Assembly: GCF_029625315.1 (NCBI RefSeq)
Contig: NZ_CP121110.1
Coordinates: 1,541,501 to 1,605,500 of the forward strand
Length of the DNA stretch: 64,000 nucleotides
Direction of reading: 5' to 3'
DNA from: Flavobacterium ginsengisoli
GTDB taxonomy: Bacteria; Bacteroidota; Bacteroidia; Flavobacteriales; Flavobacteriaceae
Part shown: positions 1 to 64,000 of the stretch, in pieces
Position numbering within the stretch: the first letter of the stretch is position 1
Layout: each line of letters opens with the position of its first letter
The notes under the pieces: generated by a model
Databases searched by the model: none
What the model was told of the DNA's origin: nothing
The model's input: only the letters and a program-made list of their open reading frames with translations
Made by a program: the position numbers and the translations under genes

Positions 1-552
1 CTTCAACACTTTTTATAAAACACCCGCCATAAAGAATTTTCTCTTTTCCGAACCATACTACAATATTATCTGGCGCATGGCCTTTACCAGGATAATACAC
101 TTCAAATTTGTATTGTCCAACTGTAAAAATTGTGTCATTCGGAGTTATAAATTCAGATCTGGATTCGTTGTTCTTTTTCAAAATATCATCTGTCAGCTTA
201 ATAGAGTACGTTTTGATTCCTTTTTTTTATAAAAATCAAATCCACCCGCACGATCTTCATGTGAGTGCGTTCCAAAAAGCATAACAACTTCTTTATTATG
301 TTTTGATTTTATACTATCCAATAAAGGCTGAAACTGTGTTTTATCCCAAGGCGCATCAAAAAGAACAACTCCTTTATCTGTAACAACATACATGGCATTG
401 GCAGAAATCTTTGTCCCTTTATAATCGCTAAAAGTCTTATAAACATAAAAGTCACCTGTAAGATGACTTATTTGTAATGGCGAATTCTTAGATTGTCCAA
501 AGCTGTTTGAAACTATAACTAAGAATAAAATTATCGAAGCTAATTTTCGCAT
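1..552 (-). pseudogene. Subclass B1 metallo-beta-lactamase, frameshifted and cut by window edge
   Basis: Secreted zinc hydrolase expected to open beta-lactam rings in the periplasm. The first 20 residues are a signal peptide ending in SFGQ. Residues 96-104 read HSHEDRAGG, the zinc motif HxHxD. The reading frame breaks in an A8 run (221-228 on the plus strand). One more A restores a continuous frame that carries GKGHAPDNIVVWF (third zinc histidine) and GGCFIKS (zinc cysteine), which are typical of subclass B1. The last zinc histidine would lie beyond the left edge. Family knowledge: JOHN-1 of F. johnsoniae and the IND enzymes are of this type. It lies 10 bp downstream of the DUF2147 gene on the same strand. 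The break is probably a sequencing error, but slippage in a long A run could also be real. Confidence 0.85.
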
Positions 553-562
553 TAGATTTTAA

Positions 563-991
563 TTAATTTTTTACCCTTGTCCAATATTGCGTTCTACCCA
601 TTAAAGATATACCAACATACCCTCGAAGTTTTAGTTTATCGGCAGATTCTAATGAGATATAACATTTGTATTTTTTACCGCTTGTAGGGTCTAAAATAGT
701 ACCTCCATTATATTCATCACCATCTTTTTTTAAACCATTTATAATTACCATTCCTAAAATTGGCTTGTTTTTTTCAGCTCCTTCACATTTTACGCAGACA
801 TCTTTTTTATGGCTATCGCGAAGTATATCTACTACTTTACCATACAATTTCCCTGATTTTTCGTAAATCTCTACGATCGATTTTGCTTCACCTGTTTCAT
901 CATCAATTGTTTTCCATTTCCCAATTACACTTTGGCTTTGCATGGTTAGCGCAAAGAAAAAAACACCGATTGTTAACATCCAATTTTTCAT
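563..991 (-). CDS. DUF2147 secreted protein
   Basis: A 142-residue protein with an N-terminal signal peptide (MKNWMLTIGVFFFALTMQSQ) followed by a DUF2147 domain that begins SVIGKWKTIDDETGEAKS and ends GRTQYWTRVKN. DUF2147 proteins are small exported proteins of unknown role, widespread in Bacteroidota and Proteobacteria. In this sequence the frame is open into the upstream YihY gene, so a naive ORF caller predicts one 450-residue fusion. The internal ATG followed by a clean signal peptide shows that this is a separate gene. It probably forms an operon with YihY upstream and the beta-lactamase downstream. Confidence 0.8.
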   Translation of the reverse strand: MKNWMLTIGVFFFALTMQSQSVIGKWKTIDDETGEAKSIVEIYEKSGKLYGKVVDILRDSHKKDVCVKCEGAEKNKPILGMVIINGLKKDGDEYNGGTILDPTSGKKYKCYISLESADKLKLRGYVGISLMGRTQYWTRVKN

Positions 992-1915
992 ACTAGTAAG
1001 TTTTTTTTGTTTTAATTTTCTGATAGAAGCGTTTAGTTCGAACCCTAAAAGCAGTATCATACAGTTTATCCAAATATAAAACATTAGAATTAATAATGTC
1101 CCAATTGAACCATAAAGTTCGTTATATTTTGAAAATTTTATAACCCAAATCCCAAAAAAGAACGAAGATATAACAATTAGGATCGTTGTAAAAACAGAAC
1201 CAATGCTTATAAAAGACACTTTATTATACTGTTTTGTACCATAACGCAATAATATTGAAGATGTTATCAAAATCATTAAAATAACAAACAAGTATCTTCC
1301 TAAGATGATCAACGGAATTCGATCACTCAATACATCCTGAATGATTGTTTTCTGAATAAAAACCTCAAAAACGACAATTGTTGCCACTGTTACAAACAAA
1401 ATAACTGTCATAACAAGAGAAATTGCCAACGCAACAAGATACTGTTTAAAAAATCCGCGTTTATCAAAAACATGTTTAGAAGATTCAAAACCGCTCAAAA
1501 TGCCATTTATACCATTTGCCATTAAGAAAATAGAAAGCAGGAAACCTGACGATAATAAACCCGAGTGACTATTATTTAAAATATCACTAATGATTTTACT
1601 AATCGCATCAAAAGTGTTTGGCGGAACGCTTTGCTGAACGAACTGCAAGAAATCTTCCTGAAAATTATCTATAGGAATAAATGGAATTAAGTTTAAGATA
1701 AACAGTGCAAAAGGAAATAAAGCCATGAAAAAGCTAAAAGAAACCGCACTGGCATGATATGAAAATGCACCTTCAATAATTCCTAAGGTATACATTTCTA
1801 GCAAATCATACAGCGAAAAACCTTCTAGCCAAGGCAGTTTTATTCTTTTAAAAAGTCGGGCTACATTGCGTATAACAGGCAATTTCTCAATCCGATCTTC
1901 TATCTCCTGCGACAT
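992..1915 (-). CDS. YihY/virulence factor BrkB family inner membrane protein
   Basis: About 308 residues with several hydrophobic segments, matching the YihY/BrkB (UPF0761) family, once misnamed RNase BN. The N-terminal part carries GIIEGAFSYHASAVSFSFFM, typical of the family, and the last helix ends MILLLGFELNASIRKLKQ. Its molecular function is not established. The 3' end is disturbed. The A8 run at 1001-1008 leaves no stop before the DUF2147 start. With A7 the frame would end at a TGA overlapping the next ATG as ATGA, and with A9 it would end at TAG just before it. The true stop therefore lies at about 985-995. Confidence 0.85.
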
Positions 1916-2004
1916 ATTTTTAGATTTTAGATTTCTGAGTTTAGTCCAACTATCGGGATAGATTTACAAAACTCATAACTTATAACTCAAAATTTATAAC
2001 TTCG

Positions 2005-2862
2005 TTAAAAAGCTTTCAAACTCAAATCCATATTATAAACAGAATGCGTTAAAGCACCAGACGAAATATAATCTACACCGCATAAAGCATATTCACGAAC
2101 TGTTTTTTCACTGATATTTCCTGAAGATTCAGTTTGGCATTTTGTACCAATTAATTCAACGGCCGTTTTAGTATCTTCATAATTAAAGTTATCAATCAGA
2201 ATTCTATGAACTCCATCGCTCAATAAAATCTCTCTAATTTCATCTAGATTGCGAGCTTCAACAATAATTTTTAAATCCAAATTATTTTCCTCTAAATATT
2301 CTTTTGTTTTAGAAATCGCACGAGTAATTCCGCCTGCAAAATCAATATGATTGTCTTTTAACATAATCATATCATATAAAGCATAACGGTGATTCTCGCC
2401 ACCTCCAATTTTTACAGCCCATTTTTCTGCCGCTCTAAAATTTGGAGTCGTTTTACGTGTATCTAAAATCTTTGTATTTGTTCCTTCCAAAAGATCCATT
2501 AAATGACTTGTTTTTGTAGCAATTGCAGACATTCTCTGCATGGTATTCAAAACAACTCTTTCAGCTTTTAAAATAGATTGTGAGCTTCCAGAAACTTCAA
2601 AAACAACTTCTCCGTATTCTACATGCGTTCCATCTTCAATAAAAGTTTTCACTTTCAGTTTTGGATCCACATGTGCAAATATCATTTTTGCCAATTCTAC
2701 ACCAGCAATTATTCCTTGATCTTTTACCAACAATTTAGCTTGACCGTGAGCTGTATCTGGTATACAAGCCAGCGAACTATAATCGCCTGGTCCAACATCT
2801 TCTCTTATGGCGTTACTAATCAAAAGTTGTAATTCTGCTTGAAATTGTGCTTCGCTTATCAT
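2005..2862 (-). CDS. nadC: Nicotinate-nucleotide diphosphorylase (carboxylating), quinolinate phosphoribosyltransferase
   Basis: Converts quinolinate and PRPP to nicotinate mononucleotide, CO2 and pyrophosphate in de novo NAD synthesis in the cytoplasm. The 285-residue length is normal for the family. Visible motifs are ERVVLN (about 101-106), DTRKTTP (134-140), GGGENHR (153-159) and LKDNH (168-172), which line the phosphoribosyl and quinolinate site. The C-terminal barrel includes IDNF and the glycine-rich SSGALTHS. It lies about 90 bp downstream of the YihY start on the same strand. No other NAD genes are nearby, so it may be expressed alone. Confidence 0.96.
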   Translation of the reverse strand: MISEAQFQAELQLLISNAIREDVGPGDYSSLACIPDTAHGQAKLLVKDQGIIAGVELAKMIFAHVDPKLKVKTFIEDGTHVEYGEVVFEVSGSSQSILKAERVVLNTMQRMSAIATKTSHLMDLLEGTNTKILDTRKTTPNFRAAEKWAVKIGGGENHRYALYDMIMLKDNHIDFAGGITRAISKTKEYLEENNLDLKIIVEARNLDEIREILLSDGVHRILIDNFNYEDTKTAVELIGTKCQTESSGNISEKTVREYALCGVDYISSGALTHSVYNMDLSLKAF

Positions 2863-3037
2863 TTTTCTATTTTTAATAATATGCTAAATTAGGATATATT
2901 TTATGGATTTGAAAGTTACTGCACCATGAAAAATTACATAAAACATTAAATATCTCTTTTTTAACTATTAAGATATTCAGAAAAATAAAGTTACAATTCT
3001 TAACAAAACTTAATCTCTTAATAAGAGCTCAATTAAA

Positions 3038-3045
3038 TATCTTTG
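3038..3045 (+). promoter_or_regulatory. Flavobacterial -7 box TATCTTTG
   Basis: Matches the TAnnTTTG consensus and lies 22 bp before the ATG at 3067. No clear TTG -33 element was seen. A TTG at 3043 that would extend the ORF lies inside this box, so the ATG at 3067 is the more likely start. Confidence 0.55.
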
Positions 3046-3066
3046 AAGTTTATTCAAGCAAAAATC

Positions 3067-4167
3067 ATGGGATTAATTAAAGATATTTACTCGGTTTCTT
3101 TTTACGAAAAATTTGGTCAGGCTGTCGCCGAAGTACATCCTTCATTCAACAAACAAAAATTCATTGAAGCGATTTACGAAGGCGATTTTGTACAGAAAGA
3201 ATGGAAAGACCGCATGAAACATACTACAGTTGTACTTCACCAATTTATGCCTCAGAATTTTGTAGAAGCCACTGCTTTAATTGATGAAATCATTGAAAAC
3301 TTAAAGAAAAATAGTTTTACTGATGGCAATCTGGCTTTCATTTTCTTTGCCGATTATATCGAAATGTACGGTTTAGACGATTTTGAAACTTCCGTAAAGG
3401 CCTTTGTTTCTATAACACAATTTATAAGTCGCGAGTTTGCCGTTCGTCCCTTTCTTTTAAAATATAAAGAAAGAATGATCAACGAAATGATTAAATGGTC
3501 TTTGCACAAAAATCATCATGTACGAAGATTAGCTAGCGAAGGTTCAAGACCCAGATTGCCTTGGGCAATGGCGATTCCGTTTCTAAAAAAAGACCCAACT
3601 TCTATTCTTCTGATTTTAGAAAATTTAAAAAATGATCCTTCAGAATATGTTCGCAGAAGTGTTGCCAATAATTTGAATGATATTGTAAAAGATAATCCTG
3701 AGATTGTACTCGAAATCGCTTCAAGATGGAAAGGCCACAGCAAAGAAACAGACGGAATTATAAAACACGGTTGCCGAACTTTATTAAAACAAGGACATCC
3801 TGAAATTTTAAGTCATTATGGTTTAGAAAGCACCAATATCGAGCTTTCATCTTTCGAAATCAAAACTCCAACTGTAAAAATTGGAGATTATCTGCAGTTT
3901 CATTTTCATTTAAATAATAAAAACGAAGAACCCAAAACAGTTCGTTTAGAATATGCCGTTCATTACAAAAAAGCAAAAGGGCATTTGGCAAAAAAAGTCT
4001 TTAAAATCAGTGAGAAAATTTATCATCCAAATCAATTAACTAAGATTGAAAGAAATCAGTCTTTTAAATTGATTACGACCAGAGTTTTTCACACAGGAAA
4101 ACATCAATTGTCGATTATTATTAATGGAACTGAAAGTGAAGTTTTGGAGTTTGAGTTGATTGATTAA
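3067..4167 (+). CDS. DNA alkylation repair protein, AlkD-like HEAT-repeat fold
   Basis: A 366-residue, mostly helical protein of the AlkC/AlkD glycosylase superfamily, which removes alkylated bases such as 3-methyladenine. The central region has repeated helical pairs, for example KNHHVRRLASEGSRPRLPW and KNDPSEYVRRSVANNLNDI, the typical HEAT-like repeats. The C-terminal ~100 residues are a beta-rich extension seen in long flavobacterial members. The start was chosen at MGLIKDIYSVSFYE. The longer ORF starts at a TTG buried in the -7 box and would not be transcribed in full. No signal peptide. It stands alone between nadC (opposite strand) and the pirin operon. Which base it repairs cannot be read from sequence. 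Confidence 0.85.
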   Translation: MGLIKDIYSVSFYEKFGQAVAEVHPSFNKQKFIEAIYEGDFVQKEWKDRMKHTTVVLHQFMPQNFVEATALIDEIIENLKKNSFTDGNLAFIFFADYIEMYGLDDFETSVKAFVSITQFISREFAVRPFLLKYKERMINEMIKWSLHKNHHVRRLASEGSRPRLPWAMAIPFLKKDPTSILLILENLKNDPSEYVRRSVANNLNDIVKDNPEIVLEIASRWKGHSKETDGIIKHGCRTLLKQGHPEILSHYGLESTNIELSSFEIKTPTVKIGDYLQFHFHLNNKNEEPKTVRLEYAVHYKKAKGHLAKKVFKISEKIYHPNQLTKIERNQSFKLITTRVFHTGKHQLSIIINGTESEVLEFELID

Positions 4168-4325
4168 CTGTACTGAATTCACAAATTATCAAGGTTTAAA
4201 CATCCTGAACTTAGAAACATCAAAATCAACAATTTGAATAATTACACATTTTCACTACTTTTATAGATAATACAAAAAACAACTTTTCTTAATCTAAATT
4301 AAGTTACAGATTTCTATCACCACTG

Positions 4326-4333
4326 TAATTTTG
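4326..4333 (+). promoter_or_regulatory. Candidate -7 box TAATTTTG for the pirin operon
   Basis: Fits TAnnTTTG and lies 23 bp before the pirin ATG, a spacing like that of other promoters here. No TTG -33 box is clear, so this is a moderate call. Confidence 0.45.
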
Positions 4334-4355
4334 TTTTCAAATAAAATAATACCAC

Positions 4356-5237
4356 ATGTCAAACATCAGTTTAATCATCGAAGAACGTGCAGCCAATATT
4401 GGCAATTTTATGGTAGGAAGATTATTGCCTTTCCGTGAAAAAAGAGCCGTTGGACCATTTGTATTTATCGATCATATGGGGCCTGCGCATTTAAGTGACC
4501 ATGAAAATATGGATGTTCCTCCGCACCCGCATATCGGACTTTCAACACTTACTTTTTTATTTGAAGGAAGCATTATGCACCGCGATAGTTTAGGAACCGA
4601 ATTAGAAATAAAGCCAGGCGCTGTAAACTGGATGACAGCCGGAAAAGGAATTGTTCACTCAGAAAGAACTCCAGAATATTTAAGACATTCAGATAAAATG
4701 CTTCACGGTTTGCAGATTTGGGTTGCTCTTCCTAAAGAATTAGAGCAAATGGAACCTAATTTTACACACGTTGAAGCAGATAATATTCCTGCTTGGGAAG
4801 AAAATGGAGTTTCGTTCAAATTGATTGCTGGTGAAGCTTTTGGAAAAAAATCTCCAGTTCCTGTTTATAGTCCATTATACTTTATTGAAATTAAAAGCAA
4901 AGAGGCTCAAAAAATTAATATCGGAAAAGATTTGTTTGGCGAAAGCGGTTTATATATTTTGGAAGGAAGCATCAAAAATGGCGAACATACATACGATCCA
5001 AGACAAATTTTAATTACAACTGAAGCCTCTCTTTGCGAGTTCGAAATTGTCGCAAACTCTACAGTTTATATTTTTGGAGGAGAGCCATTTCCTGAAGAAC
5101 ATTTCATCTTTTGGAACTTTGTTTCTTCTGATAAAAACCTCATCGAAAAAGCAAAAATTGACTGGACAAACCAGACTTTTCCAAAAGTTCCTGGAGAAAC
5201 CGAATTTGTACCATTGCCTGAACCAAGAATTAGATAA
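4356..5237 (+). CDS. Pirin family protein
   Basis: A 293-residue bicupin of the pirin family. The N-terminal cupin holds the iron-binding motif PHPHIGLSTLTFLFEG (about 51-66), then HRDS and KGIVHSERTPE with the remaining ligands. The C-terminal cupin is the pirin_C domain. Pirins are cytoplasmic metal proteins; some have quercetinase activity and others are redox-dependent regulators, and sequence alone does not decide here. It is the first gene of a tight trio with OsmC (2 bp after the stop) and a small GNAT protein, an arrangement that hints at a stress or redox role. Confidence 0.93.
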   Translation: MSNISLIIEERAANIGNFMVGRLLPFREKRAVGPFVFIDHMGPAHLSDHENMDVPPHPHIGLSTLTFLFEGSIMHRDSLGTELEIKPGAVNWMTAGKGIVHSERTPEYLRHSDKMLHGLQIWVALPKELEQMEPNFTHVEADNIPAWEENGVSFKLIAGEAFGKKSPVPVYSPLYFIEIKSKEAQKINIGKDLFGESGLYILEGSIKNGEHTYDPRQILITTEASLCEFEIVANSTVYIFGGEPFPEEHFIFWNFVSSDKNLIEKAKIDWTNQTFPKVPGETEFVPLPEPRIR

Positions 5238-5239
5238 TT

Positions 5240-5635
5240 ATGAATACAATAGCAGCAAAAATAGATACGCGTTTGTATCGCACCGAAATAACATCTTCCA
5301 GTGGAAATGTAGTAATTGCAGATGAACCACAGGAAATGGGTGGGAAAAATTTAGGATTCAGTCCGTCAGAACTTTTAGCTTCGTCATTAGCCTCTTGCAC
5401 ACTGATTACATTAAGAATGTACATCAATAGAAAGCAATGGAATGTTGAAGAAATCAATATAAAAGTCGATTTTGAAAGAGATTCAGAACAAAACGTATCT
5501 CTTTTTACCCGAAAAATAGAAATCGTTGGCGAAGTTGACGAAAAACAAAGGCAGCGCCTAGAAACGATTGCAAATAGCTGTCCGATTCATAAAACATTAA
5601 CACATTCAATCGAAATCAAAACCACATTATTTTAA
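5240..5635 (+). CDS. OsmC family protein (peroxiredoxin-like)
   Basis: A 131-residue OsmC/Ohr-superfamily protein. These reduce organic or other hydroperoxides with two cysteines. Both are visible: one in SSLASCTLITLRMY (about residue 53) and one in NSCPIHKTL (about residue 114). The SPSELLASSLASC segment is typical of OsmC. The start lies two bases after the pirin stop, so the genes are translated from one mRNA. The physiological substrate is unknown. Confidence 0.92.
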   Translation: MNTIAAKIDTRLYRTEITSSSGNVVIADEPQEMGGKNLGFSPSELLASSLASCTLITLRMYINRKQWNVEEINIKVDFERDSEQNVSLFTRKIEIVGEVDEKQRQRLETIANSCPIHKTLTHSIEIKTTLF

Positions 5636-5640
5636 TCATC

Positions 5641-5925
5641 ATGGAAATTCAACAAATAAACGATACAAGAAGAGGCTATTTTGAAGCTGTAGAAGACGGA
5701 AAAGAAGCTGGAAAAATGACTTATACTTGGGCAGGAGACTCTAAATTTATTATTGACCATACAGAAGTAAGTCCAGATTTTAATGGAAAAGGTGTTGGCA
5801 AAAAATTAGTTATGGCAGCCGTAGATTATGCCAGAGCAAATAATGTAAAAATTATTCCTCTTTGTCCTTTCGCAAAAAGCGTTTTTGATAAGGTTCCTGA
5901 AATACATGATGTACTTTTTTCTTAA
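5641..5925 (+). CDS. Small GNAT-family N-acetyltransferase (YjdJ/COG2388 type)
   Basis: A 94-residue single-domain acetyltransferase-like protein. The acetyl-CoA binding segment reads NGKGVGKKLVMAAVDYARAN (about 53-72), followed by KIIPLCPFAKSVF, typical of the short YjdJ family. The substrate is unknown. It is the third gene of the pirin-osmC operon, 5 bp after the osmC stop, and the repeat region at 5942 follows its stop. Confidence 0.9.
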   Translation: MEIQQINDTRRGYFEAVEDGKEAGKMTYTWAGDSKFIIDHTEVSPDFNGKGVGKKLVMAAVDYARANNVKIIPLCPFAKSVFDKVPEIHDVLFS

Positions 5926-5941
5926 AAGGTTCTAAGTTTTT

Positions 5942-6062
5942 TTAACCGCAAAGCGCGCAAAGAATAACGCAAAGTTCGCAAAGTTTTTAGACAAAGCTTT
6001 GCGAACTTTGCGTTTATACTAAGTCAAGTAAATAACAAAACCTTGCGCTCTTTGCGGTAAAA
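5942..6062. repeat. Intergenic inverted repeat, CGCAAAG family
   Basis: Nested inverted repeat made of CGCAAAG units. The outer arms start ACCGCAAAGCGCGCAAAG and end CTCTTTGCGGTAA. The inner arms at 5966-5983 and 5997-6014 are perfectly complementary over 18 bp. It fills most of the gap between the GNAT gene and the adenosine deaminase, and could act as a terminator or mRNA-stabilising hairpin. Confidence 0.8.
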
Positions 6063-6107
6063 ATTCAAGATAACGAAATTCGATTTTCAAATTTCTCCGA
6101 AAACTCG

Positions 6108-6115
6108 TATATTTG
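6108..6115 (+). promoter_or_regulatory. Flavobacterial -7 box TATATTTG
   Basis: Matches TAnnTTTG and lies 21 bp before the adenosine deaminase ATG. No TTG -33 element is evident at the normal spacing. Confidence 0.5.
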
Positions 6116-6136
6116 CGCGTAATTTAATCTTAGAGT

Positions 6137-7551
6137 ATGACAAGAATAATTACGCTTTTCTGTATTTTTATAGCACAAATCGGCTTTTCTCAATCGGCTG
6201 AGAGTTATTTAGAAAAAATCAGAAATAATGAAGCTCTCTTAACAGCTTTTTTTCAACAAATGCCTAAAGGAGGCGATTTACATCATCATTTTTCAGGATC
6301 AATTTATGCAGAACCGCTTTTAGAAAGAGCTATTGCTGAAGACTTTTATTTGAATCTAGAAACCATGGCAGTTTCTAAAACCAAACCTGAAAAAGGAAAT
6401 TGGGAAAACTTTTCATCTCTTAAAAGCAAAGGAAAATTAGATTACTATCAGCAACAAGTTATGCAAACTTGGTCTATTAAAGATTACAATGGCTCCGTTC
6501 CTTCTGATGATCAATTCTTTGATTCTTTTATGAAATTTGAACCAACGATTGCAGGTCATTTTGCAGAAGGAATGCTTGAATTAAAAAAGCGTGCGATTGC
6601 AGAAAATGTGCTTTATATTGAAACACAATTATCGACAATTCCGTGCGATATGAATGTTTCAGATCTAACCGGTTTCAATTCAAAATTACGCCAAGCCGCA
6701 GAACAGAAAGATGAAAAAGCTGTTATGAAACTTTTAGATGAATTGTATAAATCATTTCAGAAAAAAGATGCTAAAAAATATGCTTTAGATTTCAATAATA
6801 ATTTCATTGCAAAACTGCATAAAGACTTAAAAATAGATGACGATAAATTTACGATGCGTTATCAAAACTTTGTGCTTCGTTTTATGGATCCTGTTGATTT
6901 ATTTAAAAACCTGACAATAGCTTTTATCTCTGCAAACGAAAGTAAATTGGTTGCTGGCGTAAACATTGTTTCTCCAGAGCATGGAGAAAATTCTATGAAA
7001 GATTACTGGCTTCATATGGTAATGTTTAAATATTGCCACTCTAAATTTTCAGACGTAAAATATACGCTTCATGCAGGTGAATTGACTTTAGGTTTAGTCC
7101 AGCCGGAAGAATTGACTTGGCATATTAATGACGCGATCTATGTTGCGGGAGCAAACAGAATTGGTCACGGAGTTGATATTGCGTATGAGGCAAATTCATA
7201 TGATTTATTAAAATATATGTCGAAAAACAACATTCCGATTGAGATCAATTTAGCAAGCAACGAATTCATTTTGAAAGTAAAAGAAAACAGACATCCGTTT
7301 ACGCTTTACAAAGAATTTAATGTGCCAATTGTGATCAGTACAGACGACGCCGAATTCTAAGAAGCAGTATGACAGAACAGTATGTTTTACTGGCAAAAAG
7401 ATATCCCGACGTAAATTATGAAACGATTAAAAAATACGTTTACAATAGCATCAATTACAGTTTCATTCAAGATCCTTCAGTAAAAAAACAATTACTGAAA
7501 GATTTAGATACTCGTTTTAAAACTTTTGAGGCGAATTTTTCTAAAAACTAA
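6137..7551 (+). pseudogene. Secreted adenosine deaminase-like amidohydrolase, frameshifted
   Basis: Deaminates adenosine or a related nucleoside to inosine. The reconstructed length is 471 residues. A signal peptide ends at about residue 19 (IAQIGFSQS), so it acts outside the cytoplasm, like the animal ADGF/CECR1 enzymes. Zinc and catalytic motifs are GDLHHHFSGS (46-55), TLHAGEL, RIGHGVDIA and the final STDDA. The frame ends just after STDDA at an EcoRI-like GAATTC. Adding one G (7350-7354) restores DDAGILRSSMTEQYVLLAKR and runs to the stop at 7551. The active site is fully retained, so the break is probably an assembly error. It lies between two intergenic repeats. Confidence 0.85.
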
Positions 7552-7555
7552 TCTT

Positions 7556-7712
7556 AAATCTATGTAAAAATTTCACGCAGATTTTAAACCGATTTAGGTT
7601 GATTTAATAAAGTTTTTTTTTAAAACAAAATACTAAAAATAAAATCCGTTTAATCTGCAAAATCTGCGAGAGTATAATTTTTCCCGCAGATTTGGCAGAT
7701 CCAGCAGATAAA
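7556..7712. repeat. Intergenic inverted repeat with CGCAGATTT motif
   Basis: Imperfect hairpin: ACGCAGATTTTAAACCGATT pairs with a downstream arm reading AAATCCGTTTAATCTGC and CAAAATCTGCG. A further GCAGATTTGGCAGAT unit follows. It fills the gap between the deaminase and the ABM gene. No ORF or promoter was seen within it. Confidence 0.6.
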
Positions 7713-7725
7713 ATTTATTTAAATT

Positions 7726-8029
7726 ATGATTCTAGAAGCGAGCATTTCTATACGTAAAACCAAACTTAGCAAATCAATTTGAAGCTGATTTTACTAAAGC
7801 AAGCCAATACATTTCATCAATCGATGGTTATTTAGGACATAGATTAGAGAAATGTCTCGAAGTCGAAAATAAATATCTTTTACTGGTCGATTGGAATACA
7901 TTAGAAGATCACACAGTAGGTTTTAGAACTTCTGAAGCGTATCAGGAATGGAAAAAGATTTTACATCATTATTACGAACCTTTTCCAATTGTAGAACATT
8001 TTGAAACGGTTTTTGAAAACAAAAAATAA
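7726..8029 (+). pseudogene. Antibiotic biosynthesis monooxygenase (ABM) domain protein, frameshifted
   Basis: A reconstructed 100-residue ferredoxin-like ABM-domain protein. Family members act as small cofactor-free oxygenases or heme-degrading enzymes, but many have unknown roles. After the break the frame reads AFLYVKPNLANQFEADFTKA and continues through SSIDGYLGHRLEKCLE and YQEWKKILHHYYEPFP, the usual ABM pattern of GY-x-hydrophobic strand and SEAYQEW. The N-terminus MILEA is out of frame by one extra base in GCGAGC at 7738-7743. Restoring GCAGC joins the two parts as EAAFLYV. It stands alone between two repeat regions. Confidence 0.75.
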
Positions 8030-8037
8030 AGTTTTCA

Positions 8038-8122
8038 TTTTGCCACAGATTAAAAGGATTAAAAAGATTTGTTTAAATTTAAAATAATCTAATCTGTGTT
8101 AATCCTTTTAATCTGTGGCAAA
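8038..8122. repeat. Intergenic inverted repeat, CCACAGATTAAAA family
   Basis: Arms at 8041-8062 and 8099-8120 are perfect reverse complements over 22 bp (TGCCACAGATTAAAAGGATT and so on). Related copies occur at 15656 and 61409. It lies just after the ABM stop and before rlmH. Confidence 0.85.
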
Positions 8123-8127
8123 AAAAA

Positions 8128-8163
8128 TAAATTCGTGCGAATTAGTGTAATTCGTTGCAAAAA
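8128..8163. repeat. Single arm of the AATTCGTG repeat family
   Basis: AAATTCGTGCGAATTAGTG followed by TAATTCGTTGCAAAA resembles one arm of the inverted repeat at 58308-58392. The partner arm is absent. Confidence 0.5.
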
Positions 8164-8172
8164 ACTTAACCA

Positions 8173-8646
8173 ATGAATATCAAACTTATAGCAATAGGCA
8201 AAACAGATAATAAATCGCTTCAGACTTTGATAGACGATTACACCAAACGCTTGTCATTTTACATCAAATTTGATCTGGAAATAATTCCCGATATCAAAAA
8301 CGTCAAAAACTTATCTGAAAGCCAGCAGAAAGAAAAAGAAGGCGAATTAATTCTGTCTAAACTTTCAGCAACAGATCAATTGATTTTGTTGGATGAAAAC
8401 GGAAAAACATTCTCAAGTGTTGGTTTTTCTGAAGAATTACAGAAGAAAATGAATTCTGGAGTTAAAACTTTAGTTTTTGTAATTGGTGGTCCTTACGGAT
8501 TTTCTGAAACCGTTTATAAAAAAGCACAAGGAAAAGTTTCTCTTTCGCTAATGACTTTTTCGCATCAAATGGTTCGTTTATTTTTCATAGAACAATTATA
8601 TCGCGGATTTACGATTTTACGCAATGAACCTTATCATCATCAATAG
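8173..8646 (+). CDS. rlmH: 23S rRNA (pseudouridine1915-N3)-methyltransferase RlmH
   Basis: A SPOUT-class methyltransferase that methylates pseudouridine 1915 in helix 69 of 23S rRNA on the assembled ribosome, using SAM. The 157-residue length is exactly normal. The N-terminus MNIKLIAIGKTDNKSLQTL is typical. The SAM-binding knot is VFVIGGPYGFSE (about 101-112), and the C-terminus SLMTFSHQMVRLFFIEQLYR to RNEPYHHQ is the family signature. It is a single gene between repeat elements, with a GGGGCAAAGATTCAAAG-type repeat just after the stop. Confidence 0.97.
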   Translation: MNIKLIAIGKTDNKSLQTLIDDYTKRLSFYIKFDLEIIPDIKNVKNLSESQQKEKEGELILSKLSATDQLILLDENGKTFSSVGFSEELQKKMNSGVKTLVFVIGGPYGFSETVYKKAQGKVSLSLMTFSHQMVRLFFIEQLYRGFTILRNEPYHHQ

Positions 8647-8700
8647 ATTCTTTAAAGGGGCAAAGATTCAAAGAAACAAAGGTTCAAAGTTTTTTAAGTT

Positions 8701-9333
8701 TTAAAAAATGTACTCTACTGGGAGTTTATCAAGGTTATATGTCACCTCTTTTTGCAGTAGAATTTTATACTGGATATACTCTTCGTAACTCATATTCTTG
8801 TCGAATAAAAACACTAAATCTGGTACTCTTTCAAACTTTATACTGTAAAATTGCTTTAGTATTTCTGAGATTTTTATTTCCTGATTAGCCATAAAAACCT
8901 GTTGTTTCCCTTTTTTAAAGTAAACTACAAAACTTCCTTGAGCAGGTCTTTCCATTTTATAAAACACTTTCGTGAAAGGAAGAAAAGCTAAATTCTTCCC
9001 TATAGAATCTGCATAAGAATAATAGTTTTCAGATTCTTCGTTTTGATGCATTTTCTCATTACGCTTTTTTTCCTGCATTTTAATTACTTCTGGGATTACC
9101 TTTTTTAATGGCAAGCGTTTGTCAATATTGAAAATCCAATTGGTTGAAATTATGGCACTTTTTCTATTCAAATCGGCTATTGTATCTTTTCCCTCAACTT
9201 TAAAAAAGAGGTAAATTGGCGAATGATCTTGTACGTCTTTTACAATTGAAACATTTGATTTTGGTAATAAAACGTCTTCTTTTTTTCCGCAGGAGAAAAG
9301 TAGGAAAGCTATAATTAGGGTAAAGTATTTCAT
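8701..9333 (-). CDS. Hypothetical lipoprotein
   Basis: I do not recognise the family. The start was chosen at MKYFTLIIAFLLFSCGKKED, which gives a short signal peptide and a lipobox with cysteine at residue 15; longer ORF starts add charged residues before it. The 210-residue mature part is hydrophilic, with a basic/acidic middle (KKRNEKMHQNEESENYYSY) and a C-terminus ending NLDKLPVEYIF. It is likely attached to a membrane facing the periplasm. It lies between rlmH (convergent) and a long inverted repeat. Confidence 0.75.
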   Translation of the reverse strand: MKYFTLIIAFLLFSCGKKEDVLLPKSNVSIVKDVQDHSPIYLFFKVEGKDTIADLNRKSAIISTNWIFNIDKRLPLKKVIPEVIKMQEKKRNEKMHQNEESENYYSYADSIGKNLAFLPFTKVFYKMERPAQGSFVVYFKKGKQQVFMANQEIKISEILKQFYSIKFERVPDLVFLFDKNMSYEEYIQYKILLQKEVTYNLDKLPVEYIF

Positions 9334-9359
9334 ATTTTTAAAATTCATTTTACACAAAG

Positions 9360-9464
9360 TTTGTCATTTCGACGAAGGAGAAATCTTCGCAAGTAACTCC
9401 CCAATGAGAATCCATTCTTTGTCGATCTAGCAACGAAGATTTCTCCTTCGTCGAAATGACAAAA
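9360..9464. repeat. Long inverted repeat, GTCATTTCGACGAAGGAG family
   Basis: Arms at 9360-9389 and 9434-9464 are near-perfect reverse complements of about 30 bp, with TTTGTCATTTCGACGAAGG at one end and its complement at the other. The loop is about 44 bp. Similar palindromes are common between genes in Flavobacterium. It lies just downstream of folP, where it could serve as its terminator. Confidence 0.9.
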
Positions 9465-9472
9465 CTGTCAAT

Positions 9473-10297
9473 TTATAAACTCATTTTACCAAACAAAGTA
9501 ACACATTCCATCGCTTCTTTCACATCATGAACTCTCAAAATTTTTGCTCCTTTTGTCAAAGCAATCGTATTCAAGAAAGTAGTTCCGTTTAAAGCTTCTT
9601 GGGGTGTAATGTCAAGTGTTTTATAAATCATTGATTTTCTAGAAATTCCAGCTAAAACGGGTAATTCCAAAAGCTTAAAAAGTTCCATTTTCTGCATTAC
9701 TTCATAATTCTGATCGGTTGTTTTAGCAAAACCGAAACCAGGATCTAAAATCAAATCGTTGATTCCTAAACTTCTTGCTTTTTTCACTTTTTCAGAAAAA
9801 TAAAAAAGCATTTCTTTTATAATATCATCGTACTGCGTCAAACTTTGCATCGTCTGCGGATTGCCTCGCATGTGCATCATAATGTACGGAACATTATAAT
9901 GCGCAATTACATCAAACATTTTTTCGTCTAGTTCTCCAGCCGCAATATCGTTTATAATTGCCGCGCCACTTTCTATGCTCGCTTTAGCAATCTCAGCTCT
10001 AAAAGTATCGATTGACAATAAAGTTTCTGGAAAGTGTTTTAAAATCAATTCTATGGCTGGCACAATTCGGTCAATTTCTTCTTGTTCGGTTACAAACTCA
10101 GCACTTGGTTTACTAGAATATGCTCCAATGTCAATAAAAGTGGCTCCTTCTGAAAGCATTTTATCAACTCTCGAAATAATTTCGTCTTCGTTTTTATATT
10201 TTCCGCCATCAAAGAAAGAATTTGGAGTAACATTTAAAATTCCCATTACTTTTGGAATTTCCAAATCAATCAAACGGCCTTTACAATTAATTGTCAT
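9473..10297 (-). CDS. folP: Dihydropteroate synthase
   Basis: Condenses 6-hydroxymethyl-dihydropterin pyrophosphate with p-aminobenzoate in folate synthesis; the target of sulfonamides. The 274-residue TIM-barrel protein has all signatures: MGILNVTPNSFFDGG (18-32), SIDTFR (95-100), INDIAAG (115-121), MHMRG (141-145), DPGFGF (185-190) and GISRKS (217-222). It is divergent from the DUF1599 gene, with about 220 bp between them holding a repeat and the promoter for DUF1599. This folP/DUF1599/DoxX neighbourhood is conserved in Bacteroidota. Confidence 0.97.
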   Translation of the reverse strand: MTINCKGRLIDLEIPKVMGILNVTPNSFFDGGKYKNEDEIISRVDKMLSEGATFIDIGAYSSKPSAEFVTEQEEIDRIVPAIELILKHFPETLLSIDTFRAEIAKASIESGAAIINDIAAGELDEKMFDVIAHYNVPYIMMHMRGNPQTMQSLTQYDDIIKEMLFYFSEKVKKARSLGINDLILDPGFGFAKTTDQNYEVMQKMELFKLLELPVLAGISRKSMIYKTLDITPQEALNGTTFLNTIALTKGAKILRVHDVKEAMECVTLFGKMSL

Positions 10298-10315
10298 TTG
10301 TTCTGTTATTTTTTA

Positions 10316-10400
10316 TTTCAGGTTTCAAGTCCTAGAACTTACACAATCCAAGTCAACTTTAAACCTGAAACTTGAAACATTATATTTTAGTTTCAACTTC
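10316..10400. repeat. Imperfect inverted repeat, CAGGTTTCAAGT family
   Basis: TTTCAGGTTTCAAGT near 10317 faces AAACCTGAAACTTGAAAC near 10361. Another AACTTGAAACT unit lies at about 10450. It fills the folP-DUF1599 intergenic region. Confidence 0.6.
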
Positions 10401-10452
10401 GTAGCATTAACACTTTGTTAAGAAAAAACTTGGAACAAAGAAAACCTTAAAC

Positions 10453-10484
10453 TTGAAACTCTTAAAAAATTATGCTTATTTTTG
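10453..10484 (+). promoter_or_regulatory. Flavobacterial promoter TTG-N21-TATTTTTG
   Basis: TTG at 10453-10455 and TATTTTTG at 10477-10484 fit both parts of the Bacteroidota consensus, 31 bp before the ATG of the DUF1599 gene. Confidence 0.6.
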
Positions 10485-10514
10485 AAGAAATTTTAGCAAA
10501 TATACAGCATATAA

Positions 10515-11057
10515 ATGAAGAATACTTCCCAAGAGTTTGATAATGTTATCGCGGTTTGCCGAACATTGTACATCAATAAAATGAAAGATTACGGTAGTGC
10601 GTGGAGAATTTTAAGATTGCCATCGCTAACTGACCAGATTTTCATAAAAGCACAACGAATTAGAAGTTTGCAAGAGAACGATGTTCGCAAAGTTGACGAA
10701 GACGAAAAAGGAGAATTTATCGGAATAATCAATTATTCGATCATGGCTTTGATTCAGTTAGAACTTGGCGTCGCAGATCAACCTGATCTTGACGTTGAAA
10801 AAGCAACTGAATTATACGATGCTAAAGTAAAATTGACTAAAGATTTAATGGAAGCTAAAAATCATGATTACGGCGAAGCTTGGCGCGATATGCGTGTAAG
10901 TTCTTTAACTGACCTAATTTTGCAAAAAATTCTTCGCGTTAAACAAATTGAAGATAATAAAGGAAAAACTTTGGTATCTGAAGGTATCGATGCCAATTAT
11001 CAGGATATGATTAATTATTCTGTCTTTGCTTTAATTCTAAACCCTATAAACAAATAA
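10515..11057 (+). CDS. DUF1599 domain-containing protein (two tandem repeats)
   Basis: A 180-residue protein made of two similar halves. The first half has KMKDYGSAWRILRLPSLTDQ and the second KNHDYGEAWRDMRVSSLTDL, each followed by a helix with NYSIMAL or NYSVFAL. This internal duplication defines DUF1599. Its function is not known; the all-alpha pattern with acidic residues resembles nucleotide-cleaning folds, but that is only a guess. No signal peptide. The conserved place between folP and the DoxX gene suggests a housekeeping role. Confidence 0.9.
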   Translation: MKNTSQEFDNVIAVCRTLYINKMKDYGSAWRILRLPSLTDQIFIKAQRIRSLQENDVRKVDEDEKGEFIGIINYSIMALIQLELGVADQPDLDVEKATELYDAKVKLTKDLMEAKNHDYGEAWRDMRVSSLTDLILQKILRVKQIEDNKGKTLVSEGIDANYQDMINYSVFALILNPINK

Positions 11058-11135
11058 AATTTCAAAAAATAAAATCCCAAATTCCAACTTTAAAATTGGA
11101 GTTTAGGATTTAGAAATTTGGAATTTAAACCCTAA
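11058..11135. repeat. Intergenic hairpin with CCAAATTCCAA arms
   Basis: CCCAAATTCCAACTTTAAAA is followed by an arm reading AAATTTGGAATTT. It is an imperfect hairpin between the DUF1599 and DoxX genes. Confidence 0.55.
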
Positions 11136-11144
11136 ATATTTGCC

Positions 11145-12266
11145 ATGAAAAACATCATTACCCAATTCTCCCGATTATTTGTCGGCGTCTTATTTATTAT
11201 TTCTGGATTAATAAAACTGAACGATCCTGTTGGTTTCTCTTATAAACTGGCAGAATACTTTAGTGAACCTGTTTTTAATATGCCTTTTTTAGAGCCGTTA
11301 GCTTTAGGATTAGCAATTTTCTTAGTTATTCTAGAAGTAGTTTTGGGTGTAATGCTTTTGGTTGGCTACAAATCAAAACTAACAATTTGGGCTTTATTAT
11401 TATTAATCGTTTTCTTTACATTCCTTACTTTCTATTCTGCTTATTTTGATGTAGTAAAAGATTGTGGATGCTTTGGAGATGCTTTACACTTAACACCTTG
11501 GCAGTCATTTACAAAAGATGTTGTTTTACTTTTCTTTATCTTGATTTTATTCATTAATAAAAAACTGGTAAAACCTTTATTTTCAAAATTGGTTACCAAT
11601 ATTATTACTTTAATCAGCATTATTTTATGCGTATTTATGGCTGTTTGGGTTTTAAATCATAATCCTATCAAAGATTTCCGTCCTTACAAAGTGGGAACAA
11701 ACATCGAGAAAGGAATGGAAATTCCTGAAGGTGCTCCAAAATCGGTTGTAGAAATGATTTTTATCTACAAAGTAAATGGTGTCGATAAAGAATTTACAGA
11801 GAAAGATTTAATGAATATTCCAGAAGGAGCGGTATTTGTTGATCGTAAAGACAAAGTAATTACCGAAGGCTACATTCCTCCTATTCATGATTTCACCATG
11901 ACTAAAGATGATTCTGATTATAAAGAAGAATTATTAAAAGAGCCAAAATTATTGATCTATGTAACTTATGATTTGAATTTATCGAATCCTGACGGAATGA
12001 AAAAGTTAGCAAAAGTTACTGCAGATGCAAAAGCAAAAGGTTATAAAGTAATCGGAATGACTGCTTCTGGAGCTGATGAAATAGCTAAAGCTAAAAAAGA
12101 TTATGCTTTAGATATTGATTTTTATTTCTGCGATGGAACAGCTCTAAAAACTGTTGAAAGAGCAAATCCAAGTATTGTAGTTTTACATAAAGGAACTATC
12201 GTTCAAAAAGTACACTACAACGACGTTGATGATTTAAAATTATCTGATGTAGCTTACGGTATTTAA
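11145..12266 (+). CDS. BT_3928 family protein: DoxX/MauE-like membrane domain plus thioredoxin-like domain
   Basis: A 373-residue inner membrane protein. The N-terminal ~150 residues form four hydrophobic helices of the DoxX/MauE type, with IISGLIKLNDPVGFSYKLAE early and the cysteine pair DCGCFGD (about 107-113) near the outer face. The C-terminal half is soluble and thioredoxin-like, but lacks an obvious CxxC. Family knowledge: MauE-like proteins relate to disulfide or quinone redox work, though the role of the BT_3928 family is unproven. It follows DUF1599 in a conserved order. A hairpin terminator lies 24 bp after its stop. Confidence 0.88.
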   Translation: MKNIITQFSRLFVGVLFIISGLIKLNDPVGFSYKLAEYFSEPVFNMPFLEPLALGLAIFLVILEVVLGVMLLVGYKSKLTIWALLLLIVFFTFLTFYSAYFDVVKDCGCFGDALHLTPWQSFTKDVVLLFFILILFINKKLVKPLFSKLVTNIITLISIILCVFMAVWVLNHNPIKDFRPYKVGTNIEKGMEIPEGAPKSVVEMIFIYKVNGVDKEFTEKDLMNIPEGAVFVDRKDKVITEGYIPPIHDFTMTKDDSDYKEELLKEPKLLIYVTYDLNLSNPDGMKKLAKVTADAKAKGYKVIGMTASGADEIAKAKKDYALDIDFYFCDGTALKTVERANPSIVVLHKGTIVQKVHYNDVDDLKLSDVAYGI

Positions 12267-12289
12267 AATACCAACTAAAATAATTTATT

Positions 12290-12330
12290 AAACGCCAATT
12301 TCCTTTTCAAGGTTTTGGCGTTTTTTTTCA
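12290..12330 (+). terminator. Rho-independent terminator after the BT_3928 gene
   Basis: AAACGCCAA pairs with TTTGGCGTT across a short loop and is followed by a run of eight T. Confidence 0.85.
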
Positions 12331-12352
12331 TTTATAAAATCCTTTCAGTAGA

Positions 12353-12810
12353 ATGTTTAAAAATCATATTGACATAAAGTTAAAGCACAAAAAATTCATT
12401 AAAGAAGTATGCGAAACAGAAATTGTATTCGCATTAAAAAGCAAAAACGGATTCGCTACTTCTTACTCTAATGAATTTGAAGACGAAGATGGAGAACCAA
12501 TAGGAATCATTTGCTTTTGGTCAAAAGAAATTATGGCAAAAATATGTGCAAAAAACGAATGGGACGATTATCATCCTGCAAAGCAATTAATCTATCTGAT
12601 TTTCTTGAGAATTGGTGTATTGGCATGCATAACGATGGATTGCTGGTTGGAACAAACTTTGATCAACACCTTTTTGGCTATGAAAGTGAGGGCTATAATT
12701 TGATTCTAGAAATAATAACAGAATTAAAAAAGACAAAAAAAGAATTAGATCTTAAAAAATTCGAAAATATAGAAGATTTTGAAAATCAAACGAAGAAAAC
12801 AATTAGATAG
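12353..12810 (+). pseudogene. DUF2750 domain protein, frameshifted
   Basis: Reconstructed to 151 residues. The first part has ICFWSKEIMAKICAKNEWDDYHP and the second LSDFLENWCIGMHNDGLLVG then TNFDQHLFGYESEG. Together these match DUF2750 (FWS, W-D-Y-P, FLE-W-GM-DG-VG-N-D). The function is unknown; members are small cytoplasmic proteins. The break is a two-base insertion: GCAAAGC at 12578-12584 in place of GCAGC, which would give HPAAINLSDFLENW. It sits after the BT_3928 terminator and before a lipoprotein gene, so it is probably an independent unit. Confidence 0.8.
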
Positions 12811-12840
12811 AAGGATATAAATAATTTTAAAAAATAATCC

Positions 12841-12848
12841 TACATTTG
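12841..12848 (+). promoter_or_regulatory. Flavobacterial -7 box TACATTTG
   Basis: Matches TAnnTTTG, 25 bp before the lipoprotein ATG at 12874. No TTG -33 box was found. Confidence 0.5.
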
Positions 12849-12873
12849 GTCAAACCAAAAACTATTTTTAATC

Positions 12874-13329
12874 ATGAAAAAACTTCTAAAGATTTCAGTT
12901 TTACTAGTCCTAATTTTTACTACAGGATGCGATTCACCTCAAATAAATTGTGAAACTGGACCTGTAATTTATACTTTCGAATTTGTTGATAAAGATTCTG
13001 GAGCAAATTTGTTTGACAATGGTACTTTTCCTCCACAAACGCCTGTGACAGTAACCGATTTAAATCAAAATAAGATAATTCAAACCACTTATCTGAAAAG
13101 TAACAATTCAGATCGTGCTTTGTTAGTATTAGGATTTGTAGAAGGGACATTTAAGTATGCGGTAAATATTGGAGACAAACCTGCCTTTGAATTATCTGTT
13201 GTTACAGAAAGAGTAAAAGGAAGCCAATGCAGTAATATCGTAAAAAAGGCAACTGAAATTAAAAATGCTGAATATCAAGAAGAAAAAACAACTGGAATTT
13301 ATAAAATTCTCATGAATACAAAAAACTAA
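12874..13329 (+). CDS. Hypothetical lipoprotein
   Basis: A 151-residue protein of unrecognised family. The N-terminus MKKLLKISVLLVLIFTTGCD is a lipoprotein signal with cysteine at residue 19. The rest is predicted beta-rich with a few cysteines (INCETG, GSQCSN). It lies 30 bp before the hydrolase gene and may be cotranscribed with it. Confidence 0.75.
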   Translation: MKKLLKISVLLVLIFTTGCDSPQINCETGPVIYTFEFVDKDSGANLFDNGTFPPQTPVTVTDLNQNKIIQTTYLKSNNSDRALLVLGFVEGTFKYAVNIGDKPAFELSVVTERVKGSQCSNIVKKATEIKNAEYQEEKTTGIYKILMNTKN

Positions 13330-13359
13330 AATCCATTTTACATTCTACATATTCTATTC

Positions 13360-14018
13360 ATGAAAAAACTCATTAAAACACTTGCTTTCTCGTTCTCCAT
13401 TTTATTTTACATTGCAGGTTACAGCCAAATAAAAAATGAAAATCAACGCTACATTTTCTTTTTTCACAACAAATTCGTAGAAGAAAACGATCTAAATGTA
13501 GCTCATCCAGAATATGGTAAAGCAGAATACAATGAGATTTTAGAATCTTATAGAAAAGATAACTTTATTGTCTTTAGTGAAAAAGAAAGAAAAATACAAA
13601 TGCTGTCGATTATGCACAAAAAATTGCAAAACAGATTAAAGCATTGATGAAAAAAGGTATTCCGCCAAACCATATCACTGTAATCGGAACTTCAAAAGGT
13701 GGCTATATTGCACAATTCGTTTCGACTTTTGTGGCTAACCCTGACATGAATTTTGTTTTCATAGGTTGTTTTATGGACACAGATATAGATCAAATTCCCG
13801 ATCTTAATTGGTGTGGAAATATTTTGACTATTTATGAAAAATCAGATATTTACGGAGTTTCTGCTATTAAAAGAAAAGAAACTTCTAAATGCAAAATAGA
13901 TCATTTTAAAGAAATTGAACTTAATACAGGCCTAAAACATGGCTTTTTGTACAAAGTCGCAGACAATTGGATTGCTCCAAGCAAAAAATGGGCAAATGGA
14001 AATTATGAGCTGAATTAA
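13360..14018 (+). pseudogene. Secreted alpha/beta hydrolase-like protein, frameshifted
   Basis: Reconstructed to about 219 residues. The N-terminus is a signal peptide (KTLAFSFSILFYIAGYSQ) followed by NQRYIFFFHNKFVEEND, the usual first strand of an alpha/beta hydrolase. The second segment has the nucleophile elbow-like VIGTSKGGYIAQF (Ser in GTSKGG) and a late GLKHGFLYK that may supply the histidine. One base is missing near 13580-13600 in an A-rich stretch; restoring it gives KKNTNAVDYAQKIAKQIKAL. The substrate is unknown. A hairpin terminator follows at 14039. Confidence 0.7.
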
Positions 14019-14038
14019 AGATTCAAAAACATAAAAAG

Positions 14039-14078
14039 AAGTCTTCAATAATTTTAATTTTATTGAAGACTTTTTTTG
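14039..14078 (+). terminator. Rho-independent terminator
   Basis: AGTCTTCAATAA pairs with TTATTGAAGACT and is followed by T7. It ends the hydrolase transcript. Confidence 0.85.
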
Positions 14079-14275
14079 TTGAAACCTGACGTTTTTTTGA
14101 TTAAAATCTTCTTCTTGAAATAAAATTTTTATCATTTTTTTTCTTCTAAAATAGCTTCATAAAAAAGAAACGTCATTTTCAGCCTCTACTATTACGATTT
14201 CAAAACGTTTTTTTCAACCAAAAAACAGCGTTTTGTTACAAAATGAACGACTCTTCAAATTTTGTTAATGTACAA
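14079..14275. other. Intergenic region, no gene seen
   Basis: Together with the flanking terminator and promoter this forms the only gap over 300 bp in the window (14019-14343). It holds AT-rich sequence with homopolymer runs and short GAAACGTCATT/AAAACGTT-like motifs. No ORF, RNA or clear repeat was recognised. Confidence 0.6.
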
Positions 14276-14304
14276 TTGGCATTCCATTTGTTTGTTTAAC
14301 TTTG
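14276..14304 (+). promoter_or_regulatory. Flavobacterial promoter TTG-N18-TAACTTTG
   Basis: One of the best full consensus promoters in the window: TTG at 14276-14278, an 18-bp spacer, and TAACTTTG at 14297-14304. It lies 39 bp before the TlpA-like gene and probably also drives tpiA. Confidence 0.75.
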
Positions 14305-14343
14305 TGAATTCAGTACCATAATAAAAAACAATTTTAATAAAAT

Positions 14344-14838
14344 ATGAAACAATTAGTCCTTGTCGTAATTGCATTTATTTCTTTTTCTTGCTCACAAGCT
14401 CAAAAAACAGCTTTTTCAAAAGAAGCTTTATCTGAGAAATTACTAGCTCTTGACGGAAGTCAGGTTACTTTCAAAAACATTTTAAAAAAATATAAAGGAA
14501 AAACTTTGGTTATCGAAGTTTGGGCTTCTTGGTGTGGTGATTGCGTAAAAGCAATGCCAAAACTAAAAGAATTACAAGCTGGTAATCCTGAAGTATCATA
14601 CTTATTCTTATCTGCTGACAAAACAGCTGATAAATGGAAGGCAGGAATCGAAAAACACGAATTAAAAGGCGACCATTTCATGATGAACGACGGAATGAAA
14701 GGTGTTTTCGGAAAAGCTATTGATTTAGATTGGATTCCGAGATATATCGTAATTGACAAAACAGGTAAAATTGTTTTATACCGTGCTATCGAAACGGACT
14801 TCGAAAAAATCAATTCTACTTTACAATCATTGAAATAA
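14344..14838 (+). CDS. TlpA-like thioredoxin-fold protein
   Basis: A 164-residue periplasmic redox protein of the TlpA/ResA group. The signal peptide carries a lipobox (VVIAFISFSCSQAQ). The redox motif is WASWCGDCVKAMPKL (CxxC at about 58-61). The cis-proline region reads DWIPRYIVIDKTG. It may reduce disulfides in exported proteins; the partner is unknown. It lies 57 bp upstream of tpiA, an order conserved in flavobacteria, and shares its promoter. Confidence 0.9.
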   Translation: MKQLVLVVIAFISFSCSQAQKTAFSKEALSEKLLALDGSQVTFKNILKKYKGKTLVIEVWASWCGDCVKAMPKLKELQAGNPEVSYLFLSADKTADKWKAGIEKHELKGDHFMMNDGMKGVFGKAIDLDWIPRYIVIDKTGKIVLYRAIETDFEKINSTLQSLK

Positions 14839-14894
14839 TTTTTCAATAACAACATTTCAAACAAAAAACAAAAAAATAATATAAAACTACCAAA

Positions 14895-15646
14895 ATGAGA
14901 AAATCGATTGTTGCAGGAAACTGGAAAATGCATAAAAATGTCGCACAAACTGAAGAATTATTAAACGAGTTAATTGCTAAAATTCCAGCAAAAACAAATG
15001 CACAAGTAATTGTAGCGCCAACTTTTGTTAACTTACAAGCTGCAGCCAGAAATTAAAAAATACTACTATTGGAGTTTCTGCTCAAAACGTTCACCAAGCT
15101 GAAGGTGGTGCTTTTACAGGAGAAATTTCTGCTGATATGTTAACAAGCATTGGTGTTAATACCGTAATCTTAGGTCACTCTGAGCGTAGAGCTATTTTTC
15201 ACGAAACAGACGCTTTAATCGCAGACAAAGTTAATACAGCTTTAAAACATGATATGACAGTAATCTTCTGTTTTGGAGAAGAGTTAAAAGACCGTCAGTC
15301 TGGAAATCACTTTAACATTGTTGAGAATCAATTACGTGATGGTGTTTTCCAAATCGCAAAAGAATCTTGGTCTAAAATTGTTTTAGCTTACGAACCAGTT
15401 TGGGCTATTGGAACTGGAGAAACTGCTTCACCAGAACAAGCACAAGAAATGCACGAATTTATTAGAGAAACTATTCGTAAAGCTTTTGGAGCTGATATCG
15501 CTGACGAAGTTTCTATTTTATACGGTGGTTCTGTAAAACCAGAAAACGCTAAAGAAATCTTCTCTAAACCAGACGTAGACGGTGGTTTAATTGGAGGTGC
15601 TGCTTTAAAAGCTGACGATTTCTTAGCTATTGTTACTGCTATCTAA
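14895..15646 (+). pseudogene. tpiA: Triosephosphate isomerase, frameshifted in this assembly
   Basis: Interconverts dihydroxyacetone phosphate and glyceraldehyde 3-phosphate in glycolysis. The start MRKSIVAGNWKMHKN carries the substrate-binding NWKMHKN. Further on are GHSERR (catalytic His), AYEPVWAIGTG (catalytic Glu) and LYGGSVKPEN (phosphate loop). The frame stops at about residue 54, after LQAAARN. One extra A near 15050 restores AAARKLKNTTIGVSAQN and gives the standard 250 residues. All catalytic residues are intact and the gene is normally needed for growth on sugars, so a sequencing error is by far the likeliest cause. Confidence 0.93.
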
Positions 15647-15655
15647 AAATTATTT

Positions 15656-15733
15656 TGCCACAGATTAAAATGATTTCCACAGATTTTATCTTAAATTTTG
15701 AATAAATCCTTTTAATCCTTTAATCTGTAGCTT
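15656..15733. repeat. Intergenic inverted repeat, CCACAGATTAAAA family
   Basis: TTTGCCACAGATTAAAATGA faces TTTTAATCCTTTAATCTGT. It is an imperfect copy of the family at 8038 and 61409, just after tpiA. Confidence 0.75.
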
Positions 15734-15740
15734 AAAAAAC

Positions 15741-15771
15741 AAAAGCGATACTTAAAAGTATCGCTTTTTTA
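15741..15771 (+). terminator. Rho-independent terminator after tpiA
   Basis: AAAAGCGATACTT pairs with AAGTATCGCTTTTTT. Confidence 0.9.
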
Positions 15772-15812
15772 TTTCTATATAATTTGAACCTCATCAAGCA
15801 TTAACAATTTTA

Positions 15813-18123
15813 CTAATTTATAAATGATGATAGTAACGGACAATTATACTTTTTAAACGTTGGTGTTGTTTTATAAATTGAATAAAAATTAACCAGTTCC
15901 TTCCCTGCTTTAAACGGATTTTTAGCTTCTTCTTCAGCTGTAATCAACTCAGCATAGTGATTGTAATAATTACATTCAAAAATCATCAAGCTAGCCATTG
16001 CCTTTTCGTTACTGTTTTTAGACATTTTTAGAGCCTTTTCGTAATACATTTTGGCCATTTTCAAATTGTAATAATTACCGTTTTGATATTTCTTTTCGTT
16101 TTCAGTATTATCTCCGTAAACATAATCTGTATATGACCCGCCTGAACTCCAATCGTAGGCCGTCATCATCCAGGAATTACCTAAATACGAAACATTGAAA
16201 TAAGCATGCGCCAATTGCAGATTGTCGCTTGCTGTATTTTGTTTTTTAAGCTGAATTAATTTCGCAATAAAATCGGTTTTATTGAAACGATAATCGAATT
16301 TACGCTCTTTGTCGTTTTGAAGAATTTTAGGCGTAAAAGGGTTTTCGTTTAAATAATTCTTATACTCGTAATTCTTTTCCCAAAAATCCTGAGGCATACT
16401 TGCGAAAGTCTCGTAAGCCAATTCGAGATTATTATTTCTAAAAGCAATTGTTCCTTTTAAATCTTTATAATAATTGACATTTGGCGCAATTGTTCCAGAA
16501 CAAATATATTTTTCAAAAGGTGTTTTATTGGACTTCTCCTGTAAAGCTATCAAAAGATCCATATCTTTTACAGATGCATTGCGGTCAAAATATCCTATAT
16601 AACTAAAAAAATATGGATTATTGTAAGCCGAATATTCTCCTTCATTTTTAATATCCGATTTCATCGAAAGCAAACCAGCAACAACAATATCTCCTTTTTT
16701 ATGAAAATCATCACTTGCAATTCGATACAAACTATATAAATTTTTAAATAATCCGTGATCGGTTTCTACCAAATTTTCAACTGAATCAAAGTATTTATAA
16801 AGCTGATTCTGAACATTTTCATTCTTTAAATCATCTTGTTTTAATGAAACCAAAGCCAATTGGATGTTCTTTTGCATTTGTATTGAAGCATTAGCTTTAT
16901 CAGAAATCAAATCAGTATATTTTTTTCCTTCGTCAATCTGATCGTCAATAAAACATAATTGAGCAATTGCTGTTGTAATATAGTCTTTCTGCTCGCCAGA
17001 AGTCTGTTCACGAATCGAAATCAGATAATACTCTAATTCTCTCAGGTATAAAATATCTTTATTGAAATTTTCTTCTTTTGCTGTGGCATAATTTTCATAC
17101 CAATCTGTACTGCTAAAAACAACAGATGGTGTTCCGTCATTGGTGTACTGAGGTGTAAAAATCCAATCTTCAAGTTTATTTACTTCTCGTCCTATCAAAA
17201 AGCTTAAAAACAAACTATTTGGACTTAACTCATAAATTTCTTTAATCGCTTTTAAATCTGGTGCTGGATTTCTAAGACTTTCAATAGATAAAATAACGCT
17301 TCGTTCTTCATCGTTTTGAGCTAACGCTAAAGTCTCTGCTGTCAATTTCCAATTATAATGTCGCAAAACGGCAAACGATTTTTCTTCGCAAGTATTAAAA
17401 ACTTTACTCAATAGGTAGTTTTGTAAAGGCTTATTATCAATACATAAAGCATTATAATACAATGCCCACGGTTTAAGTATTGTATTCGATTCAGAAGCAA
17501 AATAAGTATTATATAATTCTATAACATTTTGCTTTTGCTGGGCGTAAAAATAATATCGCAACGCTAAAAAAGCATAACGCTGTTTTAGAAATGAATCTTT
17601 AGTCGATCTTATTTTCTTTTCAAAATCAAAAGTATCTACTAAATCATCATTCTTATAATTACTGTCAACTTGATCCCAAGACTCCCATTTTGTATATTCT
17701 ACATTACCATATTCTAGTTTTTTAGCCAGCAGAATATAATTTAAAAAGGCTTTGTTTTTAGACAATAATAAAGCTTCTACAAAAGTATTTTTAGGGAATG
17801 CATTTTTCAAAGTTTTGTTTTCGAATGCCGTTTGAAATTGTTCAGAATCTGTTTCATACAAAATCACATGAACATCGTTTGGATTAATACTGTTTCCTAA
17901 CTTCTTTTTTCCACTCTAAACAATTCTTTTCCTGATCGACACTAGAAATAGTATTGGTCGCATAGTAATTATCTGCCGAATAATAAAACGGCGTAAGCTT
18001 AAAGAATCCTTCACGTTGCGCCTTAAACAAAGCTAAACGGCTGGTTTCTGGAGAAACACTCCATCCGCAGGCAAATGAAAACTGAACGCTTAAAAGTAAA
18101 AGTAAACTGTTAAAAGCACGCAT
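15813..18123 (-). pseudogene. Large helical-repeat protein of unknown function, frameshifted
   Basis: Reconstructed to about 769 residues; family not recognised. The start was chosen at MRAFNSLLLLLSVQFSFACG, a signal peptide possibly with a lipobox, followed by GWSVSPETSRLALFKA. The rest is alpha-helical with TPR-like segments such as DFIAKLIQLKKQNTASDNLQ and KMAKMYYEKALKMSKNSNEK. An extra A in the A6 run (17905-17910) breaks the frame; A5 gives KKLGNSINPNDVHVILYETD. The 5' end overlaps the upstream lipoprotein gene by 14 bp, so the two are translationally linked and likely work together at the cell envelope. Confidence 0.7.
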
Positions 18124-19250
18124 AAAAATTGGAGATATTTTCGGTTCCATAATCGTTTATGTATTTTTTATCAAAAGAGAAAAAAGTCACTTTTGTATCA
18201 TTATCAATTTGAATTTTGTTTTTAACAATCGAAATCATTTTATCCAATTCATTGTCTGAAATTTTTTCGATTCTAATTTCGTCCCCGTTTCTCAAATAAG
18301 TCTGACCTATTAAAACATCATCTTGCAAAACATATTTTGAATCTGAAGTTTTCTTTACTTTAATCGTATCTTTTATCAATTGATCGTATTCGGACAAAAT
18401 GCCTTTAAATTGATTTCCTCTAAAAGCAACTGCCCAACTGTATAATGGCAATGCAATATCTAATTTGAGTTTATAATCGCTATGAGTTATGTATTGCGCC
18501 AATTCTTCGCTAGTTCCAATTGAGTTTTTAGTCTGAAAATCATCTGGTTTTGTAATGTTGTAGCACATTAGCAATCCTCTGTCTACAGGCGGAATTCCAG
18601 CTTTTGTAGCATATTTATATTGCCAAAGCCTTATAGTTGCCACAAGTTTTGACGACGGAAATTGTTTTTTAATTTGTTTTAATAAATAGAAATAATTCTT
18701 CTGTGATTTTTCGGTCCAATCGCAATCAATCAGAATTTCTTTAAAATCAACTTTTAATTTGGCCGATTCTGCTTTTTTTACAGAATCGTAATCTAAGGCT
18801 TTGAAGTCTTTCTGCTTGTAATAATCTTTTGGATAAACGATATTATAAGCATTGCTTTCTGCTTTTCTGTCATTCATCCTTTTTCCAATCTGACCAATTC
18901 GGCGTGCCATTCTAGCGAGCAAGACTATCCAACTGTTTTGTATCCGATTTTAAAACCACCTCATTAGTAATAAAAATACTTGGCGTAATCTCAATATTAC
19001 TTTTATTGAGTGAAATATTCGAAATAGTTGCAACAGGCAGCGGTTCTTTGGAATACGGATTATAGTCGACATCAAAAAAACGGACATACATATGCTGGAG
19101 ATCCATTTTCTTTACTAAAGAATCTTCTGCTTCTTGAAAATACATATCGGTCTTCCAATAACAAAAAGATCTCACAACATCGTGTTCGTTTTCGCAGCTT
19201 GCGGCGCTTAAAACAACCAATAAAAGCACTAAAACAACATTTTTGACCAT
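18110..19250 (-). pseudogene. Hypothetical lipoprotein with TIM-barrel-like pattern, frameshifted
   Basis: Reconstructed to 379 residues. The N-terminus MVKNVVLVLLLVVLSAASCE is a lipoprotein signal. The body shows alternating strands and helices: MYVRFFDVDYNP, FKEILIDCDWTEKSQ, KLVATIRLWQYKYA, RGLLMCYNITKPD and LDIALPLYSWAVAFRG. This recalls a beta/alpha barrel of the glycoside-hydrolase type with acids at strand ends, but I cannot name a family. The break is one extra base in GCGAGC at 18915-18920; restoring GCAGC gives DSLAARMARRIGQIG. It overlaps the helical-repeat gene downstream by 14 bp. Confidence 0.7.
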
Positions 19251-19339
19251 AATAAAAAACTTACAAAATTTAATTCAAAATTAGCATTAAAATTTATAAG
19301 AATATGATTTATTTATGAATAAATTTTACTTTGGATTCT

Positions 19340-19347
19340 TACCTTTG
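19340..19347 (+). promoter_or_regulatory. Flavobacterial -7 box TACCTTTG
   Basis: Matches TAnnTTTG, 16 bp before the prmA ATG at 19363. It lies inside a longer ORF extension and argues against the upstream start. The same 8-mer precedes kdsA. Confidence 0.55.
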
Positions 19348-19362
19348 CAAAAATTTTTATTT

Positions 19363-20196
19363 ATGTCGAATATATATTTAGGATATCATTTTACAATTGA
19401 GCCAAAAGAGTTAGGTTCTGAAATTTTAGTGGCTGAATTGGGCGAAAAAGCGTTTGAAAGTTTTACAGAAACAGAAAACGGAATTTCTGCTTTTGTGAAG
19501 AAAGATTTATGGGATGAGAATATTCTAGATGATATTTACATTTTACAATCTGAAGAGTTTAAAATTGAATATACAATTGAAGAAATCGATCAGGTAAACT
19601 GGAATGAAGAATGGGAAAAGAATTTTGAACCAATTGACGTTGATGGAAAATGCCATGTTCGTGCTCCTTTTCATGAAAAAACAGATGCTGAATTTGATAT
19701 TGTAATTGAGCCAAAAATGAGTTTTGGAACTGGACATCATGAAACTACTCACATGATGATTCAGCATTTACTTGAAATGGATGTGAAAGGCTTAAAAACC
19801 CTTGATATGGGATGCGGAACTGCGATTCTAGCGATTTTAGCCGAAATGAAAGGCGCTGAACCAATTGATGCCATTGATATTGACAATTGGTGCTATTTAA
19901 ACTCAATTGAAAATGCGGAACGCAATAATTGCAAACACATCAGCGTTTATGAAGGCGATGCGGCATTATTAGCAGGCAAAAAATACGATTTGATTATTGC
20001 TAACATCAACAGAAATATTTTGCTAAATGATATGCAGGCATATGTTGATGCTTTGAACCCAAAAGGTATTATTCTTTTTAGTGGTTTTTATGAAGAAGAC
20101 ATTCCATTTATCGATGCATCATGCGTTGAAAAGGGTTTAACTTATGTTAAAAAGCTTCAAAGAAACAACTGGGTATCTTTAAAATACGTAAATTAG
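19363..20196 (+). CDS. prmA: Ribosomal protein L11 methyltransferase
   Basis: SAM-dependent enzyme that methylates ribosomal protein L11. 277 residues from the chosen start MSNIYLGYHFTIEPKELG; the longer ORF begins upstream of the -7 box. The N-terminal substrate domain includes NWNEEWEKNFEPI. The methyltransferase core has MSFGTGHHETTHMM and LDMGCGTAILAILAEMKGAE (SAM site), then DLIIANINRNIL. This matches the family throughout. It is followed 36 bp later by clpS, a pairing conserved in Bacteroidota. Confidence 0.96.
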   Translation: MSNIYLGYHFTIEPKELGSEILVAELGEKAFESFTETENGISAFVKKDLWDENILDDIYILQSEEFKIEYTIEEIDQVNWNEEWEKNFEPIDVDGKCHVRAPFHEKTDAEFDIVIEPKMSFGTGHHETTHMMIQHLLEMDVKGLKTLDMGCGTAILAILAEMKGAEPIDAIDIDNWCYLNSIENAERNNCKHISVYEGDAALLAGKKYDLIIANINRNILLNDMQAYVDALNPKGIILFSGFYEEDIPFIDASCVEKGLTYVKKLQRNNWVSLKYVN

Positions 20197-20232
20197 ATAC
20201 TGATAATCAATTCAGTACAAAAACCATAAAAT

Positions 20233-20508
20233 ATGAGTACTAAAGAAAAAGTCAGAGAAAGAGTTCGCGAAAAAGAAGCGGTTGCTTTTAATAACGAGAT
20301 CATTGTGTATAATGATGATGTAAACACTTTTGATCACGTAATTGATACTCTTATGCGCGTGTGCAGCCACACAGCCGAACAAGCAGAGCAATGCTCATTG
20401 ATTGTACATTATAACGGAAAATGCACTGTAAAAACAGGTCCGATAGAAAAACTAAAACCTCAATGTACACAACTTTTGGAAGCTGGGCTTAGCGCCGAAA
20501 TTGTTTAA
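20233..20508 (+). CDS. clpS: ATP-dependent Clp protease adaptor ClpS
   Basis: A 91-residue adaptor that delivers N-degron substrates to the ClpAP protease. Family features are NNEIIVYNDDVNTFDHVIDT (N-degron pocket with the DD-N-F pattern), MRVCSHTAEQAEQCSLIVHY and GKCTVKTGPIEKL. The N-terminal ~16 residues are highly charged (KEKVRERVREKEA). Probably cotranscribed with prmA. A strong terminator follows at 20523. Confidence 0.95.
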   Translation: MSTKEKVRERVREKEAVAFNNEIIVYNDDVNTFDHVIDTLMRVCSHTAEQAEQCSLIVHYNGKCTVKTGPIEKLKPQCTQLLEAGLSAEIV

Positions 20509-20522
20509 TTGACCCATAATTT

Positions 20523-20573
20523 AAAAAGCATTCTATTTTATTCTATATTTGGATAAAATAGAATGCTTTTTTT
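20523..20573 (+). terminator. Rho-independent terminator after clpS
   Basis: AAAAGCATTCTATTTTAT pairs with ATAAAATAGAATGCTTTT and is followed by T. The hairpin loop contains the -7 box of the next gene. Confidence 0.85.
20544..20551 (+). promoter_or_regulatory. Candidate -7 box TATATTTG in the terminator loop
   Basis: Fits TAnnTTTG, 23 bp before the ATG of the sterol desaturase gene, and lies in the loop of the clpS terminator. No TTG -33 box at the right distance. Confidence 0.4.
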
Positions 20574-21845
20574 ATGGAAGAATATGGCAAAATATTAATT
20601 ATCGCAATGCCGATTTTTTTAGTTTTAATTGTAATCGAAAAACTATACGGCATTTACAAAAAGAACGATACTGCTCCATTAATAGACAGCGTATCGAGCA
20701 TAAGTTCTGGCATTACCAATTCGGTTAAAGATGTTTTGGGGCTTAGTATAACTTTTCTTTCCTACGAATGGCTAGTTTCTAAAATTGCATTACAGCATTT
20801 AGAAGCAAATGTTCTCTCCTACTGCATAGCTTTTTTTGTAATTGATTTTTATGGTTATTGGAGTCATCGCCTGGCGCACCAGATTAATTTTCTTTGGAAC
20901 AAACATGCTATTCATCACAGTAGCGAAGAATTTAATCTTGCTTGTGCACTTCGTCAGCCCATTGCAAGTTTAGTCAATTTGTTTACTTTTTTGCTTATTC
21001 CCGCCGCTTTACTTGGCGTTCCCGCTTCTGTTATTGCTATCACGCTTCCAATTCATTTATTTTTACAATTTTGGTATCATACAAAGCACATCAAGAAAAT
21101 GGGTTTTATTGAGCATATTTTGGTAACGCCATCACATCATCGGGTGCATCATGCGATTAATCCAGAATATCTAGACAAAAACCATTCACAGATTTTTATT
21201 TTTTGGGACAAGATTTTTGGAACTTTCCAAGAAGAATTAGACGATGTACCTCCTGTTTTTGGAATTACAAGGCCTGCCAATACATGGAATCCGATTAAAA
21301 TAAATTTCCAGCATTTGAGTTTATTAATAAAAGATGCTTGGCGCGCTCCAAAATGGAAAGATAAATTAACCATTTGGTTTAAACCAACAGGCTGGCGTCC
21401 TGAAAATTTTGAAGAAAAATATCCTGTAAACAAAATTGAAAATGTTTTTGATTTTGCAAAATATGGCACCCAGAATTCTCAAAAATTAATATACTGGTCT
21501 GTTGCACAAGTTTTAATAACCTTGCTATTTGTGAGTTATTTATTTGACAATATTGCCAAAATTGGCCTACCAAATATTTTTATCTATGGCTTCTTTATTT
21601 TTGTAACCATTTATAGTTACACAGAGTTAATGGATAAAAATCGGTTTGCACTTTTGTGGGAAGCAATCCGATTAGGAATTGTAATCTGTATTATTGGTTA
21701 TTATGGTGATTGGTTTGGTTTAAATCGTGTAATTCCGATTAGTAATTATATTATTTTTGCCTACTTGTTTTTATCATTTTTAATGACACTTTATTTTGTC
21801 AATTTTGATTTTAAAACCAACCAAAACCAATATATCAATTCATAA
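20574..21845 (+). CDS. Sterol desaturase / fatty acid hydroxylase superfamily membrane protein (alkylglycerol monooxygenase-like)
   Basis: A 423-residue multi-pass membrane di-iron enzyme. The three histidine clusters are HRLAH (98-102), HAIHH (111-115) and HHRVHH (188-193), with hydrophobic helices before, between and after. The layout and the long C-terminal membrane extension recall TMEM195/AGMO-type members, which cleave the O-alkyl bond of ether lipids, but the family also hydroxylates fatty acids and sterols. The next gene, 8 bp downstream, encodes a lysoplasmalogenase (YhhN/TMEM86) family protein, which supports an ether-lipid role. Substrate assignment is inference. Confidence 0.88.
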   Translation: MEEYGKILIIAMPIFLVLIVIEKLYGIYKKNDTAPLIDSVSSISSGITNSVKDVLGLSITFLSYEWLVSKIALQHLEANVLSYCIAFFVIDFYGYWSHRLAHQINFLWNKHAIHHSSEEFNLACALRQPIASLVNLFTFLLIPAALLGVPASVIAITLPIHLFLQFWYHTKHIKKMGFIEHILVTPSHHRVHHAINPEYLDKNHSQIFIFWDKIFGTFQEELDDVPPVFGITRPANTWNPIKINFQHLSLLIKDAWRAPKWKDKLTIWFKPTGWRPENFEEKYPVNKIENVFDFAKYGTQNSQKLIYWSVAQVLITLLFVSYLFDNIAKIGLPNIFIYGFFIFVTIYSYTELMDKNRFALLWEAIRLGIVICIIGYYGDWFGLNRVIPISNYIIFAYLFLSFLMTLYFVNFDFKTNQNQYINS

Positions 21846-21853
21846 CCCCTATT

Positions 21854-22540
21854 ATGAGAAATTCTTCTTTTTTTAAAATTTATTTAGCCTTTAGTATAGT
21901 TTATCTAATTATACTACTTTCAGGCTACGAGCGTTTTGATCTCTTTCTCAAACCCATTTTAATACCAATTATAGGATTTGGAGCTTATTTTTATAGAAAA
22001 TTTCCAACTCAGAATATTTTATTGGCTGCGCTTGTACTTTCTTGGCTTGGAGACGTCATTTTGCTTTTTACAGATTTGGGCGAGATTTACTTTATCTTAG
22101 GTCTAGTATGTTTTCTAACAGCACACATTGTTTATTGTGTTCTATTTAATAAACAGAAAAGAATTAGAAAAAGGCAAAACAAACCACTTTTTATATTCGG
22201 AAGCGTCTTAATAGCATTTTATTTAATTGGAATGGTTTCTGTTCTAATGCCACATTTAGGAGATCTTGAAATTCCAGTTTCTATTTATGCTTCTATAATT
22301 TCAATTATGCTATTATTTGCTTTTAATGGATTTTTGGTTTGGGAAAAACCAGGCAATCAACTTGTTTTTTTAGGTGCTATTTTCTTTATCATTTCAGATA
22401 GTATTTTGGCCGTAAATAAATTTTATGCTCCAATTCCTAAAAGCTCATTTTTTATTATGTTGACTTATCTTCTGGCACAATATCTGATTGTAGTTGGTAC
22501 TTTAAAACTAAACCCAAAAACAGTAGAGCAAACAGTTTAA
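21854..22540 (+). CDS. Lysoplasmalogenase (YhhN/TMEM86) family membrane protein
   Basis: A 228-residue protein with about seven to eight hydrophobic helices. Conserved segments are ALVLSWLGDVILLF (about 57-70), FILGLVCFLTAHIVYC and GAIFFIISDSILAVNKF, with the acidic residues typical of YhhN. Animal TMEM86 proteins hydrolyse the vinyl ether bond of lysoplasmalogens. It is in an operon with the AGMO-like gene before it and a lipoprotein gene 18 bp after it. Confidence 0.9.
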   Translation: MRNSSFFKIYLAFSIVYLIILLSGYERFDLFLKPILIPIIGFGAYFYRKFPTQNILLAALVLSWLGDVILLFTDLGEIYFILGLVCFLTAHIVYCVLFNKQKRIRKRQNKPLFIFGSVLIAFYLIGMVSVLMPHLGDLEIPVSIYASIISIMLLFAFNGFLVWEKPGNQLVFLGAIFFIISDSILAVNKFYAPIPKSSFFIMLTYLLAQYLIVVGTLKLNPKTVEQTV

Positions 22541-22558
22541 CCATACGTAACCTCAACC

Positions 22559-23011
22559 ATGAAAAAAATAGCTTTTTTAATTATTTTATTAATCAGCGCT
22601 TCTTCTTGCGTGAGCACAAAATCGACTTTAAAGAATGTCGATGATAATGCTCCTGATTTAATTTTGAAAAAGGATAATACTTTTTCTATAACACAATTTG
22701 CTAAAGACAAAAAATACGGATATGATCCTGATTATCCAATTAATATCTTTTTTCAGAATACAAACAACGAGGCTTTAAACGAAGTTCGTTTCTTAAATGC
22801 TTTAGCTGGTCCAAATGGAGAAAAAATAACATTTCACAGATTAGAGACCTGCTGCCCATTTCCTACTAAGAGAAGCAATATGGGTGCTGGATTTTTAAAT
22901 GTTTACGAATTGAAATGGGAAGGACAGAAAAAACCTGTAAAGCTCTATTTAAATATTTATGAAAAAGGAATTTTGATGGTTCCTATGGGGTTGAGATTGA
23001 AGCAGAATTAA
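22559..23011 (+). CDS. Hypothetical lipoprotein
   Basis: A 150-residue protein with lipoprotein signal MKKIAFLIILLISASSCVST (Cys 17). The mature part includes NIFFQNTNNEALNEVRFLNA and a cysteine pair in LETCCPFPTKR. The family is known to me only as a flavobacterial hypothetical protein. It is cotranscribed with the lysoplasmalogenase gene, and kdsA lies 0.7 kb downstream. No catalytic motif was seen. Confidence 0.75.
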   Translation: MKKIAFLIILLISASSCVSTKSTLKNVDDNAPDLILKKDNTFSITQFAKDKKYGYDPDYPINIFFQNTNNEALNEVRFLNALAGPNGEKITFHRLETCCPFPTKRSNMGAGFLNVYELKWEGQKKPVKLYLNIYEKGILMVPMGLRLKQN

Positions 23012-23069
23012 AGATTACATTCCACTTCTTTAAACAAAGATCGTTTAGAATCGGCAACAGTACTATTAT

Positions 23070-23099
23070 TTGGATTTTGCTGAACAATTTTTACATTTG
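23070..23099 (+). promoter_or_regulatory. Flavobacterial promoter TTG-N19-TACATTTG
   Basis: TTG at 23070-23072, 19-bp spacer, TACATTTG at 23092-23099: a full consensus match 53 bp before the small membrane protein at 23153. Confidence 0.65.
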
Positions 23100-23152
23100 T
23101 AATACATTTCTTTCTTTAATTTCTTTCTTAAGTATTCATCTATGATTATAAA

Positions 23153-23494
23153 ATGCTAAATATATTACCTTTAATACTTATTATTTTACCAATATTATCC
23201 CAAATAATATTAGGAACATTTTCAATCTATAAGCCCACTTCTTTTAAATTCAGCATCATTTCTTGGATTAATTTTGTTCTGCAAATTATACTCTCTTTTG
23301 TAGCTTTTAATATTGCCGATTATAATCTTGCGAAACTATATGAACCAAATCCTGTCAGATGCGGAATGCCGCTTGTCGGAATGGCAATGGCTTGTTTCTT
23401 TTTTCTTTTTATTCTGATTTTGATTATCGCAATACAATTTTTAATTAAAAGATGGAGAGAAAATAAATTAAAAAGACGTGTTAATGAAAACTAA
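23153..23494 (+). CDS. Small hypothetical membrane protein
   Basis: A 113-residue protein with three hydrophobic segments (residues about 3-22, 33-52 and 75-98) and a basic C-terminal tail KRWRENKLKRRVNEN facing the cytoplasm. I do not recognise a family. It has its own consensus promoter and stands alone before kdsA. Confidence 0.7.
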   Translation: MLNILPLILIILPILSQIILGTFSIYKPTSFKFSIISWINFVLQIILSFVAFNIADYNLAKLYEPNPVRCGMPLVGMAMACFFFLFILILIIAIQFLIKRWRENKLKRRVNEN

Positions 23495-23696
23495 AAAACA
23501 ATATTAAACTGTAAAACTTCAGAACATGACAAATGTCATCTATCAGTTTATTTTCATGCTTTAATATTGCCTCGGAAAAAGCATTTAATCATTTTAAAGA
23601 AATTTTAGCAATTCATTAATTCTACTAAGCTCGTAGCCAGTTATTCGACTTCTTAAAATAATCTTAAATCTTCATCTGCTATTCATAAATCATAAC

Positions 23697-23704
23697 TACC
23701 TTTG
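23697..23704 (+). promoter_or_regulatory. Flavobacterial -7 box TACCTTTG
   Basis: Matches TAnnTTTG, 21 bp before the kdsA ATG at 23725. Identical to the box before prmA. Confidence 0.6.
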
Positions 23705-23724
23705 CATTGCAAAAAAATAATTTT

Positions 23725-24543
23725 ATGAACTTACAACATATTCCACAAATTAAGCATACTGATAGCGGGAATTTCTTTTTATTGGCGGGACCTTGCGCTA
23801 TTGAAGGAGAAGAAATGGCTCTTAGAATTGCTGAAAAACTAGTTGGTATTACCGACAATCTACAGATTCCTTATGTATTTAAAGGATCTTTTAAAAAAGC
23901 AAACCGTTCTAGAATTGACAGTTTTTCTGGAATTGGAGACGAAAAAGCCTTAAAAATCTTAAGAAAAGTTTCAGAAACTTTTCATGTTCCAACTGTAACA
24001 GATATTCATACTAACGAAGATGCTGATATGGTCGCTCAATACGTAGATGTGTTACAGATTCCAGCATTCTTAGTTCGTCAGACAGATCTTGTTGTTGCCG
24101 CTGCAAATACTGGAAAAGTAGTAAACTTGAAAAAAGGACAATTTATGAGTCCAGAAAGCATGAAACACGCTGTTCAAAAAGTTTTAGACTGTAATAATGA
24201 AAATGTTATGGTTACTGACCGCGGTACAATGTTTGGCTACCAAGACATGATTGTAGATTTTAGAGGTATTCCTACTATGCGACAATATGCTTCTACAGTT
24301 CTAGACGTAACACATTCTTTACAACAGCCAAATCAGACAGCTGGAGTTACAGGCGGAAGACCTGACATGATCGAAACAGTAGCAAAAGCAGGTATTGCAG
24401 TTGGTGTTGATGGTATTTTTATAGAAACACACTTTGACCCTGCCAACGCAAAAAGTGATGGTGCTAATATGCTTCATTTAGACTATTTTGAAGGCCTAAT
24501 GAATAAGTTAGTTGCCATCAGAAAAACAGTTAACGCATTTTAA
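23725..24543 (+). CDS. kdsA: 3-deoxy-8-phosphooctulonate synthase (KDO-8-P synthase)
   Basis: Condenses phosphoenolpyruvate and arabinose 5-phosphate to KDO-8-phosphate for the lipopolysaccharide core. 272 residues from MNLQHIPQIKHTDSG; an upstream TTG start is unlikely because it lies next to the -7 box. Motifs: LLAGPCAIEGEEMALR (PEP site), VFKGSFKKANRSR (substrate binding), DIHTNEDADMVAQYVDVLQI, DRGTMFGYQDMIVDFRG and FIETHFDPANAKSDG. All expected active-site segments are present. Confidence 0.96.
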   Translation: MNLQHIPQIKHTDSGNFFLLAGPCAIEGEEMALRIAEKLVGITDNLQIPYVFKGSFKKANRSRIDSFSGIGDEKALKILRKVSETFHVPTVTDIHTNEDADMVAQYVDVLQIPAFLVRQTDLVVAAANTGKVVNLKKGQFMSPESMKHAVQKVLDCNNENVMVTDRGTMFGYQDMIVDFRGIPTMRQYASTVLDVTHSLQQPNQTAGVTGGRPDMIETVAKAGIAVGVDGIFIETHFDPANAKSDGANMLHLDYFEGLMNKLVAIRKTVNAF

Positions 24544-24562
24544 ATTATAATACTTAAGTTCT

Positions 24563-25468
24563 TTGAAAACAAAAATTTTATTTTTCTTACTGATCTGTGT
24601 TTCTTTAAACACATTTGCTCAGGAAGAAATACCAGTACAAAAATATCTCTGCTCACAACAAAGGAAAATTCTTTGTTATGTGGGGTGGTAATAGAGAAAG
24701 TTACTCAAAATCTGATGTAAACTTTAGGGGCAAGGATTACAACTTTACAGTTGAAAATATGGCAGCTCATGACAAACCAAAAGGATGGCATGTTGATTAT
24801 ATTAATCCTGCTAATATGACAATTCCTCAGACAAATTTGAGATTGGGTTACTTTTTAGCGATCATTACAGTGTTACAATTGGTGTTGACCACATGAAATA
24901 TGTAATGGCACAAAATCAAATTGCAAATGTTACTGGAAACATCAATTTACCTGCAGATGATCCTGCATCAATTTACAATGGCACTTACAATAACACACCT
25001 GTAGATATGTCTCAAGGTGGAGCTAAAGAAGGTGGTTATGGCAAAGGTGAAATAAATGTAAACGGTCCAGCTTTTTTAATGTACGAACATACAGATGGTT
25101 TAAACTACATTAATACGGAAGTTGCAAGATTTGATGATATCTCGGAATGGTTTGGTTTGCCAAATATTGATAAAGTTCAGATTAACTTAACTGAAGGTAT
25201 TGGCGCCGGGGTTTTATATCCAAAAACCAACACTACTATTTTAGGTAAAGAACGTCATGATGATTTTCATGTTTCTGGTTATGGGGTTTCTGCAAAAGCA
25301 GGTCTTAACATTACTTTTTTCAAACATTTTTATGTTCAAGGAGAGTTAAAAGGAGGTTATATCAACATGCCGGATATCAAAACTACAACAAGTAATGAAG
25401 ATAAAGCGTCTCAACATTTTACTTATTTTCAACGAATTATTGCTGTTGGAGGTATATTTAGAATCTAA
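24563..25468 (+). pseudogene. Outer membrane protein of unknown function, two frameshifts
   Basis: Reconstructed to about 301 residues from a TTG start with signal peptide KTKILFFLLICVSLNTFAQ. The mature part reads NISAHNKGKFFVMWGGNRES, later YFFSDHYSVTIGVDHMKYVM, and ends SQHFTYFQRIIAVGGIFRI, an aromatic C-terminus typical of outer membrane beta-barrels. The family is unnamed to me. Break 1 is near the A5 run at 24639 (one base too many or two too few). Break 2 is at the T5 run 24852-24856, where T6 restores YFFSDHYS. It is the first gene after kdsA; the two may be separate units. Confidence 0.75.
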
Positions 25469-25567
25469 TATTTCGTAAAATATATTTAGAAAATAGCTGT
25501 CATTTTATTTGGCGACTATTTTTTTTATTACTTACTTTGCAACTCAAAGTACTTTAAACTACACTTT

Positions 25568-26242
25568 ATGAAAAACAAAAAATATCTATTTCCCATTATT
25601 ACTTTTTTCTTGAGCTTTGGTTGTGCCTTATTTGTAGCAATAAAAGTTTTTCCTAATAATCCGTTTACGGGAAATAAAGAAGAAAAAACAATAACAAGCA
25701 AGTTTAAAGATGGAGATCTTATTTTTCAGACTTCAGAATCTCAACAATGTGAAGCAGTTCGTATTGCTACAAACTCAAAATTTTCTCACTGCGGAATTAT
25801 TTACGACATTAATGGAAAATGGTTTGTTTTTGAAGCTGTTCAGCCTGTAAAACTTACTCCGCTAGAAGATTGGATTAAACATGGAAAGGATAGTAAATAT
25901 GTTGTTAAACGACTAAAAGATGATAGCATTTTAAAACCTGAAGTTTTGCAAAAAATGAAAGATTACAGCCAGCAATTTGACGGTAAAGAATATGATGCTT
26001 ATTTTGAATGGACTGACAACAGAATATATTGCTCTGAATTGATTTGGAAGATTTATAAAAATGCTGCCGGAATTGAATTGTCTAAACTTAGAGAGTTGAA
26101 AGATTTTAATTTGCAAGATCCGAGAGTTCAAAAAATACTAAAAGAGCGTTATGGCAATGATATTCCATTAGAAGAAAAAGTCGTTGCTCCTTCTGACCTT
26201 GCAGATTCTAATATATTAAAAACAATAATTGACACTTATTAA
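25568..26242 (+). CDS. YiiX/YebB-like permuted papain-fold cysteine hydrolase
   Basis: A 224-residue protein of the permuted NlpC/P60 group, likely a peptidase or amidase acting on cell wall or lipid. N-terminal hydrophobic anchor (residues 7-28). The permuted active site is visible: GDLIFQTSESQQCEAVRIAT, SHCGIIYD (His 74) and YCSELIWKIYKNAAG (Cys 155), plus FEAVQPVKLTPL. The real substrate is unknown. Its upstream region resembles that of the Coq4-like gene downstream. A terminator follows at 26249. Confidence 0.87.
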   Translation: MKNKKYLFPIITFFLSFGCALFVAIKVFPNNPFTGNKEEKTITSKFKDGDLIFQTSESQQCEAVRIATNSKFSHCGIIYDINGKWFVFEAVQPVKLTPLEDWIKHGKDSKYVVKRLKDDSILKPEVLQKMKDYSQQFDGKEYDAYFEWTDNRIYCSELIWKIYKNAAGIELSKLRELKDFNLQDPRVQKILKERYGNDIPLEEKVVAPSDLADSNILKTIIDTY

Positions 26243-26248
26243 TATTGT

Positions 26249-26285
26249 AAAAAGCTAGATTGCTTTATCGTCTCTAGCTTTTTTA
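26249..26285 (+). terminator. Rho-independent terminator
   Basis: AAAAGCTAGA pairs with TCTAGCTTTTTT after a 13-base loop. Confidence 0.85.
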
Positions 26286-26330
26286 TTTAGCTATTTACTT
26301 TGAAATTCAAAGAACTTTTAAACCTACACT

Positions 26331-26782
26331 ATGAGAGATTATTTAATTGAAAAACTATATGAATGTTCTAAAAAACCATATCAAAAATACTTTAAGAAAA
26401 ATGATCCTTGGAATATTGATAAAAACACTCTAATGGATTATCCCGAAGAAAGTCTAGGATTTGGCTTGGGAAGTTTTCTCTACAAAAACCATTTTGATAT
26501 TCAGGAAAAACTCGAAGATCACGACATTATCCATGTTTTGACTAATACTGGCGTTTCGGTTTATGAAGAAATTGGCATGCAGTATTATCTGCTTGGTAAC
26601 GGAAAAAAAGCTTGTATCTGTTTATGGTAATAGCAACTGGAACTATTTTTTATCCGAAACGTATCAACTATTTTATTCATCAATTTAAAAGAGGAAGAAA
26701 AGCAAATGCATTTCATTATCTCGATTTTTCAAAAATGCTTTTTATGCCTGTTCAAACTATTCAGCAAACTTTTAAAATTTAA
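26331..26782 (+). pseudogene. Coq4-like protein, frameshifted
   Basis: Reconstructed to 150 residues. The signature HDIIHVLTNTGVSVYEEIGM fits the HDxxH-x(n)-E metal site of Coq4, a protein of ubiquinone synthesis now linked to ring decarboxylation and hydroxylation. Flavobacteria use menaquinone, so the partner here must differ. The frame stops after NGKKACICLW. One more A in the A7 run at 26603-26609 gives GKKSLYLFMVIATGTIFYPK and extends to the stop at 26782. Its leader sequence resembles that of the YiiX-like gene, and a small membrane protein gene lies 6 bp downstream. Confidence 0.8.
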
Positions 26783-26788
26783 AAACAC

Positions 26789-27091
26789 ATGAAAACAATT
26801 CACACCCCTTTTGAAGAAAAACAATCTATTGAATTGGCTGTTGGTACATTTATAATCAGCACAATTCTGTTTATTCTTTATATTGTTTCAAATGCAAACT
26901 CTATAGTTTTGGTTATTGCATGGCCATTTGCTTTAGTCGCTATTGTAGTTAATATTATAATGTTTTTTCATTTGATGGAAAAGTTTATCCATTTACCTCA
27001 TCAGCGAAAAGATATCGGAATCAAAATTTTAATCTTGCTTTCTAATATTCCTATCCTCTTTTTATTTTATTTGATTGTAATGAAACTTTAA
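26789..27091 (+). CDS. Small hypothetical membrane protein
   Basis: A 100-residue protein with three hydrophobic helices (about 16-38, 42-64 and 78-97) separated by a cytosolic or periplasmic loop HLMEKFIHLPHQRKDIG. The family is not recognised; the layout superficially recalls cytochrome oxidase subunit IV-like proteins. It starts 6 bp after the Coq4-like gene and is certainly cotranscribed with it, which may point to a membrane-lipid or quinone role. Confidence 0.75.
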   Translation: MKTIHTPFEEKQSIELAVGTFIISTILFILYIVSNANSIVLVIAWPFALVAIVVNIIMFFHLMEKFIHLPHQRKDIGIKILILLSNIPILFLFYLIVMKL

Positions 27092-27112
27092 TCTCAATCG
27101 ATACTAATTATC

Positions 27113-27153
27113 AAAAAAAAACAGCAATCAATACTTGATTGTCGCTTTTTTTT
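27113..27153. terminator. Bidirectional terminator
   Basis: CAATCAATACTTGATTG hairpin flanked by A8 on one side and T8 on the other, between convergent genes. Confidence 0.8.
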
Positions 27154-27170
27154 GATAGACACATGCTATT

Positions 27171-27695
27171 TTATCTTATGTCAAAATTCTCATACATGTA
27201 TTGAAAAACGGGCATATATGACAAGTAATCTTCACTTTTACTACAAAAAGTAAGTATGTATAAATCTCTATCTTTAATAAAAAAATATTGCAAAATAGTA
27301 CCGAAAACACCATTACTCATTAATTGCTTGTAAACAATTTCTTGTCCCTGCAAACCGTTTTTTACAACCTTACGATTAGAAATAATTTCGCCGCTTACTC
27401 CGAATCTTTTATCAATTATCTTTTTTACTGTTTTTGCTTTAACTCCTGAATATCCAAGATCAGAAATCCGTAAACTTACATTTTCAATAAAATTATCATT
27501 TGCCGAACTTTTTTCGCTTAAAAGCATAAACTTCTTTTGCAAAGAATCTGATTGTTGAAGATGCCAGTTATAAGGAAATAATACAGAATATTTTTTTTCG
27601 CTTATATATAATTTCCCAGAGGCATCTTCAGATTTATGCTGTCCAAATACGAATGTTACAAATAATATAGTGATAAAATTTAAAAACAGCTTCAA
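27171..27695 (-). CDS. Hypothetical secreted protein
   Basis: A 174-residue exported protein with signal peptide MKLFLNFITILFVTFVFGQ. The fold pattern, SVLFPYNWHLQQSDSLQKKF then LSEKSSANDNFIENVSLRIS and later LQYFFIKDRDLYILTFCS, resembles PsbP/DcrB-like proteins, which have no common known function. It starts 8 bp after the M28 peptidase stop and is probably cotranscribed with it. Confidence 0.75.
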   Translation of the reverse strand: MKLFLNFITILFVTFVFGQHKSEDASGKLYISEKKYSVLFPYNWHLQQSDSLQKKFMLLSEKSSANDNFIENVSLRISDLGYSGVKAKTVKKIIDKRFGVSGEIISNRKVVKNGLQGQEIVYKQLMSNGVFGTILQYFFIKDRDLYILTFCSKSEDYLSYMPVFQYMYENFDIR

Positions 27696-27703
27696 AATAA
27701 ATC

Positions 27704-29095
27704 TTAGTTAGCTTTTTTAGTCTCGATTCCGTTTTGGTCTAATAAATACATTAATGTAGTCATTGTCGCTGCTCCAAGCTCAAGCTCTCTTTTATTGATT
27801 GCATCAAATTTATCGTTTGCCGCGTGATGATAATCGAAATAACGCTGAGAATCTGGCTTTAAACCTGCTTTTACAATTGCTTGAGAAGTCAAATGGCTAA
27901 TATCTGAACCTGCGTGACCAATTGTAAAACTGTGCACTAAATAAGGTTCAAAAAGATCTTTATAACCTTGAATTTTTTTCAAATTAGCATCATCAGCTTC
28001 AATTGAAAACCCTCTTGGTGAAAATCCTCCTGAATCACTTTCTAAAGCAAAAATGTGGTTTTCTTTATTTTGTTTTGAAACTTCTTCGTATTTAGCACCA
28101 CCTTTTCCGCCGTTTTCTTCGTTCATAAACAATACAACACGAATTGTATTTTTAGGTTTATAGTTTAAGTTTTTCAAAATACGAATCACTTCCATACTTT
28201 GTACTACTCCTGCTCCATCATCGTGAGAACCATCTGCTAAATCCCAAGAATCTAAATGTCCTCCAACAACCATAATATTTTCTGGACTTACAGTTCCTGT
28301 TAATTCTCCAATTACGTTATAAGATAATACGTCTGGTAAAGTTTCACAAGATTGTTTGAAATAAAATTTCAAAGCTGGATTTCTTTTTAAAGTTTTACTT
28401 AATAATTCTGCACCGTTTGTACTAATAGCCGCTGTTGGAATATATTGCTCTTTTGGCAAATCTCCATAACTTTGAGTTCCTGTATGAGGAAAATCATCCA
28501 AACGCAAGTTCATTGAACGAACAATACTTCCTACCGCTCCTAATTTTGCGACTTCTTTTGCTCCTGCATATCTTTGGTCAACGCAAGCTCCATAAGAAGT
28601 AAAAGTTTCAATATTTTCAGGATTCATTGGTCTGTTAAAGAACACAATTTTTCCTTTCACTTTATCTGCACCAAGTTCGTTTAATTCTTTAATTCCTTGA
28701 ACCTCGATTATTTCTGCAGTAAGACCTGTTTTTGCTGTTGCAACAGAACCACCCAATGCACAAATTGGCACATTAGTTTTTACTTTTCCATCAAGAATAT
28801 AAGCTGTTTCTTTTTCTCCTCTAACCCAATGAGGAACCATAACTTCTTGTAAATAAACTTTGTCAAGCCCTAAACTTTCTAATTGTCTTTTAGTGTACTC
28901 AACTGCTTGTTCTGCTCCTTTAGATCCAGACAAACGAGCGCCAATATCGTTAGATAAATATTCTAACCATGTGTAGCATTTTGACTCGGTTAAAGCTTTT
29001 TTGTAAAATAATTTGATGTTTTTTTCATCATTTGTCTGTGCAAAAGATGTCAATCCGCTTAAAACTAATGCAGTTAAAAGAATTGTTTTTTTCAT
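27704..29095 (-). CDS. Secreted M28-family zinc metallopeptidase (carboxypeptidase Q-like) with PA domain
   Basis: 463 residues. The start MKKTILLTALVLSGLTSFAQ gives a clean signal peptide; the longer ORF adds an unlikely leader. An inserted protease-associated domain covers about residues 120-260. Zinc ligands and catalytic residues are visible: GGHLDSWD, SHDDGAGVVQSMEV, FMNEENGGKG (catalytic Glu pair), ALESDSGGFSP and YHHAANDKF. It hydrolyses peptides or dipeptides outside the cytoplasm. A terminator separates it from the PUL upstream, and a -7 box is seen at 29150. Confidence 0.92.
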   Translation of the reverse strand: MKKTILLTALVLSGLTSFAQTNDEKNIKLFYKKALTESKCYTWLEYLSNDIGARLSGSKGAEQAVEYTKRQLESLGLDKVYLQEVMVPHWVRGEKETAYILDGKVKTNVPICALGGSVATAKTGLTAEIIEVQGIKELNELGADKVKGKIVFFNRPMNPENIETFTSYGACVDQRYAGAKEVAKLGAVGSIVRSMNLRLDDFPHTGTQSYGDLPKEQYIPTAAISTNGAELLSKTLKRNPALKFYFKQSCETLPDVLSYNVIGELTGTVSPENIMVVGGHLDSWDLADGSHDDGAGVVQSMEVIRILKNLNYKPKNTIRVVLFMNEENGGKGGAKYEEVSKQNKENHIFALESDSGGFSPRGFSIEADDANLKKIQGYKDLFEPYLVHSFTIGHAGSDISHLTSQAIVKAGLKPDSQRYFDYHHAANDKFDAINKRELELGAATMTTLMYLLDQNGIETKKAN

Positions 29096-29149
29096 AGTTT
29101 TGATAGTAATTTTGGAGTTTATAGTGCTTTTGGCACATTCACAAAGGAA

Positions 29150-29157
29150 CAAAATTA
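29150..29157 (-). promoter_or_regulatory. Candidate -7 box TAATTTTG (minus strand)
   Basis: Reads CAAAATTA on the plus strand and fits TAnnTTTG, 54 bp before the M28 peptidase start. No TTG -33 box was found. Confidence 0.4.
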
Positions 29158-29191
29158 TTGACAGTTGAACGCTTTTCTTTAATCTTTTAAC

Positions 29192-29241
29192 AAAAAAAGC
29201 TGTTATTACAGATTATTCAATCTGTAATAACAGCTTTTACA
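29192..29241 (-). terminator. Terminator at the end of the PUL
   Basis: Strong hairpin: AAAGCTGTTATTACAGATT pairs with AATCTGTAATAACAGCTTT. On the minus strand it is followed by a T run. It ends the GH43-like transcript. Confidence 0.9.
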
Positions 29242-29258
29242 TATTTTGCAAATAAAGA

Positions 29259-31175
29259 TTATTTTATTTCAATAATCTTATTTTTTGTTCCGATTCCGTT
29301 TTCATTAAAAGGCTCAATTGTAAAATAATATTTTGTGCCTTTATCCAAACCTCTAAAATCATACGTATTGTCACCATAAACCATAATGCTGTTATACAAT
29401 TTATCTGGTTCGATTCCATAATAAATATTATAACCAATTGCATCTGCTTGTTTTTTCCATGAAATCATAGCGTTTCTAGAATCTGCTTTGTTTCTATCTA
29501 CTTTGAAAGAAGCCACCGATTTTGGTTTTGTCGCCAATCCGTTTCCAAAAACTCTGAAATCAGAGATTGCAAATAAACCAGATGCATTGTGAATATTTTC
29601 CATTTTGATATAACGCGCTTTGATCGGTTTTGTAAGTTCTACATAATCGTGAGGTGCATCTTTATCGTTTTTAGATTTATCTACTACCAAAGTCCAATTT
29701 TTAGCATTGTCAGACATAAAGATTTTATATTGATAATAAATATCCATTGCTTTATTAAACTGTGTCGCTTTATGATCTGCGTAATTAATCTGCAAAGCAT
29801 TTATTTCCATTTGACGACCTAAATCCATTTGAAGCCATTCTCCCAGATTATTAGTTTTTGCCGACCAATAGGTTTGAATGTTTTCATCTGTTAGATTTTC
29901 TGGTCCGTAACAGAACTTCTCATATACTTTTTTCCCTCCATTATCCATTCTATGGGTTTCCACTTCCATACATTCCTCAGAAGAAGAAACAGTTACTGGC
30001 TTTTTATACGAAAGTAACATCCATCCTGAAGCAGCACCTTTAGTTTGATCACGCTGGCTTGTTGGCAATACAATTGGAAAATCTCCATAAGCTGTAATAG
30101 AATACATTACATCATCTTTATCAAATCCTGCTGGAAACATATCTATACGACGTTCGAAACGATCTTTAATAGAAATTTTGCATGTTCCAGTATTCCAGTA
30201 GTTTCCATAATTATCGGCAAAAGTGTTTCCATGTCCAGCTCCAATTACAAATCCGCCTGGTTTATATGACATCGGATTGTGTTTCTGATATGTAAACGGC
30301 CCTAATGGATTATCTCCCACATGAACTCCATTTGCATAACCTTTAAACTCTGTTGCAGGAGCTCCGTATTGCATATAATATTTTCCGTTATGTTTGGTCA
30401 TCCAAGCTCCTTCAATAAAATTTCCCCAAGGTGCAGGTTCCATATCATTATTTGGCCCAAAACGTTCCCATCCGTGAGCTGAAGGATCTAAAATGGCAAC
30501 TTCTTTAATTTGTCCGTAAGGTTTTTGAATATCCTCTACTTCTGTCGCTTTATACAAAGTTGCATAATCAGCCTGATTTCCTTTTGGAAGCCAAGTATTA
30601 TAATCAACTTCTACTCCAACAAGTGGTAATTTTCCGCTTGAACCGTAGTACATGTATACTTTTTTATCATCATCCTGAAAAATTGCAGGATCCCAAGTTG
30701 GAAGCATTGCTTTATCTACATGACGTGTCCATCTTCCTGATTTTGGATCAGCTGTTTTCCAAATTGGATGGTCTCTTTTCCAAGTTGAACCAACATAAAA
30801 TAATGTATCGTTTACAACCCAAGCTGCAGGAGCACATTGGTCGTCGTCGCCTGGCTGTCTTTGAAAACTTCCGTAAACAAAATTCCAGTCTGACATATCT
30901 TTACTCCAAAAGAAACCTGCCTGATTGGTAGCAAATAAATAATATTCGCCTTTATAAGTAATAATTACAGGATCGGCGCTTGAACGGCGTGATTCTGGAA
31001 TTCCGTTGTGATTATGAGTCGTAAAATTGTATCCAATATTTATCGGATTACAATAGGTTGTTGCGGGTCTGCTAGGGTCAAACCATTCTGTTTTACCAGA
31101 ATTTTGAGCCAAAAGAGTGCTTCCGAAAAGCATCGAAAACAAAATCGGCGTAAGTTGTTTATATATCTTTTTCAT
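29259..31175 (-). CDS. GH43-like glycoside hydrolase with F5/8 type C and fibronectin type III domains
   Basis: A 638-residue secreted enzyme (signal peptide to about residue 23, LLAQ). The N-terminal five-bladed propeller has the acidic residues of GH43: SADPVIITYKGEYYLFATN, PTWDPAIFQDDDKKVYMYYG and FIEGAWMTKHNGKYYMQYG. A discoidin-type carbohydrate-binding region follows (LTDENIQTYWSAKTNNLGEW to AISDFRVFGNG) and the C-terminal ~90 residues are a fibronectin III domain ending in IIEIK. The linkage cleaved cannot be read from sequence. It is the last gene of the PUL, next to the GDPD gene. Confidence 0.87.
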   Translation of the reverse strand: MKKIYKQLTPILFSMLFGSTLLAQNSGKTEWFDPSRPATTYCNPINIGYNFTTHNHNGIPESRRSSADPVIITYKGEYYLFATNQAGFFWSKDMSDWNFVYGSFQRQPGDDDQCAPAAWVVNDTLFYVGSTWKRDHPIWKTADPKSGRWTRHVDKAMLPTWDPAIFQDDDKKVYMYYGSSGKLPLVGVEVDYNTWLPKGNQADYATLYKATEVEDIQKPYGQIKEVAILDPSAHGWERFGPNNDMEPAPWGNFIEGAWMTKHNGKYYMQYGAPATEFKGYANGVHVGDNPLGPFTYQKHNPMSYKPGGFVIGAGHGNTFADNYGNYWNTGTCKISIKDRFERRIDMFPAGFDKDDVMYSITAYGDFPIVLPTSQRDQTKGAASGWMLLSYKKPVTVSSSEECMEVETHRMDNGGKKVYEKFCYGPENLTDENIQTYWSAKTNNLGEWLQMDLGRQMEINALQINYADHKATQFNKAMDIYYQYKIFMSDNAKNWTLVVDKSKNDKDAPHDYVELTKPIKARYIKMENIHNASGLFAISDFRVFGNGLATKPKSVASFKVDRNKADSRNAMISWKKQADAIGYNIYYGIEPDKLYNSIMVYGDNTYDFRGLDKGTKYYFTIEPFNENGIGTKNKIIEIK

Positions 31176-31206
31176 GGTTAGATTTCTTTAATAAAGTTTA
31201 AGAAGA

Positions 31207-31979
31207 TTAGTTTTTGACTTCCTTTCTTTCCTTTAAAAGTTCAGGTTCATTTGTGGTGATGTAATTGAATTTATGAGCTATAATCCAATCCATATCTTTT
31301 GCGTCATTAACAGTCCAAGCATTTAAGATAATCTTATTGTCTTTAGCTTCCCGTATCCATTCCGGTGTTTTTGAAAAACAGAATAGTGATAGTCAACCCC
31401 ATTAATTTTATCTGCTTTTACTTCTTTTGGAGATTTATTTCCTTCTAAATATTGAAGAGAGGTTTTAGAATCTATTTCTCTAATTTTCTTTAGAATATCA
31501 TAATCAAAACTGATGTAGCAGGTATTTTTATTGGCTTTTAGTTTTTTAATGGTTTCGACAGCTGCTACAGCAGTTTTTTGTCCTCTTTCTTTACTAATTT
31601 CCGAAGGTTTAATTTCGCACACTAAAAGAGTGTGTTTATTATTACGCATTCCTTCTGAAATATATTCGTGAAGGGTTGGAAGTTTTTCTCCGTTAGAAAG
31701 TTTAAATTTTATCAAATCTACATAATTCGTTTCTTCAATAAGCAGTTTGTTGTAATGTGCGTCGTGATTAATAACAAGCGAATCGTCTGCAGTTCTCCAT
31801 ACATCAAATTCTGAACCTGGCAATTTTAAATCAATCGCATGTCTTAAAGATGCAATTGAGTTTTCGGGAAGATTGTTTTTTTTCCATGCACCTCGATGCG
31901 CTACAATTGCATTCTTTTGTGCATTACAAAATGAAAAAGCAATAAGACACACTGCACTAAATATTTTAATTTTATTCAT
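31207..31979 (-). pseudogene. Secreted glycerophosphodiester phosphodiesterase (GDPD), frameshifted
   Basis: Hydrolyses glycerophosphodiesters to glycerol 3-phosphate and an alcohol. Reconstructed to 257 residues from MNKIKIFSAVCLIAFSFCNA (signal peptide). Active-site motifs: IVAHRGAWKKNNLPENS (His-Arg and Glu), GSEFDVWRTADDSLVINHDA (acidic metal ligands plus second His) and LLVCEIKP. The frame breaks at the T5 run 31368-31372 (plus strand). One more base gives KTPEWIREAKDNKIILNAWT, then VNDAKDMDWII, completing the barrel. It lies between the GH3 and GH43 genes on the same strand, an unusual partner in a PUL. Confidence 0.88.
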
Positions 31980-32023
31980 AATAATCGTAGTTAAAAAATT
32001 ACAAAAAAGGTTATTCATTTTAG

Positions 32024-32053
32024 AAAAAAAGCCCTCCAAACGAAGGGCTTTTA
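32024..32053 (-). terminator. Terminator after the GH3 gene
   Basis: AAAAGCCCTTCG and GGAGGGCTTTTTTT on the minus strand form a hairpin with a T run, between the GH3 stop and the GDPD start. Some read-through is expected. Confidence 0.8.
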
Positions 32054-32071
32054 ACTAATCAAATAAACCAA

Positions 32072-34373
32072 CTATTTAGTTAACTCAAAACTAACTTTCT
32101 TATCAGCGTTTGAATTTCCTCCAACGAAAATATCAAACTGCCCAGGCTCGGCTACGAATTGTAAATCAGAGTTATAAAATTTTAAATCTTCAACAGTAAT
32201 ATCAAAACTTACTATTTGTTTTTCACCTTTTTTAAGTGCTATTTTTTGGAAACCTTTCAATTCTCTAACTGGTCTAGTTACTGAACCAACTAAATCTCTA
32301 ATGTATAATTGAACTGTTTCTTTTCCGTCAAAATTTCCAGTGTTTGTTACATCAACAGTTACTTTCAATTTTCCGTTAGAATCCATCTTATCAGAAGAAA
32401 TTTTCAAGTTTGAATAATCGAAATTGGTATAGCTCAAACCAAATCCGAATGGGAATAATGGCTCGTTTCTTTCGTCAATATAATTTGATCTGAATTTTTC
32501 AAATTTTCCTTCTGTGTTAGAAAGTGGTCTTCCTGTATTTTTGTGTGCGTAGTAAATTGGTAATTGTCCCACGCTTCTTGGGAAAGTTGAAGTCAATTTT
32601 CCTGAAGGATTTACATCTCCAAATAAAACATCAGCAATAGCGTAACCAGCTTCTGTACCAGCAAACCAAGCATTTAAAATTGCAGGTACTGTTTTTTCTT
32701 CGTCAGTAATTACTAACGGACGTCCGTCAAATAAAACCAAAACAACTGGTTTTCCTGTTTTTAATAAAGCGTTTAATAAATCTTTTTGCGCTTGTGGAAT
32801 TTCTAAGTTTGTACGGCTGCTAGATTCACCGCTCATTTCTGCAGATTCTCCTAAAGCGAGCAACAATTACATCAGATTGTTCAGCAACTTTTAAAGCTTC
32901 TGCTAATAATTCTTCTTTTGTACGAGCATCACGGTGTAATGTTTTACCGAACATTGTGGCGTTAGTTTCAAAAGTTTCATCGTAATCTAAATTGCTTCCT
33001 TTAGCGTATAAAACTTTAGTTCCTGTTCCAGCTACTTCTTTGATACCTCTCAATAATGAAACAGCATTTTCCATTTTTGTAGCCACACTCCAAGTTCCTG
33101 GCATGTTTTCTTTAGCATCTGCCAATGGCCCGATTAAACCAATTGTTCCAGATTTTTTAAGAGGCAACAACTGATTTTGGTTTTTTAATAAAACTAAAGA
33201 TTGAGTCGCAATATCACGTGCTTCTTTTCTGCTATCTGTTGTAAAGATTTCAGTTTTAGCTCTTTTTTCATCACAATATTTGTATGGATCTTGGAATAAA
33301 CCTAAATCATATTTTGCTTCTAAAATAAGTTTTACAGCGTTATCGATTGTTTCGATTTTTACTTTTCCTTCATCTAAAGATTTTTTCAAAGTTCCTAAGA
33401 AACCTTCTCCAACCATATCCATTTCAACTCCAGCGTTTAATGCTAAAGCAGAAACTTGCTGTAAATCACCCATTCCGTGAGGAATCATTTCAGGAATTCC
33501 TGTAAAATCGGTTACTACAAATCCTTTGAAGCCCCATTGTTTTCTTAAAACATCTGTCATTAACCATTTGTTACCTGTTGCTGGAATTCCGTCAACTTCG
33601 TTGAAAGAAGCCATAACCGAACCTACACCTGCATCAACTGCAGCTTTGTAAGGAGGAAAATAATCATTAAACATTCTGATGTGGCTCATATCAACTGTAT
33701 TATAATCACGTCCACCTTCTGGAGCACCATATAATGCGAAGTGTTTAACACAAGCTAAGATTGAGTTATTTTTAGTAAGATCGTGCTGTTGGTAACCATT
33801 AACCATTGCTTTTGCAATTTGGCTTCCTAAATATGGATCTTCTCCTGAACCTTCAGAAACTCTTCCCCATCTTGGGTCACGAGAAATGTCAACCATCGGA
33901 GAGAATGTCCAGTTGATACCGTCTGCGCTTGCTTCTTTTGCGGCGATTTGAGCACTTCTTTCAATTAAGCCCATATCCCAAGTACAAGATAATCCTAACG
34001 GAATTGGGAATGTTGTTTCGTAACCATGAATAACGTCCATACCAAAAAGCAACGGAATTTTTAAACGGCTTTTTTCAACCGCAATTTTCTGTACTTCTTT
34101 AATTTTTTGAACTGATTTAATGTTGAACAAACCGCCCACTTTTCCTTCAGCAATATTTTTTGCCACATTTGAGCTGTTTGCCTGCCCAGTGGTAATATCA
34201 CCAGATGTTGGCAAGTTTAACTGACCCAATTTCTCGTCTAAAGTCATTTTTGACATTAATTCCGCCACAAATTCAGACTTTGGTTTAATTTTCACTGTAT
34301 TTTTAGCTGGCTTTTTTTGAGCATAACCCAAAACAGCGCATCCTAAAAAAAGTAAGACTAATTTGTTTTTCAT
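32072..34373 (-). pseudogene. bglX: GH3 beta-glucosidase (BglX type), frameshifted
   Basis: Periplasmic exo-beta-glucosidase, 766 residues reconstructed, with signal peptide MKNKLVLLFLGCAVLGYAQ. The N-terminal barrel carries the nucleophile in FKGFVVTDFTGI, with GRVSEGSGEDPYLG and KHFALYGAPEGGRDYN before it. The C-terminal part has VLVLFDGRPLVI, then PLFPFGFGLSYTNF and a fibronectin-III-like end. One extra base in GCGAGC (32856-32861) breaks the frame in the second domain; GCAGC restores DVIVAALGESAEMSG. Known GH3 relatives in Bacteroides release glucose from beta-1,2- or other beta-gluco-oligosaccharides, which suits the neighbouring GH144 gene. Confidence 0.93.
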
Positions 34374-34383
34374 TCTATTCTAT

Positions 34384-35097
34384 TTATTTGTTTGTATTCG
34401 TTTTTCTTTGCTGAAACATCCAGTCGTAGATCTCTTTGTTATCATAAACTCTTGTCCAGCTGTCATGATTTGCATCATCAAAAATGGTCAGCTTTACATC
34501 TTTTGCATTACATTTTTTCAATTCATTATAAATTGTGATTGCATAATTCACATTTACCACATTATCCTGTAATCCGTGGAAAATTCTGGTTGGAATATTG
34601 GCTATTTCACATGCTTTTTCTAACTGAATTAAATCTACAAAGCCAGCGACAGGTACGTTTGCGGCAAATAGATCAGGATGTGCAAAAGCCAAATTCCATG
34701 AAGCCCAACCTCCTGAGCTTAAACCAGTAACATATATTCTTTCTGAATCAATTTTATTTTCTTTCTGAATTTTCACAATCAGCTGGTAAATTGATTCTAT
34801 ATCCCAATTTTCGTCTTCTTTGCATTGTGGAGCCAAAACATAAGCATCTAATTGGTTCGTTTTTAAATATTTTAAAGGCCCATTAATTTTTACCTTTTCT
34901 AAATCGGTTCCTTTTTCTCCATCACCCGAAATAAAAACAATTAATGGCTTCTTCTCCTTAACATTCGCTGGACGATGCAAAACATAACCCAGTTCGTATT
35001 TAGACATTATAACCGTATTGATTTTCCCAGTTGTTTCACTCTGCCCAAAAACAACTACAGAAAACAACAGAAATATAAATGCTAATGTATTTTTCAT
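34384..35097 (-). CDS. Secreted CE1-like alpha/beta hydrolase (esterase)
   Basis: A 237-residue secreted esterase (signal peptide ending in VVFGQ). The Ser nucleophile is in YVTGLSSGGWASWNLAF (about residues 121-137), the Asp is likely in FHGLQDNVVNV and the His in DDANHDSWTRVY. The ISGDGEKG motif supplies the oxyanion region. This is the pattern of PHB-depolymerase/CE1-like esterases, which remove acyl groups from polysaccharides. It lies between GH144 and GH3, with 6 and 10 bp spacing, so it belongs to the PUL operon. The acyl group removed is unknown. Confidence 0.87.
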   Translation of the reverse strand: MKNTLAFIFLLFSVVVFGQSETTGKINTVIMSKYELGYVLHRPANVKEKKPLIVFISGDGEKGTDLEKVKINGPLKYLKTNQLDAYVLAPQCKEDENWDIESIYQLIVKIQKENKIDSERIYVTGLSSGGWASWNLAFAHPDLFAANVPVAGFVDLIQLEKACEIANIPTRIFHGLQDNVVNVNYAITIYNELKKCNAKDVKLTIFDDANHDSWTRVYDNKEIYDWMFQQRKTNTNK

Positions 35098-35103
35098 AGA
35101 GAC

Positions 35104-36481
35104 TTAAATTCCGTATTTTCCAGATTTAAATCCAAGTTTTGTTAAACCTTGTTTTACTTCTGGCGCGTTCATAAACAATTTCCATAATAGGCCTGTTCTG
35201 TAATTTTCAATCATTACAACTTCAGGACCTTGATCAATTGCTAAATAACGTTTTGCAACCCATTTATTTCCTAAACTCAAAGCATCATAAAAACCAGCAT
35301 CTCCCCAAGTTTCGTCTTTATGATTTTCGTATAAATTTCTGATTACGGCCATCGATTCTTTTGGCGTGTAAACAATTGAGCTGATTGCTGCCGTTGGCGA
35401 AATTACACCTTGATCATTGCTTGGCATATGTGCGTTGTATCCAATTGATCCATCAGGGTTTCTAGAATAAGAAGCTGTTAAACCCCAATATTCTGGACCA
35501 TAACCTGCATTTTTATTTGGATTTTGAACACAATACTCATAATTGATTTTAGTCTGATTTACATTTAAATCCCAATAATTAGCATATTTATCTGTTAACT
35601 GATTCGGATCTAAACCTACATAAGAATAATGAGCCCAAAATAATGGACCGCCAAATTCTTCTGCACCGTTGTGCTTTAAAATAAGTGGGATATTGTATTT
35701 TGTTTTTGAAGAAACTATGCCACCGCTTCTCGCCCATCCTTCGTGATATGCTTTCGCATCGATTGTATGAGTTGGCGAAGATGCTGCCATTACATAAGTA
35801 ATAAGGCATTCGTTATATCCTTGTAGTGGGAAATTCATCTCCCAAGCATAGCTCGGAGACCAGTGCCAATATAAGACATTTTTTTGATTTGTGTACCATT
35901 GCCAATCAACACCTTTCCAAAGTGCATCATATTTTGCTCGCAACAGCTTTCTCTTTTTCATTACCTGTCTTTAGATATTCTCGAACAGTAATAAATCCTG
36001 ATACTAAAAATGATGTTTCAACTAAATCTCCTCCATTATCTTTAGTCCCAAAAGGTTTTACCTTTCCAGTATTTCCGTCAATCCAGTGTGACCACGCTCC
36101 ATGAAAGCGATCTGCTTTTGCAAGGAAATCTGCAATTTTGTCTAATCTTTTTACTCCTTCTTCTTTAGACACATATCCTCTATCTATTCCTGCAACTAAA
36201 GCCATTAATCCGAAACCTGAGCCACCTGTTGTTACAATATTTGAATCGTTTTCAGGATAAACTCCGTCTGGATGATAACGTTCTCTGGCTAATCCAGAAT
36301 TTGGTTCTGCATAATCCCAGAAGTATTTAAAAGTTTGTTTTTGAACAGCATCTAAAAGCTGCTCATCTGTTAATGCAGTAACGCCAGAAGTATTTTCCTG
36401 TACATTTTCTTTTGACTTATCTTCCTTTGATCCACAACTAAAAAAAGCAAAAGCTAAAAATAAAACTGAAATTCTAACCAT
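35104..36481 (-). pseudogene. GH144-type glycoside hydrolase lipoprotein (glucoamylase-like fold), frameshifted
   Basis: Reconstructed to 458 residues. The N-terminus MVRISVLFLAFAFFSCGSKE is a lipoprotein signal followed by charged residues, as in surface-exposed lipoproteins. The (alpha/alpha)6 domain has DLVETSFLVSGFITVREYL, YWHWSPSYAWEMNFPLQGYN and then ECLITYVMAASSPTH, later AEEFGGPLFWAHYSYVGLDP and ISPTAAISSIVYTPKES. Databases call such proteins putative glucoamylase (PF10091), but characterised Bacteroidota members are GH144 endo-beta-1,2-glucanases. One extra base in GCTCGC (35936-35941) breaks the frame; restoring GCTGC gives AVAAKYDALWKGVDW. Confidence 0.87.
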
Positions 36482-36508
36482 TATAAAAATTTAAGATTTT
36501 TGATAAAT

Positions 36509-36543
36509 AATCACTTCCCTCAGGAAATCTGAAGGAAGTGATT
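36509..36543 (-). promoter_or_regulatory. Hairpin between susD and the enzyme genes
   Basis: AATCACTTCC and TCAG pair with CTGA and GGAAGTGATT around a 5-base loop. There is no long T run after it on the minus strand. It could trim or stabilise the susCD mRNA and lower expression of the enzyme genes. Confidence 0.6.
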
Positions 36544-36556
36544 CTTAAGATTTTGA

Positions 36557-38014
36557 TTAATAACCAGGGTTTTGCTGTGAAAGTGTTCCTGCTTCTCTCA
36601 TAAATGTAGTTGGAAGAGGCCATAATTCATGTTTTCCAACTATAAAAGTTTTACCATCTGCTGCCATAGCCGCTTCTGCTTGTCCTGTTCTAACGATATC
36701 AAACCATCTGTCGTGCTCAAAAGCAAATTCTAATCTTCTTTCTTTATAAATTGCTTTTCTAATATCAGTTTGAGAAGTAAAAGGAGTATCTCCTAAACCT
36801 GCTCTATGACGAATTTGATTTACTAAAGGAATTGCTGCTGCTGTTTCTCCTAATTCGTTTAATGCTTCAGCTTTCATTAGTATAACCTCAGCATATCTTA
36901 AATATCTAAGATTTGTATCTGTAAATTCTTGGTTATAAAAAGATGATGAATATGCTTTATAATTATATCTTGCATTCGCTACCGTAGATGGAACTTCTCT
37001 ACCATCATACAAAACTGAACCTCTGAAAATAATTGTAGTGACTCTTCTAACGTCTCCTGCCTCGTAAGCGTCTGCTAAGCCTTTAGTTGGTGTATTGAAT
37101 CCCCAACCCCATCCTCCGGCACCACGTGGCGCTTGAGAAACAGTGTAATTTCCAATTCCAAATCCAGGGCTAGAAGTTCCTCCAATCCCATCAATCTCAA
37201 AAATAGATTCTGGACCAAATTCTCCTTCTTTTTTATATTGCAAAGAATAATCAGAAACTAAAGAATAACCAGTTACTTTATCGCAATTGTCAATTACTTT
37301 TTGCCAATTTTTTTGATATAGATTAACTTTTGCTAATAAAGCATATGCTGCTCCTTTAGAAGCTCTTACGACATCTTTACCAGTGTATGCCGATTTTTCT
37401 GGTAAATTCGCAATAGCATCTGTTAGGTCTTTTTCTATAAAAGCATAAACTTCTGCAGGAGTTTTACGGGTTAATTGCATAATTCTGTCTGAGTCATTTC
37501 CAGGAATTGGCAAATGATCTACAATAGGAACTCCGCCGTATCCTTTAACTAAAGTAAAGTACATAAACGCTCTCATAAATTTAGCTTCTCCTTCTAACCT
37601 AACTTTTAAACTAGGCGTTACCTGATCTAACTTAGGAAATATAGCCAAAGCCTGATTACATCTATTAATTCCAGCATAATTTGCATTCCACGTAGACTGA
37701 AATGACGGAGTTGAAGCATTATATGTTAAAGCATCCATAATATCTTTATCTCCACCAGCATCTCCGGGATCAGAGCCTTTATCAGCATCATCGCTAATGA
37801 TACTTGTAACTGCATTCCAACCAAAAGAAGACATATCCCAGCCTAAAAATTGATTGTAAATTGCTGTTACAAAACTTGAAGCTCCAGCATCACTATTTAC
37901 CAAAGTTGGGTCAGCAGGAATAGACTCTGTTGGCTCTACATCCAAAAAATCATTTGAACATCCAGATAAGAATAATCCAGAAAGTACAAACATTGATATA
38001 TATATTCTTTTCAT
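36557..38014 (-). CDS. SusD-like (RagB/SusD) outer membrane glycan-binding lipoprotein
   Basis: A 485-residue surface lipoprotein (lipobox FLSGCSNDF, Cys 19) that binds glycan and caps the SusC channel. Family features: ADPTLVNSDAGASSFVTAIYN at the start, MRAFMYFTLVKGYGGVPIVD (TPR region), VRASKGAAYALLAKVNLYQK, LRYLRYAEVILMKAEALNEL and IYKERRLEFAFEHDRWFDIVRTG at the end. It sits 4 bp after the susC stop. The glycan cannot be read directly, but the locus suggests a beta-glucan. Confidence 0.95.
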   Translation of the reverse strand: MKRIYISMFVLSGLFLSGCSNDFLDVEPTESIPADPTLVNSDAGASSFVTAIYNQFLGWDMSSFGWNAVTSIISDDADKGSDPGDAGGDKDIMDALTYNASTPSFQSTWNANYAGINRCNQALAIFPKLDQVTPSLKVRLEGEAKFMRAFMYFTLVKGYGGVPIVDHLPIPGNDSDRIMQLTRKTPAEVYAFIEKDLTDAIANLPEKSAYTGKDVVRASKGAAYALLAKVNLYQKNWQKVIDNCDKVTGYSLVSDYSLQYKKEGEFGPESIFEIDGIGGTSSPGFGIGNYTVSQAPRGAGGWGWGFNTPTKGLADAYEAGDVRRVTTIIFRGSVLYDGREVPSTVANARYNYKAYSSSFYNQEFTDTNLRYLRYAEVILMKAEALNELGETAAAIPLVNQIRHRAGLGDTPFTSQTDIRKAIYKERRLEFAFEHDRWFDIVRTGQAEAAMAADGKTFIVGKHELWPLPTTFMREAGTLSQQNPGY

Positions 38015-38018
38015 GATA

Positions 38019-41000
38019 TTAAAATTTTAAATTTGCACCTACAACAAATGATCTCAATGATGGGTATGCATCTAGCTCAACACCCTGAGTACCTTCAACT
38101 AATTTACCATCAGACACTACATCTGGAGAGAATCCAGAGAATTTTTGTGTAATAAATGGGTTAATTGCGTTTACATATAATCTGCAATAGCTAATAAAGT
38201 TGTTCTCTTTTATTGGAAGTTTATATCCTAAAGTGATGTTATTTATTCTAAAGAAATCAGCAGACTCTAAGTAATACGTTGAAGCGTAAGGAGTCAAGTT
38301 TGAAGGCGCTGGAATTGAAGATGTAGTATTTGTAGGTGTCCAAAAACCATTAGCCATAGAAGCTTCTACATTTTCTCCTCCAAATCTTTGTGCTTTTTTT
38401 CCATTATATACTTTTGCTCCTCCTGTTCCGTAACCATCAACAGAAAAGTCAATGTTTTTGTATGTCAATCCTAAAGTAACTCCATAAGTAGAAGTTGGTA
38501 AAAGAGAACCTACATATTTTTTATCTTTAAGTTCATCTAAGCCAGTCTGAGGAACTTTAGAACCATCAGCTTTGTAATACAGCATTTGACCATTTGTTGG
38601 ATCAACTCCTGCGTACTCATACATATAAAAGCTACCTAATGGTTGACCTACTGATGTATTATCCAAAATTTTGGTATTTTGACCATTCCCTAAACTTCCT
38701 CCAATAATTGGATTTAGCTGAACATTTTTAAGACTCGTAAGTTCATTTTTATTATGAGAGAAATTCCCACCAACCCAATAGCTTAAATTATCATTGATTT
38801 TATCATCCCAACGCAATGCAATTTCATAACCTTTGTTAGACACTTCACCAACATGTGCAGGAGTAGCTAATGTAATTCCTGAAGTTGAATATGGTTTAAC
38901 ATTCAAAATTGTGTTTGTTGTATTTTTATCATACAAATCAAAAGATCCTTTTAATCTGCTATTAAACATTTCAAAATCAAAACCTCCTGAAAGTTCTTCC
39001 ACAATCTCCCATGATAAATTAGGATCAACCTGAGAATTAATTGTAGTACCTGAACCAAGATCTGGATAATCTACCCCTGAAGTGAATACTTGAGTATTAA
39101 GAGGTACATTTTGATTCCCTAATCTACCCCAAGATCCTCTAAGTTTTAATAAATTAATTGGCTCTACATTACTTAAGAAGCTTTCTTTTGAAATAATCCA
39201 TCCTAAACCAACAGAAGGAAATGTTCCCCAACGATTGTCTTCACTAAATTGTGATGAACCGTCACGTCTCACTGTACCAGTAAGCAAATATTTATCCATT
39301 AATTTATATTGAAAACGAGCAAAATAAGATGCCAATCTTCTTTGATTAAGTGCTTCATCTTTATAACCTGTTACATCAGCTACATTGTTAACATCTTTCA
39401 AAGACCAATAATTAGAATTTGGATTTACATTTTTTCTGTCAATCGTTAACTTTTCTCTTGTACCTTGAACATTCGCCTCAATACCTGCTGTAACTTCTAC
39501 ATCATGAATTTCTGCAAAAACCTTATTATAAGTTAAATAGTTTGATAAATTCCAATTAAAATACTCATCTCTGCTTCTGGTCAAAGTATTTTTATTTAAA
39601 TCTAAAGGATATTTTTCTACTGTACGAGTAGGATCTGCCGATAACCAAAGAGCCACATTATCTACATAATTATACTGTTTGTAAGTATAATACTCTCCAT
39701 TAAATTGTGATGTGAATTTTAAAGATTTAAGAATATCCCAATCTAATTTTAATCCTCCTTGCAAAGTAACCGATTTTTGCTGTTCATTTGTATAATCTAA
39801 TTGAGCCACTGGATTTCCAACATTATTAAAAGATGTACCCGTTTCAGATACTACTCCGTTTGAAATAAATGGTACTCCATACTTACCATCCGCATAACGA
39901 ACAGGAACTAATGGTGATTGTCTGTAAGCATTTGTAAATGCGCTCAAAGGCATTGGCGTATTTTTAATATTACTTACACTAAAATTTTGAGTTAATTTAA
40001 CTTTTTCTGAAAGCTTGAACTCATTGTTATTTCTAAAAGTAGTACGTCCATAATCAGATCCGTTTAAAATTCCTTTTTCTTCATAATTTCCAAGACTGAA
40101 AAAGTATTTTACATTTTCTGAAGAACCTGAAACAGAAATATTGTTCTGAGTGTAAGACCCTGTTCTTGTAATTGCGTCTAACCAATTTGTGTTATACGGT
40201 TGATTAGCAGAGAATCTACCTTGTGGAAAATCGTTACTATAAGCGGCGTTACTGTAACGAACATACTCATCAGCATTTGCCATTTTTACAGTTTTTAACG
40301 GAGATCTAACTCCTGCAAAACTTTCGACATCTACAGTAAGTTTTCCTTTTCCTGCTTTGGTTGTAATCATAATTACACCATTTGCACCTCTAGTACCATA
40401 AATAGCTAATGAAGAAGCATCTTTTAATACTTCGTAAGATGTAATATCATTAGTATTAATGTTATTGATGTTATCAGTTGGCATACCATCTACTACATAT
40501 AAAGGATTTCTTCCTCCTAATGCAGTACCTGCTCCCCTGATCACAACTGATGGAGTACTTCCTGGCGCATCTGAGGTAGATACCTGAACCCCAGCAGCTT
40601 TTCCTTGAATAGCTTGAGAAGCATTCATTACTTTCATTTTGGTAATTTCTTCGGACTTAATTGAGCTAACCGCCGAAGTATTATCAATTTTCTTTCTAGT
40701 ACCGTACCCAATTACAACTACTTCTTTTAAGGCAGTATCTCCTGCTTCTTTTAAAGTAATAGTCATTGTTGCGGCAGTAGCTGGTACAGAAACTGAATCA
40801 AAACCCAACATAGAGACTTTTAGAATATCTCCAGGTTTTGCATTAATTGTAAAGTTTCCGTCGAAATCTGCGTCTGCAGTTGCCCTAGCGTCAGCTGAAG
40901 CAATTATTGCTCCTGGAACTCCCATTCCATTACTGTCAACTACTTTTCCTTTGATTGCTTGCGTTTGCCCCATCATATATGTAGGCAATAGCAAGAGAGC

Positions 41001-41027
41001 TAAAAAGCTAAAAATAAAATTTTTCAT
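38019..41027 (-). CDS. SusC-like TonB-dependent outer membrane transporter
   Basis: A 1002-residue TonB-dependent transporter of the SusC/RagA class that imports oligosaccharides with SusD. After the signal peptide (YMMGQTQ) comes a carboxypeptidase-regulatory-like domain (IKGKVVDSNGMGVPGA). The plug contains MNASQAIQGKAAGVQVSTSD, PSVVIRGAGTALGGRNPLYV and YGTRGANGVIMITTKAG. The 22-strand barrel ends SLRSFVVGANLKF. It is the first structural gene of the PUL, preceded by a 244-bp gap with repeated TACATCA sites. Confidence 0.96.
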   Translation of the reverse strand: MKNFIFSFLALLLLPTYMMGQTQAIKGKVVDSNGMGVPGAIIASADARATADADFDGNFTINAKPGDILKVSMLGFDSVSVPATAATMTITLKEAGDTALKEVVVIGYGTRKKIDNTSAVSSIKSEEITKMKVMNASQAIQGKAAGVQVSTSDAPGSTPSVVIRGAGTALGGRNPLYVVDGMPTDNINNINTNDITSYEVLKDASSLAIYGTRGANGVIMITTKAGKGKLTVDVESFAGVRSPLKTVKMANADEYVRYSNAAYSNDFPQGRFSANQPYNTNWLDAITRTGSYTQNNISVSGSSENVKYFFSLGNYEEKGILNGSDYGRTTFRNNNEFKLSEKVKLTQNFSVSNIKNTPMPLSAFTNAYRQSPLVPVRYADGKYGVPFISNGVVSETGTSFNNVGNPVAQLDYTNEQQKSVTLQGGLKLDWDILKSLKFTSQFNGEYYTYKQYNYVDNVALWLSADPTRTVEKYPLDLNKNTLTRSRDEYFNWNLSNYLTYNKVFAEIHDVEVTAGIEANVQGTREKLTIDRKNVNPNSNYWSLKDVNNVADVTGYKDEALNQRRLASYFARFQYKLMDKYLLTGTVRRDGSSQFSEDNRWGTFPSVGLGWIISKESFLSNVEPINLLKLRGSWGRLGNQNVPLNTQVFTSGVDYPDLGSGTTINSQVDPNLSWEIVEELSGGFDFEMFNSRLKGSFDLYDKNTTNTILNVKPYSTSGITLATPAHVGEVSNKGYEIALRWDDKINDNLSYWVGGNFSHNKNELTSLKNVQLNPIIGGSLGNGQNTKILDNTSVGQPLGSFYMYEYAGVDPTNGQMLYYKADGSKVPQTGLDELKDKKYVGSLLPTSTYGVTLGLTYKNIDFSVDGYGTGGAKVYNGKKAQRFGGENVEASMANGFWTPTNTTSSIPAPSNLTPYASTYYLESADFFRINNITLGYKLPIKENNFISYCRLYVNAINPFITQKFSGFSPDVVSDGKLVEGTQGVELDAYPSLRSFVVGANLKF

Positions 41028-41083
41028 ACAGTACGTAATCGTTTAAGTTAGTAGAGCCAAATTAAGCAATTACAACGTTGTAG

Positions 41084-41210
41084 TACATCAAATAACACTA
41101 CAGCATAGCTACATCACTGTGTTAAATTTTAACTTTACCTTAATGATTATCAGCACTATAAATGTTAACAAAAATTCTTTAACATATCGTTATGATGTAG
41201 TAATGATGTA
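41084..41210 (-). promoter_or_regulatory. Repeated TACATCA/TGATGTA sites upstream of susC
   Basis: TACATCA at 41084-41090 and 41110-41116, and its complement TGATGTA at 41193-41199 and 41204-41210. Four copies in 127 bp between the regulator stop and the susC start. They could be binding sites for the adjacent LuxR-type regulator. No clear -7 box was found here. Confidence 0.5.
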
Positions 41211-41271
41211 TCGCAATTATATAAAAAATGATATTGAAAAATATAAAATCTGTAAAAAACAAAACCAAATC

Positions 41272-44016
41272 TTACAGACTTAATAAAAACTTTGACAGAT
41301 TTTCGTCCTGTGTGAGGTTTAGCTTCTTTCTAAGGCGATATCTATGCAATTCTACGCCTCTAAAAGAGATATTCATCATTGGAGCAATTTCCTTAGAGGA
41401 AAGATTCATTTTAAGATAAACACACAGTTTTATATCCTTAGGAGTTAATTGAGGATATTTTTTAGAAAGATTAATAATAAATTCATTGTGAATTTGGTTC
41501 AAATTGGTTTCAAAAGTTTCCCATTCATGTTTATTCACTTCATTAATCTTAATTGCTTTTCTAATTTCGTTTTTAAGTTTGCCAAAATCTTTTTCCGTTT
41601 CCAAAATGCCTTGAATTTTATCAATCATTTCCGTTTGCTTGGCGATCGACAATGATTTGCCCGCTACTTCTGAAGATTTTGCTTGCAATTCTAATTCTAA
41701 GATGTGTTTCTCATATTCTTGAATGTTGAGTTCATTTTCTTTCTTTAACTCCATTTCAAGAATTTCTCTCTGATGTTTTAATTCTTCAGCCTGCAATTTT
41801 AATTTTTGCATATAACGAAGTTTATTCCACTTATAATAGAAAAACAAAACAGTTCCGATAATAAGAAGGTACAGTAGAATCATCCAAAAAGAAAAATACC
41901 AAGGTTCGGCAACTTTAAATTTGTAAAATGAAACTTTGTCATAAGTTGCTCCATCATGTTTGAATATTTCTACTGTATGATAACCGCTGTTTAAATTATT
42001 TAAAACAATCAATCCGTCAGAAATTGGGAGAAAATCTTTTTCTTTATCTAGCTTATAAAATAAATTTGGTTTACTAGCTCCATAAATTCCAGAAATGACA
42101 TTAATCTTTAATTCTGTATTGAATTTTATTTTCTCATCAATTGGAACTAAAACGTCATTACTAAATGCTTCAATTTTTACTTCTGAGTTTTGTCTATTTT
42201 CATATTGAAGTTTAAGAGAAACAAATCCGTCATCTAGATTAAACAAATAATAATTGCCTTTCTTGAAAATTCTTAGATTCTCATTAATCAATTTCCCTTT
42301 GTAATATTTCTCTTGAATGATATTCCAAACAAACTTGTTGCCTTGCGCATAAATATGATACAAGATTCCATTTTGCAAAACCATAAAATGATCGTCGTCT
42401 ATAGAAACGACATCGGTCACATTTTTAAAATTTGTATTAAACAATTCGTTTTCTTCCAATTTAGCAGATAAAGAATTGTAGGTATACCAAGAATTATTAA
42501 TAAGAAAGAGTATTTCTTTTCTAAACTCAAAAATCTTTATACCAAAATCATTTTGCATCTTACTCTGCTGCGTGACATTTTCAACTTTTAGAGTATTATA
42601 GTTGTCATCTAACGAAACGCGATATAAACCACGGTAATTATCGGCTGCCCAAATTTCATTTTTTTTGTTTTGAGCAACATATTTTATTGGTTTGGCAAGA
42701 TCTTTTATGATTTTATAATGAGACATATTAGAAGGATCATCGTAAACCAAAATTCCGCTATAGGTAGACTGAAAATAAGTATCATTAATACTGCTTTTAG
42801 ACATATTCCATCCTCCGCTAACTCCGTTTATTTTGGTCAAAGTATTATTTTCATACGAAAAAGTACCGTCGTTATGACCAATAATATATTTTCCGTCAAT
42901 TTGAGAAATATTCCAGCCTTGCCCTTGCGTATTGGGCATCATATTAAATTTTCCAGCACTGTATTCAAAAATACCGTGATTTGAAGCAATTAAATAGCCT
43001 TTATTAATAGATGCCACCGCATAGACCGATCCTAAAATACCCGAATTATCGTAAAAGAAAGAAATAGGAGAATTAACCTCAACGTGCGCAATACCATTAT
43101 CTAAACCAACCCACAAATCATTTTCTTTATCCAATCCTAAACTTAAGACTGAATTATTCATTAGAACATTGTCGCGCTCAATATTTTTAAAGGAATTATT
43201 TTTTAGATCTAAAATGAAAATTCCGCGATTTCCGGTTCCAATAATTAACTTTTCGTTCTTAACAAACTTAGCCACATTAATTGTAGCCGATTTTAAAGTT
43301 TCGTTTATCGGACGATCCCAACTTTTTAATCCATTCTTTTCTACAATAAAAACTCCCTTTTTCTGTGTAAAGATGTAAGTCTCATTTTTATATTTTTCTA
43401 TAGCATGAACAACTGTATTTTTTAAAACATTCCATCCCTTTGGATTTGCAATATGTTTGCCATTCATTTTATAAATTCCGTCTTTAACAGAAGCAACATA
43501 TAAATTGTTATCTACACCAAAACAATAGGAAATAAGAAACGGAAATTTAATTTTCTTAATTGTTTTTCCATCATAAATAAAAACATCATTAAAAGACTGA
43601 AAATAAAGAGAACCTTTGAATCTGAATATTTTCCAGATTTCTTCGTTGTCTTTTTCATCAAATAATCTGAGGTTTTTGGTAATAGAAACATAATGCATTG
43701 TTCCATCTTTTCGATACCAATAGCCAAATTCTTTATAAGAACCAGAATAGATTTTATCTCCTTCAATAAGAATAGATCTAATAATGGTTTTGTTTGGCAG
43801 TGTATATTTTTCCCATTTTACTCCGTCGTAACGAAGCAAATAGTGATTATTTGCAAAGTACATCGCATTATCATTTCCTTGAGCCACATTCCAGATTTGA
43901 TTATCTCCCTGATAATCTGATTTGCTGTAATTTTCGACAAATGGAAGTAATTCTTGAGCCTGAAGTTGTAAAGCGATGAAAAAGAAGAAAACTGATTTAA
44001 AAAGTATCGATTTCAA
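41272..44016 (-). CDS. Membrane-tethered sensor/regulator: propeller and Y_Y_Y sensor, coiled coil, LuxR-type HTH
   Basis: About 914 residues. The start was chosen at the TTG giving LKSILFKSVFFFFIALQLQA, a signal sequence; a longer ORF starts inside the -7 box. The periplasmic part (about 25-660) has propeller-like repeats (NQIWNVAQGNDNAMYFANNH, NDLWVGLDNGIAHVEV), then a Y_Y_Y-type domain. One transmembrane helix (WYFSFWMILLYLLIIGTVLF) leads to a long coiled coil and a C-terminal LuxR-type helix-turn-helix (LTPKDIKLCVYLKMNLSSKE, then SFRGVELHRYRLRKKL). No histidine kinase is present. It is the likely activator of susC, just downstream. Confidence 0.87.
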   Translation of the reverse strand: MKSILFKSVFFFFIALQLQAQELLPFVENYSKSDYQGDNQIWNVAQGNDNAMYFANNHYLLRYDGVKWEKYTLPNKTIIRSILIEGDKIYSGSYKEFGYWYRKDGTMHYVSITKNLRLFDEKDNEEIWKIFRFKGSLYFQSFNDVFIYDGKTIKKIKFPFLISYCFGVDNNLYVASVKDGIYKMNGKHIANPKGWNVLKNTVVHAIEKYKNETYIFTQKKGVFIVEKNGLKSWDRPINETLKSATINVAKFVKNEKLIIGTGNRGIFILDLKNNSFKNIERDNVLMNNSVLSLGLDKENDLWVGLDNGIAHVEVNSPISFFYDNSGILGSVYAVASINKGYLIASNHGIFEYSAGKFNMMPNTQGQGWNISQIDGKYIIGHNDGTFSYENNTLTKINGVSGGWNMSKSSINDTYFQSTYSGILVYDDPSNMSHYKIIKDLAKPIKYVAQNKKNEIWAADNYRGLYRVSLDDNYNTLKVENVTQQSKMQNDFGIKIFEFRKEILFLINNSWYTYNSLSAKLEENELFNTNFKNVTDVVSIDDDHFMVLQNGILYHIYAQGNKFVWNIIQEKYYKGKLINENLRIFKKGNYYLFNLDDGFVSLKLQYENRQNSEVKIEAFSNDVLVPIDEKIKFNTELKINVISGIYGASKPNLFYKLDKEKDFLPISDGLIVLNNLNSGYHTVEIFKHDGATYDKVSFYKFKVAEPWYFSFWMILLYLLIIGTVLFFYYKWNKLRYMQKLKLQAEELKHQREILEMELKKENELNIQEYEKHILELELQAKSSEVAGKSLSIAKQTEMIDKIQGILETEKDFGKLKNEIRKAIKINEVNKHEWETFETNLNQIHNEFIINLSKKYPQLTPKDIKLCVYLKMNLSSKEIAPMMNISFRGVELHRYRLRKKLNLTQDENLSKFLLSL

Positions 44017-44034
44017 GATATTCGTTTTTAAACC

Positions 44035-44042
44035 CAAAGATA
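44035..44042 (-). promoter_or_regulatory. Flavobacterial -7 box TATCTTTG (minus strand)
   Basis: Plus-strand CAAAGATA. Matches TAnnTTTG, 18 bp before the chosen TTG start of the sensor/regulator. Confidence 0.5.
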
Positions 44043-44062
44043 CTCAATATTCATTTTTAGGA

Positions 44063-44098
44063 CAAAAAAAACTCCTCAAGCTTGAGGAGTTTCTTTTG
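44063..44098 (-). terminator. Terminator between ackA and the regulator
   Basis: ACTCCTCAAGCTTGAGGAGT is a perfect palindrome with A8 on its plus-strand left side, which gives a T run on the minus strand. It ends the pta-ackA transcript. Confidence 0.85.
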
Positions 44099-44112
44099 AT
44101 GGTATTTTTATT

Positions 44113-45297
44113 CTAATTTTCAAGTAGCTGATAAACCTGATTTGCAATTTCGTATTCTTCGTCAGTTGGAACGACCAAAACTTTCACGGTCGATTTATCT
44201 GAATTGATTTCTCTTAATTCTTTAGAACGAATTTGATTTTTTGTTGTATCAATTTCAATTCCGAAATAATCCATGTCGGTACAAATTAGATTACGCATAA
44301 ATGACGAATTTTCGCCAATTCCTGCCGTGAAAACAATTGCATCCAATCCGTTCAAAGCTGCTGCGTATGCACCAATAGTCTTTTTAATTCTATAAGCATT
44401 CATTTTTAATGCCAGCTGGCAGTCTTTATTTCCTTTTTCTGCTTCTGCTTCAATATCTCGCAAATCACTGTAACCAGTAAGTCCAAGCATTCCACTTTGT
44501 TTCAGCAAAACAGCATTTACTTCATCTGGAGTATATCCTAAATTTTTAATCATATAAAAAATAACAGATTGATCAATATCTCCAGCACGCGTTCCCATAA
44601 TTAAACCGTTTGATGGCGAGAATCCCATTGAAGTATCAATACATTTTCCGTCTTTAATAGCGGCCATGCTGCAACCATTTCCTAAGTGAATGGTAATTAT
44701 TTTAGAATTATCTTTTAAATAATTAATTGCTTTTTCAGACACATATTTATGGCTCGTTCCATGAAAACCATAAACACGTACTTTATTTTCTGTTAAAAGA
44801 TAATTCGGAATTGCATATTTATATGCTACTTCTGGCATAGTCTGATGAAAAGCGGTGTCAAAAACAGCAATTTGTTCTGCAGAACTGAAAATTTCTTCTG
44901 CGACATTAATTCCTTCTAAATTGGCAGGATTGTGCAAAGGTGCCAATTCAAAAAGCTGTTTGATTTTTTCTTTTACTTTGTCATTGATTTTTACTGTTGC
45001 GCTAAAATCACTTCCGCCATGTACAACACGATGCCCAACAGCCGAAATTTCCGAAGTCGATTTAATTACTCCTTTTTCAGGATCCAAAAGCATATTAGCT
45101 ACTTTCTGTAAACCTACTTTATGATTCGAAATTGGAAGTGTTTCTTCAATTGAAGCTGTTGCTGTTTTAAAAGTTATATTCGAAGTTTCTAAGCCAATTC
45201 TATCAATCATTCCAGAACAAATTACTTCGTTTTCTGGCATTATCATTAATTGGTATTTAATTGAAGAACTTCCTGAGTTTATAATTAGTATTTTCAT
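44113..45297 (-). CDS. ackA: Acetate kinase
   Basis: Converts acetyl phosphate and ADP to acetate and ATP. 394 residues, normal length. Motifs: MKILIINSGSSSIKYQLM (phosphate-binding start), GHRVVHGGSDF, FDTAFHQTMP, YGFHGTSHKYVSEKA, THLGNGCS-like IIHLGNGCSMAAIKDGK, GLIMGTRAGDIDQ and FTAGIGENS. It lies downstream of pta, the usual pair for acetate metabolism, 165 bp apart. It is well supported at every motif. Confidence 0.97.
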   Translation of the reverse strand: MKILIINSGSSSIKYQLMIMPENEVICSGMIDRIGLETSNITFKTATASIEETLPISNHKVGLQKVANMLLDPEKGVIKSTSEISAVGHRVVHGGSDFSATVKINDKVKEKIKQLFELAPLHNPANLEGINVAEEIFSSAEQIAVFDTAFHQTMPEVAYKYAIPNYLLTENKVRVYGFHGTSHKYVSEKAINYLKDNSKIITIHLGNGCSMAAIKDGKCIDTSMGFSPSNGLIMGTRAGDIDQSVIFYMIKNLGYTPDEVNAVLLKQSGMLGLTGYSDLRDIEAEAEKGNKDCQLALKMNAYRIKKTIGAYAAALNGLDAIVFTAGIGENSSFMRNLICTDMDYFGIEIDTTKNQIRSKELREINSDKSTVKVLVVPTDEEYEIANQVYQLLEN

Positions 45298-45461
45298 TTT
45301 TTTTAAAGATTCTAAGATGCTAAGTTTCTAAGGTGCTGAGTTTTTTTAAAGACTCAAAACTTTTTATTTTATATTTTTAATGTCATGAATTAAAATTGAA
45401 ATAAAGGCAATTTTTAAAGCAAATTATAATTCATAATTTACCATTAGCAATTCACAATTAT

Positions 45462-47556
45462 TTACATTCCTTGTGCTTGAATCGCGGTAATTACCACTGT
45501 ATTGATAATATCATCAACTGTACAGCCACGGCTTAAATCGTTTACAGGTTTGTTCAAACCTTGTAGCATTGGCCCAATTGCCAAAGCTCCAGTTTCTCTT
45601 TGAACAGCTTTGTAGGTGTTATTTCCTGTATTCAAATCTGGGAAAATTAATACGCTGGCTTGCCCTGCAACCTCAGAATCTGGCATTTTGCTCTTTCCTA
45701 CGCTTAAATCAACTGCTGCATCGTACTGAATTGGTCCTTCAATTTTTAAATCAGGTCTTTTTTCTTTTACAATTGCTGTAGCCGTTCTTACTTTATCAAC
45801 CTCATCTCCTTTTCCTGAAGATCCAGAAGAATAAGAAAGCATTGCTATTTTTGGTTCAATTCCGAAAGCTAAACTTGATTCTGCAGAAGAGATCGCAATT
45901 TCTGCCAATTGCTCTGCTGTTGGGTTTGGATTAATGGCACAGTCTCCAAAAACAGAAACTCGGTCTTCTAAACACATAAAAAATACAGAAGAAACTACAG
46001 AAGAATTGGGTTTTGTTTTGATGAATTGCAAGGCTGGTAATATAGTATGTTGCGTTGTATGCGCTGCACCAGAAACCATTCCGTCTGCGTGACCTTTGTA
46101 TACCATCATGGTTCCAAAATATGATACATCTTCCATTAAATCTCTTGCCATTGTAATACTTACGTTTTTAGCTTTTCTAAGCTCATAATACGTATTAGCA
46201 TAATCCTCATACATTTCAGATTCTATCGGATTGATGATATTTACTTTAGAAAAATCAAATGTAATTCCGAGTTCTGCAACTTTACTTTCGATTTGTTTTT
46301 TGTCTCCAATAATAGAAATATCAACCACATCCATGTCTAACAATCTTGATGCTTGCAGTAATAATTCTATCATCATTTCCTTCTGGCAATACGATATGTT
46401 TTCTATGCTGTTTGGCTCTTTTAACCATGTTGTACTGAAACATTTTTGGAGTCATACCTTCTGGCTGAAAAGTAATTACTCTTTGCGATAAAGCTTCAAT
46501 TTCAACATACTTTTCAAAAGTATTAATTGATGTTTCAATTTTGTGTGTATTGTTAGCGTAAATCTCCGATTTAATCGAACCAATTTTATTGGTAATATGG
46601 TAAGTTCCCCCATCAACAGCAATAATTGGCACAATAGGAGAAAGTCCATCAATAAGCTTTAAAATACTTTCTTCTGGAACAATATTTCCTGTTAGAATAA
46701 TTCCTGAAATCGTCGGGTAATTTGCCGATTCATTTGCTTGTAAAGCTCCTAAAATAATATCTGAACGATCTCCTGGAGTAATAACTAAAGCATTGTCATG
46801 CAAATGCACTAAATAATTGTGCAATTGCATCGCTCCAACACTGTAATGCCCAATTTCGTTATTGAGATAATTTTCTCCAAATAAAACTTTAGCATTCAAT
46901 TCGTGTACAATCTCCTGCATTGTTGGGTTATTAAGGCTCGATATCAACGGAATTGTATTAACCAGCACATTTGATGGTAAACTTTTTTGCAAACTACTGG
47001 TAACCAACTCTATATTTTCTGGTTGCACTTTATTAGCAAAAACCGATAAAACCTCAACTTCTTTTACTTTAAAAGAATCATAAACCAAATACAAACTGTC
47101 TAAAAGCTCTTCTAAGGTTTTACCAACTCCAGAACCTACAATTATAGTTGGAATTCCAAGGTTTTTTGCAATTAAAACATTTAAATCTAATTCGATTGAA
47201 GTTCCTTCACCCGTAAAGCTAGTTCCTTCAACCAAAACAAAATCGAAACGTTCTTCGAGTTTTTTGTATTTCTCGATAATGGTGTCTAAAACTTCTCCTA
47301 TTTTTCCTTTATTCTTTTTCTTAATCAATCTGCTTTTGGTAATGGCATAAGCATCATCAAACTCAATATCTAGGTTAAAATAGGATAAAACTGTTTCGAT
47401 ATGATTATCTACTTCTCCATCAACAAAATCTTCTATTATAGGTCTAAAATACCCTACTTTGGCCGTTTTACCAATCAGAATACTCATTAATCCGAGTGTA
47501 ATAATTGATTTACCACTATTATGGTCGCTAGTGGCTATATATATTGCTTTACTCAT
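45462..47556 (-). pseudogene. pta: Phosphate acetyltransferase (long form), frameshifted in this assembly
   Basis: Interconverts acetyl-CoA and acetyl phosphate; it feeds ackA. Reconstructed to 697 residues, the usual long form. The N-terminal P-loop-like domain has ATSDHNSGKSIITLGLMSIL and a DRTGG region (VITPGDRSDIILGALQAN). The C-terminal catalytic domain has VLPEGNDDRI, then HGVADGMVSGAAHTT-like KGHADGMVSGAAHTTQHTIL, FGDCAINPNPTAEQLA, MLSYSSGSSGKGDEVDKV and FPDLNTGNNTYKAVQR. One extra base in GCTTGC (46351-46356) breaks the frame; GCTGC restores RIITAASRLLDMDVVDI. Confidence 0.94.
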
Positions 47557-47598
47557 AATTTATATTTTTGAAACTATATGTATTTTAAATGTAAAATT

Positions 47599-48672
47599 CT
47601 AAAACCAGCGTCTTTTCTTGAAATAGATTATCAATCCTATTACAAGCAAAAGCATAATCCCCATGACTACAAAATAGCCATTTTGGGTTTTGAGTTCCGG
47701 CATGTTTTCAAAGTTCATTCCGTACACTCCAACAATAAAAGTAAGCGGAATAAATATGGCCGAAATTATGGTCAGCGTTTTCATGATTTCATTCATTTTT
47801 CGGCTTTGCTCCGAGAAATAAAAGTTTGAGGCACTTTCTAATGCACTCATATCCGATTCTATCTGTTCTAAAAGTTCCAGACTTTTTTGATGCAGTCTAA
47901 TAAAGAAATTAAATGTTTCTTTCTGAATTAAGCCGTTTGATTCGTCATCATCTTTAATTGTTTTTAAATAATATAAGGAATCTCTAAGTGGCACAATGGA
48001 ACGTTTTAAAAAATTAAAATTATCACGATGGTTTTCAATTTTTTCAAGAATAACAGGATGTGCTCCTTTTTTAGCCTGATTAATTAATTCTTCGATTTTA
48101 TCTTCTTCATCTTCAATCGTAATGTAGAAGTTTTCCATTACAGCATCAAGCAATAAATAAAGGAGATAATCTACTTTTTTAGTTCTAACAATTCCTGCGT
48201 GTGTGCGAAGACGCTCTCTGATATGCGTAAAAAAATCGCTTCGTTTTTCTTGAAAAGAGATTAGAAGTCCATCTTTCAAAATAAAACTGATTTGTTCGAC
48301 ACTAAGATTGTCCGAATACTCAGAAGGTAAAAGTGATTTTATATTGAAGAATAAAACGTTTTGCTGTTCTTCTAGCTTGGTTCTTTTGGTGGTATTTAAT
48401 ATATCGGCTAAAAGAAAATCATCAAGTTTAAAATGAGCACCAATCGTTTTAATAAGATTAATGTCATTTAAGCCATGAATATTTAACCAATTGTTTTTAG
48501 TATAATCAAAACAAGAATTTAGAGCCAAGACGGTAAACTTATCGTATTCAATAACATCGGCATCATCGTATACAAAAAGTCGCATTTCGGTCTCATGCTC
48601 TTTATGTGAGCCTGTATACTCTAAAGTAATGTGTTGCAGCTTGCGTCCTTTCTTGTATTTGATCTTTCTCAT
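47599..48672 (-). CDS. corA: CorA-family magnesium/cobalt transporter
   Basis: A 357-residue CorA-type divalent cation channel. The soluble N-terminal domain includes LNSCFDYTKNNWLNIHGLND, and a long helix (SDMSALESASNFYFSEQSRK) leads to the two C-terminal membrane helices. The selectivity motif is YGMNFENMPE in FIVGVYGMNFENMP, the GMN signature. The C-terminus IIYFKKRRWF is basic and cytoplasmic. It lies 42 bp upstream of pta and may be cotranscribed with it. Confidence 0.95.
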   Translation of the reverse strand: MRKIKYKKGRKLQHITLEYTGSHKEHETEMRLFVYDDADVIEYDKFTVLALNSCFDYTKNNWLNIHGLNDINLIKTIGAHFKLDDFLLADILNTTKRTKLEEQQNVLFFNIKSLLPSEYSDNLSVEQISFILKDGLLISFQEKRSDFFTHIRERLRTHAGIVRTKKVDYLLYLLLDAVMENFYITIEDEEDKIEELINQAKKGAHPVILEKIENHRDNFNFLKRSIVPLRDSLYYLKTIKDDDESNGLIQKETFNFFIRLHQKSLELLEQIESDMSALESASNFYFSEQSRKMNEIMKTLTIISAIFIPLTFIVGVYGMNFENMPELKTQNGYFVVMGIMLLLVIGLIIYFKKRRWF

Positions 48673-48792
48673 TCATGAAAATTTACAATAGTAATATTAC
48701 GAAAAAGATTCCGAACAGGAAATGACAATTATCAGTTTGTGAAAAACCTATATTTAAACGAACTGTGGTGCATTTCTACATAATTGATACAA

Positions 48793-48827
48793 ACAAAAAA
48801 ACCGAGCCATTTCTGACTCGGTTTTCA
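48793..48827 (-). terminator. Terminator after dnaK
   Basis: ACCGAGCCA pairs with TGACTCGGT; on the minus strand a T run follows. It lies 41 bp after the dnaK stop. Confidence 0.85.
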
Positions 48828-48836
48828 TATTCAATT

Positions 48837-48859
48837 GTAAAGACGCAATACGTCTTTAC
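48837..48859. repeat. Short palindrome GTAAAGACG...CGTCTTTAC
   Basis: Perfect 9-bp stem with a CAATA loop. It resembles GTAGAGACG-type palindromes found between genes in many bacteria. It adds a second hairpin at the 3' end of dnaK. Confidence 0.7.
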
Positions 48860-48867
48860 GGAGTAAT

Positions 48868-50751
48868 TTATTTTACCTCTTCGAATTCAACGTCTTCAAC
48901 GTTATCTCCAGAAGACTGCTCTTGTTGTGGAGCAGCTTGTTGACCTTCACCACCTTGAGCGTACATTGCTTCTGTAGCTGTTTTCCAAGCTGCATTAACA
49001 TTGTCTAATCCTTTTTGGATTGCATCAAGATCTTGAGATTGGTGAGCCATTCTCAATTCAGTTAAAGCATATTCGATAGCTGTTTTTTGCTCATCTGTCA
49101 ATTTATCTCCCAATTCTTTCAATTGACTTTCAGTTTGGAAAATAGTACTGTCAGCTTCGTTCAATTTCTCAGCTCTTTCTTTTGCAATTCTGTCAGCATC
49201 AGCATTAGCTTCAGCGTCTTTTTTCATTTTTTCGATTTCTTCAGCTGTTAATCCAGAAGAAGCTTCGATACGGATATCGTGAGATTTTCCAGTTCCTTTA
49301 TCAGTTGCTGAAACTTTGATGATACCATTAGCATCGATATCGAAAGTTACTTCGATTTGAGGAACTCCTCTTGGTGCTGGTGGAATACCGTCTAAGTGGA
49401 AACGACCGATAGTTTTGTTATCAGCAGCCATAGCTCTTTCTCCTTGTAATACGTGGATTTCAACAGATGGTTGAGAATCAGCGACAGTAGAGAATACTTG
49501 AGATTTTTTAGTTGGGATAGTTGTGTTAGACTCGATTAATTTAGTCAATACACCACCCATAGTTTCGATACCTAAAGAAAGAGGTGTTACGTCAAGTAAC
49601 AATACATCTTTTACATCTCCAGATAAAACTCCACCTTGAATAGCAGCTCCAATAGCAACAACCTCATCAGGGTTAACACCTTTAGATGCTTTTTTACCGA
49701 AGAATTTTTCAACTTCGTCAGCAATTCTTGGCATACGAGTAGAACCTCCTACAAGGATTACTTCGTCGATATCAGATGTAGATAAACCTGCATCTTTTAA
49801 TGCTTTAGCAACTGGCTCCATAGAACGTTTTACTAAAGAATCAGATAATTGCTCAAATTTAGCTCTTGTTAATTTTTTAACTAAGTGTTTTGGTCCAGAA
49901 GCAGTAGCAGTTACGTATGGTAAGTTGATTTCTGTTTCAGCAGAAGATGATAATTCAATCTTAGCTTTCTCAGCGACTTCTTTCAAACGCTGTAATGACA
50001 TTGGATCTAAACGTAAATCAATACCTTCTTCAGTTTTGAATTCGTCAGCTAACCAGTCAATAATAACTTGGTCAAAGTCATCACCACCTAAGTGAGTATC
50101 ACCATTTGTAGATAATACTTCAAATACACCGTCTCCTAATTCAAGAACAGAGATATCAAAAGTACCTCCACCTAAATCGTAAACAGCAATTTTTTGATCA
50201 TTTCCTTTTTTATCTAATCCGTAAGCAAGTGCAGCAGCAGTTGGCTCGTTGATGATACGCATAACTTTAAGACCAGCAATCTCTCCAGCTTCTTTTGTAG
50301 CTTGACGTTGCGCATCGTTAAAGTATGCAGGAACTGTAATAACTGCCTCAGTTACTGTTTGACCTAAATAGTCTTCAGCAGTTTTTTTCATTTTTTGAAG
50401 TGTCATTGCAGACAATTCTTGAGCAGTGTATAAACGACCGTCAATATCCACACGTGGAGTATTGTTGTCACCTTTTACTACTTTGTAAGGAACTCTTTTT
50501 GCTTCATTTTCAGTTTCAGCAAAAGTGTGTCCCATAAAACGTTTAATAGAAGCAATCGTTTTTGTAGGATTCGTTACTGCTTGTCTTTTTGCAGGATCAC
50601 CTACTTTAATTTCTCCACCTTCAACAAAAGCGATGATAGATGGTGTAGTTCTTTTTCCTTCTGCGTTAGGGATAACAACTGCTTCGTTACCTTCCATTAC
50701 AGAAACACAAGAGTTCGTCGTACCTAAGTCAATTCCGATTATTTTACCCAT
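48868..50751 (-). CDS. dnaK: Molecular chaperone DnaK (Hsp70)
   Basis: ATP-driven chaperone for folding and for protecting unfolded proteins. 627 residues. N-terminal ATPase: [54 protein letters not shown] and [10 protein letters not shown]. The substrate domain includes [18 protein letters not shown] and [20 protein letters not shown]. The C-terminal lid ends with the glycine/glutamine-rich [18 protein letters not shown] and [10 protein letters not shown]. No dnaJ or grpE is adjacent. The 5' region contains repeated TGACA/TGTCA motifs. Confidence 0.99.
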
Positions 50752-50837
50752 TTTTTATATATTTAATTTTGATTTTATTTTAATAACTCAGGTGGCATAA
50801 GTCAATCTTTGTGCCAATATAAAAAACTAAATAAAAT

Positions 50838-50930
50838 TGTCAGTTTTAGCGTCAGCGCCCTAAAATCTATCTGACAACATGACATTTTCGTCGCCTGACA
50901 TGTATGGCATATCGTTGTTTTACATGTCAT
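50838..50930. promoter_or_regulatory. Cluster of CTGACA/TGTCAG motifs upstream of dnaK
   Basis: TGTCAG at 50838, CGTCAG at 50850, CTGACA at 50871, ATGACA at 50879, CTGACA at 50895 and TGTCAT at 50925. Six related motifs in 93 bp, 90-180 bp upstream of the dnaK start. Minus-strand CTGACA is followed by an AT stretch and TATATTGG, so one copy may be a -33 element. Confidence 0.5.
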
Positions 50931-50978
50931 TATTTACTTATTAACCAAATTATACTTCTTAATTTCTTTCAAAAAATA

Positions 50979-50986
50979 TATATTTG
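50979..50986 (+). promoter_or_regulatory. Flavobacterial -7 box TATATTTG
   Basis: Matches TAnnTTTG, 30 bp before the ATG at 51017. It overlaps a TTG (50984) that opens a longer ORF, so 51017 is the better start. Confidence 0.55.
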
Positions 50987-51016
50987 AGACATTTTAAAAA
51001 TTCTTATATTGAAAAA

Positions 51017-52501
51017 ATGAAATGGTTCCCTTTAGTCTTATTTCTTCTGTTTTCTGGATTGGCCATTTGCCAGACAAAAAACAGCATTCAAATCACAGGA
51101 AAAATCACAGGAAAAATTCCAGACATAATTGAATATACCTTACCAATTCACGGAATCGATTATTTCGGATTTACAGATTCAGCCCAAATCGATCCAAATG
51201 GCAATTTTCAAATTATTATCCCATTAGATAAAACTTCTTTTATTGATTTATCCAACAGTTACAAATCTTACGGAACTCTAATTGCAGAGCCAGGTATGGT
51301 TTATAAAGTCACCATTAATACTGAGAATTCTGAAAACAAATTTGCAGTAGAATCTCCAAACCAAAAAGGTCAGGTGCTTTACAATCAAATTCCAAATCGA
51401 AGCATGATTGTAGGCGGACATTTTGAACTCGAAACAAAAAAATATCTGCAAGACAGTATTCCTTCAGAAATAGAACAAAAAATAGAGCAAAGCAAAGAAG
51501 CTGAAATGGCAGGATTTAAAAAGCTTCTTAAAGAAAAAGTAATTTCAAAAGATTTTTATCATCTCGTAGAAATAGACCGAGATTATTTTCATAAGGGAAT
51601 ACAAGGAAGTCTCGCTTTTATTAACTATTTGTTTGTGGCAGAAAACAAAAACAAACTTTCCAACGAACAATTTACTAAAATGTGGAAAGAAATTTTCCAA
51701 TCAAATCCTGTTACAAATCCTGAGCTTTTAAGTTCACCATGGTTTTATTTTTATGTCGAAAATTTTCTTCGTTACAACGAATTAATTCTTGAAAAAACAG
51801 ATCCTAAAATATTAGCTGAATTTCATAAAAAAGGCCAGATTCATACACATAACATAGACAATGCAAAAAAATATTTGTCAGGACTTCAGTTAGAATATTA
51901 CTTTGCCGCCTACATTTATTATGAAGCGATAAACAATAATTACGAAAAAGAATTAATTACTCTTTTCGATCTATTCAAAAAAGAATATCCTTCAAGTTCG
52001 TATACGCCCTTTTTGGAACCCGTTATTATACCAATTATTGCCTTTCAAAATAAACAGGCGGAACCATTAAATGAAAAAGTTAAATTCGTAAACAATGCTT
52101 CACACCTTAACTCTGTAAATGATGTTATAAAAAGTCTAAACGGAAAACAATATTACATTGATATTTGGGCGACATGGTGTGGTCCTTGTAAAGCCGAATT
52201 TAAAGACAATGCGAAACTTTACCAATTGTTAAAATCAAAGAATATAACGATGGTTTATATCTCTATCGATAAAGAAAGTAGAGAAAAACAATGGAAAGAA
52301 ATGATTCATTTTTATAATTTAGAAGGATATCACATTAGGGCAAATGAAAAATTAGACGCCAATTTAAGAAGCCTATATGGTAATCAGTCTATGGGAATTC
52401 CATGGCATTTTTTGACAAACGAAACCGGAGATATTATAAAGAAAAATATTAGCGGCCCATCTGAAATAGAAAATTTAGAAAAACAGCTAAACAACAATTA
52501 A
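51017..52501 (+). CDS. TlpA-like thiol:disulfide protein with N-terminal DUF4369-like domain
   Basis: 494 residues from MKWFPLVLFLLFSGLAICQT, an exported protein. The N-terminal ~110 residues are beta-rich (SIQITGKITGKIPDIIEYTL, FQIIIPLDKTSFIDLSNS), as in DUF4369. A long helical middle follows. The C-terminal thioredoxin domain (about 355-494) has YIDIWATWCGPCKAEFKDNA (CxxC) and the cis-proline MGIPWHFLTNETGD. Likely a periplasmic disulfide reductase of the Bacteroidota type. It lies 8 bp before the antiporter gene and may be cotranscribed with it. Confidence 0.88.
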   Translation: MKWFPLVLFLLFSGLAICQTKNSIQITGKITGKIPDIIEYTLPIHGIDYFGFTDSAQIDPNGNFQIIIPLDKTSFIDLSNSYKSYGTLIAEPGMVYKVTINTENSENKFAVESPNQKGQVLYNQIPNRSMIVGGHFELETKKYLQDSIPSEIEQKIEQSKEAEMAGFKKLLKEKVISKDFYHLVEIDRDYFHKGIQGSLAFINYLFVAENKNKLSNEQFTKMWKEIFQSNPVTNPELLSSPWFYFYVENFLRYNELILEKTDPKILAEFHKKGQIHTHNIDNAKKYLSGLQLEYYFAAYIYYEAINNNYEKELITLFDLFKKEYPSSSYTPFLEPVIIPIIAFQNKQAEPLNEKVKFVNNASHLNSVNDVIKSLNGKQYYIDIWATWCGPCKAEFKDNAKLYQLLKSKNITMVYISIDKESREKQWKEMIHFYNLEGYHIRANEKLDANLRSLYGNQSMGIPWHFLTNETGDIIKKNISGPSEIENLEKQLNNN

Positions 52502-52509
52502 ATACCAGA

Positions 52510-53811
52510 ATGGAAAACTACACCATCATCATTTTCATATTAGCCATTGTAATTGGTCTTTCTGCGTTTGCAGAAAAATCAAAACTTCCCTACCCGATTC
52601 TTCTTGTTATTGTCGGAGTTGGAATTGGTTTTATTCCAACAATGAATGAAATCGAAATTAATCCAGAAATTATTTTCTTGATTTTTCTTCCTCCATTGCT
52701 TTATGATGCTTCTTTTAATATTTCTCCTAAACATTTTAAAACAAATTTAAGCACAATCAGCACTTTAGCGATTCCGTTAGTATTTCTTACTACATTCTGG
52801 ATTGCGGTTGTTTCTCATTACATGATTCCAGGCATGACATGGCCTTTGTCTTTTGTACTTGGAGCTATTCTTTCTGCCACAGATGCTGTTGCGGCTGTAA
52901 ATATTACAAAAGGTCTTGGCATACCCGAAAAAACACTTACAATATTAGAAGGCGAAAGTCTTATTAATGATGCTTCTGCTCTTGTTGCTTATCGCTTTGC
53001 AGTTGCAACCGCAATGGGTTCAGCATTCATTATCTGGAAAGCCGCTTTTCAGTTTGTTTTCTTGCTCGGAGGCGGTTTTTTGGTAGGTGTAGTAATGGGA
53101 AAAATATTAGGAATCATACTTAGAACAGTTAGAAACAACATTAATGTCGTTGTGAGTTTTATGCTTTTAATGCCTTTTCTCACCTATCTTGTTGCCGAGC
53201 ATTTACACGTTTCTGGGGTTATAGCAGTTGTTTTCTTAGGTTTGGCAATGGCGCGTTTAAGCAGTAAAGCTTTTCCTGACCACTTAAAAAACAGCTCCAA
53301 AAGTCTTTGGGATGTTATTATCTTTTTACTCAACGGATTAATTTTCATCTTAATCGGACTCAATTTTAGATATGTTCTAGAAGATATAGAGAATGATATG
53401 ATTTTGCCTTACATTGGTTACGCTGTAGTTATTACAATCGTTGCACTATTAACCAGAATGACAAGGGTCTTTTTTCAGAAGAAAAATCTGCAGAAAGCCT
53501 TTCAAAGCAATAAAAAGGGAAAACGAAAAATTAGTGAGCATGCCCTACTCGATTTTGGCAACAGCCTAATTATAAGCTGGTCAGGAATGCGAGGCATTGT
53601 TTCTTTGGCAATTGCTATGGGACTTCCAAAATTTTTAGAAGATGGAACTCCGTTTCCACATCGCAATGCCATCATTTTTATTTCTATAGCAACGGTATTA
53701 TTGACTCTGATTGGGCAAGGATTAACACTGCCATGGATTGTTAAAAAAATAAAACAAATAGAAGAGAAAAAACAACTAAACCAACAGACTCCCAAAACAA
53801 ATATTGACTAA
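52510..53811 (+). CDS. CPA1-family Na+/H+ antiporter
   Basis: A 433-residue inner membrane antiporter with about 12 hydrophobic helices. Typical CPA1 motifs are FLIFLPPLLYDASFN (early helix), SATDAVAAVNI and LEGESLINDASALVAYRFAV with the transport Asp, then SWSGMRGIVSLAIAMGLP. It exchanges Na+ or K+ for H+ to control pH or salt. The C-terminus is a short charged tail. The role within this locus is not clear. A small membrane protein gene follows 16 bp after the stop. Confidence 0.93.
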   Translation: MENYTIIIFILAIVIGLSAFAEKSKLPYPILLVIVGVGIGFIPTMNEIEINPEIIFLIFLPPLLYDASFNISPKHFKTNLSTISTLAIPLVFLTTFWIAVVSHYMIPGMTWPLSFVLGAILSATDAVAAVNITKGLGIPEKTLTILEGESLINDASALVAYRFAVATAMGSAFIIWKAAFQFVFLLGGGFLVGVVMGKILGIILRTVRNNINVVVSFMLLMPFLTYLVAEHLHVSGVIAVVFLGLAMARLSSKAFPDHLKNSSKSLWDVIIFLLNGLIFILIGLNFRYVLEDIENDMILPYIGYAVVITIVALLTRMTRVFFQKKNLQKAFQSNKKGKRKISEHALLDFGNSLIISWSGMRGIVSLAIAMGLPKFLEDGTPFPHRNAIIFISIATVLLTLIGQGLTLPWIVKKIKQIEEKKQLNQQTPKTNID

Positions 53812-53827
53812 CTAACCTCAAAAAACG

Positions 53828-54296
53828 ATGGAACAGGAATTAAAAGGCCAATTTGACGAATTTGAAAAACCAGAAATAATAAGACGTAAATTGCTCCCTT
53901 GGTGGATCAAAATCTTTTGCTGGATTTTTATGCTTATGAGTGTAGGTGCAATAGCTTCGCTTATTACAAATCTCTTTGTTCCAAATGTAAATTTATCTCT
54001 TTACGGATTTTCTACCAATACAGCTTATTCAGGAATTGGACTTTTTATTATCGCAGTTATGCTTTTAAAAGGATTTGCTCGCCTACTCGCTTTGGTTTGA
54101 AAAATCAAATGCCATTACGATTGCCAAAATAGATGCAATAGTTGGTATTGCAATATGTATTGCTTCACTATTCATTCTCCCTTTTAGCACTGCTGACGGT
54201 CATTTTTCTTTACGTTTAGAAATTTTGCTTCTAATTCCGTATTACTGGAAAATTAATAAAATAGAATATGAATGGGATAATCTTGAAACCATTTAA
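53828..54296 (+). pseudogene. Hypothetical membrane protein, frameshifted
   Basis: Reconstructed to 155 residues with about four hydrophobic segments: WIKIFCWIFMLMSVGAIASL, YSGIGLFIIAVMLLKGFA, AIVGIAICIASLFILPFS and a C-terminal region ending NKIEYEWDNLETI. Family not recognised. The frame breaks at an extra base in GCTCGC (54077-54082); restoring GCTGC gives KGFAAYSLWFEKSNAITIAK. It lies 16 bp after the antiporter stop and is probably cotranscribed with it. Confidence 0.7.
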
Positions 54297-54378
54297 ATCT
54301 TGAAAAAGTTGAATTATCATTTGATAAAATAAATGTAACTTTACTTATTTCACTGATATTCAATCAAAATCAAAAGAG

Positions 54379-54840
54379 ATGACTTCAGATATTCTAACAA
54401 CAACACAAAATTCAGAAATCGTAACCACACGAATTTTGAATTTTCCGCAAGAACTTGTTTTTAAAGCATGGAGCAATCCAGAACATTTGAAAAATTGGTG
54501 GGGACCAAAAGGTTTTACCAATACGTTTCATGAATTTGATTTTCACGAAGGCGGAATATGGAAATTTACCATGCACGGCCCTGAAAGAGGAAATTTTGAA
54601 AATGAATGCGAATTCATAAAAATAGACAAACCTAATCTTATTGCTTGGAAACGCCATTCGAAACCGCTTTTTCAGATTTTAACCACTTTTGAAACTCTTG
54701 CTGAAAATGAGACCAAAGTAGTTTTTAAAATGCTTTTTGAAACTGAGGCAGAATGCCAGAAACTAAAGCCTTATGTTGTAGATAAAAACGAAGAAAACTT
54801 TGACAAACTTGAAATTGAATTGTCTAAAATGAATTTATGA
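54379..54840 (+). CDS. SRPBCC / AHSA1 domain protein
   Basis: A 153-residue START-like domain protein of the Activator of Hsp90 ATPase homologue group. The pattern FPQELVFKAWSNPEHLKNWW then GPKGFTNTFHEFDFHEGGIW and KFTMHGPERG is typical, as is the late TFETLAENETKVVFKMLFET. These proteins have a hydrophobic pocket; many are stress-related but their ligands are unknown. No signal peptide. It stands between the small membrane protein and a TlpA gene, probably as its own unit. Confidence 0.93.
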   Translation: MTSDILTTTQNSEIVTTRILNFPQELVFKAWSNPEHLKNWWGPKGFTNTFHEFDFHEGGIWKFTMHGPERGNFENECEFIKIDKPNLIAWKRHSKPLFQILTTFETLAENETKVVFKMLFETEAECQKLKPYVVDKNEENFDKLEIELSKMNL

Positions 54841-54899
54841 AAACATAATTCATTACATTTACCATAATCATCAATCATTAAACAATCAAAATCAATCAC

Positions 54900-55685
54900 A
54901 TGAAAAAAACTATTTTCCTTGCGATACTATTCGCAACGCAACTTTTTTACGCTCAAAACAAAGTTGCTAAAAAACCTGAAACCGTTATTATCATCAACAA
55001 CGAAATTGCTACAATGGATCAAGTGATCAAATATGGCAATGAAGGTTATGTAAAATCAATGAATAAAGGTGTTAGTGAAGAACAACGAAATGCTCTAGCA
55101 AAAAAGTTTGGCGATAAAATTGGTGATAGAGAATTTATAGTGGTCGTAGAAGTTTTTACCGAACAAGAAAAAATCGAAAACGATAAAAAAAATCAAACCG
55201 CCGCTGCCGAGCAAAAACCTCAAGTCAAACAAGAACAATTTATCTTAAACGTAAACGATCAAGCCAAAGACTTCACTCTAAAACTTGTAGACGGAAAAGA
55301 AGTAAAACTTTCTGATTTGAAAGGAAAAGTGGTACTAGTAAATTTTTGGGCAACCTGGTGCGCACCGTGCTTACAAGAGTTTTATGATATTCCATCAAAA
55401 ATTCTTGAACCATTTAAAAACGATAATTTTGTGTTTTTAGCAATCTCAAGTGGTGAAGCTGAAACTGCGGTGGCTAAAAAAGTAGTAAAGCTAAAGAATG
55501 ACGGTCTAGACTTTAATTTCGGCGTCGATCCAAAAGAAGTGATTTGGAATCAATATGCAATGAATGCAATTCCTAAAAACTTCTTAATCGATCAAAACGG
55601 AATTATAAAATATGTGGCCGTAGGAAATGCAGAAGGAAACTTAGACAAGATAGCAAGCGAAATCAAAAAACTGCTTTCTAAATAG
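54900..55685 (+). CDS. TlpA-like thioredoxin-fold protein (long form)
   Basis: A 261-residue secreted redox protein with signal peptide MKKTIFLAILFATQLFYAQ. An N-terminal region of about 90 residues includes KPETVIIINNEIATMDQVIK. The C-terminal thioredoxin domain has VLVNFWATWCAPCLQEFYDI (CAPC active site) and MNAIPKNFLIDQNGI (cis-proline). It likely reduces disulfides in exported proteins. This is the third TlpA-type protein in the window, after 14344 and 51017. Confidence 0.9.
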   Translation: MKKTIFLAILFATQLFYAQNKVAKKPETVIIINNEIATMDQVIKYGNEGYVKSMNKGVSEEQRNALAKKFGDKIGDREFIVVVEVFTEQEKIENDKKNQTAAAEQKPQVKQEQFILNVNDQAKDFTLKLVDGKEVKLSDLKGKVVLVNFWATWCAPCLQEFYDIPSKILEPFKNDNFVFLAISSGEAETAVAKKVVKLKNDGLDFNFGVDPKEVIWNQYAMNAIPKNFLIDQNGIIKYVAVGNAEGNLDKIASEIKKLLSK

Positions 55686-55809
55686 ATTATTCCACTAGAA
55701 TATTTGTAATCTCAAAAACAAAAAAAAATTATGCATGCATAGTAATTTTATGTAATTCGTCTATTTTTTATTCGTAATTTCGAGGTTTTAATAAAATACA
55801 ATATTCAAA

Positions 55810-56247
55810 ATGGCTTCATTTATAAAAGAAATATCTTTTCGTTGGTCAGATCTTGATCCAAATTTTCACGTTCGACACAGCGCTTATTACGATTTTGGTG
55901 CCCAGCATCGTATCGAAATTCTAGAAGAATTGGGTTTAACTTTAAAAGTAATGCAAACACAGGGTTTTGGTCCTGTTTTATTTAGAGAAGAATGCATTTT
56001 TAGAAAAGAACTAAAACTTTCTGATAAAATATTCATTCATACTAAAACTTCAAAAATGAAAGCCGATGCTTCTCGCTGGTCAATTGTTCATGAATTTAGA
56101 AGAGAAGACGATACACTTTGCGCAACGATTACCGTAGATGGCGCTTGGATGGACACAAAGCTAAGAAAACTAGCTTCTCCAACGCCAGAAATCGCAATTC
56201 AAGCTTTGAGTATCTTTCCAAAAAGTGATGATTTTGTCGGACTATAA
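55810..56247 (+). CDS. Acyl-CoA thioesterase (hotdog fold, 4HBT-type)
   Basis: A 145-residue single hotdog-domain protein. Features: SFRWSDLDPNFHVRHSAYYD (the D-N-H motif of 4-hydroxybenzoyl-CoA-type thioesterases), QGFGPVLFREECIFRKELKL and TICATVTVDGAWMD-like LCATITVDGAWMDTKLRK. It hydrolyses acyl-CoA or acyl-carrier thioesters; the chain preference is unknown. A bidirectional terminator follows at 56268. Confidence 0.88.
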   Translation: MASFIKEISFRWSDLDPNFHVRHSAYYDFGAQHRIEILEELGLTLKVMQTQGFGPVLFREECIFRKELKLSDKIFIHTKTSKMKADASRWSIVHEFRREDDTLCATITVDGAWMDTKLRKLASPTPEIAIQALSIFPKSDDFVGL

Positions 56248-56267
56248 ACGAGAATATTCAATCTTAT

Positions 56268-56315
56268 AAAAAAATCCCAGAAACAATTTTAGATCTTGTT
56301 TCTGGGATTTTTTTT
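56268..56315. terminator. Bidirectional terminator
   Basis: AAATCCCAGAAACAA pairs with TTGTTTCTGGGATTT with A and T runs outside, between convergent genes. Confidence 0.9.
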
Positions 56316-56333
56316 CAGCTAAAACTTTTCTGA

Positions 56334-57026
56334 TTATTCAAACTTTAGCCCAAAGTTTACTCTTTCAAAAGTTGTACTGCAAGAAACTGCAAATCGACCG
56401 ATATTTAAAGTTCCAAAAATGCCTCCTACCGAATGTCCGGAATAAAATCCTCCAGCAGAAAATCGGCGAACCTGATATTTTAAAGCAATATCATTTACTC
56501 TTGAACTCAGTTGTCCAAAAGCAATTACATTTGGAATAATTTCGTAGCTTCCAAAAACTTTAGGAACCAGTTTTTTGTAATAATCAAAACTTTCGTCAGT
56601 ATCATAATCAATAATCGACGAATGCAAGTTTTCTAGATTTCCGCCAATATAAGTGTTTTCAGAAAAATGCCACGAAATACTAAAACCTGTAAAAGTTCCT
56701 TCGTAACCGCTTCTAGAATCTACATATCCAATACCTATTGTAGCTCTAAATTTATCGCAAATTTTTCCGATGTAACCAACATATGTACGGTCGATTTCTG
56801 ACTTGTCAATTCCTGCGCCAAAAATGATATCATCTTCACACATCGTAAGAGCATACTGAAAATAAGCTGAATATTGATCTTGATTTGCGGCAACGACACT
56901 CCGGCCTTTATCTAGATCTATATTTGGAGAAATTAAGGTTGAGTTTATAACAGCGAAATCAAAAGTATTGAGTTCTTGGGCAAATGTGGGGACTGTGAGC
57001 AGGAGCAAAAGTAGTGTCTTCTTCAT
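56334..57026 (-). CDS. Hypothetical outer membrane beta-barrel-like protein
   Basis: A 230-residue exported protein with signal peptide MKKTLLLLLLTVPTFAQ. It is rich in alternating strands, for example DQYSAYFQYALTMCEDDIIF, YVGYIGKICDKFRATIGIGY and GTFTGFSISWHFSENTYIGG, and ends FERVNFGLKFE with a terminal aromatic/charged pattern like outer membrane proteins. The family is not recognised. It faces the thioesterase gene across a terminator. Confidence 0.72.
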   Translation of the reverse strand: MKKTLLLLLLTVPTFAQELNTFDFAVINSTLISPNIDLDKGRSVVAANQDQYSAYFQYALTMCEDDIIFGAGIDKSEIDRTYVGYIGKICDKFRATIGIGYVDSRSGYEGTFTGFSISWHFSENTYIGGNLENLHSSIIDYDTDESFDYYKKLVPKVFGSYEIIPNVIAFGQLSSRVNDIALKYQVRRFSAGGFYSGHSVGGIFGTLNIGRFAVSCSTTFERVNFGLKFE

Positions 57027-57307
57027 AATACTATTTTTTAAGGCTTACAACATTCTGATACTAAATTACATACATTTTTCCTGTTAATAAAAGAACTCCC
57101 GTGAAGTGCGACATTACTCGTCTAAATACATTATTTTCATAATCGGCTTCATTTAATCGATAAAAAATCAAAAAAATATCGATTATTAACACTAAAAACA
57201 ATGAAATCATTTTGAATGCCTTTTTTCTGATAACTTTAAGATTTTAAGCTTTGTTTTAAAAATGCTTCGGTTTAATTTTATAATTCCTAATAACAAACGC
57301 TACTGAA

Positions 57308-58297
57308 ATGAAAATCTTGAAACTATTATTTATACTAATTCCTTTCTTAAGTTTTGGCCAGCAGGGAAATATAAAAGCCTTGGACATTAATTTAAGTAAT
57401 TATGAATATCCATTTCCTGTTCATTTTATCGAATTGAGCAATCAGCGCCAGTACATGAAAATGAGTTATATGGACATTATTCCAGAAAATTACAATCAGA
57501 AAAATATTGTTTTACTGCACGGAAAAAATTTTAATGGCGCTTACTGGGAAACTACTATTAAAGCTTTAGCAAAAGAAGGTTTTCGAGTAATTGTTCCCGA
57601 TCAGATTGGATTTGGAAAGTCGACAAAACCAGACAGTTTTCAATACACTTTTCAGCAATTAGCCGAAAATACCAAAAAACTTTTAGACCATTTAGGAATT
57701 CAAAAAACAACGATTTTAGGACATTCTATGGGCGGAATGCTAGCCACTCGTTTTGCGTTAATGTATCCAGAAACAACAGAAAAATTAGTTTTAGAAAATC
57801 CGATTGGTTTAGAAGACTGGAAATTAGTCGTTCCTTATAAACCTGTTGATTGGTGGTATGAGTCGGAATTAAAACAGAATTACGAAAACATTAAGCAATA
57901 CCAAATGGCAAATTATTATGACGGAAAATGGAATGCCAATTATCAAAAATGGGCAGAACTTGGCGCAGGATGGACAACTGCTCCAGATTATAACATCGTT
58001 GCCTGGAATTCTGCTCTTTTGTACGATATGATTTTCACACAACCTGTTTTATATGAATTTAAAAACATCAAATGTCCAACATTATTAATTATCGGAACAA
58101 GAGATAAAACAGCTTTAGGAAAGCCATTAGTTTCTGAAGAAGTGAGAAAAACGATGGGAAACTATGCTGAATTAGGCAAAAAGACACAGAAAGCAATTCC
58201 GAATTCAAAACTCGTAGAAATTCCAAATACAGGACATTTGCCACATATCGAATCTTTTGATTCGTTTATAAAATCATTAATCGTATTTTTGAAATAA
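57308..58297 (+). CDS. Secreted alpha/beta hydrolase
   Basis: A 329-residue hydrolase with signal peptide ending in FLSFGQQG. Fold and active site: IVLLHGKNFNGAYWETTIKA (oxyanion region), IVPDQIGFGKSTKPDSFQYT, TILGHSMGGMLATRFALMYP (Ser in GHSMGG), LIIGTRDKTALG (Asp) and IPNTGHLPHIESFD (His). Substrate unknown; the sequence is close to epoxide hydrolase/haloperoxidase-type family members. It stands alone, followed by an AATTCGTG inverted repeat. Confidence 0.9.
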   Translation: MKILKLLFILIPFLSFGQQGNIKALDINLSNYEYPFPVHFIELSNQRQYMKMSYMDIIPENYNQKNIVLLHGKNFNGAYWETTIKALAKEGFRVIVPDQIGFGKSTKPDSFQYTFQQLAENTKKLLDHLGIQKTTILGHSMGGMLATRFALMYPETTEKLVLENPIGLEDWKLVVPYKPVDWWYESELKQNYENIKQYQMANYYDGKWNANYQKWAELGAGWTTAPDYNIVAWNSALLYDMIFTQPVLYEFKNIKCPTLLIIGTRDKTALGKPLVSEEVRKTMGNYAELGKKTQKAIPNSKLVEIPNTGHLPHIESFDSFIKSLIVFLK

Positions 58298-58307
58298 TAT
58301 TTTTTTC

Positions 58308-58392
58308 TGCCACGAATTTCGCGAATTGACACTAATTAATTTTCCGAAATTTTTAAATAAAAAATTCGTGTAAATTGGTGCAATTCGTGGCA
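58308..58392. repeat. Intergenic inverted repeat, AATTCGTGGCA family
   Basis: TGCCACGAATTTCGCGAATT faces TGGTGCAATTCGTGGCA. The arms are imperfect but long (about 30 bp each). It lies between the alpha/beta hydrolase and DUF1398 genes. Confidence 0.8.
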
Positions 58393-58418
58393 AAACCTAA
58401 CTTAAAAATCATATAAAT

Positions 58419-58808
58419 ATGTTTACAATAGAACAAATAAAAGAAGCGCATTCAAAAGTAAAATCAGGTGAAGATTTTCCAAATTATATTCAGGATCTAA
58501 TCATATTAGGTGTAAAAGGATATGATACTTATGTACATGACGGAAGCACAGTTTACTACGGCTTAAATAATTATACCGCAGTTGCTGAAGAAAAATACGC
58601 CGAAATTAAAGTGGCAGATTTTCCTAATAAAGAACTTTTTATCGAAAATCTGGTAAAGCATCAGCATGGCGAAACCGATTATATGACTTTCTGCAATCAT
58701 TGTGCACAAGCTGGAATTGCAAAATGGCGTGTTGATATTGTGGAGATGACTTGCACTTATTTTGATAAATCGGAGAATGAAATTTTAATCGAAAAAATTC
58801 CTGTTTAA
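58419..58808 (+). CDS. DUF1398 family protein
   Basis: A 129-residue protein matching DUF1398 (E. coli YbcV-like): MFTIEQIKEAHSKVKSGEDF at the start, GVKGYDTYVHDGSTVYYG, then KHQHGETDYMTFCNHCAQAG and IAKWRVDIVEMTCTYFDKS. Its function is unknown; members are small cytoplasmic proteins, some on prophages. No phage genes are near here. It lies 12 bp before the ThuA gene and is probably cotranscribed with it. Confidence 0.9.
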   Translation: MFTIEQIKEAHSKVKSGEDFPNYIQDLIILGVKGYDTYVHDGSTVYYGLNNYTAVAEEKYAEIKVADFPNKELFIENLVKHQHGETDYMTFCNHCAQAGIAKWRVDIVEMTCTYFDKSENEILIEKIPV

Positions 58809-58820
58809 TCACCAAACTGA

Positions 58821-59669
58821 ATGACTGTTTTCAACCAAAACCTTTTCAAAAGAAGCATTTTACTTTTAGTTTTAGTTCTTTCTTTCTCTAGCTTTTCGCA
58901 AAAGAAAAAAGAAAATCCAAAATTTAAAGTCATTGCTTTTTATACTGCCAAAAATGATCAAGCGCATATCAGTTTTGTACACGAAGCCAATAAATACTTT
59001 CCGAAATTAGCTGTAGAAAATCATTTTCAATATGATTCTACAAGCAATTGGGACAATTTAAACGCAAAGTTTTTGGCAAAATATCAGGTCGTTTTATTTT
59101 TAGACACAAGACCAGAGAAAAAAGAACAGCGTGAAGCTTTCCAAAAATACATGGAAAATGGAGGCGGATTTATTGGATTTCATTTTTCGGCATTTGCTTT
59201 AAACGATTCGAGCTATAATCAAGATTGGAACTGGTACCACAATACTTTTTTAGGTTCTGGCGAATACGGAAGCAATACTTGGAAACCGACTTCGGCAGTT
59301 TTAAGAGTAGAAAATCAGCATCCTGTAACTAAAAATTTACCTAAAACTTTTGCTTCTGCACCAAACGAATGGTACAGATGGTCGAACGATTTAACCAAAA
59401 ATCCAGATATCGAAATTTTATTGGCTATTGACGAATCTAGTTTTCCTTTAGGAACAGGTCCAAAAGCACATGAAATTTGGCATAGCGGTTATTATCCAGT
59501 TGTTTGGACCAATAAAAAATACAAAATGCTGTATGTAAATATGGGACATAATGATATTGATTATGAAGGCGGAACAAACAAAACCCTATCCTACACTTTT
59601 GAAAACAAAACACAAAGCCAATTGATATTGAATGCGTTGCTTTGGCTTGGAAATTCGAAGAAAAAATAA
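58821..59669 (+). CDS. Secreted ThuA-domain protein
   Basis: A 282-residue exported protein with signal peptide ending in FSSFSQ. The ThuA domain has a class I amidotransferase-like fold: KVIAFYTAKNDQAHISFVHE, KYQVVLFLDTRPEKKEQREA, GGGFIGFHFSAFALND and TKNLPKTFASAPNEWYRWSN, then YPVVWTNKKYKMLYVNMGHN. ThuA was named from trehalose use in rhizobia; the biochemical role in Bacteroidota is unclear, and many members are tied to sugar turnover. It lies 12 bp after DUF1398. Confidence 0.9.
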   Translation: MTVFNQNLFKRSILLLVLVLSFSSFSQKKKENPKFKVIAFYTAKNDQAHISFVHEANKYFPKLAVENHFQYDSTSNWDNLNAKFLAKYQVVLFLDTRPEKKEQREAFQKYMENGGGFIGFHFSAFALNDSSYNQDWNWYHNTFLGSGEYGSNTWKPTSAVLRVENQHPVTKNLPKTFASAPNEWYRWSNDLTKNPDIEILLAIDESSFPLGTGPKAHEIWHSGYYPVVWTNKKYKMLYVNMGHNDIDYEGGTNKTLSYTFENKTQSQLILNALLWLGNSKKK

Positions 59670-59725
59670 ATTACAGAAATAATAAAAAACTAAACCTTTA
59701 TAAAACTAAAAAATATTCCATTTTT

Positions 59726-60517
59726 ATGAAAATTAAAATTGCTTTCGTTCTTCTTTCACTAGCTTTATTTTCATGCAACTCCAAACAGCAAGAAAAAACT
59801 AATACTAAAAAAGAAATCGCGCAAGAAAGCATCAAAACAAATAAACCTAAAGATACTGAAACAACTCAATATCAAATTTCTGTCTATGACAATCCTGAAT
59901 TTACAGACAGAATTTTAGAAAATAGAAAAAGTTTAAAACAACTTTCTGAAAAACAGCTTTTTTCTAAAATCAATGCTAAGATGACAGAACAGCTAAATGA
60001 AAAGCAAAATCATTTTTTCAAAACAAACCCTGATTATGAATTGCTTTCTTTTGCGAAAGGCAACTTGTTTCAAACAAATAGCGAAGATTATGTTTTTGTA
60101 GTTTATGATATAAAAAACAACAAGCTAAAATTTTTGCTATTTAATGGTGCAACTAATACATATGCTGAACTCTTTAAAGACATAAAAGTTGAAAACGGTT
60201 TAGATAATTGTGGCAATTATTCTTTCGGAACGCTTGATTATCAATTTGCCCAAGAGAATTTAATTATGAATGAAGAAGCTATTGAAATAAATCCTGGATA
60301 CTACCTAGAGGCATCTCCTCTGAAAATTACTGATATTTCAAAAGATGAGAACTTTTTATTGAAAGATGGATGTTTTTCAAAAAAAGCTTCCAAAGCAAAT
60401 TTAGAAAATACCCTTTGTATTTCGACAAGTCCTGTTTACAACAATTGGGATTGTCTGAAGTATAATAAAACAAATAATACTTTTCTAATTTTTTACAGCC
60501 AAGCATTTGCTGATTAA
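59726..60517 (+). CDS. Hypothetical lipoprotein
   Basis: 263 residues from MKIKIAFVLLSLALFSCNSK, a lipoprotein signal (Cys 17). A longer upstream ORF overlaps the ThuA gene and is not favoured. Low-complexity lysine/threonine linker (QQEKTNTKKEIAQESIKTNK), then a soluble domain with FLLFNGATNTYAELFKDIKV and NCGNYSFGTLDYQFAQ. No family recognised. It stands between ThuA and the sulfurtransferase on the same strand. Confidence 0.75.
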   Translation: MKIKIAFVLLSLALFSCNSKQQEKTNTKKEIAQESIKTNKPKDTETTQYQISVYDNPEFTDRILENRKSLKQLSEKQLFSKINAKMTEQLNEKQNHFFKTNPDYELLSFAKGNLFQTNSEDYVFVVYDIKNNKLKFLLFNGATNTYAELFKDIKVENGLDNCGNYSFGTLDYQFAQENLIMNEEAIEINPGYYLEASPLKITDISKDENFLLKDGCFSKKASKANLENTLCISTSPVYNNWDCLKYNKTNNTFLIFYSQAFAD

Positions 60518-60549
60518 CACTGAAAATAAATCATAAAAAAGATTCTATT

Positions 60550-61398
60550 ATGTCTGTTGCATTTTCATCTATTATAAACGTTGAAGAACTATTAAAGATT
60601 CAAGATTCAATTATCTTAATTGATGCTCGAGCGGGCGCCAATGCTTTTGAAAACTATCAAAAAGAACATTTAAAAGGCGCTCGTTTTGTTGACTTAAATC
60701 ATGATTTGGCATCCATTCCAGAAAACCCTGCAAATGGAGGAAGACATCCTTTACCTTCTCCTGAAGAATTCGCAAAAACACTTTCTGCTTTAGGAATTTC
60801 ACCTACAGATTTTATTGTCGTTTACGATGATAAAAACGGTTCTAATTTCTTTGCTCGTTTCTGGTGGATGATGCGCGCCATTGGACATGAACAAATTCAG
60901 GTTCTAAATGGTGGTTATCAAGCGACAATTCAAGCGGGTTTTCCAACCAATTCTGGCATCGAAACTTTTGACCAAACAACATATCCTTCTCAAGAATGGA
61001 AATTGCTTTTAGCTGATATCGATGAAGTCGAAAAGGCTCGAAAAAACGATCAAAATATAGTAATCGATGTTCGTGATAAAAACAGATATGATGGTTTAAC
61101 AGAACCGCTAGATTTAATTGCTGGACATATTCCTGGAGCTATCAATGTTCCGTTAACTGAAAATTTAGACGAAAACGGATTATTTAAATCAGCTAATGAA
61201 TTAGGCGCAAAATACAAAGCTGTAATTGGGGATAAAAAATCAGAAAATGTGATTGTTCATTGCGGGTCGGGCGTTACAGCTTGCCATACATTATTAGCAA
61301 TGGATTACGCCGGGCTTCCAATTCCGAAATTATATGTGGGTTCGTGGAGCGAATGGTCAAGAAATGACCGCGAAATGGCAACCCAAAAAACAGAATAA
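60550..61398 (+). CDS. Sulfurtransferase (3-mercaptopyruvate sulfurtransferase type)
   Basis: A 282-residue protein with two rhodanese domains. The N-terminal domain (about 1-150) includes LIDARAGANAFENYQKEHLK and GARFVDLNHDLASIPENPAN. The C-terminal domain has NIVIDVRDKNRYDGLTEPLD and the active-site loop VIVHCGSGVTACHTLLAMDY, whose CGSGV(T) sequence is typical of 3-mercaptopyruvate rather than thiosulfate donors. It moves sulfur to a thiol acceptor or cyanide. No signal peptide. It is followed by a CCACAGATTAAAA repeat. Confidence 0.92.
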   Translation: MSVAFSSIINVEELLKIQDSIILIDARAGANAFENYQKEHLKGARFVDLNHDLASIPENPANGGRHPLPSPEEFAKTLSALGISPTDFIVVYDDKNGSNFFARFWWMMRAIGHEQIQVLNGGYQATIQAGFPTNSGIETFDQTTYPSQEWKLLLADIDEVEKARKNDQNIVIDVRDKNRYDGLTEPLDLIAGHIPGAINVPLTENLDENGLFKSANELGAKYKAVIGDKKSENVIVHCGSGVTACHTLLAMDYAGLPIPKLYVGSWSEWSRNDREMATQKTE

Positions 61399-61408
61399 AA
61401 TATTTTTT

Positions 61409-61465
61409 TGCCACAGATTAAAAAGATTCTAATGATTAATCTTTTTTAATCCTTTAATCTGTGGC
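61409..61465. repeat. Intergenic inverted repeat, CCACAGATTAAAA family
   Basis: TTGCCACAGATTAAAAAGAT faces TTTTAATCCTTTAATCTGTG. A copy of the repeat seen at 8038 and 15656, here after the sulfurtransferase gene. Confidence 0.85.
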
Positions 61466-61503
61466 TCAAAAAACAATACAACCAACAAATTTAAAAATAC
61501 ACA

Positions 61504-62746
61504 ATGCAACACTGGGATATACTCTTGTCAAATCAAGTAAACAAAAAAGCTTTTATAGACGCTTTACTTGAAGGCAAAGCAAAAGGAGATTTAGTCGCTT
61601 TTAATAACCAAAAAGGAATTCTTTTCTCTGATATTGCAATCGAGAAATTCATCGAAAAGGAATTTCAATACGATAGCGTTGAAGCTTCCACAACTTCAAA
61701 TAGACAATTAAGAACTTTTTCTTCTGGAGAACGCAAAAAAGAGTTTTTACGCTACTGTATTAACCAAAAACCCGATTTTATCATTTTTGATAATCCGTTT
61801 GATCATTTAGATCAAGCTTCTCGAGTTGTTTTAGCTGAATCGGCTGCAGAAATTAACCGATTCTATTGCGATTATTCAGTTATTGAATCGTACTGTCGAT
61901 ATATTAGATTTTGTTCCAAATAAAGCTTTAATTAAAGACAATACATTCGAATTGCATCCATTTGTAAAAATCGAAAATCATTTTAAAACATTAAATACCG
62001 CTACAATTCCTAAAGCGACAGAAACACATTCTTTTCAAGATAATGTATTAATAAAACTAGAAGATGTTTCTGTAAGCTACGAAGAAAGAAAAATCATAAA
62101 CAAGATTTCTTGGACAGTTAAGCAAGGCGAATTCTGGCAATTAATTGGCCCGAATGGCTCAGGAAAAAGTACTATCTTATCCTTAATTACAGGTGATAAT
62201 CCGAAAGGTTTTGGACAGGATTTATTTTTGTTTGGAAGAAAAAAAGGAACAGGAGAAAGTGTTTGGGAAATCAAAAAACAAATCGGAATTTTTACTACTT
62301 CTATGACCGATTTATTTCAAAAAGGCCACACATTAGAACAAATGATTTTATCAGGATTTTTCGATTCTATCGGATTGTACACCGAACCTACAACGCATCA
62401 AAAACAAATTGTAAATCAATGGCTTGAAGTGATAGAAATGACACATTTAAGAAAAAAACGCTTTATTGATCTTTCTATTGGACAGCAGCGTGTAGCTTTA
62501 ATTGTTCGTGCCGTTTTAAAACATCCGCCGTTATTAATTTTAGACGAACCAGTTGAAGGTTTGGATGATGAAAATGTAGATTTGGTTATCCAATTAATCA
62601 ACACCATCAAACAAGAAACAAATGTGAGTATAATTTATGTTTCTCACCGAATTGAACAAGGCCTTGCCCCTACTTCTGTTTTCGAACTTTTGCCTTCAGA
62701 AACAGGTTCAATCGGAAAAATAAAATACCATTCAGAATTAAATTAA
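61504..62746 (+). pseudogene. ABC ATPase with two nucleotide-binding domains (ModF/PhrA-like), frameshifted
   Basis: Reconstructed to 413 residues. The first NBD is degenerate: no Walker A is seen, but a signature LRTFSSGERKKEFLRY and a Walker B-like DFIIFDNPFDHLD with Asn in place of the catalytic Glu are present. The second NBD is complete: QLIGPNGSGKSTILSLITGD (Walker A), LSIGQQRVALIVRAVLKHP (signature), LLILDEPVEGLDDENVDL (Walker B) and the switch His in YVSHRIEQG. An extra T at about 61864 breaks the frame; without it the join reads INRFIAIIQLLNRTVDILDF. No membrane partner is nearby. Function uncertain; ModF-type proteins link to molybdate uptake in some bacteria. Confidence 0.85.
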
Positions 62747-63358
62747 ATGAAAATAAAATTTGCAGTCTTTCTGATTTTACAACTAATCTTGATTTCGTGT
62801 TCCAGCACGATTTCAACAGTAAAAAAAGAATATACTTTAAACAATTCTAGAGAACTAAAATCAAATTGGACGATTAATTCTAAAGAGTGGATTCTAAAAA
62901 ATGATACTCTTATAGGAAACGGTTCTCTTTCGCCTTGGGGAGTTTTAGTTTCAAAAAAACAGCTCCCAAAAAATTATGCTATTGATTTTAAAGTCAACAT
63001 GACAAATGCATCTTTATTCGAAATTATGCTGAATTTGGATAAAGGAAAATACATTAGAACATACTTGTATCAGATTGATCAAAACATAGTAATTGGCGAC
63101 GGAATGTATGATAAAAAAGATGATTCGTATGGCAAACGAGGTGGAAAAACGTTGTTTAGAAAGCCAATGCAATTAGAAAACAATAAATGGTATTCAGTAA
63201 AAATTAAAGTTTTAAATAATCAATTATCGTTTTCTGTTGACGATAAAACAACTTTAGAATATTCTCTTGAAAAAAGCAATCTAAACCAAAAAGGAAAATT
63301 AGGCTTTATAACCAACGGAGAAGTCAAAATAATGGATTTAAAAATCAAGTCTCTTTAG
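62747..63358 (+). CDS. Lipoprotein with laminin-G/DUF1080-like beta-sandwich
   Basis: A 203-residue lipoprotein (signal MKIKFAVFLILQLILISCSS, Cys 18). The body is beta-rich with the concanavalin-like pattern WTINSKEWILKNDTLIGNGS, NYAIDFKVNMTNASLFEIML, NKWYSVKIKVLNNQLSFSVD and GKLGFITNGEVKIMDLKIKS. Such domains often bind glycans, but no catalytic site was seen. It starts immediately after the ABC stop. Confidence 0.8.
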   Translation: MKIKFAVFLILQLILISCSSTISTVKKEYTLNNSRELKSNWTINSKEWILKNDTLIGNGSLSPWGVLVSKKQLPKNYAIDFKVNMTNASLFEIMLNLDKGKYIRTYLYQIDQNIVIGDGMYDKKDDSYGKRGGKTLFRKPMQLENNKWYSVKIKVLNNQLSFSVDDKTTLEYSLEKSNLNQKGKLGFITNGEVKIMDLKIKSL

Positions 63359-63373
63359 AAATAGGCATAACGA

Positions 63374-63859
63374 ATGGAAAAATACGAGATCTTGCAAAAT
63401 GGTGATAACGAAATGACTATTTCATTTTATTTCAATAAAAAATCACTGATTGTTCCTTGGATAATTTTCTTTTCAATATTGCTATTAATTGTAAGCAAGT
63501 TAAACCCTGACCTAATCGCTGAAACCTTTATCTCAATAATCATTGCAATGTCAGCACTCACATATGTACTGTTTAATGATTATTTTGAATGGTACAAAAA
63601 CAAATTTCATGTGTTTAGCATTAGAGATGAAGATTTGTATATCAATAATAAATTTCACTGCAAATTGTACAAATTACAATCTGTAAATGTAGTTTATCTC
63701 AACGGGAAATACAGTTTAGGCTGGAAAGTATACTTGGATGTTTTTCCTATTTCATCAAATGACTACATCATAAAAAAACATTTATTAGAAAAAGACGCAC
63801 ACGAAATAGCAGAAAAAATTTCAATATTTCTAAACAGAAATGTAAAAATAGAATCATAA
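63374..63859 (+). CDS. Hypothetical membrane protein
   Basis: A 161-residue protein with two hydrophobic helices (about 26-44 and 52-70: LIVPWIIFFSILLLIVS and ETFISIIIAMSALTYVLF) followed by a soluble beta-rich part (YKNKFHVFSIRDEDLYINNK). The layout recalls PH-like/YdbS-type membrane proteins but I cannot name a family. It is followed by a strong terminator, and lies 15 bp after the lipoprotein gene. Confidence 0.72.
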   Translation: MEKYEILQNGDNEMTISFYFNKKSLIVPWIIFFSILLLIVSKLNPDLIAETFISIIIAMSALTYVLFNDYFEWYKNKFHVFSIRDEDLYINNKFHCKLYKLQSVNVVYLNGKYSLGWKVYLDVFPISSNDYIIKKHLLEKDAHEIAEKISIFLNRNVKIES

Positions 63860-63889
63860 AAAAAGCTCCCAAAAGGAGCTTTTTTTTAT
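63857..63889 (+). terminator. Rho-independent terminator
   Basis: AAAAAGCTCC pairs with GGAGCTTTTT around an AAAA loop and is followed by T8. Confidence 0.9.
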
Positions 63890-63930
63890 TAGTCTACATT
63901 ATCTAATTTTCTAATTGACAAATTATCTAA

Positions 63931-64000
63931 TTATTCCTCATCAACATTATGTGACTTCACATAATTCTGCCATTTTTCAATACAATCTTTAAAATCCTGA
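63931..64000 (-). CDS. Partial C-terminus of an unidentified protein
   Basis: An open minus-strand frame runs off the right edge. The last residues are QDFKDCIEKWQNYVKSHNVD and EE, then TAA. The 22 visible residues are too few to name the family. Confidence 0.45.
   Translation of the reverse strand, partial: QDFKDCIEKWQNYVKSHNVDEE

Follow-up and report, generated by a model that had tools for sequence, protein, structure and literature searches.

In a 64-kb stretch of the Flavobacterium ginsengisoli genome (hereafter the window; C1:1541501-1605500 of a 5.41-Mb genome in a single contig) we identified a locus that is very probably a beta-1,2-glucan PUL and that has a secreted GDPD between its GH3 and GH43 genes. 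We somewhat favour the view that it represents a form of the known beta-1,2-glucan PUL that also removes decorations. The target would be the beta-1,2-glucans of other bacteria, either osmoregulated periplasmic glucans (OPGs) or cyclic glucans. The glucan would be imported by SusC/SusD, its backbone cut by the GH144 enzyme and the oligosaccharides trimmed to glucose by the GH3 enzyme, while the GDPD would most likely hydrolyse a glycerophosphodiester substituent (phosphoglycerol), making the chain fully digestible, and the esterase would most likely remove acyl groups. The association of this GDPD with GH144 is real but limited to certain lineages.

Gene content and layout of the locus

The eight components of the PUL, computed from the ORF list and Pfam, fall within 29259-44037 and are all encoded on the minus strand. 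This is the gene set of the initial annotation, likewise placed close together on the minus strand, and Pfam supports the families. We regard the locus as a PUL because it has a SusC/SusD pair, a regulator and glycan enzymes, all in one direction, and this gene order is kept across the genus. Uppermost is a probable membrane sensor/transcription regulator with a LuxR-type HTH (41272..44037, minus strand; signal and TM segments recognised by eye). Its Pfam support is weaker (GerE 2.3e-6; Reg_prop, at 9.5e-4, is below cut-off), and in most loci of the genus the gene is kept ahead of SusC, on its upstream side. A SusC-type TonB-dependent importer (38019..41027, minus strand; TIGR04056 9.5e-222 and TIGR04057) and a SusD-type glycan-binding lipoprotein (36557..38014, minus strand; PF07980 7.2e-33, PF14322 3.6e-30) come next; the solved relatives of SusD that we compared gave no indication of substrate.

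The enzymes follow. The GH144 beta-1,2-glucanase, a lipoprotein by its signal as judged by eye (35104..36481, minus strand; PF10091), is read as two ORFs, 35104-35961 and 35927-36481. A secreted alpha/beta-hydrolase and probable esterase (34384..35097, minus strand; PF00326 4.4e-15) has the esterase 3doh as its closest solved chain (4.3e-24); its earlier description as CE1-like is approximate only, the matches being general alpha/beta-hydrolase ones of a PHB-depolymerase-like kind. Then come a GH3 beta-glucosidase of the BglX type (32072..34373, minus strand; PF00933 5.7e-76 and PF01915), in two ORFs here, the secreted GDPD (31207..31979, minus strand; PF03009 4.2e-15, 56.9 bits against a cut-off of 23.6), which probably starts at the ATG at 31979 and whose end was taken from tblastn pieces, and a GH43 protein with F5/8C and fn3 domains (29259..31175, minus strand; PF04616 2.5e-16, PF00754 2.9e-18).

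A terminator-like hairpin occupies the gap between GH3 and GDPD (32032..32046, minus strand). The downstream end of the locus is marked by a terminator-like inverted repeat of 20 pairs, flagged on both strands (29195..29238), and a further terminator-like repeat at 44069-44092 was flagged on the plus strand only; the window as a whole has 16 such sites against 7.2 expected. The locus is flanked by ackA/pta on one side and an M28 peptidase on the other.

Frame breaks in this assembly

The GH144, GH3 and GDPD genes are each divided between frames in this assembly, the tail of the GDPD running on in another frame, and these breaks had escaped the initial annotation. If they were real, the locus would be decaying in this strain, and the fact that three of its enzymes are hit at once could be read in this way. 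In addition, the strain truly differs from the same-species genome G088, since synonymous changes make up 146 of the 195 coding substitutions counted in ten genes, and the coding gaps do not fall in long homopolymers, unlike the intergenic gaps, which lie in homopolymers of 7-9 bases; this speaks against simple homopolymer error. However, when ORFs of at least 120 aa over the compared parts of the window were set against G088, 14 of 53 were not covered to 95% or more in a single frame, and 13 of these, including the neighbouring pta, run on in a second frame (one is simply partial). The three enzymes are intact in G088, as ORFs of 458 (GH144), 766 (GH3) and 277 (GDPD) residues, and completeness is 95.5% for this assembly versus 100% for G088. 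As the breaks are scattered over unrelated genes and the same-species genome is intact, they are likely to be assembly errors, and given the 13 second-frame ORFs across the window we judge genuine pseudogenisation to be very unlikely. Intact relatives, such as the same-species locus L031, were used in place of the broken GH144, GH3 and GDPD.

The glucan backbone

In the broken GH144, Pfam places the C-terminal piece in PF10091 (9.7e-80) and assigns no family to the N-terminal piece. The intact same-species protein aligns with CpSGL (5gzh) at 2.5e-180 over residues 14-453 of 458. The closest solved chains are CpSGL 5gzk/5gzh (E about 1e-180, 604 bits), and the next are 4qt9 and 3eu8, 'putative glucoamylase' by name (575 and 561 bits). 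Residues D135, D139, E142 and E211 of CpSGL, read off the alignment, are all retained. Mutation of D135, D139 or E142 is described as drastically lowering CpSGL activity, and E211 as the residue at the clan-defining position (PMC12102758). This close relationship and the retained residues make beta-1,2-glucan the likely backbone, in agreement with what the initial annotation had proposed from the GH144-type lipoprotein. The enzyme is likely, though not certain, to act in endo mode, because the family also includes an exo-type enzyme (PMC11842490). Across the genus PULs the C-terminal piece falls into two identity ranges, 71-98% and 57-64%.

The GH3 protein of L031 exceeds the BglX cut-off (966 versus 666 bits). 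It matches 5xxl, which we take to be a characterised GH3 of the BT_3567 type, over its full length with 1098 bits. Three entries, 3u48, 5tf0 and 9urf, score higher than 5xxl, an observation that we counted against our overall reading of the locus.

The GH43 protein had been left unexplained. It does have only weak matches among solved structures and no close relative there, but it is no oddity. Its putative triad, D68, D162 and E255, which presumably fills the Asp/Asp/Glu roles of GH43, is invariant in 14 of 14 sequences. The subfamily (E<=1e-60) is present in 59 of 296 genomes of a phylum sample and, with coordinates compared by eye and split contigs hiding some neighbours, lies near GH144 in at least 32 of the 59 (within about 25 kb in at least 14 of 14 Flavobacterium and at least 18 of 45 others). 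The presence of GH43 beside GH144 recurs across genomes and is not peculiar to this window.

Linkage of GDPD and GH144

Within the genus the computed linkage is tight. GH144 is present in 51 of 121 genomes. A GDPD was matched at E<=1e-20 in 30 of the 121, and 24 of these 30 have one of at least 72% identity; in all 24 it lies within about 4 kb of GH144. Matches in the remaining six genomes, together with an additional copy in G053, show 39-62% identity, and all of them lie away from the GH144 locus. None of the 70 genus genomes without GH144 has this GDPD type (Fisher 1.7e-11 for co-occurrence, with kinship ignored).

Outside the genus the link is sparse. Among the 296 genomes of the phylum sample, 103 have GH144 and 35 have this GDPD subfamily (E<=1e-15), and the two adjoin in 9 of the 103. 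The linkage was found in 8 of 8 Flavobacterium with a GDPD and in one (G268) of the 25 other genomes having both genes, these being lower bounds from coordinates read by eye among the GH144 matches listed (the GH144 place of G343 is not among them), where split contigs can hide a neighbour. In 19 SusC-bearing GH144 loci from outside the genus, chosen from the phylum sample, no GDPD was found, while GH3 occurred in 15, GH43 in 10, an esterase in 10 and a sulfatase in four. By the criterion that the initial annotation itself had set, absence of a GDPD from nearly all other GH144 loci, the 9 of 103 genomes speak against its proposal as worded, and this GDPD subfamily is not a universal part of GH144 PULs.

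We also surveyed named loci with the GDPD of G268 as the query and examined the best 80 of 575 confirmed loci. All 22 Flavobacterium loci among them have GH144 within 10 kb, as do 10 of the 58 others, which are not a random sample because the query itself came from a GH144-linked locus. Eight of the ten carry the label Chitinophagaceae, one Chitinophagales and one Bacteroidetes; the spacing between GDPD and GH144 is 1-132 bases in five, 777-910 bases with an esterase between in three, and 5-7 kb in two. In the same 58 loci GH16 is fused or nearby in 16, and neither GH144 nor GH16 is present in 32.

Grouping of all GH144-linked GDPDs in one clade is rejected (p 1.9e-53; the group was named after the tree had been seen, and the long branch L184 was removed), and a quick GH144 tree (L143, L077 and L081 removed) forces seven changes of the GDPD-link label. 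This argues for at least two separate associations of GDPD-type and GH144-type sequences. The proposed connection of GDPD with GH144 loci therefore stands for Flavobacterium (24 of 24) and, separately, for Chitinophagales, while elsewhere it is mostly absent. Flavobacterium was thinned in the first and larger GDPD trees and in the GH144 tree, L202 (a repeat) was removed from the larger GDPD tree, and some loci present twice (for example L083/L143 and L061/L199) recur in the larger GDPD tree, the GH144 tree and the hairpin and domain counts given below.

Relatives of the GDPD

The GDPD belongs to a large family, with 5330 homologs at E<=1e-15; among the 120 homologs listed, the entries that name an organism are Flavobacterium. 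Seven catalytic positions (His, Arg, Glu, Asp, His, Glu, Lys), matched to GlpQ by motif, are retained in 130 of 130 GDPD domains whatever their context, a count that includes repeated loci. The closest solved chain is 7ww4 (also 7wwc; 2.6e-58 over about 190 residues), which has the PDB name beta-1,3(4)-glucanase. This name could suggest that the GDPD fold now serves as a glycosidase or for binding, which we consider highly improbable. 7ww4 has 480 residues and the GDPD aligns only to its first part, all five long GDPD relatives that we scanned consist of a GDPD and a GH16 domain, and the catalytic positions are those just described. The name of 7ww4 therefore probably derives from a GH16 part, and the idea that the GDPD domain itself is a glucanase was ruled out. 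Sphingobacterium GH16 proteins named as GDPD have been described in a wheat-straw secretome (PMC4666044).

In our first tree five proteins from GH16 or SusC loci formed the sister group of the Flavobacterium GDPDs (96/92). In the larger tree the sister group numbers ten, of which five have GH16, two have SusC/SusD alone and three have neither (85/76). Some GDPD-GH16 relatives sit in SusC/SusD loci. An Exo_endo_phos protein accompanies some GDPD-GH16 loci and one related locus (L088 and L099 by Pfam; L098, L100 and L216 by profile). GDPD hits in L126, L136 and L084_8620 were discarded as false, the tree having exposed contamination of the first profile by the GH16 of fusions; domain-limited profiles were used for GDPD, GH16 and the accessory families, and the original profiles for GH144, GH3, GH43, esterase, SusC/D and regulator. 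Labels were assigned at 50 bits, or at 30 bits for LamG, GH16 and Exo_endo_phos, and the Pfam check of these labels covered the GDPD-GH16 proteins (including L088 and L099) and the sulfatase loci L115 and L118.

A GDPD inside a PUL had been called unusual, a view that does not survive the frequent fusion of this subfamily to GH16 or its position beside it. As it occurs in GH16 loci as well as GH144 loci (16 versus 10 of the 58), the subfamily, judged by sequence, tracks beta-glucan loci in general and is not specific to OPGs.

A variable position between GH3 and GH43

The genus locus set comprised 52 of the 56 GH144 matches (excluding G000, the genome of the window, as well as G019, G104 and a single match of G062), together with a further nine Flavobacterium loci, 61 in all, of which 58 have SusC. 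Among these 58, a GDPD is present in 26, GH97 in 13, GH43 in 50, GH3 in 56, an esterase in 44, LamG in 28 and a sulfatase in one. GDPD and GH97 never occur together (0 of 58; Fisher 2.1e-4). The GDPD sits between GH3 and GH43. In relatives this accessory position, behind GH3 and a terminator-like hairpin, is filled by GDPD, by GH97 or by neither. Seven of the 13 GH97 genes have this position too, four, in loci that lack GH43, lie between GH3 and M28, and two (L058 and L066) follow GH43; that only seven of 13 share the position was counted against our overall reading. On a quick tree built from the regulators of 54 loci, five changes are required for GDPD, ten for GH97 and 13 for the state with neither, the last two showing hardly any clustering (equally low numbers arose in 135 and 141 of 500 shuffles). 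This looks like a few gains of GDPD with losses, and a GH97 that comes and goes; with only five changes for GDPD, the genus counts are not independent.

In the genus a hairpin was called in 47 of 47 GH3-GDPD gaps, and in the GH3-GH43 gap of 17 of 17 loci without GDPD. Elsewhere it was called in 30 of 47 SusD-GH144 gaps, 5 of 48 GDPD-GH43 gaps, 2 of 62 GH144-esterase gaps and 0 of 64 esterase-GH3 gaps, the last two being an imperfect control because they are much shorter. The calls follow our own hairpin-plus-T-run threshold, without a shuffle control, and some loci are counted twice. The hairpin separates the GDPD from the GH144 part of the locus, which was again counted against our overall reading.

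The one GH97 protein compared, that of L110, is closest to alpha-glucosidases, SusB included (the first six entries all reach at least 1e-238), versus 1e-58 for alpha-galactosidases. A use for such an alpha-glucosidase is suggested by the alpha-1,6-closed beta-1,2-glucans that Xanthomonas, Ralstonia and Rhodobacter produce (PMC11228985). Sulfatases were identified by Pfam in the related GH144 loci L115 and L118; the presence of a sulfatase in some related GH144 loci, as in marine PULs (PMC6499787), was counted in favour of our overall reading.

What the GDPD may remove

Phosphoglycerol and succinyl groups are documented on substituted OPGs and cyclic glucans (PMC3818809, PMC11071196, PMC11842490), succinyl being called the most widely distributed substituent (PMC4726272), and the substituted positions in OPGs are given as not identified in a 2025 review (PMC11842490). 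We infer the substrates of the locus, phosphoglycerol as the group removed and the role of the esterase from these decorations together with the gene content. Action of the GDPD on a phosphoglycerol substituent of beta-1,2-glucan is the possibility to which we give moderate credence. The donor of OPG phosphoglycerol is phosphatidylglycerol (PMC7086022, PMC3818809), which carries sn-1 groups, and GlpQ is strictly sn-3 specific (PMC7086022). Because GlpQ rejects the groups that phosphatidylglycerol donates, phosphoglycerol removal is plausible only, and the GDPD would have to differ from GlpQ.

This stereospecificity also lends weight to the view that the GDPD scavenges phosphate or glycerol, from lipid-derived glycerophosphodiesters or teichoic-type polymers, and merely shares the neighbourhood of the PUL. 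The size of the family, the 32 of 58 non-Flavobacterium loci without GH144 or GH16 among the best 80 of 575, and the hairpin that precedes the GDPD all fit such a scavenger. It is harder to reconcile with the genus GDPD type being at GH144 in every genome that has it, with its absence from loci with GH97, and with relatives joined to GH144 or GH16 in separate lineages, GH16 fusions among them, and we regard it as rather unlikely. A role in removing a different phosphodiester, such as phosphoethanolamine, phosphocholine or another phospho-group, which would then be present on the GDPD-GH16 substrate as well, would account for a GDPD shared by GH144 and GH16 loci; phosphoethanolamine is also found on E. 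coli OPGs (PMC3818809), and the Exo_endo_phos proteins of some GDPD-GH16 loci and one related locus would be in keeping with it. On the other hand, the catalytic positions are those of ordinary GDPDs, the mechanism proposed for GlpQ involves the free C2 hydroxyl of glycerol (PMC7086022), and phosphoethanolamine is less abundant than phosphoglycerol in E. coli OPGs (PMC3818809). This explanation seems to us improbable, more so than scavenging.

Returning to phosphoglycerol removal, we speculate, with more doubt than confidence, that the accessory position is swappable and its content matched to glucan chemistry, GDPD being paired with phosphoglycerol, GH97 with alpha-1,6-closed glucans, a sulfatase with a sulfated form and nothing with plain chains, and that the GDPD releases sn-glycerol-1-phosphate, opposite to GlpQ. 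As part of the same tentative proposal, the GH16-fused relatives would act on a so far unrecognised beta-glucan with phospho-substituents. If this reading of the accessory position is true, the gene found there would predict the form of glucan that an organism meets, and the GDPD would become a tool for the removal of phospho-groups.

Comparison with known systems

Bacteria widely produce periplasmic and cyclic beta-1,2-glucans, which are often charged and play a part in symbiosis and infection. Our search, which covered open-licence PMC papers only, found neither a GDPD described for a GH144 PUL nor an enzyme reported to remove phosphoglycerol from periplasmic or cyclic beta-1,2-glucans.

The locus shares GH144, GH3 and SusC/SusD with the beta-1,2-glucan PULs of Bacteroidetes (PMC6499787), and CpSGL is the closest solved enzyme. 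It differs in the GDPD between GH3 and GH43; a passage on GH144 in PMC6499787 mentions the addition of a sulfatase, not of a GDPD. The GDPD itself resembles GlpQ/UgpQ in its PF03009 domain and usual catalytic motifs, but is below the NCBIfam equivalog cut-offs (best 48.9 versus 264 bits). With the GDPD-GH16 proteins (7ww4/7wwc; Sphingobacterium, PMC4666044) it has the GDPD subfamily in common, as the match to 7ww4 indicates, but those are fused to or beside GH16, whereas here the GDPD is a separate protein with GH144. The marine loci with GH144 and a sulfatase (PMC6499787; Maribacter dokdonensis, PMC8072126) likewise combine a GH144/GH3 PUL with an enzyme that removes a charged group, which is sulfate in those loci and would be a phosphodiester here.

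Variation and apparent exchange among GH144 loci

The SusC/SusD proteins of the window (36557-41027) are 62-73% identical to their counterparts in three loci of close relatives, L037, L039 and L041, and the GH3, GDPD and GH43 proteins of these same loci are 94-99% identical to those of the window. At a further locus, L059, the GH144 has 64% identity to that of the window and adjoins a GH3 with 96% identity. Judging from these identities, the SusC/SusD import pair, and sometimes the GH144 as well, seem to have been exchanged.

In many loci, for example L112, L198 and L200, a LamG-domain protein lies between SusD and GH144. LamG is present in 28 of the 58 Flavobacterium GH144 loci with SusC, the LamG assignment at L112 is backed by Pfam, and the protein is perhaps a surface glycan-binding protein. 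The corresponding SusD-GH144 interval of the window holds no gene. Three Flavobacterium genomes have the GH144 domain within very long proteins of 1421-1481 aa (L073, L074 and L082), around which PUL partners are absent.

Sequence features of the window

Downstream of GH43, between it and the M28 peptidase gene, there is a 20-pair inverted repeat (29195-29238) that is terminator-like on both strands. When ORFs of the window were compared with the same-species genome G088, 14 of the 53 compared lacked single-frame coverage, pta (45462-47556) among them. Since 13 of these 14 continue in a second frame, numerous small assembly errors are suggested in the window genome.

Distribution and fusions of GDPD

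The PUL-type GDPD, the type found near GH144, may be a marker of a large-genome clade. Among the 24 genus genomes with it, 23 are at least 4.7 Mb in size, the sole smaller one (G074) being an assembly that is 75% complete. In five proteins (L098-L102) a GDPD is fused to GH16; SusC is present in the loci of four and an Exo_endo_phos match in those of three, and these are possible loci for phospho-substituted beta-glucan.
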